Below, in pieces: positions 1 through 40,053 of a stretch of DNA of 40,053 nucleotides. This DNA is from a virus: positions 1 through 40,053 of IMG/VR virus record IMGVR_UViG_3300037827_000472. One strand, 5' to 3'. Both the position numbers and the translations under genes were made by a program. The notes under the pieces are model-generated. The model was not told where the DNA came from. It saw only the letters and a program-made list of their open reading frames with translations, and searched no databases. The first letter of the stretch is position 1. Every line of letters starts with the position of its first letter.

Positions 1-845
1 ATGGTGGTACGACTTGCCGCTTTATGCGCCCACGCGCATTAGTACCGCCCACCGTACAGTTGGGTAACTCAGGCATTGACCCTCCGGCTCAAGTGCCTCA
101 ACGCGATATCATAGATGCCCAAATGGCATTTTTTGGGACAGGGTGTATCATCAATGAACAGGTGATACTTCAAGACCAAGAAGGCGTTTTAGCCTGGGTA
201 TCGGAGCGTTTAGCAATAGCCATGAGGCAGGCTGAGGATCTCATACTTCGGGACTACATCGTTTCAGCTGCATCTCAGATCAATGCTGGAGGCGGTTCTA
301 ATGGTGATAATCCTACGAATCTTGGTGTTAGCGATTTTAGTTTGGTTGCTACTACTTTAGACACGAACAACGCATACAAGTTCATGTCGGGTATTGAAGG
401 TATGGATAGATTCGGTACAGGCCCTATACGTTCAGCATACTTCATGCTGACGTCTACCGAGCTGCAGAGCGATATGGATGCTTTGGTTGGCTTGGGTTTC
501 ATTAACCAATGGAACTATCCTACTAATGCTTCTGCGTTGCCATCTGAATATGGCGCCGTTTATAACATACGTATTCTTACAAGCTCTGAGGCTCCTGTTG
601 CTCGTGGTGCATCTGCAAATGGTGCCGACGTCTATTACAATACAGTTCTAGGTAAGCAGGCGCTGACTCACATTAATCAGGATGGATATTCCATGAACCT
701 GATTTATCGTGACCCATATTACAGTGGTATGTTGGCTCAGAACGCGACTCTAGCGGTCAAATTCGCGCAAGCGCAGGCGATTACGCAAGATACCGCGATC
801 AGAAACCTAAACTCTACGAGACTCAGTTCTTTGGGAGGGCCATAA
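1..845 (+). CDS. Major capsid protein, 3' part (starts at 39800)
   Basis: This is the remainder of the 323-residue coat protein; the first complete codon here is at base 3. Features include an amphipathic helix (residues near EGVLAWVSERLAIAMRQAE) and a C-terminal segment with VLGKQALTHI, a pattern typical of N4-gp56-type capsid proteins. It would form the capsid shell together with the scaffold encoded at 37226-37909. The stop at 843-845 is one base before the next gene's ATG, and that gene's Shine-Dalgarno (GGGAGGG) lies inside this one, so the two are probably translationally coupled. The alternative is a P22-like coat of another subfamily; the capsid role is fairly secure. Confidence 0.8.
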   Translation, partial: GGTTCRFMRPRALVPPTVQLGNSGIDPPAQVPQRDIIDAQMAFFGTGCIINEQVILQDQEGVLAWVSERLAIAMRQAEDLILRDYIVSAASQINAGGGSNGDNPTNLGVSDFSLVATTLDTNNAYKFMSGIEGMDRFGTGPIRSAYFMLTSTELQSDMDALVGLGFINQWNYPTNASALPSEYGAVYNIRILTSSEAPVARGASANGADVYYNTVLGKQALTHINQDGYSMNLIYRDPYYSGMLAQNATLAVKFAQAQAITQDTAIRNLNSTRLSSLGGP

Positions 846-846
846 A

Positions 847-2049
847 ATGACTGAATATTCAAAAATGGCAAAAGGTAATTTCACAGCTGTTGGAACGTCG
901 CAATTTGTTAACCTTCCATTTCAACCTGATTACGTTGAAATCTGGAACTACACAAATATAAAAACAGCTGCCACGCACTCTGTAACAAGAGCTTGGTGGG
1001 ATGCAAGCTTTATTGACACTGCTACTTCGCTCAATCCAACGATGATTGAATTGTATAGCGCAAGTACAACGTCAACGGTATTTGATACTATTGGTTCATC
1101 GACTGTTTCAACAGGCGTAGGCCCTGGTATCAGTGCTTTTTCTGCTGGACTCCAGTTTCAGTATGGTCCAGTTGTTCAACATGGTGGTTCACCTGTATCT
1201 GATTTTTCGATCAGTAAGGCTGCTGCTGCTGTTGTTACAACCGTTGGCAATCACGGTTTAGTATCCGGCGATGTTGTTATTTTCGCGAACTTAGCTCAGA
1301 CAGCAACGACAGGCATGCAGCAAATTGGCGGCATCCCTTTTGTTGTCACTGTGCTATCGGCGACAACCTTCAGCATACCATGGAACACAAACCAAACGAA
1401 CTATACCGCCTTTAACACGGCGACTTCGACAGGAAACGTTGGCTCATATAAGCAGGTACTTTTCCCGGCTTTATATGCACCAGGATTGGCATTTATCAGT
1501 GGTATTACTCTTGGAGCACAAACAATAGTAGCACTGACAATGCCCGGAAACTTTGTCATTGGGCAGGAAGTGGCTTTTAGGATTCCTCTGATCTGGGGCA
1601 CATACCAGCTGAATTCCCTTCCTAATACCCTAATTCCGGGTTCACCTATCTATGGTTATGTCACAGCGGTCTCGACCTCTTTGACAACGCCTACGGTTAC
1701 AGTGAATCTAAACTCAACGCCTTATACCGCATATAATAGCAACCAGCTTTATGCAAGTTATCCTGGGGAGAAATTCCCTCAACTTGTAGCTGTTGGCGAC
1801 ATTAATAGTGGTGGATGGCCATATTTGGGCACGCAACTTTATCCATCTCCACAAGTATGGAGCGGTAATAGCAATGCAACAGGCCCTACAATCAATGGAC
1901 CAGCAATTCAAGGCGCCTATATTAACAATACCTCTCAAGGGTTTGTTATTGGCTCTGGTATCGCGGCTGTTGATGGTACTGCAACGATCATGGCGGCTAC
2001 GAACCAGATTATCTGGCATGCCTATAAGCATGATCTAAGCACGCCTTGA
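847..2049 (+). CDS. Capsid-adjacent structural protein with beta modules
   Basis: 400 residues, coupled to the capsid gene. I do not recognise a named family. Residues about 125-190 contain a 'NHGLVSGDVVIF...TTFSI' pattern resembling the FCCH-like beta module found in phage tail proteins. A second module in the C-terminal third has 'IGQEVAFRIP...QLN...GYV...PQLVAVGDINSG', and its motif recurs in the next gene (2112-2570). The position directly after the coat gene and before a terminator suggests an abundant decoration or head-fibre protein, but this is inference. Confidence 0.65.
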   Translation: MTEYSKMAKGNFTAVGTSQFVNLPFQPDYVEIWNYTNIKTAATHSVTRAWWDASFIDTATSLNPTMIELYSASTTSTVFDTIGSSTVSTGVGPGISAFSAGLQFQYGPVVQHGGSPVSDFSISKAAAAVVTTVGNHGLVSGDVVIFANLAQTATTGMQQIGGIPFVVTVLSATTFSIPWNTNQTNYTAFNTATSTGNVGSYKQVLFPALYAPGLAFISGITLGAQTIVALTMPGNFVIGQEVAFRIPLIWGTYQLNSLPNTLIPGSPIYGYVTAVSTSLTTPTVTVNLNSTPYTAYNSNQLYASYPGEKFPQLVAVGDINSGGWPYLGTQLYPSPQVWSGNSNATGPTINGPAIQGAYINNTSQGFVIGSGIAAVDGTATIMAATNQIIWHAYKHDLSTP

Positions 2050-2072
2050 AATCTGAGTGATGATGAACACAA

Positions 2073-2102
2073 GGGCAGGGACGATTTGGTCCCTCCCTTT
2101 TT
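2073..2102 (+). terminator. Rho-independent terminator after the capsid unit
   Basis: GGG (2073-2075) plus AGGGAC (2077-2082) pair with GTCCCT (2089-2094) plus CCC (2095-2097), with a single bulged C and a GATTTG loop, followed by TTTTT (2098-2102). It closes the transcript that begins at the 39633 promoter. Tail genes downstream would be expressed by read-through. Confidence 0.8.
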
Positions 2103-2111
2103 GTGAGGATT

Positions 2112-2570
2112 ATGCGAAGTACAGTAGTTTCATATCCTATTCCACCCTATAGCAACTTGCCGATCGAACCGCAGTGGTATAAACCTAGCCGCTTCGTGAT
2201 AACTGCATTGAGCTATGGTCAGGTAACGACAGTGACGATGGCTAATGGGACGAATAACGTTGTTCCTAACTATGTAGTAGGCCAGCTTATTCGCATTACG
2301 ATGCCCTCTAAGTATGGAGCTTCGCAGCTTAACGAGCAGCTCGGCTATGTATTGTCCATTCCAACTACCAATTCGATCGTCGTTGGCATCAATTCGGTCG
2401 GAACGGATGCTTTCATTCCCACCCCGACATTCCTTCCTAATCAATCGCAGACGCCTCCGCAAATTATGGCTGTTGGCGATATAAACTCTGGCCATATCAA
2501 TGCTTTTGGGCCCTTTTGTACCAAACCCTGTATACCTGGAAGTTTTATTGACGTAAGCCCGGTCCAGTGA
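2112..2570 (+). CDS. Small structural protein, module paralogous to previous gene
   Basis: 152 residues from the ATG at 2112 (a GTG at 2103 is possible; the TGAGGA just before the ATG favours 2112 but sits very close). It consists almost wholly of one beta module, 'VGQLIRITMP...QLNEQLGYV...PPQIMAVGDINSG', which mirrors the C-terminal third of the 847-2049 product. It starts 10 bases after the terminator T-tract. It is probably a virion component, perhaps a duplicated or split decoration or adaptor subunit. Function not recognised. Confidence 0.6.
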   Translation: MRSTVVSYPIPPYSNLPIEPQWYKPSRFVITALSYGQVTTVTMANGTNNVVPNYVVGQLIRITMPSKYGASQLNEQLGYVLSIPTTNSIVVGINSVGTDAFIPTPTFLPNQSQTPPQIMAVGDINSGHINAFGPFCTKPCIPGSFIDVSPVQ

Positions 2571-2602
2571 TATGTTAAATAAATATTAAACTATGAGGTA
2601 AT

Positions 2603-3181
2603 ATGGCAGACAAACCAAAAATGTTAGCACCTGAAAACCAAAGCCAAATCGAACAAGCAGAAAAGCAATTCGATCAATTCAAAGATAGCTGCGACGCGCT
2701 CACTTTGGATAGGATGAATGCGGCTCCAAAGCAAGATTTAGAACCACAGACAAAGCTTTCGCAGAAAGACAAAGACAAGTTGAACGATGTGTATCTTAAG
2801 CCTTCCAACTGGTCACGAAGCCCCGAGAAATTCAATGAGCGCTTTCGAGAAGAATACAACTTCGCAAAAGAATACGTGCAATTCATTGCAGAGCACAATG
2901 AACTTAAAGGCGATACGATCGAACTATGGACAAAGCCCTTCCCTGGTGTTCCAGCAGAGTTTTGGAAGGTCCCTTCAAATCGTCCTGTATGGGGTCCTAG
3001 ATATCTAGCAGAGCGACTGACTAAGTGCCAATATCATCGTCTTAAGACAGAGAATAAGCCTACCTTTACAGAAGGTGGCAATACATTCTATGGAGATATG
3101 GTCGTTGATACGACAATCAATCGCATCGATGCAAGGCCTGTTTCAAGCCATCGATCTATTTTTATGGGTGCTGGTAAATAA
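2603..3181 (+). CDS. Conserved-type phage structural protein, unknown role
   Basis: 192 residues with a good TGAGGT Shine-Dalgarno before the ATG. The N-terminal 90 residues are charged and helical (rich in K, D, E, Q). The C-terminal half has aromatic-proline motifs (ELWTKPFPGVPAEFWKVPSN, WGPRYLAERLTKC). There is no signal peptide or membrane segment. It lies between the capsid and head-tail adaptor genes, so a head-completion or capsid-stabilising role is possible. I cannot name a family. Confidence 0.6.
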   Translation: MADKPKMLAPENQSQIEQAEKQFDQFKDSCDALTLDRMNAAPKQDLEPQTKLSQKDKDKLNDVYLKPSNWSRSPEKFNERFREEYNFAKEYVQFIAEHNELKGDTIELWTKPFPGVPAEFWKVPSNRPVWGPRYLAERLTKCQYHRLKTENKPTFTEGGNTFYGDMVVDTTINRIDARPVSSHRSIFMGAGK

Positions 3182-3191
3182 TAGGTGATAT

Positions 3192-4655
3192 ATCAATCTC
3201 CTTCAAGATGTGTTGACCTATATTCGTAGGTTGATTAAAAGCCCTTCGAATGCGCAGATCACAGATAACCTGCTGATAGATTATGTCAACCGTTTTTGGA
3301 TATTGGATGTCGACGCTAGGATCCAGCTTTTTGATCTGAAATGCAAATACCAGTTTCAGACGCAGCCTGGCGTTGATCAATACAATACGCCTTTATATAA
3401 TCTACAGGTAGAGCCTGGAGGCTCTACAATCAGCTATTATCCTGTTTACCAGGGTTTTCTTGACCCAGTCTATATCAATGGCATTCAAGTGCCTATGCAG
3501 GTTGAAAAGACTTCCTTTTTCAATATATGGCCAAATGTTGTCCAGCAGATGTATTTCATAGGCTGTGGAGATGGGGTGACGACGAATTTCACTTTTACCT
3601 TCCCCGTTACTCCTAATAACGAACCAGAAGGGCAACCATTTCAGTTTGGGCCACCTTTTCAGTATTTCCTTAGGGGGCACACAGATACGAATGGCATTAT
3701 CGTTGCATCTAACTTTATTGGCTCTTACATAGATCCTATATTTGGGACTACGCTTTTAAATAATGCGGGAGTGATGGTAGTGCCATCTACAAGCATATAT
3801 TCGGCTGTTTATATCACCTCCGTAGATGCCAATGGAAACAGTCTAGTCGTTCAAGACAGTGGGCAGTTTCTACAAAGTGGGGGGTCTAACATGCCAAATT
3901 ATGGCTTGTTGATGTATCCAGGAGCTGCCCCTTTTGGATATTCCCCCCCTGCAAATGGTTATGAGACTTCCTTTGTAATTACAGGTATTACGCAAGCCGA
4001 CCAAGCCGTGTTGACAGTGACAAGCGCCTTTGCAATCGGTCAGGAAGTAATTATTGAAGGTGTGGTCGGGATGACACAATTGAACGGAAACACCTATACA
4101 GTCGTAGCTAATGGTGGTACTACCCTAACTCTCAATGTCAACTCAACAGCATTTACCGCCTATGTTTCGGGGGGAGTAGTATCAAGTTTTGCCAACTATA
4201 TTAATTATTTTACAGGCGTCGGAAATGTTACATTTCAAACCCCACCTGCTGCAGGAGCGGCGATCAGTGCTCAAGCATTCCTCTTTCAATGTGGCTTGCC
4301 TCGTGGTGTGCTGTTCAATAATAATACATTGACTTTCCGAAGCCCACCGGATCGACAGTATCTTGTAGAGATTGATGCGTATCTTACGCCGGCTGGTTTC
4401 TTGTCTACAACGGCTGCAATTCCATTTGCATATATGAGTGAATATATTGCTCGTGGTGCCGCTAGAAAGATACTTTCAGATACTGGAGACTGGGAGCAGT
4501 TCGATCGCTATGAACCTCTTTTCTTAGAGCAAGAGATTCTTGTTTGGAAGCGTTCTCAGCGGCAATTTACATCCGAAAGAACGCAGACAATATATTCACA
4601 AGGACTAAATCAGGGAGAACAAGGTTCAAATAGCCTTGGAGGACAGACAAACTAG
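3192..4655 (+). CDS. Head-tail adaptor (P22 gp4/T7 gp11 type), ATC start proposed
   Basis: About 487 residues from the proposed ATC at 3192. The N-terminal 70 residues (NLLQDVLTYIRRLIKSPSNA, then a helical stretch ending in QFQTQPGVDQYNTP) resemble adaptor proteins that join the portal to the tail. The C-terminal region contains a beta module of the FCCH-like type ('AFAIGQEVIIEGVVGMTQLNG'). A seven-base Shine-Dalgarno AGGTGAT (3183-3189) lies 2 bases before ATC (3192). The first conventional start is GTG at 3210, which lacks a Shine-Dalgarno and would delete the INLLQD residues that appear to begin the conserved helix. The stop nearly abuts the next gene. Confidence 0.65.
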   Translation: MNLLQDVLTYIRRLIKSPSNAQITDNLLIDYVNRFWILDVDARIQLFDLKCKYQFQTQPGVDQYNTPLYNLQVEPGGSTISYYPVYQGFLDPVYINGIQVPMQVEKTSFFNIWPNVVQQMYFIGCGDGVTTNFTFTFPVTPNNEPEGQPFQFGPPFQYFLRGHTDTNGIIVASNFIGSYIDPIFGTTLLNNAGVMVVPSTSIYSAVYITSVDANGNSLVVQDSGQFLQSGGSNMPNYGLLMYPGAAPFGYSPPANGYETSFVITGITQADQAVLTVTSAFAIGQEVIIEGVVGMTQLNGNTYTVVANGGTTLTLNVNSTAFTAYVSGGVVSSFANYINYFTGVGNVTFQTPPAAGAAISAQAFLFQCGLPRGVLFNNNTLTFRSPPDRQYLVEIDAYLTPAGFLSTTAAIPFAYMSEYIARGAARKILSDTGDWEQFDRYEPLFLEQEILVWKRSQRQFTSERTQTIYSQGLNQGEQGSNSLGGQTN

Positions 4656-4656
4656 T

Positions 4657-5298
4657 ATGACGATCTACAATTATAACTTAAACATTCCTGCGGTTAACGA
4701 TAACCCTAGCACAGATCAACCTGGAATGCTTACGAACAATAATTCTATCTATAACTATGTTGCAGTCGATCATATTGGATTTGGATTGGTGAATAATGGC
4801 TATCACAAACAGGTGAGAATGCCCGTTGAATCGATTCCATCCATTACGTCCGGACAAGCGGCATTATATGCAAATACATCTGGACAAAGTCAACTTTTTG
4901 CAACGTCTGATGCCGGAGCTAATCCCTATCAGCTAACTCGCATGATTGATGCAAGCTATACAACATTTAGTACATTTACCGCTTCAGGAACAGTTACAGC
5001 AGGTTATACACAAACGGCCGGTTGGACCTTCATGCCTGGAAATTTGCTTTTTCAATATGGACAAGTTACTAGGTCGGCAGGTATTTCTCCCTCTACGATT
5101 GTCGTTACTTTTCCGATATCCTTTACTACAGCAAATGTTGTCGTTTCTATAACTGCAATTTGCTCAACTGGAGGAACGGGCACGATACATGTAGCTTCTT
5201 TGCAAAATGGCACAGTCAGTAAGACTGGATTTACTTGTAATTTTGATTCAAGTACATCGTCCTATGTTGGTTTTACTTGGATAGCCATAGGTAACTGA
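4657..5298 (+). CDS. Short tail fibre with gp53-like C-terminal domain
   Basis: 213 residues from the ATG at 4657; GGAGGA (4638-4643) lies 13 bases upstream, inside the preceding gene. A TTG at 4636 is a less likely start. The C-terminal 85 residues, beginning near 'GWTFMPGNLLFQYGQVTRS' and continuing with 'VVTFPISFTTANVVVSITA', match the layout of the gp53-like tail-fibre tip domain (NGLIIQWGQ...FP.PF). Such domains form receptor-binding trimers. The residues before it probably anchor to the tail hub. The stop overlaps the next start as TGATG. Confidence 0.7.
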   Translation: MTIYNYNLNIPAVNDNPSTDQPGMLTNNNSIYNYVAVDHIGFGLVNNGYHKQVRMPVESIPSITSGQAALYANTSGQSQLFATSDAGANPYQLTRMIDASYTTFSTFTASGTVTAGYTQTAGWTFMPGNLLFQYGQVTRSAGISPSTIVVTFPISFTTANVVVSITAICSTGGTGTIHVASLQNGTVSKTGFTCNFDSSTSSYVGFTWIAIGN

Positions 5299-8069
5299 TG
5301 GGCGAAAAAATCGTTGTTGGTCCGGTTGATAAAGGCTTGCGCAGTGACAGGACGCCATTCGTCATCGACAACGACAATTTCCCGGCATTAATCAACGCCT
5401 ATCAATGGCGTGGTAGAGTCAAACGTAAACGCGGAACTAGTCCATTGACGCGTCTGGGGCGTTATGTTGGCACGACCAATGGTGCGGGGGCTTTAACGGT
5501 CACACTCGCTCCTGCGCCAATTGTGATTGGAACGGTTCTATTCAATGTTATTGGATCAAGCGCAACCGATATCTTTGTGGATCCAGGGACTTCGACGCCG
5601 ATAGCTATGCTTTTGACCAATGGTGCGGGAAGTGGAACGCTTAATTTGACTACAGGGCTTCTTACCATCACAGGATCACAACCTAACGCTCCAATCATCT
5701 ACTATCCTAGTTTGCCTGTCATGGGCCTTGAAGAATTTACGCAATCTTCTAATGCTTTTCCTGGCACGCTTGCTTTTGATACTGACTACTCTTATTTGAT
5801 TCAGACGAACTTTCCTTACAATGCCTATGATGTAAGTTTTTATAAGAATCCTCCTATTTCGTCTTCATTACCAGGCTATACACCGAAAACCACGCCAACG
5901 CCAACTACCTGGAATGGCCAGAATTACCAGCAATTTTGGACCACAAACTATCAAGGTGCTCTCTTTGCAACGAATGGAATCCCAATTCCTTTCAACATTT
6001 CGAATCTCGGCATGCAGTATGGAGTCATCACTTCAATAACCGTGACAAGCACAACCACAGCCAATATAACGATCGGAGCTGGCACCCCTTTGGTCATTGG
6101 TGATTTCGTCTATATCAACGAAGTTGTTGGAATAACTGGGATAAACTGGCAGACAGGATATGTTACAGGAGTTGCAGGAACAGTCATCACCGTTAAATTC
6201 CCTAATGCAACAATTGCTGGAGCCTATTCAAATGGTGGCATCGTCCAATATCTGACAAATCGTTCTAATACTACGCAAGATTGTATTCGCTGGTTTGATG
6301 GAGATCCGACAAGCGGTACATTCCCGACGCAGACATTTGTCCAAGGGGATGGATGGGTGAACTTCGCTCCTCCCTTAAGCCAGGCTCCATATTCGATTGG
6401 TGAATTGCCGCCCGCGGTTTATTATCTTATTGGCGCTAGGATGATTGTTCCTTTCAAAGATCGCCTTCTTTTCTTTGGACCTGTCGTTCAATCCTCAGCC
6501 GCTGGCAGTCAAGTCTATTTGCAGGATACTATCATCTATAGCCAGAATGGGACGCCTTACTATACTGCTTCCTTTACCAATCCTACGATCATACCTCAAG
6601 TTGATAATCCTACATCGCCATTGATCACATTCTTTCCTATCCTTACTCCTGATTTCATTGGCAATACACAATATACTGCAACAGCCCCAGCATTTTTCGA
6701 AGATTCAACAGGCTTTGGTGGATTCATTACGGCAGGTGTCGATCAACAGATACGGACTGTGAATGCAAATGAAGATGTTCTGATTGTAGGATTCGAAAGG
6801 CTTCAAAGCCGGCTTGTGTATACAGGAAATGACATCGTCCCTTTCAACTTCTACCTCGTTAATTCTGAGCTTGGATCAGGCAGCACATTCTCGAGCATTA
6901 CTTTTGATAGAGCTATCTTCACAATAGGAAGTAGGGGGATCGTTGCCACTAGCCAGACGGGGACGCAGCGTATAGATCTTGATATCCCCGATAATGTTTT
7001 TGACTTCAACTTAAGTGACAATGGAACAGAACGTATCACCGCACAGCGCGATTTCATCAATGAATGGATTTATTTTACCTATGTTGCAGGCGCTGACAAT
7101 ACAAGTGTTGGAATTTTTCCTGATCAGACACTTCTTTATAATTACCGAGACACTTCTTGGGCTATTTTCAATGAGTCATATACGACTTATGGTCAATTCA
7201 AAAGGCAAACAGGTTTGACATGGGGGACTTTGCCTGCTGATTTGACATGGGGGACATGGAATACGCCCTGGAATTCGTTTGCAGTGGAATTGTTTCAGCC
7301 TATTGTAATAGCCGGAAATCAGCAGGGATATGTTTTAATAAGAGATTCTATTAGTACTAATGAAGCGCCATCTCTTTATATTCAATATTTCACTGCAAAT
7401 ACTGTCACGAGTGCAAATCATGGTCTAAGCAATAATGACTACATCATCATCAATGGGACGACGGGAGCGATTAGCTCACAAGTCAATGGCAACATTTTCT
7501 CGGTTCAGAATATTACAGAGAACACATTTACTTTAAATCCTCCCATCTCTTCAACCGGTAGCGATTATACCGGAGGCGCCACGATTACCAGGATGTATAT
7601 ACCTTTTATTCAGACGAAGCAGTTTCCTGTAAGCTGGGCAATGGCGCGCAAGACTAGATTAGGACCGCAGCAATATCTTCTATCATATACTCCTAATGGG
7701 CAAATCACGCTTTTGATCTATTTAAGTGAATGTATAGGAACGCCCTTTAATGCTAATGGCCAGGTAAATGCTTCGATAACAGGACCGGTTAATACTGGCG
7801 TGATCTATTCAACGGTTCTCTATACATGTCCTGAGAGTACGAATCTTGGATTAACAGCGTTTAATACCAATCTCCAAATGGTTACGGCAAATACCCCGCA
7901 GCAGCAGATCTGGCATCGCGTGAATACATCATTACTTGGTGATACGGTCCAAGTAGGTTTTACTCTTTCAGATGCACAGATGCGAGATACCGGTTTCAAT
8001 AACCAGTTTGCCGAGATAGAACTGCATGGTTTCATCCTCGATGTGACAGCCAGCATGGTGCTTGCATGA
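5298..8069 (+). CDS. Large tail hub/nozzle protein (P22 gp10/T7 gp12-like)
   Basis: 923 residues, start overlapping the preceding stop. The N-terminus (VVGPVDKGLRSDRTPFVIDN...GRVKRKRGTSPL) resembles the start of tubular tail-hub proteins, where virion proteins list a 'gl.tD..p......l.n.....g.v..R.G' pattern. Beta-rich throughout, with two FCCH-like modules (near residues 235-320, containing VIGDFVYINEVVGITGIN, and near 700-760, containing NHGLSNNDYIIINGTTG). The C-terminus binds the next protein's gene through an ATGA overlap. Its position after the adaptor and short fibre matches gp10 in P22-type maps. The family call is inference from layout and pattern. Confidence 0.65.
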   Translation: MGEKIVVGPVDKGLRSDRTPFVIDNDNFPALINAYQWRGRVKRKRGTSPLTRLGRYVGTTNGAGALTVTLAPAPIVIGTVLFNVIGSSATDIFVDPGTSTPIAMLLTNGAGSGTLNLTTGLLTITGSQPNAPIIYYPSLPVMGLEEFTQSSNAFPGTLAFDTDYSYLIQTNFPYNAYDVSFYKNPPISSSLPGYTPKTTPTPTTWNGQNYQQFWTTNYQGALFATNGIPIPFNISNLGMQYGVITSITVTSTTTANITIGAGTPLVIGDFVYINEVVGITGINWQTGYVTGVAGTVITVKFPNATIAGAYSNGGIVQYLTNRSNTTQDCIRWFDGDPTSGTFPTQTFVQGDGWVNFAPPLSQAPYSIGELPPAVYYLIGARMIVPFKDRLLFFGPVVQSSAAGSQVYLQDTIIYSQNGTPYYTASFTNPTIIPQVDNPTSPLITFFPILTPDFIGNTQYTATAPAFFEDSTGFGGFITAGVDQQIRTVNANEDVLIVGFERLQSRLVYTGNDIVPFNFYLVNSELGSGSTFSSITFDRAIFTIGSRGIVATSQTGTQRIDLDIPDNVFDFNLSDNGTERITAQRDFINEWIYFTYVAGADNTSVGIFPDQTLLYNYRDTSWAIFNESYTTYGQFKRQTGLTWGTLPADLTWGTWNTPWNSFAVELFQPIVIAGNQQGYVLIRDSISTNEAPSLYIQYFTANTVTSANHGLSNNDYIIINGTTGAISSQVNGNIFSVQNITENTFTLNPPISSTGSDYTGGATITRMYIPFIQTKQFPVSWAMARKTRLGPQQYLLSYTPNGQITLLIYLSECIGTPFNANGQVNASITGPVNTGVIYSTVLYTCPESTNLGLTAFNTNLQMVTANTPQQQIWHRVNTSLLGDTVQVGFTLSDAQMRDTGFNNQFAEIELHGFILDVTASMVLA

Positions 8070-8566
8070 ATAACTTCGTTAACCATTCACCCTATCTTAG
8101 AACATCTAGAGAATTTCCAGACGATGATCCGAATGAGCTATCCGTAGAGATCAATAAATCTTACGTTGACATTGCTCAAACTGTCAATGCCCGCACAATA
8201 GGACTTTTCCCATCGACTAGGCCGGCGATTAGTGGCGAATCATGGTTTCTGGAGGGTAATCAAAGGCAGCAAGGCATCAGACAATCATATCCATTCACAG
8301 GTCCAATAACAGGCCTTTATAGCTTTCCCCATAACATCAATACTGCAGATATAAGCCAATTCGTAAGGATCTGGGGAACGTTCTTTGCTATTGGCGCTGG
8401 ATCAAGTTCATTTTATTATCCATTGCCTTATGTCGATGTATTGGCAGCAGACAATCAGGTTAGTCTCTATGTAGGATTGACGAAGATATTTATTTCTGTA
8501 GGTACGGGTTTTACTCCAGTGATTCAGTTCGGACAAGTAACACTCGAATGGATTTCCTTTCCTTGA
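8066..8566 (+). CDS. Tail-associated protein, unknown family
   Basis: 166 residues, translationally coupled to the hub gene (ATGA). It opens with a polar segment (REFPDDDPNELSVEINKSYV) followed by 'DIAQTVNARTIGLFPSTRP', then a beta-rich C-terminal domain ending VTLEWISFP. No signal peptide, membrane segment or catalytic motif is visible. It occupies the place of the small tail-needle and plug genes in P22-type maps, but I see no coiled coil, so a needle is unlikely. Probably a minor virion protein. Confidence 0.6.
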   Translation: MNNFVNHSPYLRTSREFPDDDPNELSVEINKSYVDIAQTVNARTIGLFPSTRPAISGESWFLEGNQRQQGIRQSYPFTGPITGLYSFPHNINTADISQFVRIWGTFFAIGAGSSSFYYPLPYVDVLAADNQVSLYVGLTKIFISVGTGFTPVIQFGQVTLEWISFP

Positions 8567-8593
8567 TATATTAAAGAAAAGTTGAGGTATACA

Positions 8594-9202
8594 ATGTCTA
8601 GTTCAATGACCGGAGCAACAGGATACGGAGGTGGGGGCTCTACAGGCATGCAAGGAAAGCAGATGCGCGGTCTAGATCCACGGCAGAAGCATATTTCAGG
8701 GCATCACCGGTTTCAACAATTCACACCCGAAGGTATGGATATTTACCAACAACTATTTGGGATGCTTGGCCCAGATAGTGATATATCGCGGCTTGCAAAT
8801 GGTGATGAAGGAGCCTTTGCGCAGTCGGAAGGTCCGGCATTGAGGCAATTTAGCGCATTACAGGGTGGTCTAGCGTCCAGATTTAGTGGCGCAGGAATGG
8901 GAGCGCGTAGATCTAGCGGTTTTCAGAATACCGCAAATCAAGCTAGTTCAGACTTTGCACAATCTCTACAGGCAAATCGACAAAACTTACAGCGGCAAGC
9001 CATGAGTGATTTATATACTATGAGCCATGCTTTTCTTGGTCAGCAGCCTTATGGATTGCAGGAACGTCAGCAAAAGCAATCGTCAGGATGGGGATCGGTA
9101 TTGGGCGGATTGGCAGGTGGCGCTTTGGGCGCAACAACAGGTAATCCGTTCTGGGCATTGCAGGGTGCGCAATTAGGTTCTGGAATCGGAGGGAGTTTCT
9201 AA
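8594..9202 (+). CDS. Putative DNA-ejection protein 1
   Basis: 202 residues from the ATG at 8594 (TTGAGGT Shine-Dalgarno at 8582-8588; the TTG within that motif is not a sensible start). Gly/Gln/Ser-rich and helical, ending in a glycine-zipper-like segment (SVLGGLAGGALGATTGNPFW) that could insert in a membrane. Small, low-complexity, helical proteins located after the tail hub and before two larger coiled-coil proteins are typical of the internal head proteins of podoviruses that form the ejection conduit. The assignment rests on layout and composition. The stop TAA overlaps the next ATG as TAATG. Confidence 0.55.
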   Translation: MSSSMTGATGYGGGGSTGMQGKQMRGLDPRQKHISGHHRFQQFTPEGMDIYQQLFGMLGPDSDISRLANGDEGAFAQSEGPALRQFSALQGGLASRFSGAGMGARRSSGFQNTANQASSDFAQSLQANRQNLQRQAMSDLYTMSHAFLGQQPYGLQERQQKQSSGWGSVLGGLAGGALGATTGNPFWALQGAQLGSGIGGSF

Positions 9203-10371
9203 TGGTGCAAGTGATTGGAGCTGGAACGCCACGAGGTCCTACATTCGGGCAGAAGCTCGCTGGTGGGATTAACAAAGGCCTTGATATTGGGCAGCAGCTT
9301 TATCAGCAGCATCAGCAGCGTGAAGCTATGAAACAGCTCGGCTTGCCTGAGAATGTATCGCCAGAAATTGCAAAACAGCTCATCTCTGAAAGATCAAAGC
9401 AGAATCTTACACCGCTCCAACAATCTCAGAAATCGCTTGCTGACGAGAAACTCAAAGCACTGCAGGGGCAGCAACAACTCTTTCAAGAGCTTTCAGGAGG
9501 AAAGAGACAATCTAATGGTGCAGAAGGAGAGGGGGAATCAGTAGGCTTGCAAGGGGCAGGCGATGAGATCTTGAATCAAGTGGCAGCTTTTGCAGGACAA
9601 CCTGGGCAACAAGGTATTGTTGGAAATATGGCGAAAGCTGAGATTGAGAGACGGGAGAAAGAGAAGAAACAATCTTTCGAAAGAGAGAAATTTGAATACA
9701 AAAAATCTTCAGAAAAAGAAAAAACTGTCCGTGGCGAAGCAGAAGCGATAACGAAACCATTGCTATTGGAGCTTCAGAACGCAAGAAAGAATATTCCTCT
9801 CCAAGAACAAGCAATTGAAGATATTCAAAATGCAATTCCTGAAGTAGGTGGTTTAGATTATATTGCTGATGTAACTGGATTTGAACCGCTCAGAAGTGCA
9901 TCGGGAGCCAAATTAAAGACTGCATTGAAAGATTTTTTTCTTTCCGATTTGACACGTGCTGGAAGTAGGCCGAATCAATGGATTGAACAGCAACTAGCTG
10001 ATGCTTTACCTAAAATAGGTAGATCGCAAGAAGCAAATTTGGTTGTCGCTGCGGGAATGAAATTCAAGGTGGATCTTGCAAAAAAACGCATTGATTTGAT
10101 CGATGAGTTAGCACAGCAAGATCAAGAAAAACACGGATATGTAAAGCCTGACATCGATTCGAGAGCTTCGAAACTTCTTAAACCTTTTGTAGAACAACGC
10201 AAAAAAGATCTCGTCGATAATATCACAGAGATAAAAAAGAAACATAAGAATTTAGGAAAAGAAATTAAAGCTGGAAAATATATTAAAATGATGTCACCGC
10301 AAGGTGAAGTTTATGAAATTCTACCATCCGACATGAAAGAGGCAGAAGAGCATGGCTTCATCCGTCAGTAG
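9202..10371 (+). CDS. Putative DNA-ejection protein 2
   Basis: 389 residues. The N-terminal quarter is Gln-rich (GQQLYQQHQQREAMKQLG); the middle (about 145-200) is a charged K/E coiled coil; the remainder is helical with basic stretches. No enzymatic motif, signal or clear membrane segment is visible. It lies between two similar helical genes, overlapping the first by one base and the next by 20, consistent with coordinated production of internal virion proteins. It could instead be a tape-measure-like or core protein. Moderately confident as an internal virion component. Confidence 0.55.
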   Translation: MVQVIGAGTPRGPTFGQKLAGGINKGLDIGQQLYQQHQQREAMKQLGLPENVSPEIAKQLISERSKQNLTPLQQSQKSLADEKLKALQGQQQLFQELSGGKRQSNGAEGEGESVGLQGAGDEILNQVAAFAGQPGQQGIVGNMAKAEIERREKEKKQSFEREKFEYKKSSEKEKTVRGEAEAITKPLLLELQNARKNIPLQEQAIEDIQNAIPEVGGLDYIADVTGFEPLRSASGAKLKTALKDFFLSDLTRAGSRPNQWIEQQLADALPKIGRSQEANLVVAAGMKFKVDLAKKRIDLIDELAQQDQEKHGYVKPDIDSRASKLLKPFVEQRKKDLVDNITEIKKKHKNLGKEIKAGKYIKMMSPQGEVYEILPSDMKEAEEHGFIRQ

Positions 10372-11737
10372 TAAACCTTCATTCCTTCAACGTGCTCGTC
10401 GCGTTGACATTTCTCAAGAGGTTCTTAAAGAAGATCAGGAAGATATTCAACCTAAAAAAGAACCCCTATTTCTTTCTAGAGCAAAAAAAGTCCCAGATAA
10501 AGAAGATGATTCCAAATTCCAATCTGATGAAGAAACACAACGTGAGATCGAACGAAACACGGCCCAGGGCTTGAGTAGAATTGGCGAAACAGTTCTAGGA
10601 GCCCCTGGAGATATCGCTTCATTTCTAACCGGTCTATTCGGTAAGGAACAAAACATTCTTCCCACTTCGCAATCTCTACGCGAAAAGAGCGAGAAATATT
10701 CGCAAGGTTATACTAAACCTAAGAATGAGTTTGAGGAAGGATCAGGAGAGTTGCTTTCTGATTTTGCTAGTATGGCCTTACCGGGATCGGGCCATTATAG
10801 TTTTGCTAGAAATATCGGTGTTCCTGTCATTGGAAATCTAGTCAAACAGGGTCTTAAATATTCCGGAAGCGACGAAAAGAACCAAGCTTATGGCAAAGTA
10901 GGCACCATGGTGGCTCTAGATCTTATTTCTAGGCGATCTGGTGGCGTTAAAAAGTATGCAGGCTCACTATTCCAGAAAGCTGATGAAGCGATACCTAAAG
11001 GCGTTTCTGTGGATGCGAAGGGTTTGGAAAAATCGCTGACAGCTCTGGAAAAAGAATTAGCTAAAGGTGGTAAACGTCCTACAACCACAAAATCTTTAGA
11101 GAAAATCGCTGAGATCAAGGGCGAAATCAAGAATGGAAAAATCGATGCTAAAGCGCTCGCTGCATATCGGCCTTCAATAAATGAAGCTATTGAAGAGATG
11201 GGAGGTTTCAATATCGAGTTACCGAAAAAGCTTAAACCTAAAGCCATCTTCAATCTTAATCAGGTCAAGAAAGAAACAATCAAGACTCTTGAGCACTATG
11301 GCGAGAAATTCAATCCTGAATTTCTAAAAGCGAACAAATCAGCAAATGAAGCTTGGGCCGCTTATGAAAATAGCAATAAGATAGCTAAATTCCTTCATGA
11401 CAAGGTTCCTTTTTCTCCAAAGAGTAAAGCTGTCCAAGCTCTTTTTTCTTACTCACCAATAGCTGGAATAGCTGCAGGTGCATATAAACTTGGTGCCTTG
11501 GGTATGGGAGTTGCAGGAGCTTCTGTTGGGGCCTATCAGGGTTTCAAAGTCTTTGAAAGAGTTAGAAAAAGCCCAACGTTAAGGAAATATTATACTAATG
11601 TTCTGAAGGAGGCTGCCGCGGGCAATGGACCAGCAACAGCCAAAAATCTCAAAGCTCTTGATACTCTTCTTAAGGATATTGATCTCGATCCATCAGAGAA
11701 TCAGGATCATCCTCAAGAATTCCAAATGGATCAATAA
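10352..11737 (+). CDS. Putative DNA-ejection protein 3
   Basis: 461 residues, starting inside the end of the previous gene. The first 90 residues are highly charged and probably disordered. There is a hydrophobic Ala/Gly segment near residues 365-395 (SPIAGIAAGAYKLGALGMGV) able to span a membrane, and long helical regions between. This layout is usual for podoviral proteins expelled with the DNA to build a trans-envelope channel. No lysozyme or peptidase motif is seen. The last 68 bases overlap a small leftward gene candidate. Confidence 0.55.
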   Translation: MASSVSSKPSFLQRARRVDISQEVLKEDQEDIQPKKEPLFLSRAKKVPDKEDDSKFQSDEETQREIERNTAQGLSRIGETVLGAPGDIASFLTGLFGKEQNILPTSQSLREKSEKYSQGYTKPKNEFEEGSGELLSDFASMALPGSGHYSFARNIGVPVIGNLVKQGLKYSGSDEKNQAYGKVGTMVALDLISRRSGGVKKYAGSLFQKADEAIPKGVSVDAKGLEKSLTALEKELAKGGKRPTTTKSLEKIAEIKGEIKNGKIDAKALAAYRPSINEAIEEMGGFNIELPKKLKPKAIFNLNQVKKETIKTLEHYGEKFNPEFLKANKSANEAWAAYENSNKIAKFLHDKVPFSPKSKAVQALFSYSPIAGIAAGAYKLGALGMGVAGASVGAYQGFKVFERVRKSPTLRKYYTNVLKEAAAGNGPATAKNLKALDTLLKDIDLDPSENQDHPQEFQMDQ

Positions 11738-11774
11738 ACCAAAGTAAAACAAAACAGATAAAAAAAACGATCAT
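11670..11774 (-). CDS. Small membrane peptide candidate, antisense to ejection gene end
   Basis: 34 residues (starts MIVFFICFVLLWFIDPFGI), a single hydrophobic N-terminal segment followed by an acidic tail. An AGAGGAG Shine-Dalgarno precedes the ATG. Most of the reading frame lies opposite the last codons of the ejection gene, so the tail sequence could be a by-product of that gene's coding. It would be the last gene of the leftward cluster starting at 12747. Function unknown. Confidence 0.4.
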   Translation of the reverse strand: MIVFFICFVLLWFIDPFGILEDDPDSLMDRDQYP

Positions 11775-11789
11775 ATATACTCCTCTTTC

Positions 11790-11930
11790 TTAAATCCATT
11801 TTTCCATTAAACATTCGATCGTTTCATTTAATTCGTCTTCTGTTGGCTCGCGATCATTAGCAATTACTAGGTCTCTGTAAGCCATCTCTTCAATATATTC
11901 ACAAAATTTTTCGTGTGCATCGCAAGACAT
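11790..11930 (-). CDS. Small acidic protein
   Basis: 46 residues, starting MSCDAHEKFCEYIEEMAYRD and ending ECLMEKWI, with a GGAGG Shine-Dalgarno. Its ATG overlaps the stop of the gene upstream (TAATG), so it belongs to the same leftward message. It is acidic and helical with three cysteines. I do not recognise it. The strong ribosome site and coupling are the main evidence that it is real. Confidence 0.6.
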   Translation of the reverse strand: MSCDAHEKFCEYIEEMAYRDLVIANDREPTEDELNETIECLMEKWI

Positions 11931-12157
11931 TATTTTTCCTCCTTGTTTGTTAGATAATTTAGCATAGAATCTATTCTTGTCATAATCCCGTCGCTTCTAT
12001 TATTTGCTGCATCTACACGCGAATTAAGAGATTGTATACTATTAACATTCATGATGAACAGACATATCAGAATAGCGGCTATCGCTACATTCACACTGAT
12101 GATAGCTAATGTATCGGCATGGATTTTAGTCCAGCTCACGTCTTTTTTATCTTCCAT
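11930..12157 (-). CDS. Small TM plus coiled-coil protein
   Basis: 75 residues with one membrane segment (about 16-38, IISVNVAIAAILICLFIM) followed by a short heptad-like tail 'SRVDAANNRSDGIMTRIDSML'. It is clearly related to the product at 38915-39103 (shared HADT...I..VN.AIAAIL and DxANxRSDG). It has a GGAGG Shine-Dalgarno and sits in the leftward cargo cluster. The N-terminus probably stays in the cytoplasm with the coil outside, or the reverse. Function unknown; possibly envelope-related. Confidence 0.65.
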   Translation of the reverse strand: MEDKKDVSWTKIHADTLAIISVNVAIAAILICLFIMNVNSIQSLNSRVDAANNRSDGIMTRIDSMLNYLTNKEEK

Positions 12158-12169
12158 CGTTGTATCCTC

Positions 12170-12574
12170 CTAAAAATCGTAAGCGAATTCAAAATAAGCT
12201 GCTTTTTCCATTGCATATGCATTTATAGAGCTAGTGATAATTCTATTCGCATAGACTAAGAATATTCCTATTTCCTTCCAGTCTTTATCGTAAAGTTTCA
12301 CATAGAGATTATCGCATGATGGTTTCTCTTTCATAATTGTCCAGATGCTGATATTTGTCATTTGCGTATATGCTACGTGCGTTATTCTAAATTTCAAAAG
12401 AATAGATCCTAACGAACTATGTGCTTCAAGCATATATCGCCTCTCGGTCCCTTCCCTTTGATAAAGCACATTCGGCTCAAACACATGCCGTTTGTAATTA
12501 TTCATATCGATCTGTTCCCAACCAAATCCTAGAAGAGGTATGCAGCAGAAGAGGGCTAGTAAAATCCTTTTCAT
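12170..12574 (-). CDS. Secreted protein with signal peptide
   Basis: 134 residues with a classical signal peptide (MKRILLALFCCIPLLGFGW), cleavage likely near residue 19, and no further membrane segment. The mature part is beta-rich with aromatic residues and no recognised motif. Its ATG overlaps the stop of the DNA-binding protein gene upstream (ATGA). A periplasmic or surface protein made from a cargo cluster in a phage suggests lysogenic conversion or superinfection exclusion, but nothing in the sequence proves it. Confidence 0.65.
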   Translation of the reverse strand: MKRILLALFCCIPLLGFGWEQIDMNNYKRHVFEPNVLYQREGTERRYMLEAHSSLGSILLKFRITHVAYTQMTNISIWTIMKEKPSCDNLYVKLYDKDWKEIGIFLVYANRIITSSINAYAMEKAAYFEFAYDF

Positions 12575-12747
12575 TTTTGATCGCCTTGAGTCTTTTTTAT
12601 ATTTTCTTTTTGTATTCTCAGAAACTCTGTGATTATTGCTGCTGTTTGTTTCGGCATCGAAAGGTCAAGTTGGGTACAAACGATGCGATATTCTTTGAAT
12701 ATCTCTAACGGAATTCTTAGTCTTAACTCTTTCACTTTCTGTTTCAT
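12571..12747 (-). CDS. Ribbon-helix-helix-like small protein
   Basis: 58 residues from the ATG at 12747. The pattern 'KELRLRIPLEIFKEYRIVC' followed by two predicted helices fits the ribbon-helix-helix (Arc/MetJ) fold, where the first strand contacts DNA and the protein dimerises. A longer version from GTG 12780 is unlikely because the promoter -10 box (12754-12759) would lie inside it. It is the first gene of the leftward cluster and could regulate it. A non-DNA-binding RHH antitoxin-like role is possible. Confidence 0.6.
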   Translation of the reverse strand: MKQKVKELRLRIPLEIFKEYRIVCTQLDLSMPKQTAAIITEFLRIQKENIKKTQGDQK

Positions 12748-12753
12748 AGTTCC

Positions 12754-12782
12754 ATTATATGGCAATGTAGATATTTCCACAA
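12754..12782 (-). promoter_or_regulatory. Leftward promoter of the 12.7-11.7 kb cluster
   Basis: Reading leftward, TTGTGG (12782-12777), a 17-bp spacer, then a perfect TATAAT (12759-12754). The ATG at 12747 is only 6 bases past the -10 box, so the message would start at or within a base or two of the start codon (leaderless). The same TTGTGG -35 recurs in the leftward promoter at 21.9 kb. Confidence 0.55.
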
Positions 12783-12859
12783 GTTATTTCATATAAACAA
12801 ATTATGCCGTAATGTAATTTAATATTTAATTTAACATCCAATTTACCAAAGGAACCTAT

Positions 12860-15295
12860 ATGGTTTTCAACCCAACAGCCCCAGCATATAATCAGGGGTT
12901 CGGCACAACGCCTGCAAACGTTCTTACAGGTATCGTATATCAGAACCGTGCTCCTACGGTAAACGATGTCAACTATCCCGTTGGCCAGAGATGGCTCTAT
13001 ATTGGAAATGCTGAATATGTGCTTTTGAGTCAAACTTCAATAGGCGGAATTCTCCAATCCGTCTGGTCGACGCCTGGTGGTGAATTAGCTACTAATCTAA
13101 CTCCTGGCGTGGTTTTCCTTGGAACAACCGCTGAAACAGCTGGTGGAGGCGCTCCTAGTGCTGATTACGTTGCTTCTTCAAATGACGTAGCGGCGGCCAT
13201 TGCAGGACTAGTCATTGGGCAGGTTCCATTAGCGCAGACTACGGTGACAGGTATAACGAATCTTGCTACCAATGCTCAAGCTGTTGCAGGAACCGCTACA
13301 GTGCCAGGAGTGACCGCGCTTGCAGTTCAACCGTCTAACCTCGCAGCAGTTTTCGCAGCTCCTCCAGCTACAGGTAGTACAACTCCTGCAGCAGGTACAT
13401 TTACATCTCTTACAGCGGTTGGAACCGTATCCTTAAACGCTACTGGAACCGCTGCTACGACAATTGGAGGCTCATCGGGTGCGATCACCATTGCAACGGG
13501 TGCAGGTAATTTTTCGCTTACCGGCGGCGGTAATACTGTTGGTATTGCTAATGATGCAGCTGCAAACTTAGTGACGCTAGGTTCTCTTACGGGTGCAGCT
13601 TCCTTAGCTTTGCAGACAGGTACAGGCAATTTCACACTCAATGGTGTTGGAGCAACTACATATACGATTGGTGCAGCTACCACGACAGGCACTATTACAA
13701 TTGGTGGTACTGCAGAAACTGGTACGATGACATTAGGAAGTTCGTCAGGGACTAATATCATTGCTATCGGTGCCGGTACTGGCGCGACGACATTGAATCT
13801 AGTGAATAACCAGACTGCAGGTGCCGTTAGCGTCGGTGCTGCGATGACTACTGGTGTCATCACTATAGGTGGAACTGCACAAACAGGTGCTATAACATTA
13901 GGATCTAGCACAGGTACTAATAGTGTTATTATTGCAGGAGGTACCGGAGCCGGCACCGTCAATATCGCTAATACTCAAACGGCTGGAGCGGTTAACGTCG
14001 GTGCGGGTATGACAACCGGTACGGTAACCATCGGAGGAACCGGAGCACAAACGGGAACTATCGCCATTGCTCCTGGAACGGGCGCCCAAACTGTCAATAT
14101 TGCAAACGGAAGTACGGGTATTAAGACTATTAATATCGGTTCTGGTGCAGTCGCAAACATCCTTACGATTGGTTCGGTCACCGGCGCGGCATCTTTGGAA
14201 CTTCAGGTTGGTACTGGCAACTTCCTTCTTCAGGGAGCTGCAACATCGACATATACAATCGGAACTAATACCACAACAGGCACAATACTAATCGGAGGTA
14301 GTGCACAAACAGGCGCCATCACGCTTGGTAGTTCTTCCGGTACTAATTCTGTGCTTATCGCTAATGGAGCTGGAGCAACCACAGTTTCGATCGCAAACGT
14401 CTCTACCAATACTAACGCTGTCAATATCGCTACGGCGAGTGGTGTTAATACGATTACCGCCGGTAGCACAAATGGGGCTTCAGCGATAGCTCTATCTGTA
14501 GGTACGGGGAACTTTACACTCACGGGAGCAACTACTTCAACGATTACCCTGGGTACAGGTTTGACGACTGGAACAATTTTGGTTGGAGGTACGGCTCAGA
14601 CTGGCGCAATTACTGTTGGCAGTTCATCTGGAACGAACTCGGTATTGATCGCCAATGGTGCGGGCGCGACAACCGTCTCCATTGCTAACGTGAGCACGAA
14701 CACAAATGCCGTAAATATCGCAACAGCAGCAGGCGTCAATACGGTGACAATCGGTTCTACAAACGGCGCATCAGCAATTGCATTGAATGTAGGAACAGGT
14801 AATTTCGTTTTGACAGGCGCAGCAGGATCAACGGTTGCTATCGGTACAGGTATCACAACAGGTTCTGTGTCAATTGGCGTGGCTATTACCACGGGCTCCG
14901 TGACAATTGGTCAGGCAACATCGTCAGCCGCCGTTAATCTTCGTGCGGGTTCCGGTAACGTCAACGTCACAGGTAACCTGAATTTCGTGACATCGGGCAA
15001 CAAAATATTGTCTGCTAACGTTGCATCTTCAATTGCAGCCGGAGCTAACTCCTTTGGTACTGTCACATTGGTTTCAGGCACAGCAACCGTTTCAACAACA
15101 GCAGTTACCGCTAGCTCCATAATCGTTTTAGTTCGTCAAAGTGTTGGATCAACGGGCGCTGCTGCATTAGGTATACTTACTGTTGGTACAGTTTCCGCAG
15201 GCACATCATTTATCATTAATTCGGTGACGGCAGCTAGCGCTATCGCGAATCAAACAACTGATGTCAGCGTTGTTGGCTGGTTCCTCATTAACTAG
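12860..15295 (+). CDS. Long repetitive tail fibre
   Basis: 811 residues, AAGGAACC Shine-Dalgarno. Residues 1-180 form an attachment domain (includes YPVGQRWLYIGNAEYVLLSQ). Residues about 190-690 are Gly/Thr/Ala-rich beta repeats with recurring 'TTGTITIGGTAQTGAITLGS' and 'VNIANGSTG' units, as in trimeric beta-helical shafts. The last ~110 residues (NLNFVTSGNKILSANV to the end) form a knob ending DVSVVGWFLIN, a layout shared by many phage and large-virus fibre tips. It probably binds the host surface. It starts a rightward fibre block after the leftward cargo genes. Repeat units are nearly identical in protein but very different in DNA (see findings). Confidence 0.8.
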   Translation: MVFNPTAPAYNQGFGTTPANVLTGIVYQNRAPTVNDVNYPVGQRWLYIGNAEYVLLSQTSIGGILQSVWSTPGGELATNLTPGVVFLGTTAETAGGGAPSADYVASSNDVAAAIAGLVIGQVPLAQTTVTGITNLATNAQAVAGTATVPGVTALAVQPSNLAAVFAAPPATGSTTPAAGTFTSLTAVGTVSLNATGTAATTIGGSSGAITIATGAGNFSLTGGGNTVGIANDAAANLVTLGSLTGAASLALQTGTGNFTLNGVGATTYTIGAATTTGTITIGGTAETGTMTLGSSSGTNIIAIGAGTGATTLNLVNNQTAGAVSVGAAMTTGVITIGGTAQTGAITLGSSTGTNSVIIAGGTGAGTVNIANTQTAGAVNVGAGMTTGTVTIGGTGAQTGTIAIAPGTGAQTVNIANGSTGIKTINIGSGAVANILTIGSVTGAASLELQVGTGNFLLQGAATSTYTIGTNTTTGTILIGGSAQTGAITLGSSSGTNSVLIANGAGATTVSIANVSTNTNAVNIATASGVNTITAGSTNGASAIALSVGTGNFTLTGATTSTITLGTGLTTGTILVGGTAQTGAITVGSSSGTNSVLIANGAGATTVSIANVSTNTNAVNIATAAGVNTVTIGSTNGASAIALNVGTGNFVLTGAAGSTVAIGTGITTGSVSIGVAITTGSVTIGQATSSAAVNLRAGSGNVNVTGNLNFVTSGNKILSANVASSIAAGANSFGTVTLVSGTATVSTTAVTASSIIVLVRQSVGSTGAAALGILTVGTVSAGTSFIINSVTAASAIANQTTDVSVVGWFLIN

Positions 15296-15304
15296 TTCTA
15301 GGTG

Positions 15305-15347
15305 AAAAAAAGGTTGTCTGTTAAAAAAGAAAAATTAACAGACAACC
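15305..15347 (-). terminator. Perfect 13-bp inverted repeat with leftward T-tract
   Basis: GGTTGTCTGTTAA (15312-15324) is repeated perfectly inverted at 15335-15347 around a 10-base A-rich loop. Reading leftward the stem is followed by seven Ts (complement of 15305-15311), as in a factor-independent terminator. Reading rightward there is no T-tract, and the Shine-Dalgarno of the next gene follows immediately. It may stop leftward transcripts or act as a processing hairpin in the rightward fibre mRNA. Confidence 0.55.
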
Positions 15348-15358
15348 CACGAGGAAAA

Positions 15359-15601
15359 ATGATCAAGACGCAAGTGCAGTTCAAAGGAACGTCAAACGGC
15401 CGCGAATCCTATTGGTATTTGGATAACGATTGCCCTATAGCAGATACTAAAGAGATGCTCTTCCAATTTCAGAAGGCCATTGGACAGATCGAGGATAACA
15501 TTAAGGCTCAGTTAGAAGCACAAAAGCAAGCCGAAGAGGCCAAAAAAGTTAAAGAAAGCGGTCCACAAGGAACTGAAGAGCCTAAACCAGTAGAGGGATA
15601 A
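15359..15601 (+). CDS. Small charged protein between fibre genes
   Basis: 80 residues from the ATG at 15359, which has a GAGGA Shine-Dalgarno; a GTG at 15302 would place the hairpin inside the gene and is rejected. The first 40 residues contain 'GRESYWYLDNDCPIADTKEM'; the C-terminal half is a Lys/Glu/Gln coiled coil ending in a proline-rich tail. A fibre chaperone or a small adhesin-linked protein is possible from its position. No family recognised. Confidence 0.6.
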   Translation: MIKTQVQFKGTSNGRESYWYLDNDCPIADTKEMLFQFQKAIGQIEDNIKAQLEAQKQAEEAKKVKESGPQGTEEPKPVEG

Positions 15602-15937
15602 ATGGGAATTAACAACAGTCAGATTTGCCTTTTTGGAACAGAGTTGTCGGTTCCAATAACAACGGCTCCAGTTTTGATAGGAACACTGACAGTTAACCCG
15701 GTTGTTCTTATTTTTGACAATCAGAGTACAGCGGCTGTTGCTATTTACGTCAATGGTGTAGCTCCAGTTAATCTCTGGAGAACGTTTACAGCTGGTGAGG
15801 CTCTTATCTTGGATCTACGCAGTCAAAGCGGCATAGCGCCTAATTATACGCCCCAGATTGGCACGACGTTCTTTGGTGCTGGTACCACTGGCGATGGTAA
15901 CTTCTCGATATCATATGTATCCGCACAAGTCATGTAG
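15602..15937 (+). CDS. Small beta-rich fibre-associated protein
   Basis: 111 residues, starting immediately after the previous stop. Hydrophobic/polar alternation (VVLIFDNQSTAAVAIYVNG) and the closing 'GDGNFSISYVSAQVM' indicate a compact beta sandwich. No cysteines, signal peptide or catalytic motif. In a run of fibre genes it is probably a virion tip or decoration protein. Family not recognised. Confidence 0.6.
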   Translation: MGINNSQICLFGTELSVPITTAPVLIGTLTVNPVVLIFDNQSTAAVAIYVNGVAPVNLWRTFTAGEALILDLRSQSGIAPNYTPQIGTTFFGAGTTGDGNFSISYVSAQVM

Positions 15938-15946
15938 AGGTTTGCG

Positions 15947-16576
15947 TTGAGTCAAATCATTAAGCCAAGTGAAGTAGGAGGATTACCTTCAACGGTACCT
16001 ACGACATTCACTACGAATGGTGCAAATGCAACTCCTGCATTGAATGAATTAGAGATCGTAGGAACTGGAGGCGTAACAACGAGCGGGTCTGGAAATACTG
16101 TTACGGTTACGACTATTCAGGCACCCACATTTAGCTATTATGTTACAACAACGAGTGCACCAGTTACTGGTGATGGAACAATCTATACCATCGGAAATTT
16201 GACAGAAATAATCGACACCACATCGTCAATGAATGCGGTTACCGGCGTTTATACTGCGCCTATAACGGGAAACTACCTATTCACATACAATATGAATATT
16301 GATTACTCGAGCGGTCATGCCTATGATGGAAATAACCTTTTCATAATGACGACTGCTACCACCTATCAGATGGAAAACTATTTCGGCGAGAACCTTGGAG
16401 ATGGGCCAAACTATACGTGGACGAATACGTTAATAGCTCCGATGACAGCAGGACAGACGGTTTCATTTCAGATTCAGGTGAATAGCGTCTCATCGCCTAA
16501 ATTCGTTATAGTTAATGGTGGAGCTCCCTCATCTTCAAACTGTACAACGACCCTGCAAGGATTTTTAATAAGGTAA
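15947..16576 (+). CDS. Tail fibre/tip with C1q-like domain
   Basis: 209 residues starting at TTG 15947 (AGAGG Shine-Dalgarno six bases upstream; the protein begins MSQIIKPS like the next gene, supporting this start). After a short linker, residues about 75-209 match the C1q/TNF-like jelly-roll pattern: 'GVYTAPITGNYLFTYNMNI', then 'MTAGQTVSFQIQVN', and the closing 'TTLQGFLIR'. Such domains form trimeric receptor-binding heads. The shared N-terminal octapeptide suggests docking to the same site as the 16580 fibre. Confidence 0.75.
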   Translation: MSQIIKPSEVGGLPSTVPTTFTTNGANATPALNELEIVGTGGVTTSGSGNTVTVTTIQAPTFSYYVTTTSAPVTGDGTIYTIGNLTEIIDTTSSMNAVTGVYTAPITGNYLFTYNMNIDYSSGHAYDGNNLFIMTTATTYQMENYFGENLGDGPNYTWTNTLIAPMTAGQTVSFQIQVNSVSSPKFVIVNGGAPSSSNCTTTLQGFLIR

Positions 16577-16579
16577 ACC

Positions 16580-18070
16580 ATGAGCCAAATTATTAAGCCA
16601 AGTGGCGGATCGGGTCCTCCAGGCGACACAGCAATCTTTCAGATCAATAGCGACTCTGGTTATGTGACAGGAAATATCGTCACAATCTACGCTGATCAGG
16701 CTGCTAATAATTCTGGTGCAACTGTTGCCATGATCAGCAATGCTGGCCATACTATAACCACGTTGAATGTCACGGATGCAAATAGCAATACGATTGTAGG
16801 TAATAGTTCGGGAAATGCGATCGGATCCAATGGCGGTAGTAATACTTTCTTTGGAGCTGACATTGCAAGCGGTGGTGCATTGACCTCAGGATCATTTGCA
16901 AATGCCTGCCTAGCATCCGAGGGGGCCTTTGGAGCATTGACAACTGGAACCAATAATACGGGTATCGGTTGGAGTATCGCTGCTCATATGACAACAGGAT
17001 CGTTCAATACATTTTTGGGTCAGAATTCTGGCAATCAGTATACGACGAGTGAAGGGGGCAATGTCCTGATAGCTAATCAGGGCGTTACAGGTGAAACGGG
17101 TGTTATCCGCATAGGTACTCAGGGGACTTATATTGGAACAAGCGCGCTTCAGAATACCTGCTATATTGCTGGTATCAACGGCGTCACGACATCCAATAGC
17201 AATATGGTCACGATCAATACAGCCACAGGGCAGCTTGGCGCTGCTGCGATTCCTTCAGGATCCGGCACAGTAACCAGTGTTTCAGGAACAGCCAACCAGG
17301 TTGCAGTAGCAACGGGAACAACAACGCCGGTAATTTCACTTGTAGGCCCTTATACCCCTGCAACATATGGTGCTCATACTGTTTTAATCGGTGAAGGAAC
17401 AAGTTCCATCGTCGGAGTAGGACCTGGTTCGTCTGGACAAATCCTTCAATCAGGAGGCGCGAGCGGCGATCCTGCATATAGTACGTCGACATATCCATCC
17501 ACAAACGCTGCGAATACATTGCTATATGCTAGCACCGCGAATGTTATGGCAGCTTTAGCAACAGCAGATAATGGTGTGCTTATTACTAGCTCTTCGGGGG
17601 CTCCAAGCATTCTAGCTGCTGGAACGACAGGGCAAGTTTTAACAGCAACTACTGGATCTCCTCCAACCTGGGCATCTCCAATAGTTTTATACTCATCAAT
17701 CAATCTTAGTGCAGCTCAAGTAAATGCTTTAAATGGAACACCTCAAACTATTGTTGCAGCTGTCTCAGGGCAAACAATTGTTATCGTTGCAGCAAGTGTA
17801 AAATACACTTTTGGCTCAGCTGCTTTTGTGACAACAGCAAGCACAATCGAATATCAAATCAATGGTGTTACAGTCACCGGTGTACTTCCTACAACATTTC
17901 TTGCATTAAGTGCATCCAATATTTATTATAACTGGGCATTAGCCGCAGCTCAAACCGCTACTTTATCAACTTTGTCCGGCCAAGCCATGACTGTCAATAA
18001 TCCTGGTACAAATACATCAACAGGTACAGGTGCATTTGTACGTTTCGAAGTGATTTATTATCTTATTTAA
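16580..18070 (+). CDS. Tail fibre with head-domain-like repeats
   Basis: 496 residues, AAGGT Shine-Dalgarno. Begins MSQIIKPS like its neighbour. Residues about 105-200 contain 'NNTGIGWSIAAHMTTGSFNT' and 'GETGVIRIGTQGTY...CYIAGINGVTT', a repeat type seen in many phage fibres and secreted bacterial adhesins. The middle has 'TGQVLTATTGSPPTWAS', a typical fibre linker. The C-terminal ~130 residues form a beta-rich tip ending FVRFEVIYYLI. It should be a trimeric host-binding fibre. Followed closely by a lipoprotein gene. Confidence 0.8.
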   Translation: MSQIIKPSGGSGPPGDTAIFQINSDSGYVTGNIVTIYADQAANNSGATVAMISNAGHTITTLNVTDANSNTIVGNSSGNAIGSNGGSNTFFGADIASGGALTSGSFANACLASEGAFGALTTGTNNTGIGWSIAAHMTTGSFNTFLGQNSGNQYTTSEGGNVLIANQGVTGETGVIRIGTQGTYIGTSALQNTCYIAGINGVTTSNSNMVTINTATGQLGAAAIPSGSGTVTSVSGTANQVAVATGTTTPVISLVGPYTPATYGAHTVLIGEGTSSIVGVGPGSSGQILQSGGASGDPAYSTSTYPSTNAANTLLYASTANVMAALATADNGVLITSSSGAPSILAAGTTGQVLTATTGSPPTWASPIVLYSSINLSAAQVNALNGTPQTIVAAVSGQTIVIVAASVKYTFGSAAFVTTASTIEYQINGVTVTGVLPTTFLALSASNIYYNWALAAAQTATLSTLSGQAMTVNNPGTNTSTGTGAFVRFEVIYYLI

Positions 18071-18077
18071 GGAAAAA

Positions 18078-18296
18078 ATGAAACAGCTTATCGTCGTCGC
18101 TTCTGCCTTAACAATATTGTCAGGCTGTGCCTGGATAGCAGCGAACCCTCAGGCCGATGCAGAGGCTATTGAATTAGCGGAGGAGGGCATATCCGAGATC
18201 TACCATTACGAGACGCATACGCTCCTTCCCGCTCCGCCATCAGCATCCCTTGTAATGCCGCCTGTATTAGGTCCTAACGGGCCGAAGGGGAAATAG
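18078..18296 (+). CDS. Small lipoprotein, possible outer spanin
   Basis: 72 residues with a lipoprotein signal: hydrophobic MKQLIVVASALTILSGC with the lipobox LSGC, modified Cys at 17. The mature part is short, acidic then proline-rich (LLPAPPSASLVMPP), which resembles Rz1-type outer-membrane spanin subunits that help disrupt the Gram-negative outer membrane in lysis. No obvious inner-membrane partner gene overlaps it, so a generic conversion lipoprotein remains possible. Confidence 0.6.
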   Translation: MKQLIVVASALTILSGCAWIAANPQADAEAIELAEEGISEIYHYETHTLLPAPPSASLVMPPVLGPNGPKGK

Positions 18297-18452
18297 ATGC
18301 CTTTCAAAAGCAAAGCTCAACAGGGCTTCCTATATTCGCAAAAGCCAGCGGTCGCCAAGGAATTTGCTGAACATACATCTAAAGCCACTTATAAGAAAAT
18401 GCCTGAACACGTGAAAAAGAAAACCGCGAAATCTAAAAACAAAGGTAAATAA
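18297..18452 (+). CDS. Tiny basic protein 1
   Basis: 51 residues starting MPFKSKAQQGFLYSQKPAVA, ending in a Lys-rich tail. Starts right after the lipoprotein stop and its TAA overlaps the next ATG (TAATG). The opening FKSKAQQGFLYS and 'EFAEHTSKATYKKMPEHV' have the look of small proteins common in phage genomes. Strongly basic, so nucleic-acid binding is plausible; function unknown. Confidence 0.65.
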   Translation: MPFKSKAQQGFLYSQKPAVAKEFAEHTSKATYKKMPEHVKKKTAKSKNKGK

Positions 18453-18652
18453 TGGCTGAGAAGTGGATTCAAGAGGCTCTTTCAAAAAAGGGAAGCAAGG
18501 GAAAATTACATCGCAAGCTTGGTGTCGCTGAAGGCAAAAAGATTCCTGAAAGCAAGATCAAGAAAGCCGAAAAATCGAAAGGTTCCTTAGGCAAGGAAGC
18601 GCGCTTGGCAGAGACTTTAAAGAAAATTCATCACAAAAAGAAAGGTAAATAA
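18452..18652 (+). CDS. Tiny basic protein 2
   Basis: 66 residues, TAATG-coupled at both ends. Contains 'EKWIQEALSKKGSKGKLHRK' and 'LGVAEGKKIPESKIKKAEKS', a pattern I associate with a widespread small phage protein of unknown function, ending LAETLKKIHHKKKGK. Very Lys-rich with a helical centre. May bind DNA or the capsid interior. Confidence is in gene reality more than in function. Confidence 0.7.
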   Translation: MAEKWIQEALSKKGSKGKLHRKLGVAEGKKIPESKIKKAEKSKGSLGKEARLAETLKKIHHKKKGK

Positions 18653-18789
18653 TGGACCGTAAGATCAAAGCAATTTCCAAAGAAGTTAAAGGTGATGCCA
18701 AGAAAGAAGGCAAAAAACTTATTAGTCTGTTGAAGGCCGATAAGAAAATGGATAAGAAAATGAAAGCAATGAAGAAAGGTTGCAAGTAA
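18652..18789 (+). CDS. Tiny lysine-rich protein 3
   Basis: 45 residues of which more than a third are lysine; starts MDRKIKAISKEVKGDAKKEG. Coupled by TAATG to the previous gene, and its stop abuts the stop of the converging leftward gene. Helical and strongly cationic; could condense or bind nucleic acid. Not recognised. Confidence 0.6.
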   Translation: MDRKIKAISKEVKGDAKKEGKKLISLLKADKKMDKKMKAMKKGCK

Positions 18790-18807
18790 TCACTTCAAGC
18801 CTTTTTT
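18778..18807 (+). terminator. Probable terminator at the convergent gene ends
   Basis: GGTT/AAGCC-type outer pairing and AAGT/ACTT inner pairing form an interrupted stem (18778-18801) with the stop codon near the loop, followed by six Ts (18802-18807). It would end the fibre-lipoprotein transcript where it meets the leftward operon. The stem has a 2x2 internal mismatch, so it is only moderately strong. Confidence 0.45.
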
Positions 18808-19260
18808 CATAGTTTTTTTAGATTTCTTCTTTTTTGATTTTTTCTTTTCCGGTTCATCTTTAAGATTTTCATCACATGCTTTCTCTAAGAATTGCATAGT
18901 CGCTTCACATTGGTACGCTTCTAGCCAGGGCTTCTGCGGTCCGTCCATTATTACCATCTTCCGCAAATCATCGAGACTAGAACTTGTATCAATCAATGGC
19001 AAATAGAATTTGATAGGATCGCTGATTTCGGCCAATCCCCATTTGTGACAAACTGGACATTGCGCATGTATTTTTGATGACATAGGATAGCGATCAAGTT
19101 GATAATCGAATGATACTTCACAACCGCAATCAGGATAATAGACAACGCATATACGCGTCTTTTTATTGACTGCTTCTTTAACTATAGCCATGATCCATTC
19201 TTTTTGCTTCTCTGTGGTTCCATCAGGCCATTGCATAATGACGTAATTGTGTTGATCCAT
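18790..19260 (-). CDS. Putative zinc-binding protein
   Basis: 156 residues from the ATG at 19260 (AGGAAT Shine-Dalgarno). A longer start at 19359 is rejected because a leftward terminator (19301-19337) lies inside that extension. Cysteine pairs 'YYPDCGCEVSF' and 'AQCPVCHKWG' could form a zinc ribbon; the C-terminus is a long Lys/Glu tail (EKKKSKKKKSKKTMKK) opposite a poly-A/T stretch. No recognised family. Its placement after a terminator suggests separate or reduced expression. Confidence 0.55.
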   Translation of the reverse strand: MDQHNYVIMQWPDGTTEKQKEWIMAIVKEAVNKKTRICVVYYPDCGCEVSFDYQLDRYPMSSKIHAQCPVCHKWGLAEISDPIKFYLPLIDTSSSLDDLRKMVIMDGPQKPWLEAYQCEATMQFLEKACDENLKDEPEKKKSKKKKSKKTMKKGLK

Positions 19261-19300
19261 GATTCCTACTAATAAGCTTGTTAAAAATTGGCGACCTCGA

Positions 19301-19337
19301 AAAGTAAAAAGCGCCATTGGCCCAATGCCAACGGCGC
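19301..19337 (-). terminator. Leftward Rho-independent terminator
   Basis: Reading leftward: GCGCCGTTGG, a 7-nt loop, CCAATGGCGC (10 bp with one G-U pair; 19337-19311), then TTTTT A C TTT. It separates the 20783-19421 genes from the last leftward gene (19260-18790) and so marks the end of the early leftward operon or an attenuation point. Confidence 0.75.
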
Positions 19338-19420
19338 CACTACATCCGTAGAGTCCCATGCCGGAGGTAGTTAGCTATTTCTTTCTAGTTTAATTACCAA
19401 TCAGATCCATTGCTATTGAT

Positions 19421-19729
19421 CTAGGCATTTAAATCTAGGTCCTTATTCGTACAGACAAACCCTTTCAAAAGATTGGGTGGTTCAGGAAGCTGACGAAACG
19501 CTATTACAACATCATCGTTATCTAAGCAATCGCAACAATCAATATGCCAAAGAACTTCGGGTCTTTTTTGAACTACCGAGCCCGTTCCCACAAACCCTTT
19601 TCGAGTAGCAATCAAAACAGTAATATTAACATTAGGAAGGCCTCCATTTTCCTCGAGTAAAATAATCCATCCATCTGATTCTGTACGATTAGCTATTTTT
19701 CCATTTATCGTATTTGGGCGAATTTCCAT
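19421..19729 (-). CDS. DUF551-like small protein
   Basis: 102 residues. 'DGWIILLEENGGLPNVNITV' near the N-terminus and 'IAFRQLPEPPNLL' near the C-terminus resemble the small phage family DUF551 (GWI...LP....VLV......W..LPEPP), whose function is unknown. Cysteines DCCDC lie between. ATG overlaps the preceding stop (TAATG), so it is in the same leftward operon as the RecT-like gene. Confidence 0.6.
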   Translation of the reverse strand: MEIRPNTINGKIANRTESDGWIILLEENGGLPNVNITVLIATRKGFVGTGSVVQKRPEVLWHIDCCDCLDNDDVVIAFRQLPEPPNLLKGFVCTNKDLDLNA

Positions 19730-19917
19730 TATTTTTTCCTCGCCTCTTCAATAGCGCATAGGCGCCCATGGAAATCTCGCATCTCCCTAGCAAATTCATC
19801 TCTAGATTCCAAAATTGCTTTCGCTAAATCACGACGATCTAAATTTGCCTCAGAACGTACCCAAAGAAATGTGGCTAAGTTAGCAACAACAATACTTAAT
19901 ACTTGATACCATTCCAT
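19729..19917 (-). CDS. Small TM plus coiled-coil protein
   Basis: 62 residues: an N-terminal hydrophobic segment (about 4-20, YQVLSIVVANLATFLWV) followed by a charged helix (DRRDLAKAILESRDEFAREM). One of at least five short proteins in this genome with the same layout. Coupled to its neighbours by single-base overlaps. Unknown function; an early membrane-associated role is inferred from operon position. Confidence 0.6.
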   Translation of the reverse strand: MEWYQVLSIVVANLATFLWVRSEANLDRRDLAKAILESRDEFAREMRDFHGRLCAIEEARKK

Positions 19918-20783
19918 TATTTAGCCTCCTGTTCGAACAGACTCTGGGGCTCCATGCTAGTGCGTGTTTCAGTGATATCGGCTGCCTTGGCCATGATCTC
20001 GACATTGGGCATGTTTTCAGAGAGACTGCGCTTCGCTACCCATTTCATATAATCAACGTGAGCTTTTTCCGGTTTGTCTTTCATTTTGCTAATAGTTTCG
20101 CTTTCGGAAATCTTCCATTTTGCCATAAAGAATTTTATATAATCGCGAGTCATCACTTCATCGTCATTGAAATTTTTGTAGAAAGCATCGACGTCCTCTT
20201 GAGAAAGTTCCACGGTCATCTCAACATCTGCGGTAGCCATTTTGCTAAAATTCGGAGGTATTTCAGCAAAACTTTTTAACTCATCGATCTCATAGCAGCC
20301 TTTAATGACATCGGGGAAAAGTTGCCTTGCAAGGTTCGATAGGGCCCGGTTAAAACACATGTTCCGCGGGTATTTTCCCCAGGGAGTGTTCTCCTTATAT
20401 ATTCCGGCTCTTTTTGCATCCTCAATTGAAAACGATTCAGTCCAGGTATCACCGTTGTCTTGCCTCTTACCGTGCAAAATACACACAGCGTCGTTGCTCG
20501 CTTTATCCTTTGGTATGCTATGTCCGTGGCTACGAATCAGAGTATTCATCATCTCGGCGCTCATGCCGACCTTACCATTGGTAAAATAAAGACCGCCTCC
20601 TAATGCATCAACAGCATTGATTTTTAGACTTTTCGCCTTCTGGATAATTGCGAAAATCCCCGCTTCTCCCAATGCCTGGTAATGTTTTGTCATCAATAGT
20701 TTTTTGACTGCATGTTGAGTCTGCTCCAGATCGCCTAGGAGATCGAAATTTTGGTCCTGGCTAATAATTAACTCTTTTGACAT
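19917..20783 (-). CDS. RecT-like single-strand annealing protein (probable)
   Basis: 288 residues, GAGGTCAAT Shine-Dalgarno. The central block 'GEAGIFAIIQKAKSLKINAV...GGLYFTNGKVGMSAEMMNTL' followed by 'WTESFSIEDAKRAGI', 'NTPWGKYPRNMCFNRALSNL' and 'ARQLFPDVIKGCYEIDELK' follows the order of conserved blocks in RecT-superfamily annealing proteins (AKRAGL..W.KYP..M...RA.s...R...PD...G.Y). Such proteins pair complementary single strands during phage recombination and replication. No exonuclease partner is evident nearby. Family assignment is from remembered motifs. Confidence 0.65.
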   Translation of the reverse strand: MSKELIISQDQNFDLLGDLEQTQHAVKKLLMTKHYQALGEAGIFAIIQKAKSLKINAVDALGGGLYFTNGKVGMSAEMMNTLIRSHGHSIPKDKASNDAVCILHGKRQDNGDTWTESFSIEDAKRAGIYKENTPWGKYPRNMCFNRALSNLARQLFPDVIKGCYEIDELKSFAEIPPNFSKMATADVEMTVELSQEDVDAFYKNFNDDEVMTRDYIKFFMAKWKISESETISKMKDKPEKAHVDYMKWVAKRSLSENMPNVEIMAKAADITETRTSMEPQSLFEQEAK

Positions 20784-20820
20784 ATTGACCTCGTGTTTGG
20801 TTTATTTGAGCATCCATTTT

Positions 20821-20845
20821 CGGCCCTAGGATTGTCCTAGGGCCG
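20821..20845. promoter_or_regulatory. Perfect 11-bp palindromic hairpin in the RecT-like leader
   Basis: CGGCCCTAGGA, loop TTG, TCCTAGGGCCG. It lies 38 bp upstream of the RecT-like start, inside the leftward mRNA. Rightward it is followed by TTTTCATTTT, a weak T-tract that could end rightward transcripts; leftward there is none. It may be a processing or stability element, a terminator for rightward RNA, or a protein-binding palindrome. Confidence 0.5.
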
Positions 20846-20853
20846 TTTTCATT

Positions 20854-20940
20854 TTATAACATTCGATGTTTTCTGCCCTCATGTTTTTCTAGAAAACCTG
20901 GCTGTATTTGCACTTTTTCAATGTTTTCCATTTTATTCAT
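20854..20940 (-). CDS. Tiny open frame in the leftward operon
   Basis: 28 residues (MNKMENIEKVQIQPGFLEKH...). A TGAGG lies just before the first ATG and GAGGAT about 8 bases before the second ATG (20931), which gives 25 residues. It fills the gap between two leftward genes and is in the same direction. Too short to judge by composition. Confidence 0.3.
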   Translation of the reverse strand: MNKMENIEKVQIQPGFLEKHEGRKHRML

Positions 20941-20948
20941 CCTCAATG

Positions 20949-21269
20949 TTAAATGTTTGGTCTTTCATGGTTTTTTTGTTTTCTGAGAGGATATTTATTT
21001 AAAATATCTATAACATCGCTAAGTATTACCAGGGGATTTATGAATTCATTTTCATCATAAATCTTGGCAATCTGCGTTGTATGCCATTCGATTTTTTCGG
21101 CCGGGTCCATTTTTTGCTTTGTTCTGAGAGGATATTTATTTAAAATATCTATAACATCGCTAAGTACTACCAGGGGATTTATGAATTCATTTTCATCATA
21201 AATCTTGGCAATCCGCGTTGTATGCCATTCGATTTTTTCGGCCGGGTCCATTTCATCGTAATTTTTCAT
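20949..21269 (-). CDS. Protein with two near-identical 47-residue repeats
   Basis: 106 residues from the ATG at 21269 (AGGT Shine-Dalgarno, 4 bases after the upstream stop; a GTG at 21302 is less likely). After MKNYDE comes the unit starting MDPAEKIEWHTTRIAKIYDE and ending LNKYPLR, present twice with a TKQK linker. Only R/Q and V/I differ between copies in the core. Each unit is predicted helical. Function unknown; the doubling could create an internal dimer. Part of the leftward early operon. Confidence 0.65.
   Translation of the reverse strand: MKNYDEMDPAEKIEWHTTRIAKIYDENEFINPLVVLSDVIDILNKYPLRTKQKMDPAEKIEWHTTQIAKIYDENEFINPLVILSDVIDILNKYPLRKQKNHERPNI
20983..21253. repeat. 141-bp-period tandem duplication (two copies)
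   Basis: Copies 20983-21112 and 21124-21253 (130 bp each, start-to-start 141 bp) differ at only two positions (T/C in GTAYTACC and in CAATYYGCG context). The period is 47 codons, so the frame is preserved. The high identity indicates a recent duplication. Confidence 0.9.
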
Positions 21270-21273
21270 TTTT

Positions 21274-21489
21274 TTACCTTGGAATTCCTCTGAGATATTC
21301 ACTATAATCTATTCCATCCTTGAAATCCTCGAACAGAGTTTCAAGATCTTTTTCTTGCTGCTTGGTGAGATTATGGATGCTAGAAAACTCCCCATCGTCA
21401 TTAAGGAACAATTCGCGCTCTTCCCTATAACAAGGATCTTTCTCGATGTAGTTCTTATAGAACCATTCGAGATCGTCAAAGTATGACAT
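21274..21489 (-). CDS. Small acidic protein
   Basis: 71 residues with a strong GGAGG Shine-Dalgarno. Acidic and aromatic N-terminus (MSYFDDLEWFYKNYIEKDPC) followed by a helical charged region. Overlaps the end of the upstream gene by 14 bases in another frame. Part of the leftward early operon; acidic early proteins sometimes mimic DNA or inhibit host factors, but there is no specific evidence. Not recognised. Confidence 0.6.
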   Translation of the reverse strand: MSYFDDLEWFYKNYIEKDPCYREERELFLNDDGEFSSIHNLTKQQEKDLETLFEDFKDGIDYSEYLRGIPR

Positions 21490-21652
21490 ATTCAGCCTCC
21501 TTCTCCGTCTGCTTTTCGATTACCGTTGCCGGGAACCCAACCGATTTTATCCCGGTAGCGAAAGCATGAGCGCATAGCCTGTCGTCGAATGCACATTCGA
21601 TCGGCTTTCCTCTTATGACCGCTTTGACTATGTAAACCATTGTATTAACCAT
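21476..21652 (-). CDS. Small early protein
   Basis: 58 residues (MVNTMVYIVKAVIRGKPIEC..., ending KEAEYVIL). GAGGTGATTC provides the Shine-Dalgarno, located inside the upstream gene, whose stop it overlaps (ATGGTTAA). 'KAVIRGKPIECAFDDRLCAH' suggests a compact alpha/beta fold. The tight overlaps at both ends support a real gene. Function unknown. Confidence 0.6.
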   Translation of the reverse strand: MVNTMVYIVKAVIRGKPIECAFDDRLCAHAFATGIKSVGFPATVIEKQTEKEAEYVIL

Positions 21653-21836
21653 GAATCACCTCGGCAACTAAGAGGCCAAAAGCTTCATAAATTCTAACCT
21701 TTATGGCATTCACTGTATCAATATTCCAACCATATATCTCAGCATCTAGATATGCATTTTTAATGTTGATTTCTATACCCAATGCTTTGTTCATGTTTTT
21801 GATGAACATATTCACTGGGTTGCGATTAATTTCCAT
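21645..21836 (-). CDS. First gene of the leftward early operon
   Basis: 63 residues from the ATG at 21836 (AAGGAT Shine-Dalgarno). Starts MEINRNPVNMFIKNMNKALG. Mixed alpha/beta composition, no motif recognised. It is the promoter-proximal gene below the leftward promoter in the switch region, so it should be expressed very early; regulatory or host-takeover roles are typical for this place but unproven. Confidence 0.6.
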   Translation of the reverse strand: MEINRNPVNMFIKNMNKALGIEINIKNAYLDAEIYGWNIDTVNAIKVRIYEAFGLLVAEVIHG

Positions 21837-21867
21837 TGTCTTATCCTTCTCTTTTGTTTTGATTTGA

Positions 21868-21896
21868 TTGACAGGCAACCCGTTTTCGCCTATCGT
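21868..21896 (+). promoter_or_regulatory. Rightward promoter of the switch
   Basis: TTGACA (21868-21873), 17-bp spacer, TATCGT (21891-21896). Start of RNA near 21903, about 20 bases before the HTH gene. The -10 overlaps a CCTATC repeat and the RNA start lies inside the opposing promoter. Confidence 0.6.
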
Positions 21897-21905
21897 TTCC
21901 CTATC
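21889..21905. promoter_or_regulatory. Candidate operator: CCTATC twice, 11 bp apart
   Basis: CCTATC occurs at 21889-21894 and 21900-21905, one helical turn apart, across both opposing -10 boxes. The 8-mer CCTATCGT also lies in the spacer of the large-terminase promoter (31758-31765). The HTH protein encoded next door is the obvious candidate ligand. Binding is not shown. Confidence 0.4.
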
Positions 21906-21932
21906 ATATCAAAAGAGGGATTTATGCCACAA
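21903..21932 (-). promoter_or_regulatory. Leftward promoter of the switch
   Basis: Reading leftward: TTGTGG (21932-21927), 18-bp spacer, TATGAT (21908-21903). It would start RNA near 21896 for the leftward operon. It faces and overlaps the rightward promoter, so both cannot be occupied at once. Confidence 0.45.
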
Positions 21933-22205
21933 GGGAAATATGTCATGGAAGGAATAATACTGCTCCAGGAGTGGATGAAAGAGCATAAATTATCTAAAGC
22001 GTCATTTGCAAAAAAGGCGAAAATTGAATATCGGACAATCTGGCGATATTTTCAGCGGAACCATTTACCGTCGCTCGAAAGCGCCATAAAAATTGAAAAA
22101 ATCACTAAGGGTTTTGTCCCTTGCGTTTCCTGGGAATCCTTAAAACGTCTTCAGAAACCACGAAAACGCGCCGCTGCAAAGGATCAGAGCAACGATGGCA
22201 CCTAG
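21924..22205 (+). CDS. HTH transcription regulator (Cro/CI-like)
   Basis: 93 residues from the ATG at 21924 (AGAGGG Shine-Dalgarno; an earlier start would run through the promoter). Residues about 15-60 form a helix-turn-helix: 'WMKEHKLSKASFAKKAKIEY' and 'RTIWRYFQRNHLPSLESAIK', the classic XRE pattern where the second helix reads DNA. The tail is basic. No peptidase domain, so it is Cro-sized and not a full CI-type cleavable repressor. It lies just downstream of overlapping promoters and is the probable switch protein. The 3' end overlaps a leftward membrane-protein gene. Confidence 0.75.
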   Translation: MPQGKYVMEGIILLQEWMKEHKLSKASFAKKAKIEYRTIWRYFQRNHLPSLESAIKIEKITKGFVPCVSWESLKRLQKPRKRAAAKDQSNDGT

Positions 22206-22277
22206 CACCAAGATCCATGTTATCAGGCCAGTCCGCTCTTTAATTCCGGTCCAAAAGCCCCTAACCATTTTTCTCAT
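22140..22277 (-). CDS. Small membrane protein antisense to the regulator's 3' end
   Basis: 45 residues: basic N-terminus (MRKMVRGFWTGIKERTG) then a transmembrane helix (about 18-38, LITWILVLGAIVALILC) and a short tail. A GGGAG Shine-Dalgarno sits seven bases upstream of the ATG. Its last 22 codons lie opposite the end of the HTH gene. It could be a holin-like or other envelope protein, and its transcript would be antisense to the regulator message. The clear TM pattern supports a real gene. Confidence 0.55.
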   Translation of the reverse strand: MRKMVRGFWTGIKERTGLITWILVLGAIVALILCSGAFSWFLKTF

Positions 22278-22375
22278 GTCAACTCCCAATTGTTACATGC
22301 TCGAACGCATCTGGCCGACATATGGCGGCATCCTAAAAGATATAATTATTTCTTATAAAAATAGGAAGGAAAAAA

Positions 22376-22558
22376 ATGGAGCCTCCACCGAGTCTTTCTT
22401 ACCAATCAAAAGAAGAAATTATCATAATGTTGAGGCTTTCTAATCTCTATAGCAAGGCGTTGCTGGATGCCATTAGAGAACATTGTGATAACGAGCAATT
22501 CATGAAAATAATTCATTATCAAACTGATCTATATGTAGCCGCTGTAAAAGCCATGTAG
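22376..22558 (+). CDS. Small helical early protein
   Basis: 60 residues with a GGAAGG Shine-Dalgarno. 'LRLSNLYSKALLDAIREHCD' and the following helix give an all-alpha pattern. A consensus -10 (TATAAT, 22341-22346) lies 30 bp upstream, though I see no good -35. Rightward early block between the regulator and replication genes. Function unknown. Confidence 0.55.
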   Translation: MEPPPSLSYQSKEEIIIMLRLSNLYSKALLDAIREHCDNEQFMKIIHYQTDLYVAAVKAM

Positions 22559-22601
22559 GAAAATCCTTGCCATATAAATATCTTTAATCCACGGTAGAAA
22601 A

Positions 22602-22883
22602 ATGCAAAAAATATATTCCCCATGCGAACGATGCCTGGAGTTTCTAGAGCGTCATTATCCATCGCTTTGCCGCCGCTGGATAGGCGATTGTCGTATCTCT
22701 ACTCATAATCGATTCTATCGATTTCCTAATGATTCTTTCTTCTCAGACTCGCTAGCTGAGATTCAGACGATGGAAGAGCTGGGATTTTATACTACTCATG
22801 AGACTGATATACGCTGGTTGGTCGTTCGCGTCGAAGGCATCGATGAATCACGCGGCTGCGTCTGCGCTGGCAGGCATAGATGA
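22602..22883 (+). CDS. Cysteine-rich early protein
   Basis: 93 residues; ribosome site weak (GGTAGA). 'CERCLEF' near the start, further Cys around residues 23-30 and a final 'GCVCAGRHR' could coordinate metal. It occupies the map position of cII relative to the O-like gene but shows no cII-like sequence. A leftward terminator begins 10 bases after its stop, so an antisense RNA could end at its 3' edge. Unknown function. Confidence 0.5.
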   Translation: MQKIYSPCERCLEFLERHYPSLCRRWIGDCRISTHNRFYRFPNDSFFSDSLAEIQTMEELGFYTTHETDIRWLVVRVEGIDESRGCVCAGRHR

Positions 22884-22893
22884 AGCTGTCAAT

Positions 22894-22920
22894 AAAAAAG
22901 CCCCTCCCGAAGGAGAGGCT
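22894..22920 (-). terminator. Leftward terminator with UUCG tetraloop
   Basis: Reading leftward: AGCC-T-CTCC, TTCG loop, GGAG-G-GGCT followed by TTTTTT. The C(UUCG)G tetraloop and T-run make this a strong factor-independent terminator for leftward RNA, although all neighbouring genes read rightward. Confidence 0.75.
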
Positions 22921-23055
22921 AAAATCAAAACATAAAGGGATACTGCAAATTGAAGACAAAGACACTAGACAAAAGACATAACACGGGTTCACATTGACGC
23001 AGACCAACATATCAGAGGCCGGAATTTGATAGAATGGAAATCAATACTGGGTATA

Positions 23056-23089
23056 TAAAAGAAAAGGCCCCTCGGTCAAAAGGGGCCTT
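23056..23089 (-). terminator. Second leftward terminator
   Basis: AAGGCCCC (23064-23071) pairs perfectly with GGGGCCTT (23082-23089) around a 10-base loop. Leftward the stem is followed by TTTTCTTTTATAT. Rightward it lacks a T-tract. It lies 90 bp before the initiator gene. Confidence 0.65.
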
Positions 23090-23091
23090 AC

Positions 23092-23152
23092 AGGATCTCT
23101 ATAACGAGAATAACACATGGTGTGCCTCTCATTATAGCGAATCCTGTTTTTT
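23092..23152 (+). terminator. Long imperfect hairpin with T6: terminator or attenuator
   Basis: AGGAT/ATCCT (23092-23096, 23141-23145), TATAA/TTATA (23100-23104, 23132-23136), GAGA/TCTC (23106-23109, 23127-23130) and CACA/TGTG (23114-23117, 23121-23124) stack into one 54-nt hairpin, then G and six Ts. It lies in the leader of the initiator gene and could make its expression conditional on antitermination. Confidence 0.55.
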
Positions 23153-23179
23153 AGACACAGCTAAAAGAAGGATTTGTCT

Positions 23180-24103
23180 ATGAAAATATTCACACAGCTT
23201 CCAGAAGAACTTTTCGATCATATCCTTTGGAAAGAAACCAAGAAAAAAAAAGATTGGCGTTGGGCACTCATTGCAATCCTCCGACGCGCTGCCTTGGTAA
23301 ATCAATCGGATTTAATCAAAGGTCAAGCAACCATATCTATTCGTCAAGTATCTGACGATGCAGAAATAACAAAAAAACAAGCGGAAAAAGCTATTCGTTT
23401 TTGGTTGGGTATAACAGCTCAAAACAAAAAGCGCGTGGATGGAGCGTGTGTTCTTCGTGAAGTTTTTGGGGGACAGAAAAGGGGACAGAAAAGGGGACAA
23501 GAAAAAGCAGTCTACAATATATTGTTGAAAGGATATTGCGAAAATGAGGGGACAGAAAAGGGGACAGAAAAGGGGATGGGCGAGGGGACACAGAGGGGAC
23601 ACAAAGGGGACAGCCCCCCGAGAGAAAATCAGACAGAAGCTAAGAAGCTAGAGGAATCCTTACAGGATTCTTTTATTAACGCCCCGGGGGCGGTGGATTC
23701 CGGCGCGCCAACGCGCCGTTTCTTTGCGTTAGATGAAAAGACAATGACCTTTACTGGAATGAGCAAGAAAGATATCGAAGGCTGGCGAGAGCACTATCGC
23801 TACTTGAATCCCTTGGACTATCTCGATGACATGGCAACATGGCTTCTCAAAAACAAACCACCGGAATATAGAGCAAACATTCCACGCAAGTTCTTCACAA
23901 ATTGGCTCTCAAAACATAATGAAACAAATCAAAAAAACCTAGACAAAGGCAAATCAAATGACGATCGACATTCTCTGGCACAAGGGCAAGGAAATAAACC
24001 TCAAGGTAAATTTATCAACGGTAACATGGACGAAACACCCCTCGTTGCCGGTGCAGGTTTTTACGACAAACTCTATCCATTGCCCAAGATGCAAAAAAAA
24101 TGA
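23180..24103 (+). CDS. Lambda O-like replication initiator
   Basis: 307 residues from the ATG at 23180 (AAGGA Shine-Dalgarno). Residues 1-85 look like a winged-helix DNA-binding domain ('ATISIRQVSDDAEITKKQAE'). A charged linker (about 98-150, GQKRGQKRGQ and GTEKGTEKG) is encoded by 12-bp iterons. The C-terminal part has 'KKDIEGWREHYRYLNPLDYL' and is probably the helicase-loader contact region. Gene-internal iterons, the regulator upstream and the DnaC-like gene downstream reproduce the lambda O/P layout, in which the initiator binds the origin within its own gene. The end overlaps the loader by 146 bases. Confidence 0.75.
   Translation: MKIFTQLPEELFDHILWKETKKKKDWRWALIAILRRAALVNQSDLIKGQATISIRQVSDDAEITKKQAEKAIRFWLGITAQNKKRVDGACVLREVFGGQKRGQKRGQEKAVYNILLKGYCENEGTEKGTEKGMGEGTQRGHKGDSPPRENQTEAKKLEESLQDSFINAPGAVDSGAPTRRFFALDEKTMTFTGMSKKDIEGWREHYRYLNPLDYLDDMATWLLKNKPPEYRANIPRKFFTNWLSKHNETNQKNLDKGKSNDDRHSLAQGQGNKPQGKFINGNMDETPLVAGAGFYDKLYPLPKMQKK
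23469..23613. repeat. Iterons GGGGACAGAAAA: probable replication origin
   Basis: Copies start at 23469, 23481, 23493 (array 1) and 23548, 23560, 23572 (degenerate), 23584, 23595, 23606 (array 2). Most are spaced 12 bp, the last ones 11 bp, with an AT-rich 42-bp gap (ACAATATATTGTTG) between the arrays. Four copies are identical over 12 bp. Because the arrays fall in different codon phases, the conserved unit is the DNA and not the peptide, as expected for initiator-binding sites. Confidence 0.8.
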
Positions 24104-24818
24104 ATTCGGTTTGCTGCATGAGACGCAGCAGCCGCATCGCATCACCTGTTACTGCGTTGTTGATAATTGCTTGAGAGAGGACGCCAAAGCCTCAGCGGAA
24201 ATAAAACGAACTTCAAAAAAACAAGAAAAACAAACAGGTTCTGAAAAATTCGGAATGGGAAGAGCTTTTCGCAATTCACACCTTGCGCAATGGATTGCTT
24301 CAGAAGCTGATCATCGGCGCGTTTTGGACTGGATTACAAATGACCGACTTTTCATCACAGTTCTAGGCCATCCTGGAACCGGTAAAAGCTATCTTTCTGC
24401 TGCAATATTGAACTTTCTTTACGAAGCTGGGCGAGAAGTTGCTTATGTAACCCATCGAAAGTTTATCGAAGAAATCCATTTTGCCATGCAGGACGGCAAA
24501 ACACAGCATTCCGTGATGCCTCGCTATTCGGAAAAAGAGTTTCTTATCATTGATGATCTGGGTTCTGCAACTTGCACGGAATGGCAGCAAGAAATGCTTC
24601 TAGAATTAATTGATCGAAGATATGCTAACAAGGCTAAAACGGTCATAACCTCTAATTTCAACAAACAGGAGCTTTATAAAAAATTAGGAGATAGAACAGC
24701 TTCGAGATTATTAGACAAACATAATATTCTTATCGAAATCTGGACTAAAGACCGCAGACTTGATCAGGAATTCGATGTAGGTGACTTTTGGAAAACGCGA
24801 GAAATGGGGAGGGAGTAA
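23958..24818 (+). CDS. DnaC/IstB-like AAA+ helicase loader
   Basis: 286 residues; AAAGG Shine-Dalgarno before ATG 23958. A zinc-binding N-terminal segment (C42-x2-C45 and C66-x4-C71) precedes an AAA+ domain with Walker A GHPGTGKS (137-144), Walker B FLIIDD (195-200), sensor-like 'AKTVITSNFNKQEL' and an arginine-finger-like 'GDRTASRLLDKHN'. Such proteins load the replicative helicase at the origin using ATP. It follows the initiator and starts well inside it, so 49 codons are read in two frames. A start at a later GTG or TTG would shorten the N-terminus before the zinc motif. Confidence 0.9.
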   Translation: MTIDILWHKGKEINLKVNLSTVTWTKHPSLPVQVFTTNSIHCPRCKKNEFGLLHETQQPHRITCYCVVDNCLREDAKASAEIKRTSKKQEKQTGSEKFGMGRAFRNSHLAQWIASEADHRRVLDWITNDRLFITVLGHPGTGKSYLSAAILNFLYEAGREVAYVTHRKFIEEIHFAMQDGKTQHSVMPRYSEKEFLIIDDLGSATCTEWQQEMLLELIDRRYANKAKTVITSNFNKQELYKKLGDRTASRLLDKHNILIEIWTKDRRLDQEFDVGDFWKTREMGRE

Positions 24819-25103
24819 GTGAAACCTAACATCGACAAAATCCATCCTGAAAAGGTCCAGGACACGCTTGTGGAATTCCTTCCCGAATTCCAGCAGGCCT
24901 ATACCGGTACCAAAGCCTATACGGCTCTCTGTGACGCCGTGTTTGACTACATCAACAGCATCCACGTCAACCGAGAGGAGAAATTGCAATTAGTGGCTCA
25001 CTACCGCGGACTTTTCGAACATCTGACGTTGACAACCCCAGCGCCATCACCTAAAATATTCACATGGGACCGGGAATTCCAACGACACAGGGCAGTCACA
25101 TGA
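24819..25103 (+). CDS. Replication-block protein, unknown
   Basis: 94 residues starting at GTG directly after the loader stop, with GGGAGG Shine-Dalgarno. Helical; 'KVQDTLVEFLPEFQQAYTGT' and 'VNREEKLQLVAHYRGLFEHL'. Coupled to both neighbours (ATGA with the next). Probably a small accessory replication protein by position only. Confidence 0.6.
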   Translation: MKPNIDKIHPEKVQDTLVEFLPEFQQAYTGTKAYTALCDAVFDYINSIHVNREEKLQLVAHYRGLFEHLTLTTPAPSPKIFTWDREFQRHRAVT

Positions 25104-25327
25104 GCGCAAACCCGTCGATAGAGCCGAAGACCTGCAAAGCTTGCGGGAAAACCAAACCGCGCTGCGACTTCCCGATGGGACTTTACAAGCACGCATGCAA
25201 AGAGTGCGACAAACTTCAGCGACGAGATCGTTCGAGCTACCGCGGCAGCAAGCACATAACCTCCTCTATCCTGCGAAATCACGACAAGCGGGGAAAACCC
25301 ATAACGATAGCTTTTGTGGATGATTAA
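25100..25327 (+). CDS. Small zinc-ribbon protein
   Basis: 75 residues from the ATG at 25100 (ATGA overlap). 'KTCKACGKTKPRCDF' and 'HACKECDKLQRRD' provide two CxxC knuckles like those preceding HNH nuclease domains or in NinF/recombination accessory proteins, but the HNH residues are absent. Basic overall, so it may bind nucleic acid. Function not recognised. Confidence 0.6.
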   Translation: MSANPSIEPKTCKACGKTKPRCDFPMGLYKHACKECDKLQRRDRSSYRGSKHITSSILRNHDKRGKPITIAFVDD

Positions 25328-25499
25328 GAAAAAAGGGACCACGAATGCCCCCCAGAAAAGGCATAGAACGAACAGAGATGGCCCTAGAATCGCGCAAAAT
25401 CAAGCGGACGTAGAAATTCCGGTTCGAGAAAAGATAGATCAACTGACGAAAGATATGTGCGTTTTCGGAAATTTACAAAAAAGGACCAATTTAACATGA
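25320..25499 (+). CDS. Small basic open frame
   Basis: 59 residues from ATG 25320, MIKKKGTTNAPQKRHRTNRD at the start. No Shine-Dalgarno, but it overlaps the upstream stop and its own stop overlaps the next ATG (ATGA), the pattern used by neighbouring real genes. An alternative 22-codon frame starts at 25344. Function unknown and gene status uncertain. Confidence 0.4.
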   Translation: MIKKKGTTNAPQKRHRTNRDGPRIAQNQADVEIPVREKIDQLTKDMCVFGNLQKRTNLT

Positions 25500-25714
25500 A
25501 CATCAACGAAATCATCCTAACAGTCGTAATCGCCGGCTTCGCCTTTAACTTTGCACTCATGTACATCATTTGGCAAAATCTGACCACTAGGTTGGATAAG
25601 AGCGAAGCGAGAATTGCAGATATCGAAAAACGCCTCATCGTGATCGAAACTATGCTGCACATGAAAGATTGCTGCCTTCTCAAAAACGATAATCTCAACC
25701 GAAAGGCCGAATAA
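25496..25714 (+). CDS. Small TM plus coiled-coil protein
   Basis: 72 residues from the ATG at 25496 (AGGA Shine-Dalgarno). Membrane segment about 4-27 (IILTVVIAGFAFNFALMYII) and a coiled coil 'TRLDKSEARIADIEKRLIVI' with R/D-rich heptads. Same architecture as the products at 38742 and 38915. Could be an i-spanin-like or anchoring protein; unknown. Confidence 0.6.
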   Translation: MNINEIILTVVIAGFAFNFALMYIIWQNLTTRLDKSEARIADIEKRLIVIETMLHMKDCCLLKNDNLNRKAE

Positions 25715-25956
25715 TGACCAATCCTATTCGCTATAAATACCGTTTCGAAATAATTTATGAAAACAGGTACATGAAAAACGCAAGGTTATGGTTGCGTGCA
25801 ATGGCTCTGGGTTTTGAAAAAATAGGAATTCACGAAACGATGTCGTTTACATCGGAAAAAGATACGCCTATTGAACGATTGAAGAGTGTGATAAAAGAAG
25901 CCTATGAATCGCAAGAATGCGAAGTATTTCATATCGAAGGAGGCAAAATAGAATGA
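25714..25956 (+). CDS. Small protein, unknown
   Basis: 80 residues, TAATG-coupled, AAGG Shine-Dalgarno. Mixed fold: 'YKYRFEIIYENRYMKNARLW' then a helix and the closing 'SQECEVFHIEGGKIE'. No motif recognised. Member of the coupled chain of small rightward genes downstream of replication. Confidence 0.55.
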   Translation: MTNPIRYKYRFEIIYENRYMKNARLWLRAMALGFEKIGIHETMSFTSEKDTPIERLKSVIKEAYESQECEVFHIEGGKIE

Positions 25957-26192
25957 CCGCTCCCGTCCGCAAATCATCATGCTGCTGGCCATTCAATCAA
26001 TGCCAACGAAAACCGAAAGTGAAAAATATCGATGGCAAAATCAATGCCGCGGTTAAAGATGCCCTCGTAGCCTCACCAGCGGGCACCTATACCCCCGAAG
26101 GATTCAAAGTGGGGCAATATCCATCTGCAGCAGTTGAATGGCGTGCGATGCCACTTTCCAATAATCTGGAGAAAGAAATTGTACCGAAATGA
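25953..26192 (+). CDS. Small protein, unknown
   Basis: 79 residues from the ATG at 25953 (GGAGG Shine-Dalgarno, ATGA overlap). Basic Cys-containing N-terminus (MTAPVRKSSCCWPFNQCQRK), then 'SPAGTYTPEGFKVGQYPSAA'. No recognised family. Ribosome site and overlaps at both ends support it. Confidence 0.55.
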   Translation: MTAPVRKSSCCWPFNQCQRKPKVKNIDGKINAAVKDALVASPAGTYTPEGFKVGQYPSAAVEWRAMPLSNNLEKEIVPK

Positions 26193-26380
26193 AAAAATGC
26201 TTTAAATGTAAAGAAGAAAAAACTCAACTTTTTTTATTGCCGATGGTTCGTTTTTGTCCTGAAATATGCAGAGAATGCGCAACGAAATTTAATGACGAAT
26301 TTCAAAAACTAACTGAAAATTTCTTGGGTGAAGAATATTTTGATCCTGCTTTATCCATAGCACCTGAAAAAAAAGAATGA
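26189..26380 (+). CDS. Small zinc-ribbon protein
   Basis: 63 residues with ATGA coupling. 'MKKCFKCKEEKTQLF' and 'CPEICRECATKFNDEF' form a two-knuckle zinc ribbon. Similar small ribbon proteins are encoded at 25100, 27649, 37956 and 39121. Last gene before a short run of leftward frames. Function unknown. Confidence 0.6.
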   Translation: MKKCFKCKEEKTQLFLLPMVRFCPEICRECATKFNDEFQKLTENFLGEEYFDPALSIAPEKKE

Positions 26381-26391
26381 CCGTTTTAATA

Positions 26392-26616
26392 CTAGGAATC
26401 ATTTTTCCTATCCACAATGCATGTCAGGCCCATTTTTACTTTTATATAATCTAACTCTTCCTGTTGGCGTAGCATGATTTTTGTCAACTCATTTATCATA
26501 GCAAACGATTTTTTCCGAACTGCATGATGCGATTCCTTCAAAGCTATAACTTCTGCAGCCATAACATCGTCCTCGGTCACGGGCTTGAATAAATCCATCT
26601 GAACTTGCGCGCTCAT
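26392..26616 (-). CDS. Leftward small helical protein
   Basis: 74 residues (MSAQVQMDLFKPVTEDDVMA...). Predicted helical with 'FAMINELTKIMLRQQEELDY'. The only ribosome-site hint is a GAG, but the ATG overlaps the stop of a 10-codon frame (TAATG). It converges with the rightward chain at 26380. Plausible but not secure. Confidence 0.45.
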   Translation of the reverse strand: MSAQVQMDLFKPVTEDDVMAAEVIALKESHHAVRKKSFAMINELTKIMLRQQEELDYIKVKMGLTCIVDRKNDS

Positions 26617-26640
26617 TATAACTCGGCCATATTTTCTATC

Positions 26641-26826
26641 TCATTCATGTCTATTTTTCTTGCTAGGAAATAGCCTACTATGGTATAATGCTTTTTGTAA
26701 AGGAGAATTATGCATGCTATCTCCTCCTGCTGGGAATTGCACTAACCAGCCGTGTCCTACGTGAACGATACTGTAGGCGTGCGAGTTGTCTGTCTCTCCC
26801 GTTAAACACAACAGATAGGTCGCCAC
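26641..26826 (-). CDS. Doubtful leftward frame opposite a small-RNA unit
   Basis: 61 residues from GTG 26826 with poor ribosome site; 'GHGWLVQFPAGGDSMHNSPL' in the middle. An internal ATG (26712) with GGAGGAG upstream would give 24 residues. The opposite strand carries a promoter, Shine-Dalgarno and terminator spanning the same bases, so this frame may be incidental. Confidence 0.25.
   Translation of the reverse strand: MATYLLCLTGETDNSHAYSIVHVGHGWLVQFPAGGDSMHNSPLQKALYHSRLFPSKKNRHE
26660..26689 (+). promoter_or_regulatory. Extended -10 promoter
   Basis: TTGCTA (26660-26665), 18-bp spacer, TGGTATAAT (26681-26689) with a perfect TATAAT and the extended TGn motif. RNA would start near 26696. 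Confidence 0.65.
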
Positions 26827-26857
26827 GCACCTAGTAGCTCTAAAGCGTGGCTTTTTT
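26696..26857 (+). ncRNA. Candidate ~160-nt regulatory RNA with 11-codon leader peptide
   Basis: Bounded by the promoter at 26660-26689 and the terminator at 26822-26857. It contains AGGAG followed by a short frame (26710-26745, MHAISSCWELH). AGGAGA (26701-26706) can pair with TCTCCT (26720-26725), hiding the ribosome site. It could be a small RNA or a leader/attenuator for the membrane-peptide gene at 26874. Expression is not shown. Confidence 0.45.
26822..26857 (+). terminator. Rho-independent terminator
   Basis: GCCACGC (26822-26828) pairs with GCGTGGC (26845-26851) around a 16-nt loop, followed by six Ts (26852-26857). It ends the transcript from the 26660 promoter just before the next gene. 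Confidence 0.7.
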
Positions 26858-26873
26858 CAAACAAGGTATAATC

Positions 26874-26966
26874 ATGGAATGGACTCAATTTGTTGTCTTT
26901 TGCCTAGGGGTCTTTGGTCTCTTTATTATGTCCTACGAGCTACTAAAAGAGACCATGAAAAAATAA
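26874..26966 (+). CDS. Tiny membrane peptide
   Basis: 30 residues (begins MEWTQFVVFCLGVFGLFIMS), one transmembrane helix and a short Lys/Glu tail. AAGGT Shine-Dalgarno seven bases upstream. Located just after a terminator, so expression may depend on read-through. Function unknown; size fits holin-like or regulatory membrane peptides. Confidence 0.5.
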   Translation: MEWTQFVVFCLGVFGLFIMSYELLKETMKK

Positions 26967-26968
26967 AT

Positions 26969-27169
26969 ATGACCGATCACCCAAATTTAATCTACAAGGC
27001 CTCAAATTACGAACCTCTGGCACAGAACGCAATCGTTGACGTCAAATTTTCTAACGATATTTTATTGTCTCAACGTTTCCTCGATCAAAAACGAATACAA
27101 TATGATCCGAACGATCTAGAAGAAGGTCCTTACGGACTGTGCCTTAGAATTAAACGGGATAAAAAATGA
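26969..27169 (+). CDS. Small protein, unknown
   Basis: 66 residues starting two bases after the previous stop, no strong Shine-Dalgarno, presumably coupled. 'NYEPLAQNAIVDVKFSNDIL' and a basic C-terminus 'GLCLRIKRDKK'. Not recognised. Confidence 0.5.
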   Translation: MTDHPNLIYKASNYEPLAQNAIVDVKFSNDILLSQRFLDQKRIQYDPNDLEEGPYGLCLRIKRDKK

Positions 27170-27306
27170 CAACACCAAATCTCTATACCCTCGATTTAGT
27201 AAATACAGCGCATGATCGAGAGCAGCTCCGACAACGATTTAATCAAACAGTAAATCGCGAACGCTGGGCGCATATATTCAATGAACGAGTCAAAGGGAAA
27301 AAATGA
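27166..27306 (+). CDS. Small protein, unknown
   Basis: 46 residues (MTTPNLYTLDLVNTAHDREQ..., ending FNERVKGKK). Overlaps both neighbours by ATGA, the coupling used throughout this block, which is the main support. Helical and Arg-rich. Confidence 0.55.
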   Translation: MTTPNLYTLDLVNTAHDREQLRQRFNQTVNRERWAHIFNERVKGKK

Positions 27307-27632
27307 GCGAACCTAATTTTGTAGAAAGAATTGATAGGCTGATCGAGGATAAGCCTCTGTACCTTGCTACGATGATTGGTACATCCGCCGTTATCGTGGA
27401 ATATCTGGCCGCTAAAACAGATATTGCAGAGATGCCTCCGTATGTTCGTTATGCATGTGCTATTACAGCGGCCAACATCCGCGCTGTGCTAGCCAATGAT
27501 GAAACATATCTACCGACAATCGACAAAAGTGAATATCGAATGGGAGAGCAGACGCAAGAAAACATTATAAGGATGACGAATGAAATAATTACTTTACTAT
27601 ATAACGAGATACAAAAGGCAAATAATGTCTGA
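27303..27632 (+). CDS. Small helical protein, unknown
   Basis: 109 residues, ATGA-coupled. Predominantly alpha-helical, with 'YLATMIGTSAVIVEYLAAKT' moderately hydrophobic and possibly membrane-associated, then 'ENIIRMTNEIITLLYNEIQK'. No family recognised. Confidence 0.6.
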   Translation: MSEPNFVERIDRLIEDKPLYLATMIGTSAVIVEYLAAKTDIAEMPPYVRYACAITAANIRAVLANDETYLPTIDKSEYRMGEQTQENIIRMTNEIITLLYNEIQKANNV

Positions 27633-27648
27633 ATGGAGAGCAGGCTAA

Positions 27649-27846
27649 ATGACAAACTTCCCATGCCATTGCGGTAAACCATCGGTCGGTAATCTCGAAG
27701 ATGACGAATCTTTCATCCCTCTTTGCCTAGAATGTTACGATGTATATTTAACAAAAGGTCGGCTTATCCCAGAAGAAGGGCAGCTAATCTCCCAATATTC
27801 CAAAACATACATGCCAACTATTCTACATACCCCCCCTGAAATATGA
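27649..27846 (+). CDS. Small zinc-ribbon protein
   Basis: 65 residues, GGAG Shine-Dalgarno. 'FPCHCGKPSVGNL' and 'PLCLECYDVYLTKGR' form a zinc-ribbon with CxC and CxxC knuckles. It overlaps the methyltransferase start by ATGA. Similar in style to products at 26189 and 37956. Function unknown. Confidence 0.6.
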   Translation: MTNFPCHCGKPSVGNLEDDESFIPLCLECYDVYLTKGRLIPEEGQLISQYSKTYMPTILHTPPEI

Positions 27847-29075
27847 CTCTTAAACATAGACTTGAACTTATGTGGCCAGATAAAGAGAAAGTAGTTTCGC
27901 CTGAGCTAAGAGTTCTACTTGAAAAAGAGGTGTTCCAGTCAAGCCAGAAGGCAAAGAAAGGCACCAAAGATAATCTCCTTATCTACGGTGATAATCTTCT
28001 TGGGTTAAAAGCTCTTGAGCGCGATTACACTGGAAAAATCAAATGTATTTATATTGATCCTCCCTATAACACCAAAAGTTGCTTTACCCATTATGACGAT
28101 AGCATGGAGCATTCTCTATGGCTCAATATGATGAAAGATCGCCTGCTAATTATGCATCGTCTTTTGAGTGAAGATGGCTCGATCTGGATCAGTATTGATG
28201 ACAGCGAATGTCATTATTTGAAGATTATGTGTGATGAGATATTTGGAAGGAAGAATTTTATAAGTAATATTGTTTGGCAACACAGTGTACAAGGTAAAGG
28301 TTATAAAGGGATTTTTTCGGTTCATCATAATTTTATATTAGCCTATAGAAAGTCCTGTCTTTTTCAATTGAATTCTTCACCAAGAAATGAATCACATAAC
28401 AAAGCTTATTCTAATCCAGATAATGATCCACGTGGCCCATGGCGAACTGGCGATGTTCGTAATTCTCTTTACCGTAAGAATTTAATTTATGATTTGTACA
28501 CACCATCAGGAAACATCATCCCACCTCCTCCAAATGGATGGAGATGGTCCAAAGAAACAATGAAAAAGAAAATTGAAGAGAAAGAGATCGTATTTCGAAA
28601 TAATGAACGAAACATCATTAGAAAAATTTATTTAAAAGATCAAGAAGGTCGCGTACCAGAAACAATTTGGTTTGGAGATGAAGTAGGCACTTCTCGTGAA
28701 GCAGACAGTGAATCAAAAATTTTGTTCGGTAAAGAAAATAAATTCTCTACCCCAAAACCAGAACGCTTAATACAACGTATCCTACATTTAGGTACTAATC
28801 CCGGAGATCTCATCCTCGACTCTTTCGCAGGTTCCGGTACAACTGGCGCAGTTGCGCACAAAATGGGGCGCCGTTGGATCATGATAGAGCTAAATCCCCA
28901 TTGTCATTCTCTTATCATTCCTCGTCTCCAAAAAGTTATCGATGGTAGTGACCAAGGAGGAATATCTGAAGCTGTAGATTGGCAAGGAGGCGGGAGTTTC
29001 CGGTTCTGTGAGTTAGCGCCCTCATTACTTGAGCGCAATCACATAGGGCGATGGGTTATAAACAAATGGAATTGA
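27843..29075 (+). CDS. DNA methyltransferase, type III Mod-like
   Basis: 410 residues. Catalytic DPPYN (72-76, 'CIYIDPPYNTKSCF') precedes the SAM-binding FAGSGTTG near residue 330, the beta-class order of N6-adenine/N4-cytosine methyltransferases. Surrounding blocks ('LLIYGDNLLGLKALE', 'LSEDGSIWISIDDSE', 'KPERLIQRIL', 'LDSFAGSGTTGAVAHKM') match Mod subunits of type III systems. There is no restriction subunit, so it is probably a solitary modification enzyme, perhaps evading host restriction. The middle (150-290) should hold the target-recognition part. Its 3' end carries a copy of a 23-bp sequence from the next gene. Confidence 0.9.
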   Translation: MTLKHRLELMWPDKEKVVSPELRVLLEKEVFQSSQKAKKGTKDNLLIYGDNLLGLKALERDYTGKIKCIYIDPPYNTKSCFTHYDDSMEHSLWLNMMKDRLLIMHRLLSEDGSIWISIDDSECHYLKIMCDEIFGRKNFISNIVWQHSVQGKGYKGIFSVHHNFILAYRKSCLFQLNSSPRNESHNKAYSNPDNDPRGPWRTGDVRNSLYRKNLIYDLYTPSGNIIPPPPNGWRWSKETMKKKIEEKEIVFRNNERNIIRKIYLKDQEGRVPETIWFGDEVGTSREADSESKILFGKENKFSTPKPERLIQRILHLGTNPGDLILDSFAGSGTTGAVAHKMGRRWIMIELNPHCHSLIIPRLQKVIDGSDQGGISEAVDWQGGGSFRFCELAPSLLERNHIGRWVINKWN

Positions 29076-30601
29076 ACTCAATGAAGAATTAAAAACCTTG
29101 AAAACCAACGTTCAGCAAAGCGGCGATCACTCTATTCCGAGAATGAGCTGGGAAATATTAAACGGTGATTGTTTGCCTATAATGAAAACTTTTCCTGATA
29201 ATCATTTTTCAGCGATTGTAACTGATAGCCCCTATGGGATTTCGTTCATGTCTAAGCACTGGGATAAACAAATACCTGGGCCTGAATATTGGTCTGAAAT
29301 GTTACGAATAATCAAACCTGGCGGCCATTTAATAGCAGCTGGATTGCCTCGCATGTTACATCGCCTTACATGCGTTATAGAGGATTCTGGATGGCAAATA
29401 CGTGATCTTTTAATGCATTTATTCGGCTCAGGATTTCCCAAGTCTTACAATCACTTTGGCCTAGAAGGTTATGGCACAGCTTTGAAACCCGCACATGAAG
29501 ATTGGATTCTAGCTCAAAAGCCTTTGTCTCTTAATACGGAACAGGATATAATAGTTGGTAACCTACATAAATTATGGTGCCAACTATGCCTAATGTTGCC
29601 TGTGAATGCTGCGGAAACAATTTTCACGTCAAACAATCTAGATATGAACGCGGCGTTAGATTTTGCTCAATGGGATGCAGAAAAAAAATCCAATACACAG
29701 GCAGATTTGTACGCTCTGATGGATATGTCGCGATTAGAAAAGGTGCTAATTTCGTGCTTGAGCATCGTGTTATTATGGAAAAGCACATTGGAAGAACATT
29801 GGAAAAATGGGAGCATGTCCACCACCTCAACGAAAATAAATCCGACAATAGACTTGAAAATCTTGAAATCTTGTCTATCTCAGCTCACTCCGCGCATCAT
29901 CATCCTGGAAGAAATAAAGCAACATGGATCATGGTTGAATGCCTTAACTGCAGCACGTTATTTGAACGCCGTTGTCATGAATTTAAACGCCACCCGCGAA
30001 CTTTCTGTTCTAGAAAATGCTATAAACAAGGATGGCTTAAATCTTTATCCTAACTGGGAAGGATGGATACTCGCTATGAAACCATGCGAAGGAACCTACG
30101 CACAAAATGCCGAGAAATGGGGAGTGGCTGGTATCAATATTGCGGAAACTCGTATCGAAGGGAAAAGATGGCCCGCAAATTTGCTTTTGGATAGCGAAGC
30201 CGCAGCAATGCTAGATCAAATGAGTGGGATCGAAGCCTCCCGCTTCTTTAAAGTTATGGATGGAAACAGCGAGCAGTTAAGATTCAAATACCAAGCTAAA
30301 GCTTCTTCGGCTGAACGTAATGAAGGGCTTGAAGATATGCCTAAAAAAGAATCTCGACCTTTAGGAATATCAAATTGGGAAGGACAAACAAACGGATCAG
30401 GGCAAACTATGGGAAAAAGCGCTCCACAATCAAATTTCCATCCAACTGTAAAGCCGATTAAGCTCATGGAATACCTCATTAAACTAATAAAACCTCCTGG
30501 AAATCCTATTATTCTTGACCCCTTCATGGGATCGGGGACGAGTTTGTTGGCTTGCAAAAACTTAGGTGTCAGAGCAATTGGAATTGAACTCAATGAAGAA
30601 T
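29067..30601. repeat. 23-bp direct repeats bounding the second methyltransferase
   Basis: TGGAATTGAACTCAATGAAG plus AAT occurs at 29067-29089 (end of the first methyltransferase) and at 30579-30601 (motif GIELNEE of the second); with flanks, 26 of 27 bases match. Start-to-start distance is 1512 bp (504 codons), nearly the size of the second methyltransferase gene. Recombination between the copies would remove that gene. Confidence 0.85.
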
Positions 30602-30672
30602 ATTGTGCTATTGCGCGAAAACGAATCGAATCCTGCAAAATTCCTCTTGAGCAATACGAGATGGATATGTAA
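29098..30672 (+). CDS. DNA methyltransferase, interrupted in-frame by HNH cassette
   Basis: 524 residues from TTG 29098, or 509 from ATG 29143 (MSWEILNGDCLPIMKTF, the more usual start for the family). DSPYG (43-47) then DPFMGSGTSLLA near residue 467 identify a beta-class adenine/cytosine methyltransferase; the end 'GIELNEEYCAIARKRIE' is typical. Between 'GTALKPAHEDWILAQKP' and 'EGWILAMKPCEGTYAQNAEK' lie about 180 residues (29524-30057) whose DNA also encodes an HNH endonuclease in another frame. Without them the motif reads continuously. Whether the long form is active is unknown. Confidence 0.8.
   Translation: MKTNVQQSGDHSIPRMSWEILNGDCLPIMKTFPDNHFSAIVTDSPYGISFMSKHWDKQIPGPEYWSEMLRIIKPGGHLIAAGLPRMLHRLTCVIEDSGWQIRDLLMHLFGSGFPKSYNHFGLEGYGTALKPAHEDWILAQKPLSLNTEQDIIVGNLHKLWCQLCLMLPVNAAETIFTSNNLDMNAALDFAQWDAEKKSNTQADLYALMDMSRLEKVLISCLSIVLLWKSTLEEHWKNGSMSTTSTKINPTIDLKILKSCLSQLTPRIIILEEIKQHGSWLNALTAARYLNAVVMNLNATRELSVLENAINKDGLNLYPNWEGWILAMKPCEGTYAQNAEKWGVAGINIAETRIEGKRWPANLLLDSEAAAMLDQMSGIEASRFFKVMDGNSEQLRFKYQAKASSAERNEGLEDMPKKESRPLGISNWEGQTNGSGQTMGKSAPQSNFHPTVKPIKLMEYLIKLIKPPGNPIILDPFMGSGTSLLACKNLGVRAIGIELNEEYCAIARKRIESCKIPLEQYEMDM
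29574..30053 (+). CDS. HNH endonuclease nested in the methyltransferase gene
   Basis: 159 residues in a different frame of the methyltransferase gene. Convincing HNH_3-type core: 'DGYVAIRKGANFVLEHRVIM', 'EHVHHLNENKSDNRLENLEI' with the H-H...N/D residues, and 'SAHHH'. Zinc knuckles flank it (CECCGN...CSMGC, and CLNC...FCSRKC). Homing endonucleases of this type cut alleles lacking them and spread. No clear Shine-Dalgarno is present, so expression may be low or coupled. The stop lies 4 bases before the second copy of the duplicated flanking sequence. The coding quality argues against a chance frame. Confidence 0.85.
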   Translation: MVPTMPNVACECCGNNFHVKQSRYERGVRFCSMGCRKKIQYTGRFVRSDGYVAIRKGANFVLEHRVIMEKHIGRTLEKWEHVHHLNENKSDNRLENLEILSISAHSAHHHPGRNKATWIMVECLNCSTLFERRCHEFKRHPRTFCSRKCYKQGWLKSLS

Positions 30673-30681
30673 ATTAAAATT

Positions 30682-31155
30682 ATGACTACAGACAGCACTC
30701 CCGCAAAAGTCAAATCAAAACGCAATAAATATGGTAAACCTTTCAAAACGATTGATTGGATTAAAGTAGACAAATGGATTGCAGAAGGTGCTAGGGGCAC
30801 AACAATCGCAGAAAGATTGGGTGTTTATCCCGATACGTTATATCTCGCATGTGAACGCGAAAACGGTACGACGTATACTGCTTATAGTCAACAAAAGAGA
30901 TCTATTGGTGATGATAATATATTAAAATCACAATATGAAGTTGCTATAGAAGATAAAAACGTTACTATGCTCATATGGCTTGGTAAACAAAGATGCGGAC
31001 AAAAAGAAACACAGGACAGCCAAGGCCTAAGCCCCGAAGTGTTAGAGCATTACAAATCATTCATGGATTGGGTAGCGAAAAAACAGGCTGAAGCAACTCA
31101 GTCTTCAGCTTTGAAGCAAGCATGCATTAGCGATAGCACCGAAACCACATCATAA
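30682..31155 (+). CDS. Terminase small subunit (probable)
   Basis: 157 residues. A helix-turn-helix 'DKWIAEGARGTTIAERLGVY' followed by 'PDTLYLACERENGTTYTAYS' and the block 'MLIWLGKQRCGQKET', which I know from small-terminase-type packaging proteins. It binds DNA to start packaging. The ribosome site is weak. Two leftward genes separate it from the large subunit, the first overlapping its 3' end by 58 bases on the other strand. Confidence 0.7.
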   Translation: MTTDSTPAKVKSKRNKYGKPFKTIDWIKVDKWIAEGARGTTIAERLGVYPDTLYLACERENGTTYTAYSQQKRSIGDDNILKSQYEVAIEDKNVTMLIWLGKQRCGQKETQDSQGLSPEVLEHYKSFMDWVAKKQAEATQSSALKQACISDSTETTS

Positions 31156-31466
31156 TTCGATGCAGGCTGCATCATAGCCTCATTTGGAAGGCGTTCAAAA
31201 GCTTCAATAGACCCTTGAATGCGCTCTAGGATTTCTTTGCGAGTTAAATTATGCTTTATATTGACTTGATTATCATCTTCGACTTTGATGACGAACTCTT
31301 TGCCATCGTCATCAACACGAAGGAAGTTATCCCAATGCCTTGCCGCGCACCAAAGCCCTTCGCCCTTATCTACTGATATCTCTCCACAGGAACAGAGGAC
31401 TAGGTCAGTCGAATGCATGCTCTCAATGATGTCTTGGCACAATTTGCATTTGGCTCTATTTCTCAT
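31098..31466 (-). CDS. Cargo protein with zinc ribbon (DUF7695-like)
   Basis: 122 residues. 'RNRAKCKLCQDIIESMHSTD' and 'LVLCSCGEISVDKGEG' resemble a small phage/bacterial family with CxxC and CxCG knuckles annotated as DUF7695. The C-terminal half is helical. Leftward gene inserted between the two terminase genes; overlaps the small-subunit 3' end. Function unknown, probably cargo. Confidence 0.6.
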   Translation of the reverse strand: MRNRAKCKLCQDIIESMHSTDLVLCSCGEISVDKGEGLWCAARHWDNFLRVDDDGKEFVIKVEDDNQVNIKHNLTRKEILERIQGSIEAFERLPNEAMMQPASNYDVVSVLSLMHACFKAED

Positions 31467-31743
31467 TCTTGCCCCTCTTTCTTATACCCATTCGTTGTAT
31501 TTCTTTATCGCTATCTTGTTGCGTGGATTTACCTAAAGCCGTGTAAAAAAATGGATTCTCGCCTTCTTTGGGATAGTCTTTCTTATATTTCATTGGGATG
31601 GAATCGTGAAGAAACTGTTGATAGCGCCGTATAGCGCCTATTTCTCTTGCTAAACATCTAATCGCTTCAAAGAGGCAGATGTCTTCAGGGCAATCATCAA
31701 TGTCGCTAAGAAGTTCATCTATATCTTCATATTCCATTTCCAT
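31456..31743 (-). CDS. Leftward cargo protein
   Basis: 95 residues, GGGG-type Shine-Dalgarno. Strongly acidic N-terminus (MEMEYEDIDELLSDIDDCPE) followed by 'ICLFEAIRCLAREIGAIRRY' and a polar basic tail. Overlaps the next leftward gene by 11 bases. Diverges from the large terminase with only 35 bp between. Not recognised; the acidic start is reminiscent of DNA-mimic proteins but that is speculative. Confidence 0.55.
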   Translation of the reverse strand: MEMEYEDIDELLSDIDDCPEDICLFEAIRCLAREIGAIRRYQQFLHDSIPMKYKKDYPKEGENPFFYTALGKSTQQDSDKEIQRMGIRKRGKNEK

Positions 31744-31770
31744 TGCAATGCCCCTTTCCTATCGTATAAC
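31743..31770 (+). promoter_or_regulatory. Large-terminase promoter, probably leaderless
   Basis: TTGCAA (31743-31748), 16-bp spacer, TATAAC (31765-31770). RNA start near 31777 is at or one to two bases before ATG 31779, and no Shine-Dalgarno exists. The spacer includes CCTATCGT (31758-31765), also present in the switch region. Confidence 0.5.
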
Positions 31771-31778
31771 GTACTAAT

Positions 31779-33068
31779 ATGCAAGATCCGCTAAGTCCAA
31801 AGCAATGGCAATTTATCGCAAATAGCACAAAAAGATGGAACCTGGCGCATGGTGCTGTGAGTACGGGTAAGACCATCTGTACTGCATTCCGATTCTTCCA
31901 GGCCATTGACAAGTGTCCTGATAGCGAAATAGCTATGATTGGGAAGACAAGCACGACGATATTCAACAATGTTATCAATCTACTATTTGAGAGCAAAGAG
32001 TTATGCATATTTCGTCCGTTTTTTACGTGGTACGCATCAAAGCGGGAACTTAAATATAAAGATAAAACAATTACAACTTATGGCGCTAAAGATGAAGGGA
32101 GTGTCGGATTAATCCAAGGACGGTCGCTTTCACTTGCCTATTGCGATGAGATGACCCTTTATCCAGAAAGCTTTATTCACATGCTCGACACTAGGTTGAG
32201 GAAGCCACACAGCATGGGATTCGCTGCTATGAACCCATCACATCCTAATCATATTGTAAAGAAATGGATCGACCACGCTATTGCTGGACATCCAAAATAT
32301 TATCATTTACATTTCGTCCTAGATGACAACCCCTATCTCCCCCCAGATTATAAAGAAACTATCGGCAGTTCATTGTCTGGCATCTTCTATAAACGCAATT
32401 TTCTGGGACTCTGGTGTCTGGCCGAAGGCGCCATTTTTGACTTCTTCGAAAAGGAAATACACGTGGCGGAGAGGCCCCCTGAAGCGGCAGAATATTGGAT
32501 CGCGGGCATTGACTTTGGCCTCAACAACCCGTTTGCTGCTGTGCTCATTGGCGTTAGCACGGGGCGATTTAATCAAACGGGACGTCACTGGTGGGTCGAG
32601 CAAGAGTTCTATTGGGACTTTAAAAAGCAGAATGAGCCGAAGACTGTTTCCGATCTAGCGCGGGATGTATACAATTTCCTTGAGCCGTATGCTGTTCGGG
32701 CTGTTTATCTAGATCCATCAGCATTAGCCATGAAGAATGATCTATCACGCCTTGGCATATATACCGCAGAGACCAACAACGAAGTAGAAGAAGGCATCGC
32801 AATAACAGCAAACGAGATCCGCCAGGGGCGTCTTACCATCCTCAAGCACTGTAAGAACCTCATCAAAGAGATCGAAGGCTACGTATGGGATCCTAAGCAG
32901 GCAGAAAAGGGCTATGACGCACCCCTGAAGCAGCATGACCATCTCATCGACGCGACGCGCTACTGCGTCGCCAGCCACAAGATCCCCGAATACAAGCCAT
33001 ATAAAGAAGGCCACGATCCAGATTCATATAGGCAGGGAAGGTTTAGTCCTGGAAAGAGAAAGTTTTAA
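31779..33068 (+). CDS. terL: Terminase large subunit
   Basis: 429 residues. ATPase: Walker A-like GAVSTGKT (25-32), Walker B 'SLSLAYCDEM' (116-125), and coupling 'AAMNPSHPNH'. Nuclease: 'WIAGIDFGLNNP', 'AVYLDPSALAM' and 'KQHDHLIDATRY' supply the metal-binding aspartates of the RNase H-like fold. It cuts concatemers and pumps DNA through the portal. The length is typical. There is no Shine-Dalgarno; a -10 box lies just before the ATG, so translation may begin on a leaderless mRNA. The portal follows 60 bp later with its own promoter. Confidence 0.95.
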   Translation: MQDPLSPKQWQFIANSTKRWNLAHGAVSTGKTICTAFRFFQAIDKCPDSEIAMIGKTSTTIFNNVINLLFESKELCIFRPFFTWYASKRELKYKDKTITTYGAKDEGSVGLIQGRSLSLAYCDEMTLYPESFIHMLDTRLRKPHSMGFAAMNPSHPNHIVKKWIDHAIAGHPKYYHLHFVLDDNPYLPPDYKETIGSSLSGIFYKRNFLGLWCLAEGAIFDFFEKEIHVAERPPEAAEYWIAGIDFGLNNPFAAVLIGVSTGRFNQTGRHWWVEQEFYWDFKKQNEPKTVSDLARDVYNFLEPYAVRAVYLDPSALAMKNDLSRLGIYTAETNNEVEEGIAITANEIRQGRLTILKHCKNLIKEIEGYVWDPKQAEKGYDAPLKQHDHLIDATRYCVASHKIPEYKPYKEGHDPDSYRQGRFSPGKRKF

Positions 33069-33073
33069 CTTAT

Positions 33074-33102
33074 TTGCCATAATAAAATGTTTAATGTATG
33101 TT
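33074..33102 (+). promoter_or_regulatory. Portal promoter
   Basis: TTGCCA (33074-33079), 17-bp spacer, TATGTT (33097-33102), between the large-terminase stop and the AGGAGG ribosome site of the portal. Five of six and four of six consensus matches. Confidence 0.55.
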
Positions 33103-33128
33103 AGGGCTTTCCGCGCTAGGAGGCTCTT

Positions 33129-35258
33129 ACGTCGTTCTATTATCCACCCTGGAATAACAATTTAGAGCCGAACCAAGGCAATGTTCGCCAATGGTTAGAT
33201 AATCTTTATAGCAAGTTCCAGCCGATCGAACAATCGCGTTGGAACCAATCCAACATTGATACATTGTTCTATGCTGGATCACAGACGTTTGTGAACCGGT
33301 ATTTTAACTTCAGTCCTTCTACGTCTTATCAACAATATTATTTTAACCTGATACAACAGCCTGTGAATATGGTGACGGGTTACGAGCGTCAGCATGTCAA
33401 GGGCTATATGTATGAAGGGACAGAGGGTGCGGATCCGCAAACGTGTGACCAATATACCAAGCTGATCATGGAGGAATGCAGTAGAGGATCTATATTGCAA
33501 CAGCGTTCTAAAGCTAAGGAGCTGGCGGCTGTGGCGGGTATGTGTTTGCTACAGCCATATTTGGATTATACCGATGATGATCAAGCGCAGGGGAGCCTTA
33601 AACTCAAAGTCTGGGAATACAACTCTTTTCTTGTCGACCCTTATTTCAGAAGCCCAGATATGTCAGATGCACAGTTTGTATGGTGCCAAGAATATATCTC
33701 AAAGAAAGAAGCGGAGCATCGTTTTCCCGATAAGCTTGAGCAGATTGCTCCGATGGCCGGGACTCCTCAGAGATACGGCTCTTTCTATTTCCTCCCCGAA
33801 AACTACAATATGGCAAGAAACGACCTCATGGTACTTTCATATGTGTGGTACAAGTGGAAGCGCAAGAAGAAGCGATTGTATTCCCGCACTCGTAATCAAT
33901 TTTTTGATTATGCCGGGGATGATGGTCACTTGGAGCAGATCCTATACTCGATCCCGGACATGGAGGAGGTGACCGTTGAAAAACCATGCTGGAAACTGGC
34001 AGTGGTTCTCAACGATCAGCTTATGTTTCAGGGTGATAATCCGCTGGGTTTCGACGATTGTCCGTTTGTCCCTTACTTCTGGAATTATGATCCTCATATT
34101 AATTATTATGATTTGCGTGTTCGCAGTCTGGTGCGGACGATGCGCGATCCTCAATTTCTATTTAATTACAAAGTCATTACGAACAATGATATCGCCTCAG
34201 CTACCATCAATGCGGGATGGAAACGAAAAGTCGGAGCTGTAGCGAATGAGGACAATTTAAAGAAGAGCGGCCAAGGCTGGGATGTGCTCATCAACCCAGG
34301 CTATGAGCTGACAGACTGCGAGAAGATCATACCGAGCGCTGTTCCCGAGAGCGATCTAGCATTAGCGCAGCAAATGTCGGATTTACTATGGCAAACGTCG
34401 GGCGTGAATATAGAAAATTGGTCTGGACAGCAAGATAAGCAGATTAGCGCATTGACGGCATTTATCAAACAAGCTGCTAATCTCATGGTATTGCAGAAGT
34501 ACTATGATCAATGGGACTATGCAGACAAATTAATTGGAGATCGTCTGCTCCAGATCGTGCTTAACAATTGGAATGCAGCGAAGGTAGCATTACTGATAGG
34601 TGAGGAACCATCGCCTCATTTCTATAGTAGGATATTCGCTAAATATAAAGTTGTGGTGGAAGAATGCGATCTAACGCCAACGCAGCAGAGCTCACAAGCC
34701 CAGAATATGATGGAGATCAATGAACGCTTCGGTAGAGAAGTGTTCAGCCCGTCTATGATCATCCCGAAACTTAACATCACCGGTAAAGGCGAGATCATCC
34801 AGATCCTTCAGAAGCAAGAGCAGCAGATGCAGGCAGCTCAAGGTGAAGAGATGAACCTCAAGCATACGCTTGAAGAGATGAAGCTTAAGGATATGATGGC
34901 GAAGATCCATAACCAACTTTCGCAGGCAAGAGAGCGCGATTCCAGAAGCGAAAGCAATGTAGGCCTATTCGAAGAACGTATGTCGATGATCAGCAAGAAC
35001 CATAGCCTAGCGGCCAAAGAGAAGATGGAAGCCCTAACGAAGCTGCTGGAAGCAATCCAGAAATTCGGTGAACTTGAAACGTTTCTACAATCTAACAATC
35101 TTGAATCAATTAAATTCGACGAAGAAGAAACGGAAAAAACTACGAGACAGAATGTTGAGAGGAACGAAGCGTCGAAGAGATTCGTTGAACAAATTATGGG
35201 TAGTATGAATAATCAGAATCAACAACAACAGGGCCAGGAAATGGCTCAAATGAGGTAA
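33129..35258 (+). CDS. Portal protein, ACG start proposed
   Basis: 709 residues if begun at ACG 33129, which follows a perfect AGGAGG (33118-33123) by five bases. The N-terminus then reads xSFYYPPWNNNLEPNQGNV and continues in frame with 'QSNIDTLFYAGSQ'; an in-frame stop precedes it, and no ATG/GTG/TTG exists until TTG 33264, which has no ribosome site and would lose 45 residues. P22-type portals are about 700-725 residues, matching the long form. The C-terminal third is helical and Gln-rich ('QILQKQEQQMQAAQGEEMN'), like the P22 barrel. The portal forms the dodecameric ring for DNA entry and tail attachment. Confidence 0.85.
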   Translation, partial: TSFYYPPWNNNLEPNQGNVRQWLDNLYSKFQPIEQSRWNQSNIDTLFYAGSQTFVNRYFNFSPSTSYQQYYFNLIQQPVNMVTGYERQHVKGYMYEGTEGADPQTCDQYTKLIMEECSRGSILQQRSKAKELAAVAGMCLLQPYLDYTDDDQAQGSLKLKVWEYNSFLVDPYFRSPDMSDAQFVWCQEYISKKEAEHRFPDKLEQIAPMAGTPQRYGSFYFLPENYNMARNDLMVLSYVWYKWKRKKKRLYSRTRNQFFDYAGDDGHLEQILYSIPDMEEVTVEKPCWKLAVVLNDQLMFQGDNPLGFDDCPFVPYFWNYDPHINYYDLRVRSLVRTMRDPQFLFNYKVITNNDIASATINAGWKRKVGAVANEDNLKKSGQGWDVLINPGYELTDCEKIIPSAVPESDLALAQQMSDLLWQTSGVNIENWSGQQDKQISALTAFIKQAANLMVLQKYYDQWDYADKLIGDRLLQIVLNNWNAAKVALLIGEEPSPHFYSRIFAKYKVVVEECDLTPTQQSSQAQNMMEINERFGREVFSPSMIIPKLNITGKGEIIQILQKQEQQMQAAQGEEMNLKHTLEEMKLKDMMAKIHNQLSQARERDSRSESNVGLFEERMSMISKNHSLAAKEKMEALTKLLEAIQKFGELETFLQSNNLESIKFDEEETEKTTRQNVERNEASKRFVEQIMGSMNNQNQQQQGQEMAQMR

Positions 35259-35260
35259 AT

Positions 35261-35524
35261 ATGAAACAACATGATGATAGCCGTCCGGGGACCTTTAAGT
35301 CTGGTGGACAGCGTATTGACGACCATTCTTTTTGGGCAGGTGGAAAAGGCGCTGCAAGCGTATTTCCTGATGGACCCCACAAAGAGAAGATGGAAAGCTC
35401 GGCAGAGGGCGCTGGGTCGCTTCCTATGTATGAAGATACTACTGAGGCAATCAAAGCAACACAGGTTAAAGGCATCAAGCAGGTAAAGGGTCATCAAGGA
35501 CGCTTGCCACAATTTAGAAACTAA
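35261..35524 (+). CDS. Small virion-module protein
   Basis: 87 residues, GAGGT Shine-Dalgarno. Glycine-rich and polar (RPGTFKSGGQRIDDHSFWAG...PLPMYEDTTEAI-like region), probably disordered. Follows the portal. Short unstructured proteins here may be packaging or assembly factors. Not recognised. Confidence 0.55.
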   Translation: MKQHDDSRPGTFKSGGQRIDDHSFWAGGKGAASVFPDGPHKEKMESSAEGAGSLPMYEDTTEAIKATQVKGIKQVKGHQGRLPQFRN

Positions 35525-35581
35525 AGTTTGGTTTCGGGGTGACTATAAACGGAACCCCTGTTATCGAAGCAAAGAGGCAAT

Positions 35582-35734
35582 TTGGAATACGAACTTGACG
35601 ACTTGATTGAGAAGTTTGAGGCAGATTCAGAAGAATATTCGCATACCAAGGCAGCGCAAGCCGGAGAATTTAATTTGTGTGAAGCGTTTGCAGAAATGTG
35701 TCGAGAGATTAAAAGATTGAAAGAGGAACTATGA
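35582..35734 (+). CDS. Small acidic helical protein
   Basis: 50 residues starting at TTG 35582 with AGAGG four bases before. 'EYELDDLIEKFEADSEEYSH' opens a nearly all-helical acidic sequence that ends REIKRLKEEL. Its stop overlaps the next ATG (ATGA). Could be an assembly cofactor; unknown. Confidence 0.5.
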   Translation: MEYELDDLIEKFEADSEEYSHTKAAQAGEFNLCEAFAEMCREIKRLKEEL

Positions 35735-36057
35735 AGAAGACAAAGACTGTTGAAGCATATGGCAATACCGCTGCTGCAGTTGGTAGAACATCTGAGAAAT
35801 CGGCTAAGTCTAAATTTGCAGATCCATGCCGTATCAAGGAGCAGAATCCTAAAGATAAGCCCGTCGATGGTGTAGGCATTCAGTGGGACTTCAGGTGCCC
35901 TCAATATGATCAGCGATCCAGCAACTTTGTCAATGCTGGGACACATTACGGCATTGCGCATAGGCAACCGGTAGGTCATACAGGCAATCCTAAGCAGCAT
36001 GTTGATGTGCTACCGCAGACAAGGCGAAATACGCTTCAAGATGATGATTTAGGATGA
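35731..36057 (+). CDS. Virion-module protein, unknown
   Basis: 108 residues, AGAGGA Shine-Dalgarno. Basic polar N-terminus, 'DFRCPQYDQRSSNFVNAGTH' and 'GIAHRQPVGHTGNP' in the second half with several His. Coupled on both sides by ATGA. Likely a minor capsid-assembly protein by location; no family recognised. Confidence 0.55.
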   Translation: MKKTKTVEAYGNTAAAVGRTSEKSAKSKFADPCRIKEQNPKDKPVDGVGIQWDFRCPQYDQRSSNFVNAGTHYGIAHRQPVGHTGNPKQHVDVLPQTRRNTLQDDDLG

Positions 36058-36233
36058 TTCGAATTCAAGAGCCAAAAGAGTTTCATCTCTCAACAGAATG
36101 GGCTATCACAGCGATGAAAGCGTGGGAATGGACTCCAAAGCAGCTCATCTTGCATGCCAGATTAGCTAAAGAAGATGGTTGTATATTTGATGAAGTTAAA
36201 TTCTTAGAGGCTTTACATGCCATTGAATGGTAA
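36054..36233 (+). CDS. Small helical protein
   Basis: 59 residues (MIRIQEPKEFHLSTEWAITA..., ends ALHAIEW), ATGA-coupled, with a weak ribosome site. Tryptophan-rich helices. Overlaps the next gene by 17 bases. Unknown. Confidence 0.5.
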   Translation: MIRIQEPKEFHLSTEWAITAMKAWEWTPKQLILHARLAKEDGCIFDEVKFLEALHAIEW

Positions 36234-36432
36234 CGCGCAGCCGTTCAATAGACAACAACCTAAGAAGTATGGGAAGAATCGCTTCGCTCATACGGTCAAT
36301 ACTCCCTATGGCATGGGCGATAATTACGGTACAGGAATCAAAGCTAAGGTTGGTCGCATACGCGAGGGAAGCCCGGGGATAGCTGATATGCATCCTAAGA
36401 AGATACATACTCCTCCAAAGAGTCTAGCGTAG
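36217..36432 (+). CDS. Small basic protein
   Basis: 71 residues with AGAGG Shine-Dalgarno inside the previous gene. Polar, Pro/Gly/Lys-rich and likely disordered ('NGNAQPFNRQQPKKYGKNRF'). Ends converging with leftward genes, overlapping one by 38 bases. Not recognised; may be a scaffold-associated or internal protein. Confidence 0.5.
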   Translation: MPLNGNAQPFNRQQPKKYGKNRFAHTVNTPYGMGDNYGTGIKAKVGRIREGSPGIADMHPKKIHTPPKSLA

Positions 36433-36553
36433 ATTTCCATTCATATTCCATCATAGCTTGAAAGCCATTTTGAAATTTCTTGAATTCGGATTCAGACATA
36501 TTTGTGATTAGAGTATGTCCATTTTTTTTATTTATAAGATACGCTTTCATCAT
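36395..36553 (-). CDS. Leftward small protein
   Basis: 52 residues from the double ATG at 36553; 'KKNGHTLITNMSESEFKKFQ' and 'AMMEYEWKSTLDSLEEYV'. A longer frame from 36622 overlaps the membrane-peptide gene and is less likely. Ribosome site weak; probably coupled to the gene upstream, whose stop is 4 bases before. Unknown. Confidence 0.45.
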   Translation of the reverse strand: MMKAYLINKKNGHTLITNMSESEFKKFQNGFQAMMEYEWKSTLDSLEEYVSS

Positions 36554-36557
36554 TAGC

Positions 36558-36656
36558 TTACGGTCGTAGGATTTTAATCGCTGCAAGAAGGATGATAATG
36601 CCGAACAAGACCAAGAGATCATGTTCCCAGATGATATAGAAGCCTAATTTATCCAT
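36558..36656 (-). CDS. Tiny membrane peptide
   Basis: 32 residues (MDKLGFYIIWEHDLLVLFGI..., ending AIKILRP): one transmembrane helix with a basic tail. GAGGGG lies just before the ATG (tight spacing). Part of a three-gene leftward group between portal-linked genes and the scaffold. Unknown function. Confidence 0.45.
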   Translation of the reverse strand: MDKLGFYIIWEHDLLVLFGIIILLAAIKILRP

Positions 36657-36662
36657 TTCCCC

Positions 36663-37145
36663 TCATATAGCTTGATATTTCATTGATTTTATAACATCTA
36701 GATAGATCATTTTGCCTCTTTCTTCGGAGAGATCCTCTGGATGATTCATTGCGAGTGTCTTTCTGTTGTAACGGAATTGATCAATTGACCATTTAATGAT
36801 GTTGCTCTCAGTAACTTTACCGGTTGAGTATTGGTCCCATAATTCTCGGGGCGGTAATAACCAGCAGACTTCAATAACGTCGGTATTTGAATTTGCTCTA
36901 AATAGATAGCTGTTTGTTTGAGGAGACGGGCGGGAGATGCGTGCCTGCCATAGCATGCGCTGAGTAACGCCATCGTCCGCAGTTCGTGGATGAGCAAAGA
37001 GGTAAACATAAGGTGATTTCGCCTGTATAGCTAATGATGTTGGATTGGTCTTGAGACATTCTTCAGCACCGCGAGAAATTGTCTCCCATTGGTCGTGCTT
37101 AAAATAAGTGAGGCGATCGTGCGCTTCAAGTCGATTAACTTTCAC
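36663..37145 (-). CDS. Leftward conserved-type phage protein
   Basis: 160 residues from GTG 37145 (AGGG Shine-Dalgarno) beginning MKVNRLEAHDRLTYFKHDQW; a TTG at 37166 is possible. Motifs 'VYLFAHPRTADDGVTQRML', 'WQARISRPSPQTNSYLFRA' and 'LLPPRELWDQYSTGKVTE' form a compact pattern that I recall from several phage genomes, without known function. It diverges from the scaffold gene. Transcribed against the structural genes, so cargo or a separately regulated virion-linked gene. Confidence 0.65.
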   Translation of the reverse strand: MKVNRLEAHDRLTYFKHDQWETISRGAEECLKTNPTSLAIQAKSPYVYLFAHPRTADDGVTQRMLWQARISRPSPQTNSYLFRANSNTDVIEVCWLLPPRELWDQYSTGKVTESNIIKWSIDQFRYNRKTLAMNHPEDLSEERGKMIYLDVIKSMKYQAI

Positions 37146-37151
37146 GGACCC

Positions 37152-37180
37152 TTGCCTTAAATTCAATATTGTTCTTTAAT
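37152..37180 (+). promoter_or_regulatory. Scaffold promoter
   Basis: TTGCCT (37152-37157), 17-bp spacer, TTTAAT (37175-37180). Start near 37187, about 40 bases before the scaffold ATG at 37226. Lies between divergent genes. Confidence 0.5.
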
Positions 37181-37225
37181 CAACTTATCTTCAACCGCAT
37201 GCCAGCGTCAAGGGCAAAGGATAAT

Positions 37226-37909
37226 ATGACCATACCGAATCAAGAAAGTCAAGCATCTGTACAACAAGAACAGATTGCCAATAAAGAGATGAACTTCCGC
37301 AAACAAGAGCAGATGTATCAGCGGCAGCTTGAACAAGCAAATCAAGCCCGACTAGAAGCAGAGAGACGTGCAGACGAACTATCCAGAAGGCAACAACCGG
37401 TCAAAGATGATGATGAAGATGACGATCAAGAGCCTTATGTAGACAAGAAAAAGCTGCAAAAGACTCTATCAAAATATGAAACCAAAACTAACAGCGAAAT
37501 TCAAAAGGCGATCGAAAAAGCTAAATATGAGGCTAAAGAAGAAATCAAACGAGAGACCTGGCTAGATAGCAATCCTGATTTCAATGATGTTTTGCATATG
37601 GATAACATCAATCGATTTGCTCAAAAGGCGCCGAATCTTGCAAAAGCCATCCTAAATATGCCTGAAGGGTTCGAGAGGCAGAAGCTAGTATATGAGAATA
37701 TCAAAACATTGGGCTGTGACAAGGCTGAGCAACCTAAATCTACCATTCAGGAAAAGGTTGATGCTAATCGACGTAGTCCCTATTATCAGCCGTCCGGTAT
37801 AGGTGCGGCTCCTTATGGTGGTGTAGGCGTTGGTAAGGACTACAATCCCACAGAGATGAAGACGGCGTACGATCAGATGCAAGCGCTTAAGAAGAAGCTG
37901 AGGATATGA
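37226..37909 (+). CDS. Capsid scaffolding protein
   Basis: 227 residues from the ATG at 37226 (AAGGA Shine-Dalgarno). A long Gln/Glu/Arg coiled coil (residues 10-60), an acidic patch (KDDDEDDDQEPY), then 'ETKTNSEIQKAIEKAKYEAK', 'DSNPDFNDVLHMDNINRFAQ' and a C-terminal helix 'KTAYDQMQALKKKLRI' able to contact the coat protein. Highly charged, helical and placed between portal and coat genes, as phage scaffolds are. It guides shell assembly and leaves before packaging. Confidence 0.8.
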   Translation: MTIPNQESQASVQQEQIANKEMNFRKQEQMYQRQLEQANQARLEAERRADELSRRQQPVKDDDEDDDQEPYVDKKKLQKTLSKYETKTNSEIQKAIEKAKYEAKEEIKRETWLDSNPDFNDVLHMDNINRFAQKAPNLAKAILNMPEGFERQKLVYENIKTLGCDKAEQPKSTIQEKVDANRRSPYYQPSGIGAAPYGGVGVGKDYNPTEMKTAYDQMQALKKKLRI

Positions 37910-37955
37910 TGGAGAAAAATATCCAAGAATTTTTGAAAATCTACAAAATGGGGAG

Positions 37956-38144
37956 ATGATGCAAACACATCTCTGCGTGGTCTGCAAACAAGATTCGATA
38001 GGAGGAGGCTCTAAAGTCTTTGGCGGCATGTTTTTCAAAATGTGCAGAGAGTGCTATGAGGATGAAAAGTCTGTGCAATTGCTGAACGACTATTTGCTAC
38101 AGATTGATAGGGAAGATGAGGAATGTGATGGATTATTCCAATAA
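37956..38144 (+). CDS. Small zinc-ribbon protein
   Basis: 62 residues, GGGGAGA before a double ATG. 'HLCVVCKQDSIGGGSKVF' and 'MCRECYEDEKSV' form a two-knuckle zinc ribbon. A 17-codon frame (37906-37959) joins it to the scaffold gene by ATGA-type overlaps and may carry ribosomes. Function unknown. Confidence 0.6.
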   Translation: MMQTHLCVVCKQDSIGGGSKVFGGMFFKMCRECYEDEKSVQLLNDYLLQIDREDEECDGLFQ

Positions 38145-38310
38145 ATATTTTGGAAAGGAAGTAATTGTAGATATACAGGTCAAACTCAAACAGGATGATA
38201 TGACACCCGAAGAGATAGAAGAGTGGGAACATTTTACTAAGATTATCGAAGAAGCCTGCAGTAAAGCTGAAAAAATCATCAAAGCCAACACTGATATAAG
38301 GGGAGATTAA
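38128..38310 (+). CDS. Small acidic protein
   Basis: 60 residues from the ATG at 38128 (GAGGA five bases before, better than the upstream ATG or TTG). 'YFGKEVIVDIQVKLKQDDMT' then an acidic helix 'EEWEHFTKIIEEACSKAEKI'. Overlaps the ribbon gene by 17 bases. Unknown. Confidence 0.5.
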   Translation: MDYSNKYFGKEVIVDIQVKLKQDDMTPEEIEEWEHFTKIIEEACSKAEKIIKANTDIRGD

Positions 38311-38319
38311 ATTGGCTTT

Positions 38320-38439
38320 ATGGGGGAAAAAAAATCCAATAACCCTAAATTTTTGATGAATCATCGCATTTATCACCTAGGCATAAGAGTGATAAATAAA
38401 GGAAAATTTGTTTTAAGGCAAAAGAAGTGGCAGTTATGA
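38320..38439 (+). CDS. Doubtful small basic frame
   Basis: 39 residues (MGEKKSNNPKFLMNHRIYHL...). Its stop overlaps the ATG 38436 as ATGA, but the nearest ribosome site (AGGGGAG) is about 15 bases away and better suits a 13-codon frame from TTG 38312. It includes the inverted repeat at 38369-38396. Low certainty. Confidence 0.25.
   Translation: MGEKKSNNPKFLMNHRIYHLGIRVINKGKFVLRQKKWQL
38369..38396. promoter_or_regulatory. 8-bp inverted repeat TTTATCAC/GTGATAAA
   Basis: TTTATCAC (38369-38376) and GTGATAAA (38389-38396) with a 12-base spacer. Possible operator or hairpin in front of the 38427 gene. No T-tract. Confidence 0.35.
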
Positions 38440-38714
38440 AGAAACATGGTAGCAAAGGGCCTAAAAATACCCTTTGTAGATTATCTGTAAACGGTATAAC
38501 CTATACATGCACGCAAGTCAAAGCATTCAAAGAACGATGGAAAGAACAATTCAGACTCTATAATAGTGTTGATGAAACCAAACCGGATCGTCAATATACG
38601 CTGTTTTGCGTAGAGCTTGAAGAGTTTTGTGCCCAATGTCCTCATGAAATACCAGACGATGTTATCAACGCCTATGCAAAAACATATGGAGGCCGCGCTT
38701 CCTCTCCGCCCTAA
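38427..38714 (+). CDS. Small protein, unknown
   Basis: 95 residues from GTG 38427 (AAGG eight bases before) or 92 from ATG 38436. 'RLSVNGITYTCTQVKAFKER' and 'YTLFCVELEEFCAQCPHEIP' with four Cys. Mixed fold, no recognised family. Located in the small-gene module between scaffold and coat. Confidence 0.55.
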   Translation: MAVMKKHGSKGPKNTLCRLSVNGITYTCTQVKAFKERWKEQFRLYNSVDETKPDRQYTLFCVELEEFCAQCPHEIPDDVINAYAKTYGGRASSPP

Positions 38715-38741
38715 AGGACGGAGTCCCCGCGCGCGCATAAG

Positions 38742-38915
38742 ATGGACTGGACACAAGCTATCACAATAATGGGTGTGCTAGGAGGATTTATCTTTTGGCA
38801 AGTCAATCGAATTCACGATGATATTTCTGGAATTAATCGACGGTTAGACGGTCATGCACAACGCATTGATCAGCTCTACAGCATGTTCATAGACCTGCTT
38901 AAGGAGAAAAAGTAA
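38742..38915 (+). CDS. Small TM plus coiled-coil protein
   Basis: 57 residues: membrane segment about 7-21 (ITIMGVLGGFIFWQV) and a coil 'DDISGINRRLDGHAQRIDQL' ending YSMFIDLLKEKK. Clearly a paralogue of the following product (shared RxD repeats and DxLKE end). No Shine-Dalgarno in the GC-rich gap upstream. TAATG-coupled to the next gene. Confidence 0.6.
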   Translation: MDWTQAITIMGVLGGFIFWQVNRIHDDISGINRRLDGHAQRIDQLYSMFIDLLKEKK

Positions 38916-39103
38916 TGGACCACAAGCCAAGCTTTCTAAGAGATCATGCCGACACCATTACAATTATCGGCGTCAACATCGCTATAGCTGCAATCCTAGT
39001 CACAATGATTATATCTAATAGTCATCGCATAGATTCAGCAAATGCGCGAAGCGACGGCCTTTATTCGATTTGCATGGATATGCTAAAGGAGATTAAGAAA
39101 TAA
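38915..39103 (+). CDS. Small TM plus coiled-coil protein
   Basis: 62 residues; membrane segment about 14-34 (TIIGVNIAIAAILVTMIIS), coil 'HRIDSANARSDGLYSICMDM'. Strongly similar to the leftward 11930-12157 product and to its upstream neighbour, indicating duplication and dispersal. GGAGAA Shine-Dalgarno. Unknown role in the envelope. Confidence 0.65.
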   Translation: MDHKPSFLRDHADTITIIGVNIAIAAILVTMIISNSHRIDSANARSDGLYSICMDMLKEIKK

Positions 39104-39120
39104 CTATACCAAATCAGACG

Positions 39121-39327
39121 ATGAACGCAAAAATAACAAGCCATGGACCAGAAATGTGCGAATGCGGACGGTTATTCAAAGATCGTCGTGACAAAGACGG
39201 TAAGATGATGTGCTCTGCATGTTATACAGAGTGCGATGTCGCGTCACTGAAAAAATTATGGGGAACGCCGATAGATACGAACATGTCGATTTCGTTGGCA
39301 TATCATGAAAACATGCAAACAAAATGA
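39121..39327 (+). CDS. Small zinc-ribbon protein
   Basis: 68 residues. 'EMCECGRLFKDRRDKDGKM' and 'MCSACYTECDVASL' form zinc knuckles (CxC, CxxC plus one more Cys). ATGA-coupled to the next gene. Function unknown; one of several such proteins in this genome. Confidence 0.6.
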   Translation: MNAKITSHGPEMCECGRLFKDRRDKDGKMMCSACYTECDVASLKKLWGTPIDTNMSISLAYHENMQTK

Positions 39328-39434
39328 GAAAAATTCAACAGATGCAACTTCCCGCGCTCTTAATTTCCGGTGGTATCATGCTTGTCGGCCTATGTCTCAT
39401 AGCCGCATTTCTTGCATGGATTCTTAGCAAATGA
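39324..39434 (+). CDS. Tiny membrane protein, holin-like size
   Basis: 36 residues: short basic N-terminus, then a long hydrophobic helix (about 9-34, PALLISGGIMLVGLCLIAAF) ending WILSK. Overlaps both neighbours by ATGA. Expressed just before the coat gene; could be a small holin or other late membrane peptide, but no direct evidence. Confidence 0.55.
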   Translation: MRKIQQMQLPALLISGGIMLVGLCLIAAFLAWILSK

Positions 39435-39643
39435 ATGAACTTCCTTCTGTTGATGTGAAAGTCTACTTCAATGCATCTGATTACGAATATATTGTGACAC
39501 TTCTTGATTTTATCAATTCTTGGGAATATCCAGAACATAATGAAACATGTCATCCATTGGAATGGGGTATGATTAAGCAAAAAGGATCGAAGATTAGATT
39601 TATGGCGATGCCAACAAAAGACAGTCGTCCTATTGACAACTAA
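39431..39643 (+). CDS. Small protein before the coat gene
   Basis: 70 residues, ATGA-coupled. 'NELPSVDVKVYFNASDYEYI' then 'EWGMIKQKGSKIRFMAMPTK', a compact alpha/beta composition with three Trp/Tyr clusters. The capsid promoter overlaps its stop. Not recognised. Confidence 0.55.
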   Translation: MNELPSVDVKVYFNASDYEYIVTLLDFINSWEYPEHNETCHPLEWGMIKQKGSKIRFMAMPTKDSRPIDN

Positions 39644-39660
39644 ATTATTTTTTGCATAAT
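39633..39660 (+). promoter_or_regulatory. Strong sigma70-like promoter for the capsid unit
   Basis: A perfect -35 (TTGACA, 39633-39638) is separated by 16 bp from CATAAT (39655-39660), a five-of-six match to the -10 consensus. It overlaps the stop codon of the preceding gene and would start RNA near 39667, giving an untranslated leader of about 130 nt before the capsid start at 39800. It is the best-matching promoter I found before a virion gene, which suits the most abundant structural protein. Confidence 0.7.
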
Positions 39661-39686
39661 TGAAATTTCGGCCGCCTGCCGTCAAT
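39659..39686 (+). promoter_or_regulatory. Stem-loop at the capsid leader start
   Basis: CGGC (39669-39672) pairs with GCCG (39678-39681) around a 5-nt loop. The outer arms ATTGA (39659-39663) and TCAAT (39682-39686) also pair, across a 5-nt bulge. The structure lies at the predicted 5' end of the capsid mRNA and could stabilise it. No function is demonstrated. Confidence 0.4.
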
Positions 39687-39799
39687 GGCATTCGCGTATG
39701 AGGATCTCGCACCCTCTCTAGATATGTTGAGAACGGACGTAGAAGGTCGCGTCGTCCACCGATCACATATCCCACTAATCGTTTTCATGAGGACTTCTC

Positions 39800-40053
39800 A
39801 TGTCGATTACGACTACTGGGAACTTGGGACCGCTTATTTTGCAAAGCTTGGCTCCTGCCATGCTCTATGTCCCAACTCCAACAATGAATTACATCATCCC
39901 CGCGGATAAAGTCTCAATGCCAGCCAATGGTGGTACGACTTGCCGCTTTATGCGCCCACGCGCATTAGTACCGCCCACCGTACAGTTGGGTAACTCAGGC
40001 ATTGACCCTCCGGCTCAAGTGCCTCAACGCGATATCATAGATGCCCAAATGGC
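39800..40053 (+). CDS. Major capsid protein, 5' part (continues at base 1)
   Basis: This is the first part of the capsid gene. The ATG at 39800 follows an AGGA Shine-Dalgarno, and an in-frame stop lies just upstream at 39788. The protein begins MSITTTGNLGPLILQSLAP and runs through the circular join to the stop at 845, giving 323 residues in all. Length, position after scaffold, and sequence pattern fit coat proteins of the N4 gp56 family, which assemble the icosahedral shell. The recognition is from memory of the family and not from a search. The internal ATG at 24 is not the real start. Confidence 0.85.
   Translation, partial: MSITTTGNLGPLILQSLAPAMLYVPTPTMNYIIPADKVSMPANGGTTCRFMRPRALVPPTVQLGNSGIDPPAQVPQRDIIDAQM
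39927..40053. repeat. 127-bp terminal overlap identical to bases 1-127
   Basis: The final 127 bases match the first 127 bases base for base, and the capsid reading frame continues across the join. This indicates a circular contig (or a circularly permuted or terminally redundant genome) written with its overlap retained. A length of exactly 127 equals a common maximum assembly k-mer, so it is more likely an assembly overlap than a biological terminal repeat. The unique genome length is 39,926 bp. Confidence 0.95.

Follow-up and report, generated by a model that had tools for sequence, protein, structure and literature searches.

The window, a stretch of viral DNA analysed over its whole length of 40,053 bp, contains a putative replication-initiator gene that carries two short arrays of direct repeats within its coding sequence, followed by a gene for a helicase loader (Table 1). 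The product of the downstream gene is an AAA+ ATPase of the DnaC/IstB family. The loader gene adjoins the initiator gene and overlaps its 3′ end in another frame; counted from the first ATG of the DnaC-like ORF, which falls within the initiator gene, the overlap is 146 bp (23958–24103), and the actual start codon may be further downstream. Elsewhere in the window, a 141-bp unit is repeated in tandem (20981–21253, 1.9 copies, 98% matches) inside a minus-strand ORF (20949–21302), and two adjacent genes (27843–29075 and 29098–30672) encode DNA methyltransferases (N6_N4_Mtase; phrog_67 match). The window begins and ends with an exact 127-bp direct terminal repeat (1–127 and 39927–40053), and the record is therefore probably a complete genome, circularly permuted or terminally redundant.

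Table 1 Features of the initiator locus, with codon phases given as offsets modulo 3 from the ATG at 23180.
Feature	Coordinates	Strand	Description
Replication initiator (putative), 307 residues	23180..24103	+	ORF; ATG at 23180, alternative start TTG at 23174
Array 1	23469..23499	+	Three GGGGACA units at 12-bp steps, all in phase 1; residues 97–107, predicted wing loop
Spacer between arrays	23500..23547	+	Encodes the predicted last wing strand, VYNILLKGY (strand 111–114); 43 bp are 70% AT
Array 2	23548..23612	+	Six units, steps 12-12-12-11-11, phases 2,2,2,2,1,0; predicted linker, residues 123–145
DnaC/IstB-like helicase loader	23958..24818	+	PF01695, 2.7e-18; phrog_50, 2.4e-42

At a threshold of 0.1, neither Pfam nor PHROG gives a match for the 307-residue protein; no plasmid-type Rep match came from the family searches, and a PDB sequence search with the protein returned nothing usable. 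Sequence profiles did not place it in the DnaD-like or O-like families (phrog_2514, phrog_678 and Phage_rep_org_N), its homologue L054 matching phrog_678 at only 0.031. Profile comparison with the proteins L030, L065, L022, L092 and L100 gave a probability of 86%, which is partly owed to the repeats, whereas the pair L079/L110 gave a negative result. The fold was modelled with AF2: a three-sequence alignment gave a pLDDT of 52 and no usable model, and an alignment of 11 array-bearing initiators, distant in sequence, gave a winged helix of moderate quality (mean pLDDT 66). In this model, the protein is predicted to consist of an N-terminal winged helix (residues ~9–114; helices 9–13, 15–23, 28–39, 54–61 and 65–76; strands 49–51, 92–94 and 111–114), a linker and a separate C-terminal part. 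Its best structural match in BFVD carries the annotation lambda GpO N-terminal (E = 3.7e-3, probability 1.0), and matches in the PDB are weak, being merely consistent with a winged helix. The modelled winged helix, followed by the DnaC-like loader gene, agrees with the initiator identity assigned in the earlier note, and we place the protein among winged-helix initiators with moderate confidence.

The heptamer GGGGACA occurs eight times in the initiator gene, starting at 23469, 23481 and 23493 in array 1 and at 23548, 23560, 23584, 23595 and 23606 in array 2. Together with GGGGATG at 23572, this makes nine units, eight of them with the exact heptamer, whose phases run 1,1,1 through the first array and 2,2,2,2,1,0 through the second. 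The positions of the two arrays, their different phases with all three phases in use and the 11-bp spacing of the final two copies are thus as the earlier note had described them. Its count of nine for the 12-mer GGGGACAGAAAA and variants stands for the units; the full 12-mer has only four exact copies, so the words ‘and variants’ are needed. Outside the clusters, the window contains a single GGGGACA (7250) and no TGTCCCC. Matches to GGGGACAGAAAA with up to three mismatches number 39 in the window, against 35.4 by chance, and are not enriched; the signal is the clustering of exact heptamers, and not loose 12-mer matches. The peptides encoded under the repeats are GGQKRGQKRGQ (array 1) and GTEKGTEKG...GTQRGHKGD (array 2). 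In the AF2 model, the residues of array 1 fall in the loop joining wing strands 92–94 and 111–114, and those of array 2 start shortly past the last wing strand; both arrays are thus predicted to sit where the gene encodes flexible protein, a wing loop and a linker.

The protein was recoded synonymously 20,000 times using the phage’s own codon usage. GGGGACA then occurred 0.35 times per recoding on average and at most 4 times, against the 8 observed, so the peptide is not the source of the repeats. Permuting the gene’s own synonymous codons (5,000 times) gave a mean of 0.42 and a maximum of 3. The repeats are constrained as DNA.

Two homologues lie on other viral contigs (L054/L123 and L124). 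They encode counterparts of the N-terminal 158 residues of the 307-residue protein at ~59% identity, whereas the C-terminal parts differ between the 307-residue protein and both homologues, and the repeat-bearing N-terminal domain therefore forms a module. Relatives of the initiator were absent from cultured phages, plasmids and genome contigs, and a blastn search with the array found no match among cultured phages, although its low-complexity filter may mask such matches. In all three genes, array 2 consists of six units, some with one base changed, at steps of 12-12-12-11-11 and with differing spacers. At the third positions of codons for conserved residues, our gene and L054 agree at 17 of 18 sites within the heptamers and at 52 of 78 outside them (p = 0.019); the two remaining pairs of homologues go in the same direction at non-significant levels (14/16 versus 46/74, p = 0.08; 13/16 versus 67/103, p = 0.26). 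In L124, array 1 lies entirely in phase 1 and keeps GGGG, and array 2 reads GGCGACA, GGTGACA, GGTGATA and GGTGACA in phase 2, GGGGACA in phase 1 and GGTGACA in phase 0. Because GGTGACA in phase 1 would give a TGA stop codon, the word seems to have been altered solely at positions where the protein tolerated this. This stop-avoiding switch, seen in the sequence of a single lineage, is suggestive of a constraint on the DNA word. The synonymous-codon tests, phase switching, conserved spacing and the switch in L124 all favour the DNA-level selection that had been claimed.

Origins within initiator genes are known from other phages. In SPP1, gene 38 contains the direct repeats of oriL to which gp38 binds (PMC6316719), and oriLambda maps inside gene O, its iterons being 19-bp inverted repeats to which O dimers bind (PMC5043065). 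The likeness to a lambda O-type origin proposed from the sequence is apparent in a layout shared with lambda O and SPP1 gene 38: coding repeats constrained as DNA, placed after what is here a modelled winged-helix domain, with the loader gene immediately downstream. SPP1 (initiator gp38, loader gp39 and helicase gp40) has multi-phase repeats in the linker of the initiator gene and the loader gene next to it. It differs in its word, (C/A)GACA at 11-bp steps rather than GGGGACA at 12- and 11-bp steps, and no wing-loop array was noted in it, whereas this phage has array 1 there. In the SPP1 record, the linker that follows the winged helix has GACA at 11-bp intervals (phases 2,1,0,2), and we infer that these are the published oriL repeats. 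Direct similarity between the 307-residue protein and SPP1 gp38 is undetectable, and the two are linked only via proteins of the L092 type, GGGGACA-bearing initiators; the winged helix of L092 is 44% identical to that of gp38. In lambda O, HK022 O and P22 gp18, iterons also lie within the gene, past the DNA-binding domain, and the loader gene (P) follows; lambda differs in having 19-bp inverted repeats, whereas those described here are 7-bp direct repeats in a predicted wing loop and linker. The GGGGACA gene L030 resembles HK022 O (28%), whose linker, like that of SPP1 gp38, also holds repeats in more than one phase.

Of 16 named relatives, most have repeats in the linker that follows the winged helix, each using a word of its own (among them AACATCA, GAACAGC, GGGCACA, TGTCCAG and TACCAGCA); in several, the repeats occupy all three phases. 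GGGGACA is used by none of the 16. The short-word synonymous-codon test is by itself non-significant in a few of them, SPP1 included. Steps of 11 bp, which cycle through the three frames, are common in these relatives, SPP1 gene 38 among them, and reading in all three phases is therefore a common consequence of spacing rather than a peculiarity of this phage. The initiators L065, L079, L092, L099 and L110, from other viral contigs, share the GGGGACA word, in any phase and at the wing and/or linker position, but belong to other protein families (phrog_2514, phrog_270, phrog_15768 and others). Plasmid origins of the RK2, P1 and R6K type likewise have short direct repeats in arrays, and winged-helix initiators that read them. 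Most plasmid iterons are located outside rep and, at about 17–22 bp, are longer.

Three copies of GGGGACA at 10–13-bp steps gave at least 120 matches in viral contigs, compared with 70 in the whole collection for the reversed word, used as a control. Among the matches listed, all spacers differ in 56 of 102 distinct GGGGACA arrays and in 16 of 53 reversed-word arrays (p = 0.004). Array neighbourhoods were assessed by scanning neighbouring ORFs for families. Genes near the listed GGGGACA arrays belong mainly to primase/polymerase, primase-helicase, replication-initiation, DnaD-like and integrase families, whereas the 25 families found most often beside the reversed-word controls include no replication-initiation or DnaD family. 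GGGGACA arrays also occur outside initiators, in intergenic or antisense positions or near integrases (L005, L019, L032, L061, L075, L104, L119 and others). A separate use of the full 12-mer is seen in L211–L214 and L216–L218, regulator-like proteins of termite-gut and other bacteria, in which the linker preceding a C-terminal HTH is a single-phase (KGTE)n encoded by (GGGGACAGAAAA)n. No paper linking GGGGACA to phage origins or iterons was found in the open-access literature. What is new here is the frequent presence of GGGGACA arrays in viral contigs and, in contrast to reversed-word controls, their position next to replication genes; a special status of this word among heptamers is provisional.

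The AT-rich gap between the arrays had been likened to an unwinding element, an interpretation that finds little support here. The gap encodes a predicted wing strand whose peptide, VYNILLKGY, is kept by all three homologues. AT-richness of the gap is not a conserved feature, the fraction being 0.70 in this phage, 0.75 for L054 and 0.60 for L124, and the gap is only among the least stable ~10% of the window, with less stable stretches nearby. Several AT-rich stretches lie near the arrays, none of them conserved or exceptional. The gap may still aid unwinding, though nothing distinguishes it. Cumulative GC skew, which had been suggested as a check, leaves the array site unmarked and is uninformative. 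In L221 (SPP1), L222, L223 and L232, an AT-rich stretch encoding an Asn/Asp-rich peptide (NNNDNNENND) follows the iterons, and in these named initiators it is possibly the unwinding element; a stretch of this kind was not seen after the repeats of this phage.

Both GGGGACA clusters are, very probably, initiator-binding iterons of a phage origin located within the initiator gene. The intragenic layout itself is of a known kind, exemplified by lambda and SPP1, and is well supported here; the likely origin is thereby pinned down to about 150 bp in the genome of an uncultured phage. By analogy with SPP1 and lambda, multiple copies of the 307-residue protein would bind the nine units through their winged helices. 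The bound initiator would destabilize adjacent AT-rich DNA, and the melted site would then be passed to the DnaC-like loader, leading to loading of the replicative helicase. Expression of the initiator gene would both produce the protein and carry transcription across its own putative binding sites. Several points count against an origin: the initiator has no family match by sequence, its model is of moderate quality and built on distant sequences, there are just two homologues, GC skew leaves the site unmarked, no conserved unwinding element was found, and many GGGGACA arrays elsewhere lie outside initiators.

The repeats could instead be bound by a protein other than the initiator, either a host factor or an intragenic repressor of the replication operon, which we consider improbable. 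The presence of GGGGACA arrays near unrelated replication proteins (AAA_25, prim-pol and winged-helix) and integrases would suit such a reader, as would the intergenic or antisense position of some of them. However, SPP1 gp38 and lambda O, which are related initiators, each bind to repeats located in the gene that encodes them (PMC6316719, PMC5043065), and the word varies by family among the named relatives, a pattern to be expected of initiators that each recognize a word of their own.

It is very unlikely that (KGTE)n and (KRGQ)n form a protein linker, selected or made by slippage, to which the DNA repeat is incidental. The identical 12-mer does encode KGTE repeats in Treponema and Bacteroidales, where the proteins are regulator-like, and the phases are the same in the two homologues, so that much of the peptide is conserved too. 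Yet the genomic (KGTE)n repeats made from this 12-mer, found in Treponema, Bacteroidales and a Fibrimonadaceae genome, keep to one phase and 12-bp steps where the frame is traceable, whereas the units described here occupy three phases, encode three different peptides and so depart from a KGTE-type tandem repeat in one reading phase. In L124, moreover, the array 2 peptide has changed from GTEKGTEKG to ATEKVTAKV, yet the spacing and the GGNGACA word are kept. These single-phase comparators, the recoding result (8 observed versus a mean of 0.35) and the peptide change in L124 led us to reject a peptide repeat as the explanation.

It is scarcely credible that the repeats arose by neutral tandem duplication, with no function, where the gene tolerates it: a spacer of GAAAA is often common to the units of an array, as might be expected of recent duplicates, and the encoded protein is predicted to be flexible there, but the steps are identical in three diverged genes with different spacers, all-different spacers are more frequent among the listed GGGGACA arrays than among reversed-word arrays, and duplication leaves the two arrays in different phases unexplained.

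With the clusters read as iterons of an intragenic origin, the initiator gene would carry its own putative binding sites, the word being placed where the protein is flexible and the frame being set by the spacing. As an annotation rule, we suggest taking repeats that disregard codon phase, within a winged helix or directly behind it, as the mark of a phage origin. More speculatively, and on balance doubtfully, uncultured phages and mobile elements might have GGGGACA as an iteron ‘dialect’ in common, paired with unrelated initiators and perhaps served by one common reader. The modules concerned, in an equally tentative extension, would be winged-helix DnaD/O-like proteins, AAA_25 primase-helicases and prim-pols, with arrays in or outside their genes; the common reader, in place of each module’s own protein, may be a host factor or a DNA-binding domain that is exchanged. 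What reads GGGGACA, a word that recurs next to unrelated replication proteins, is a testable question and merits follow-up.
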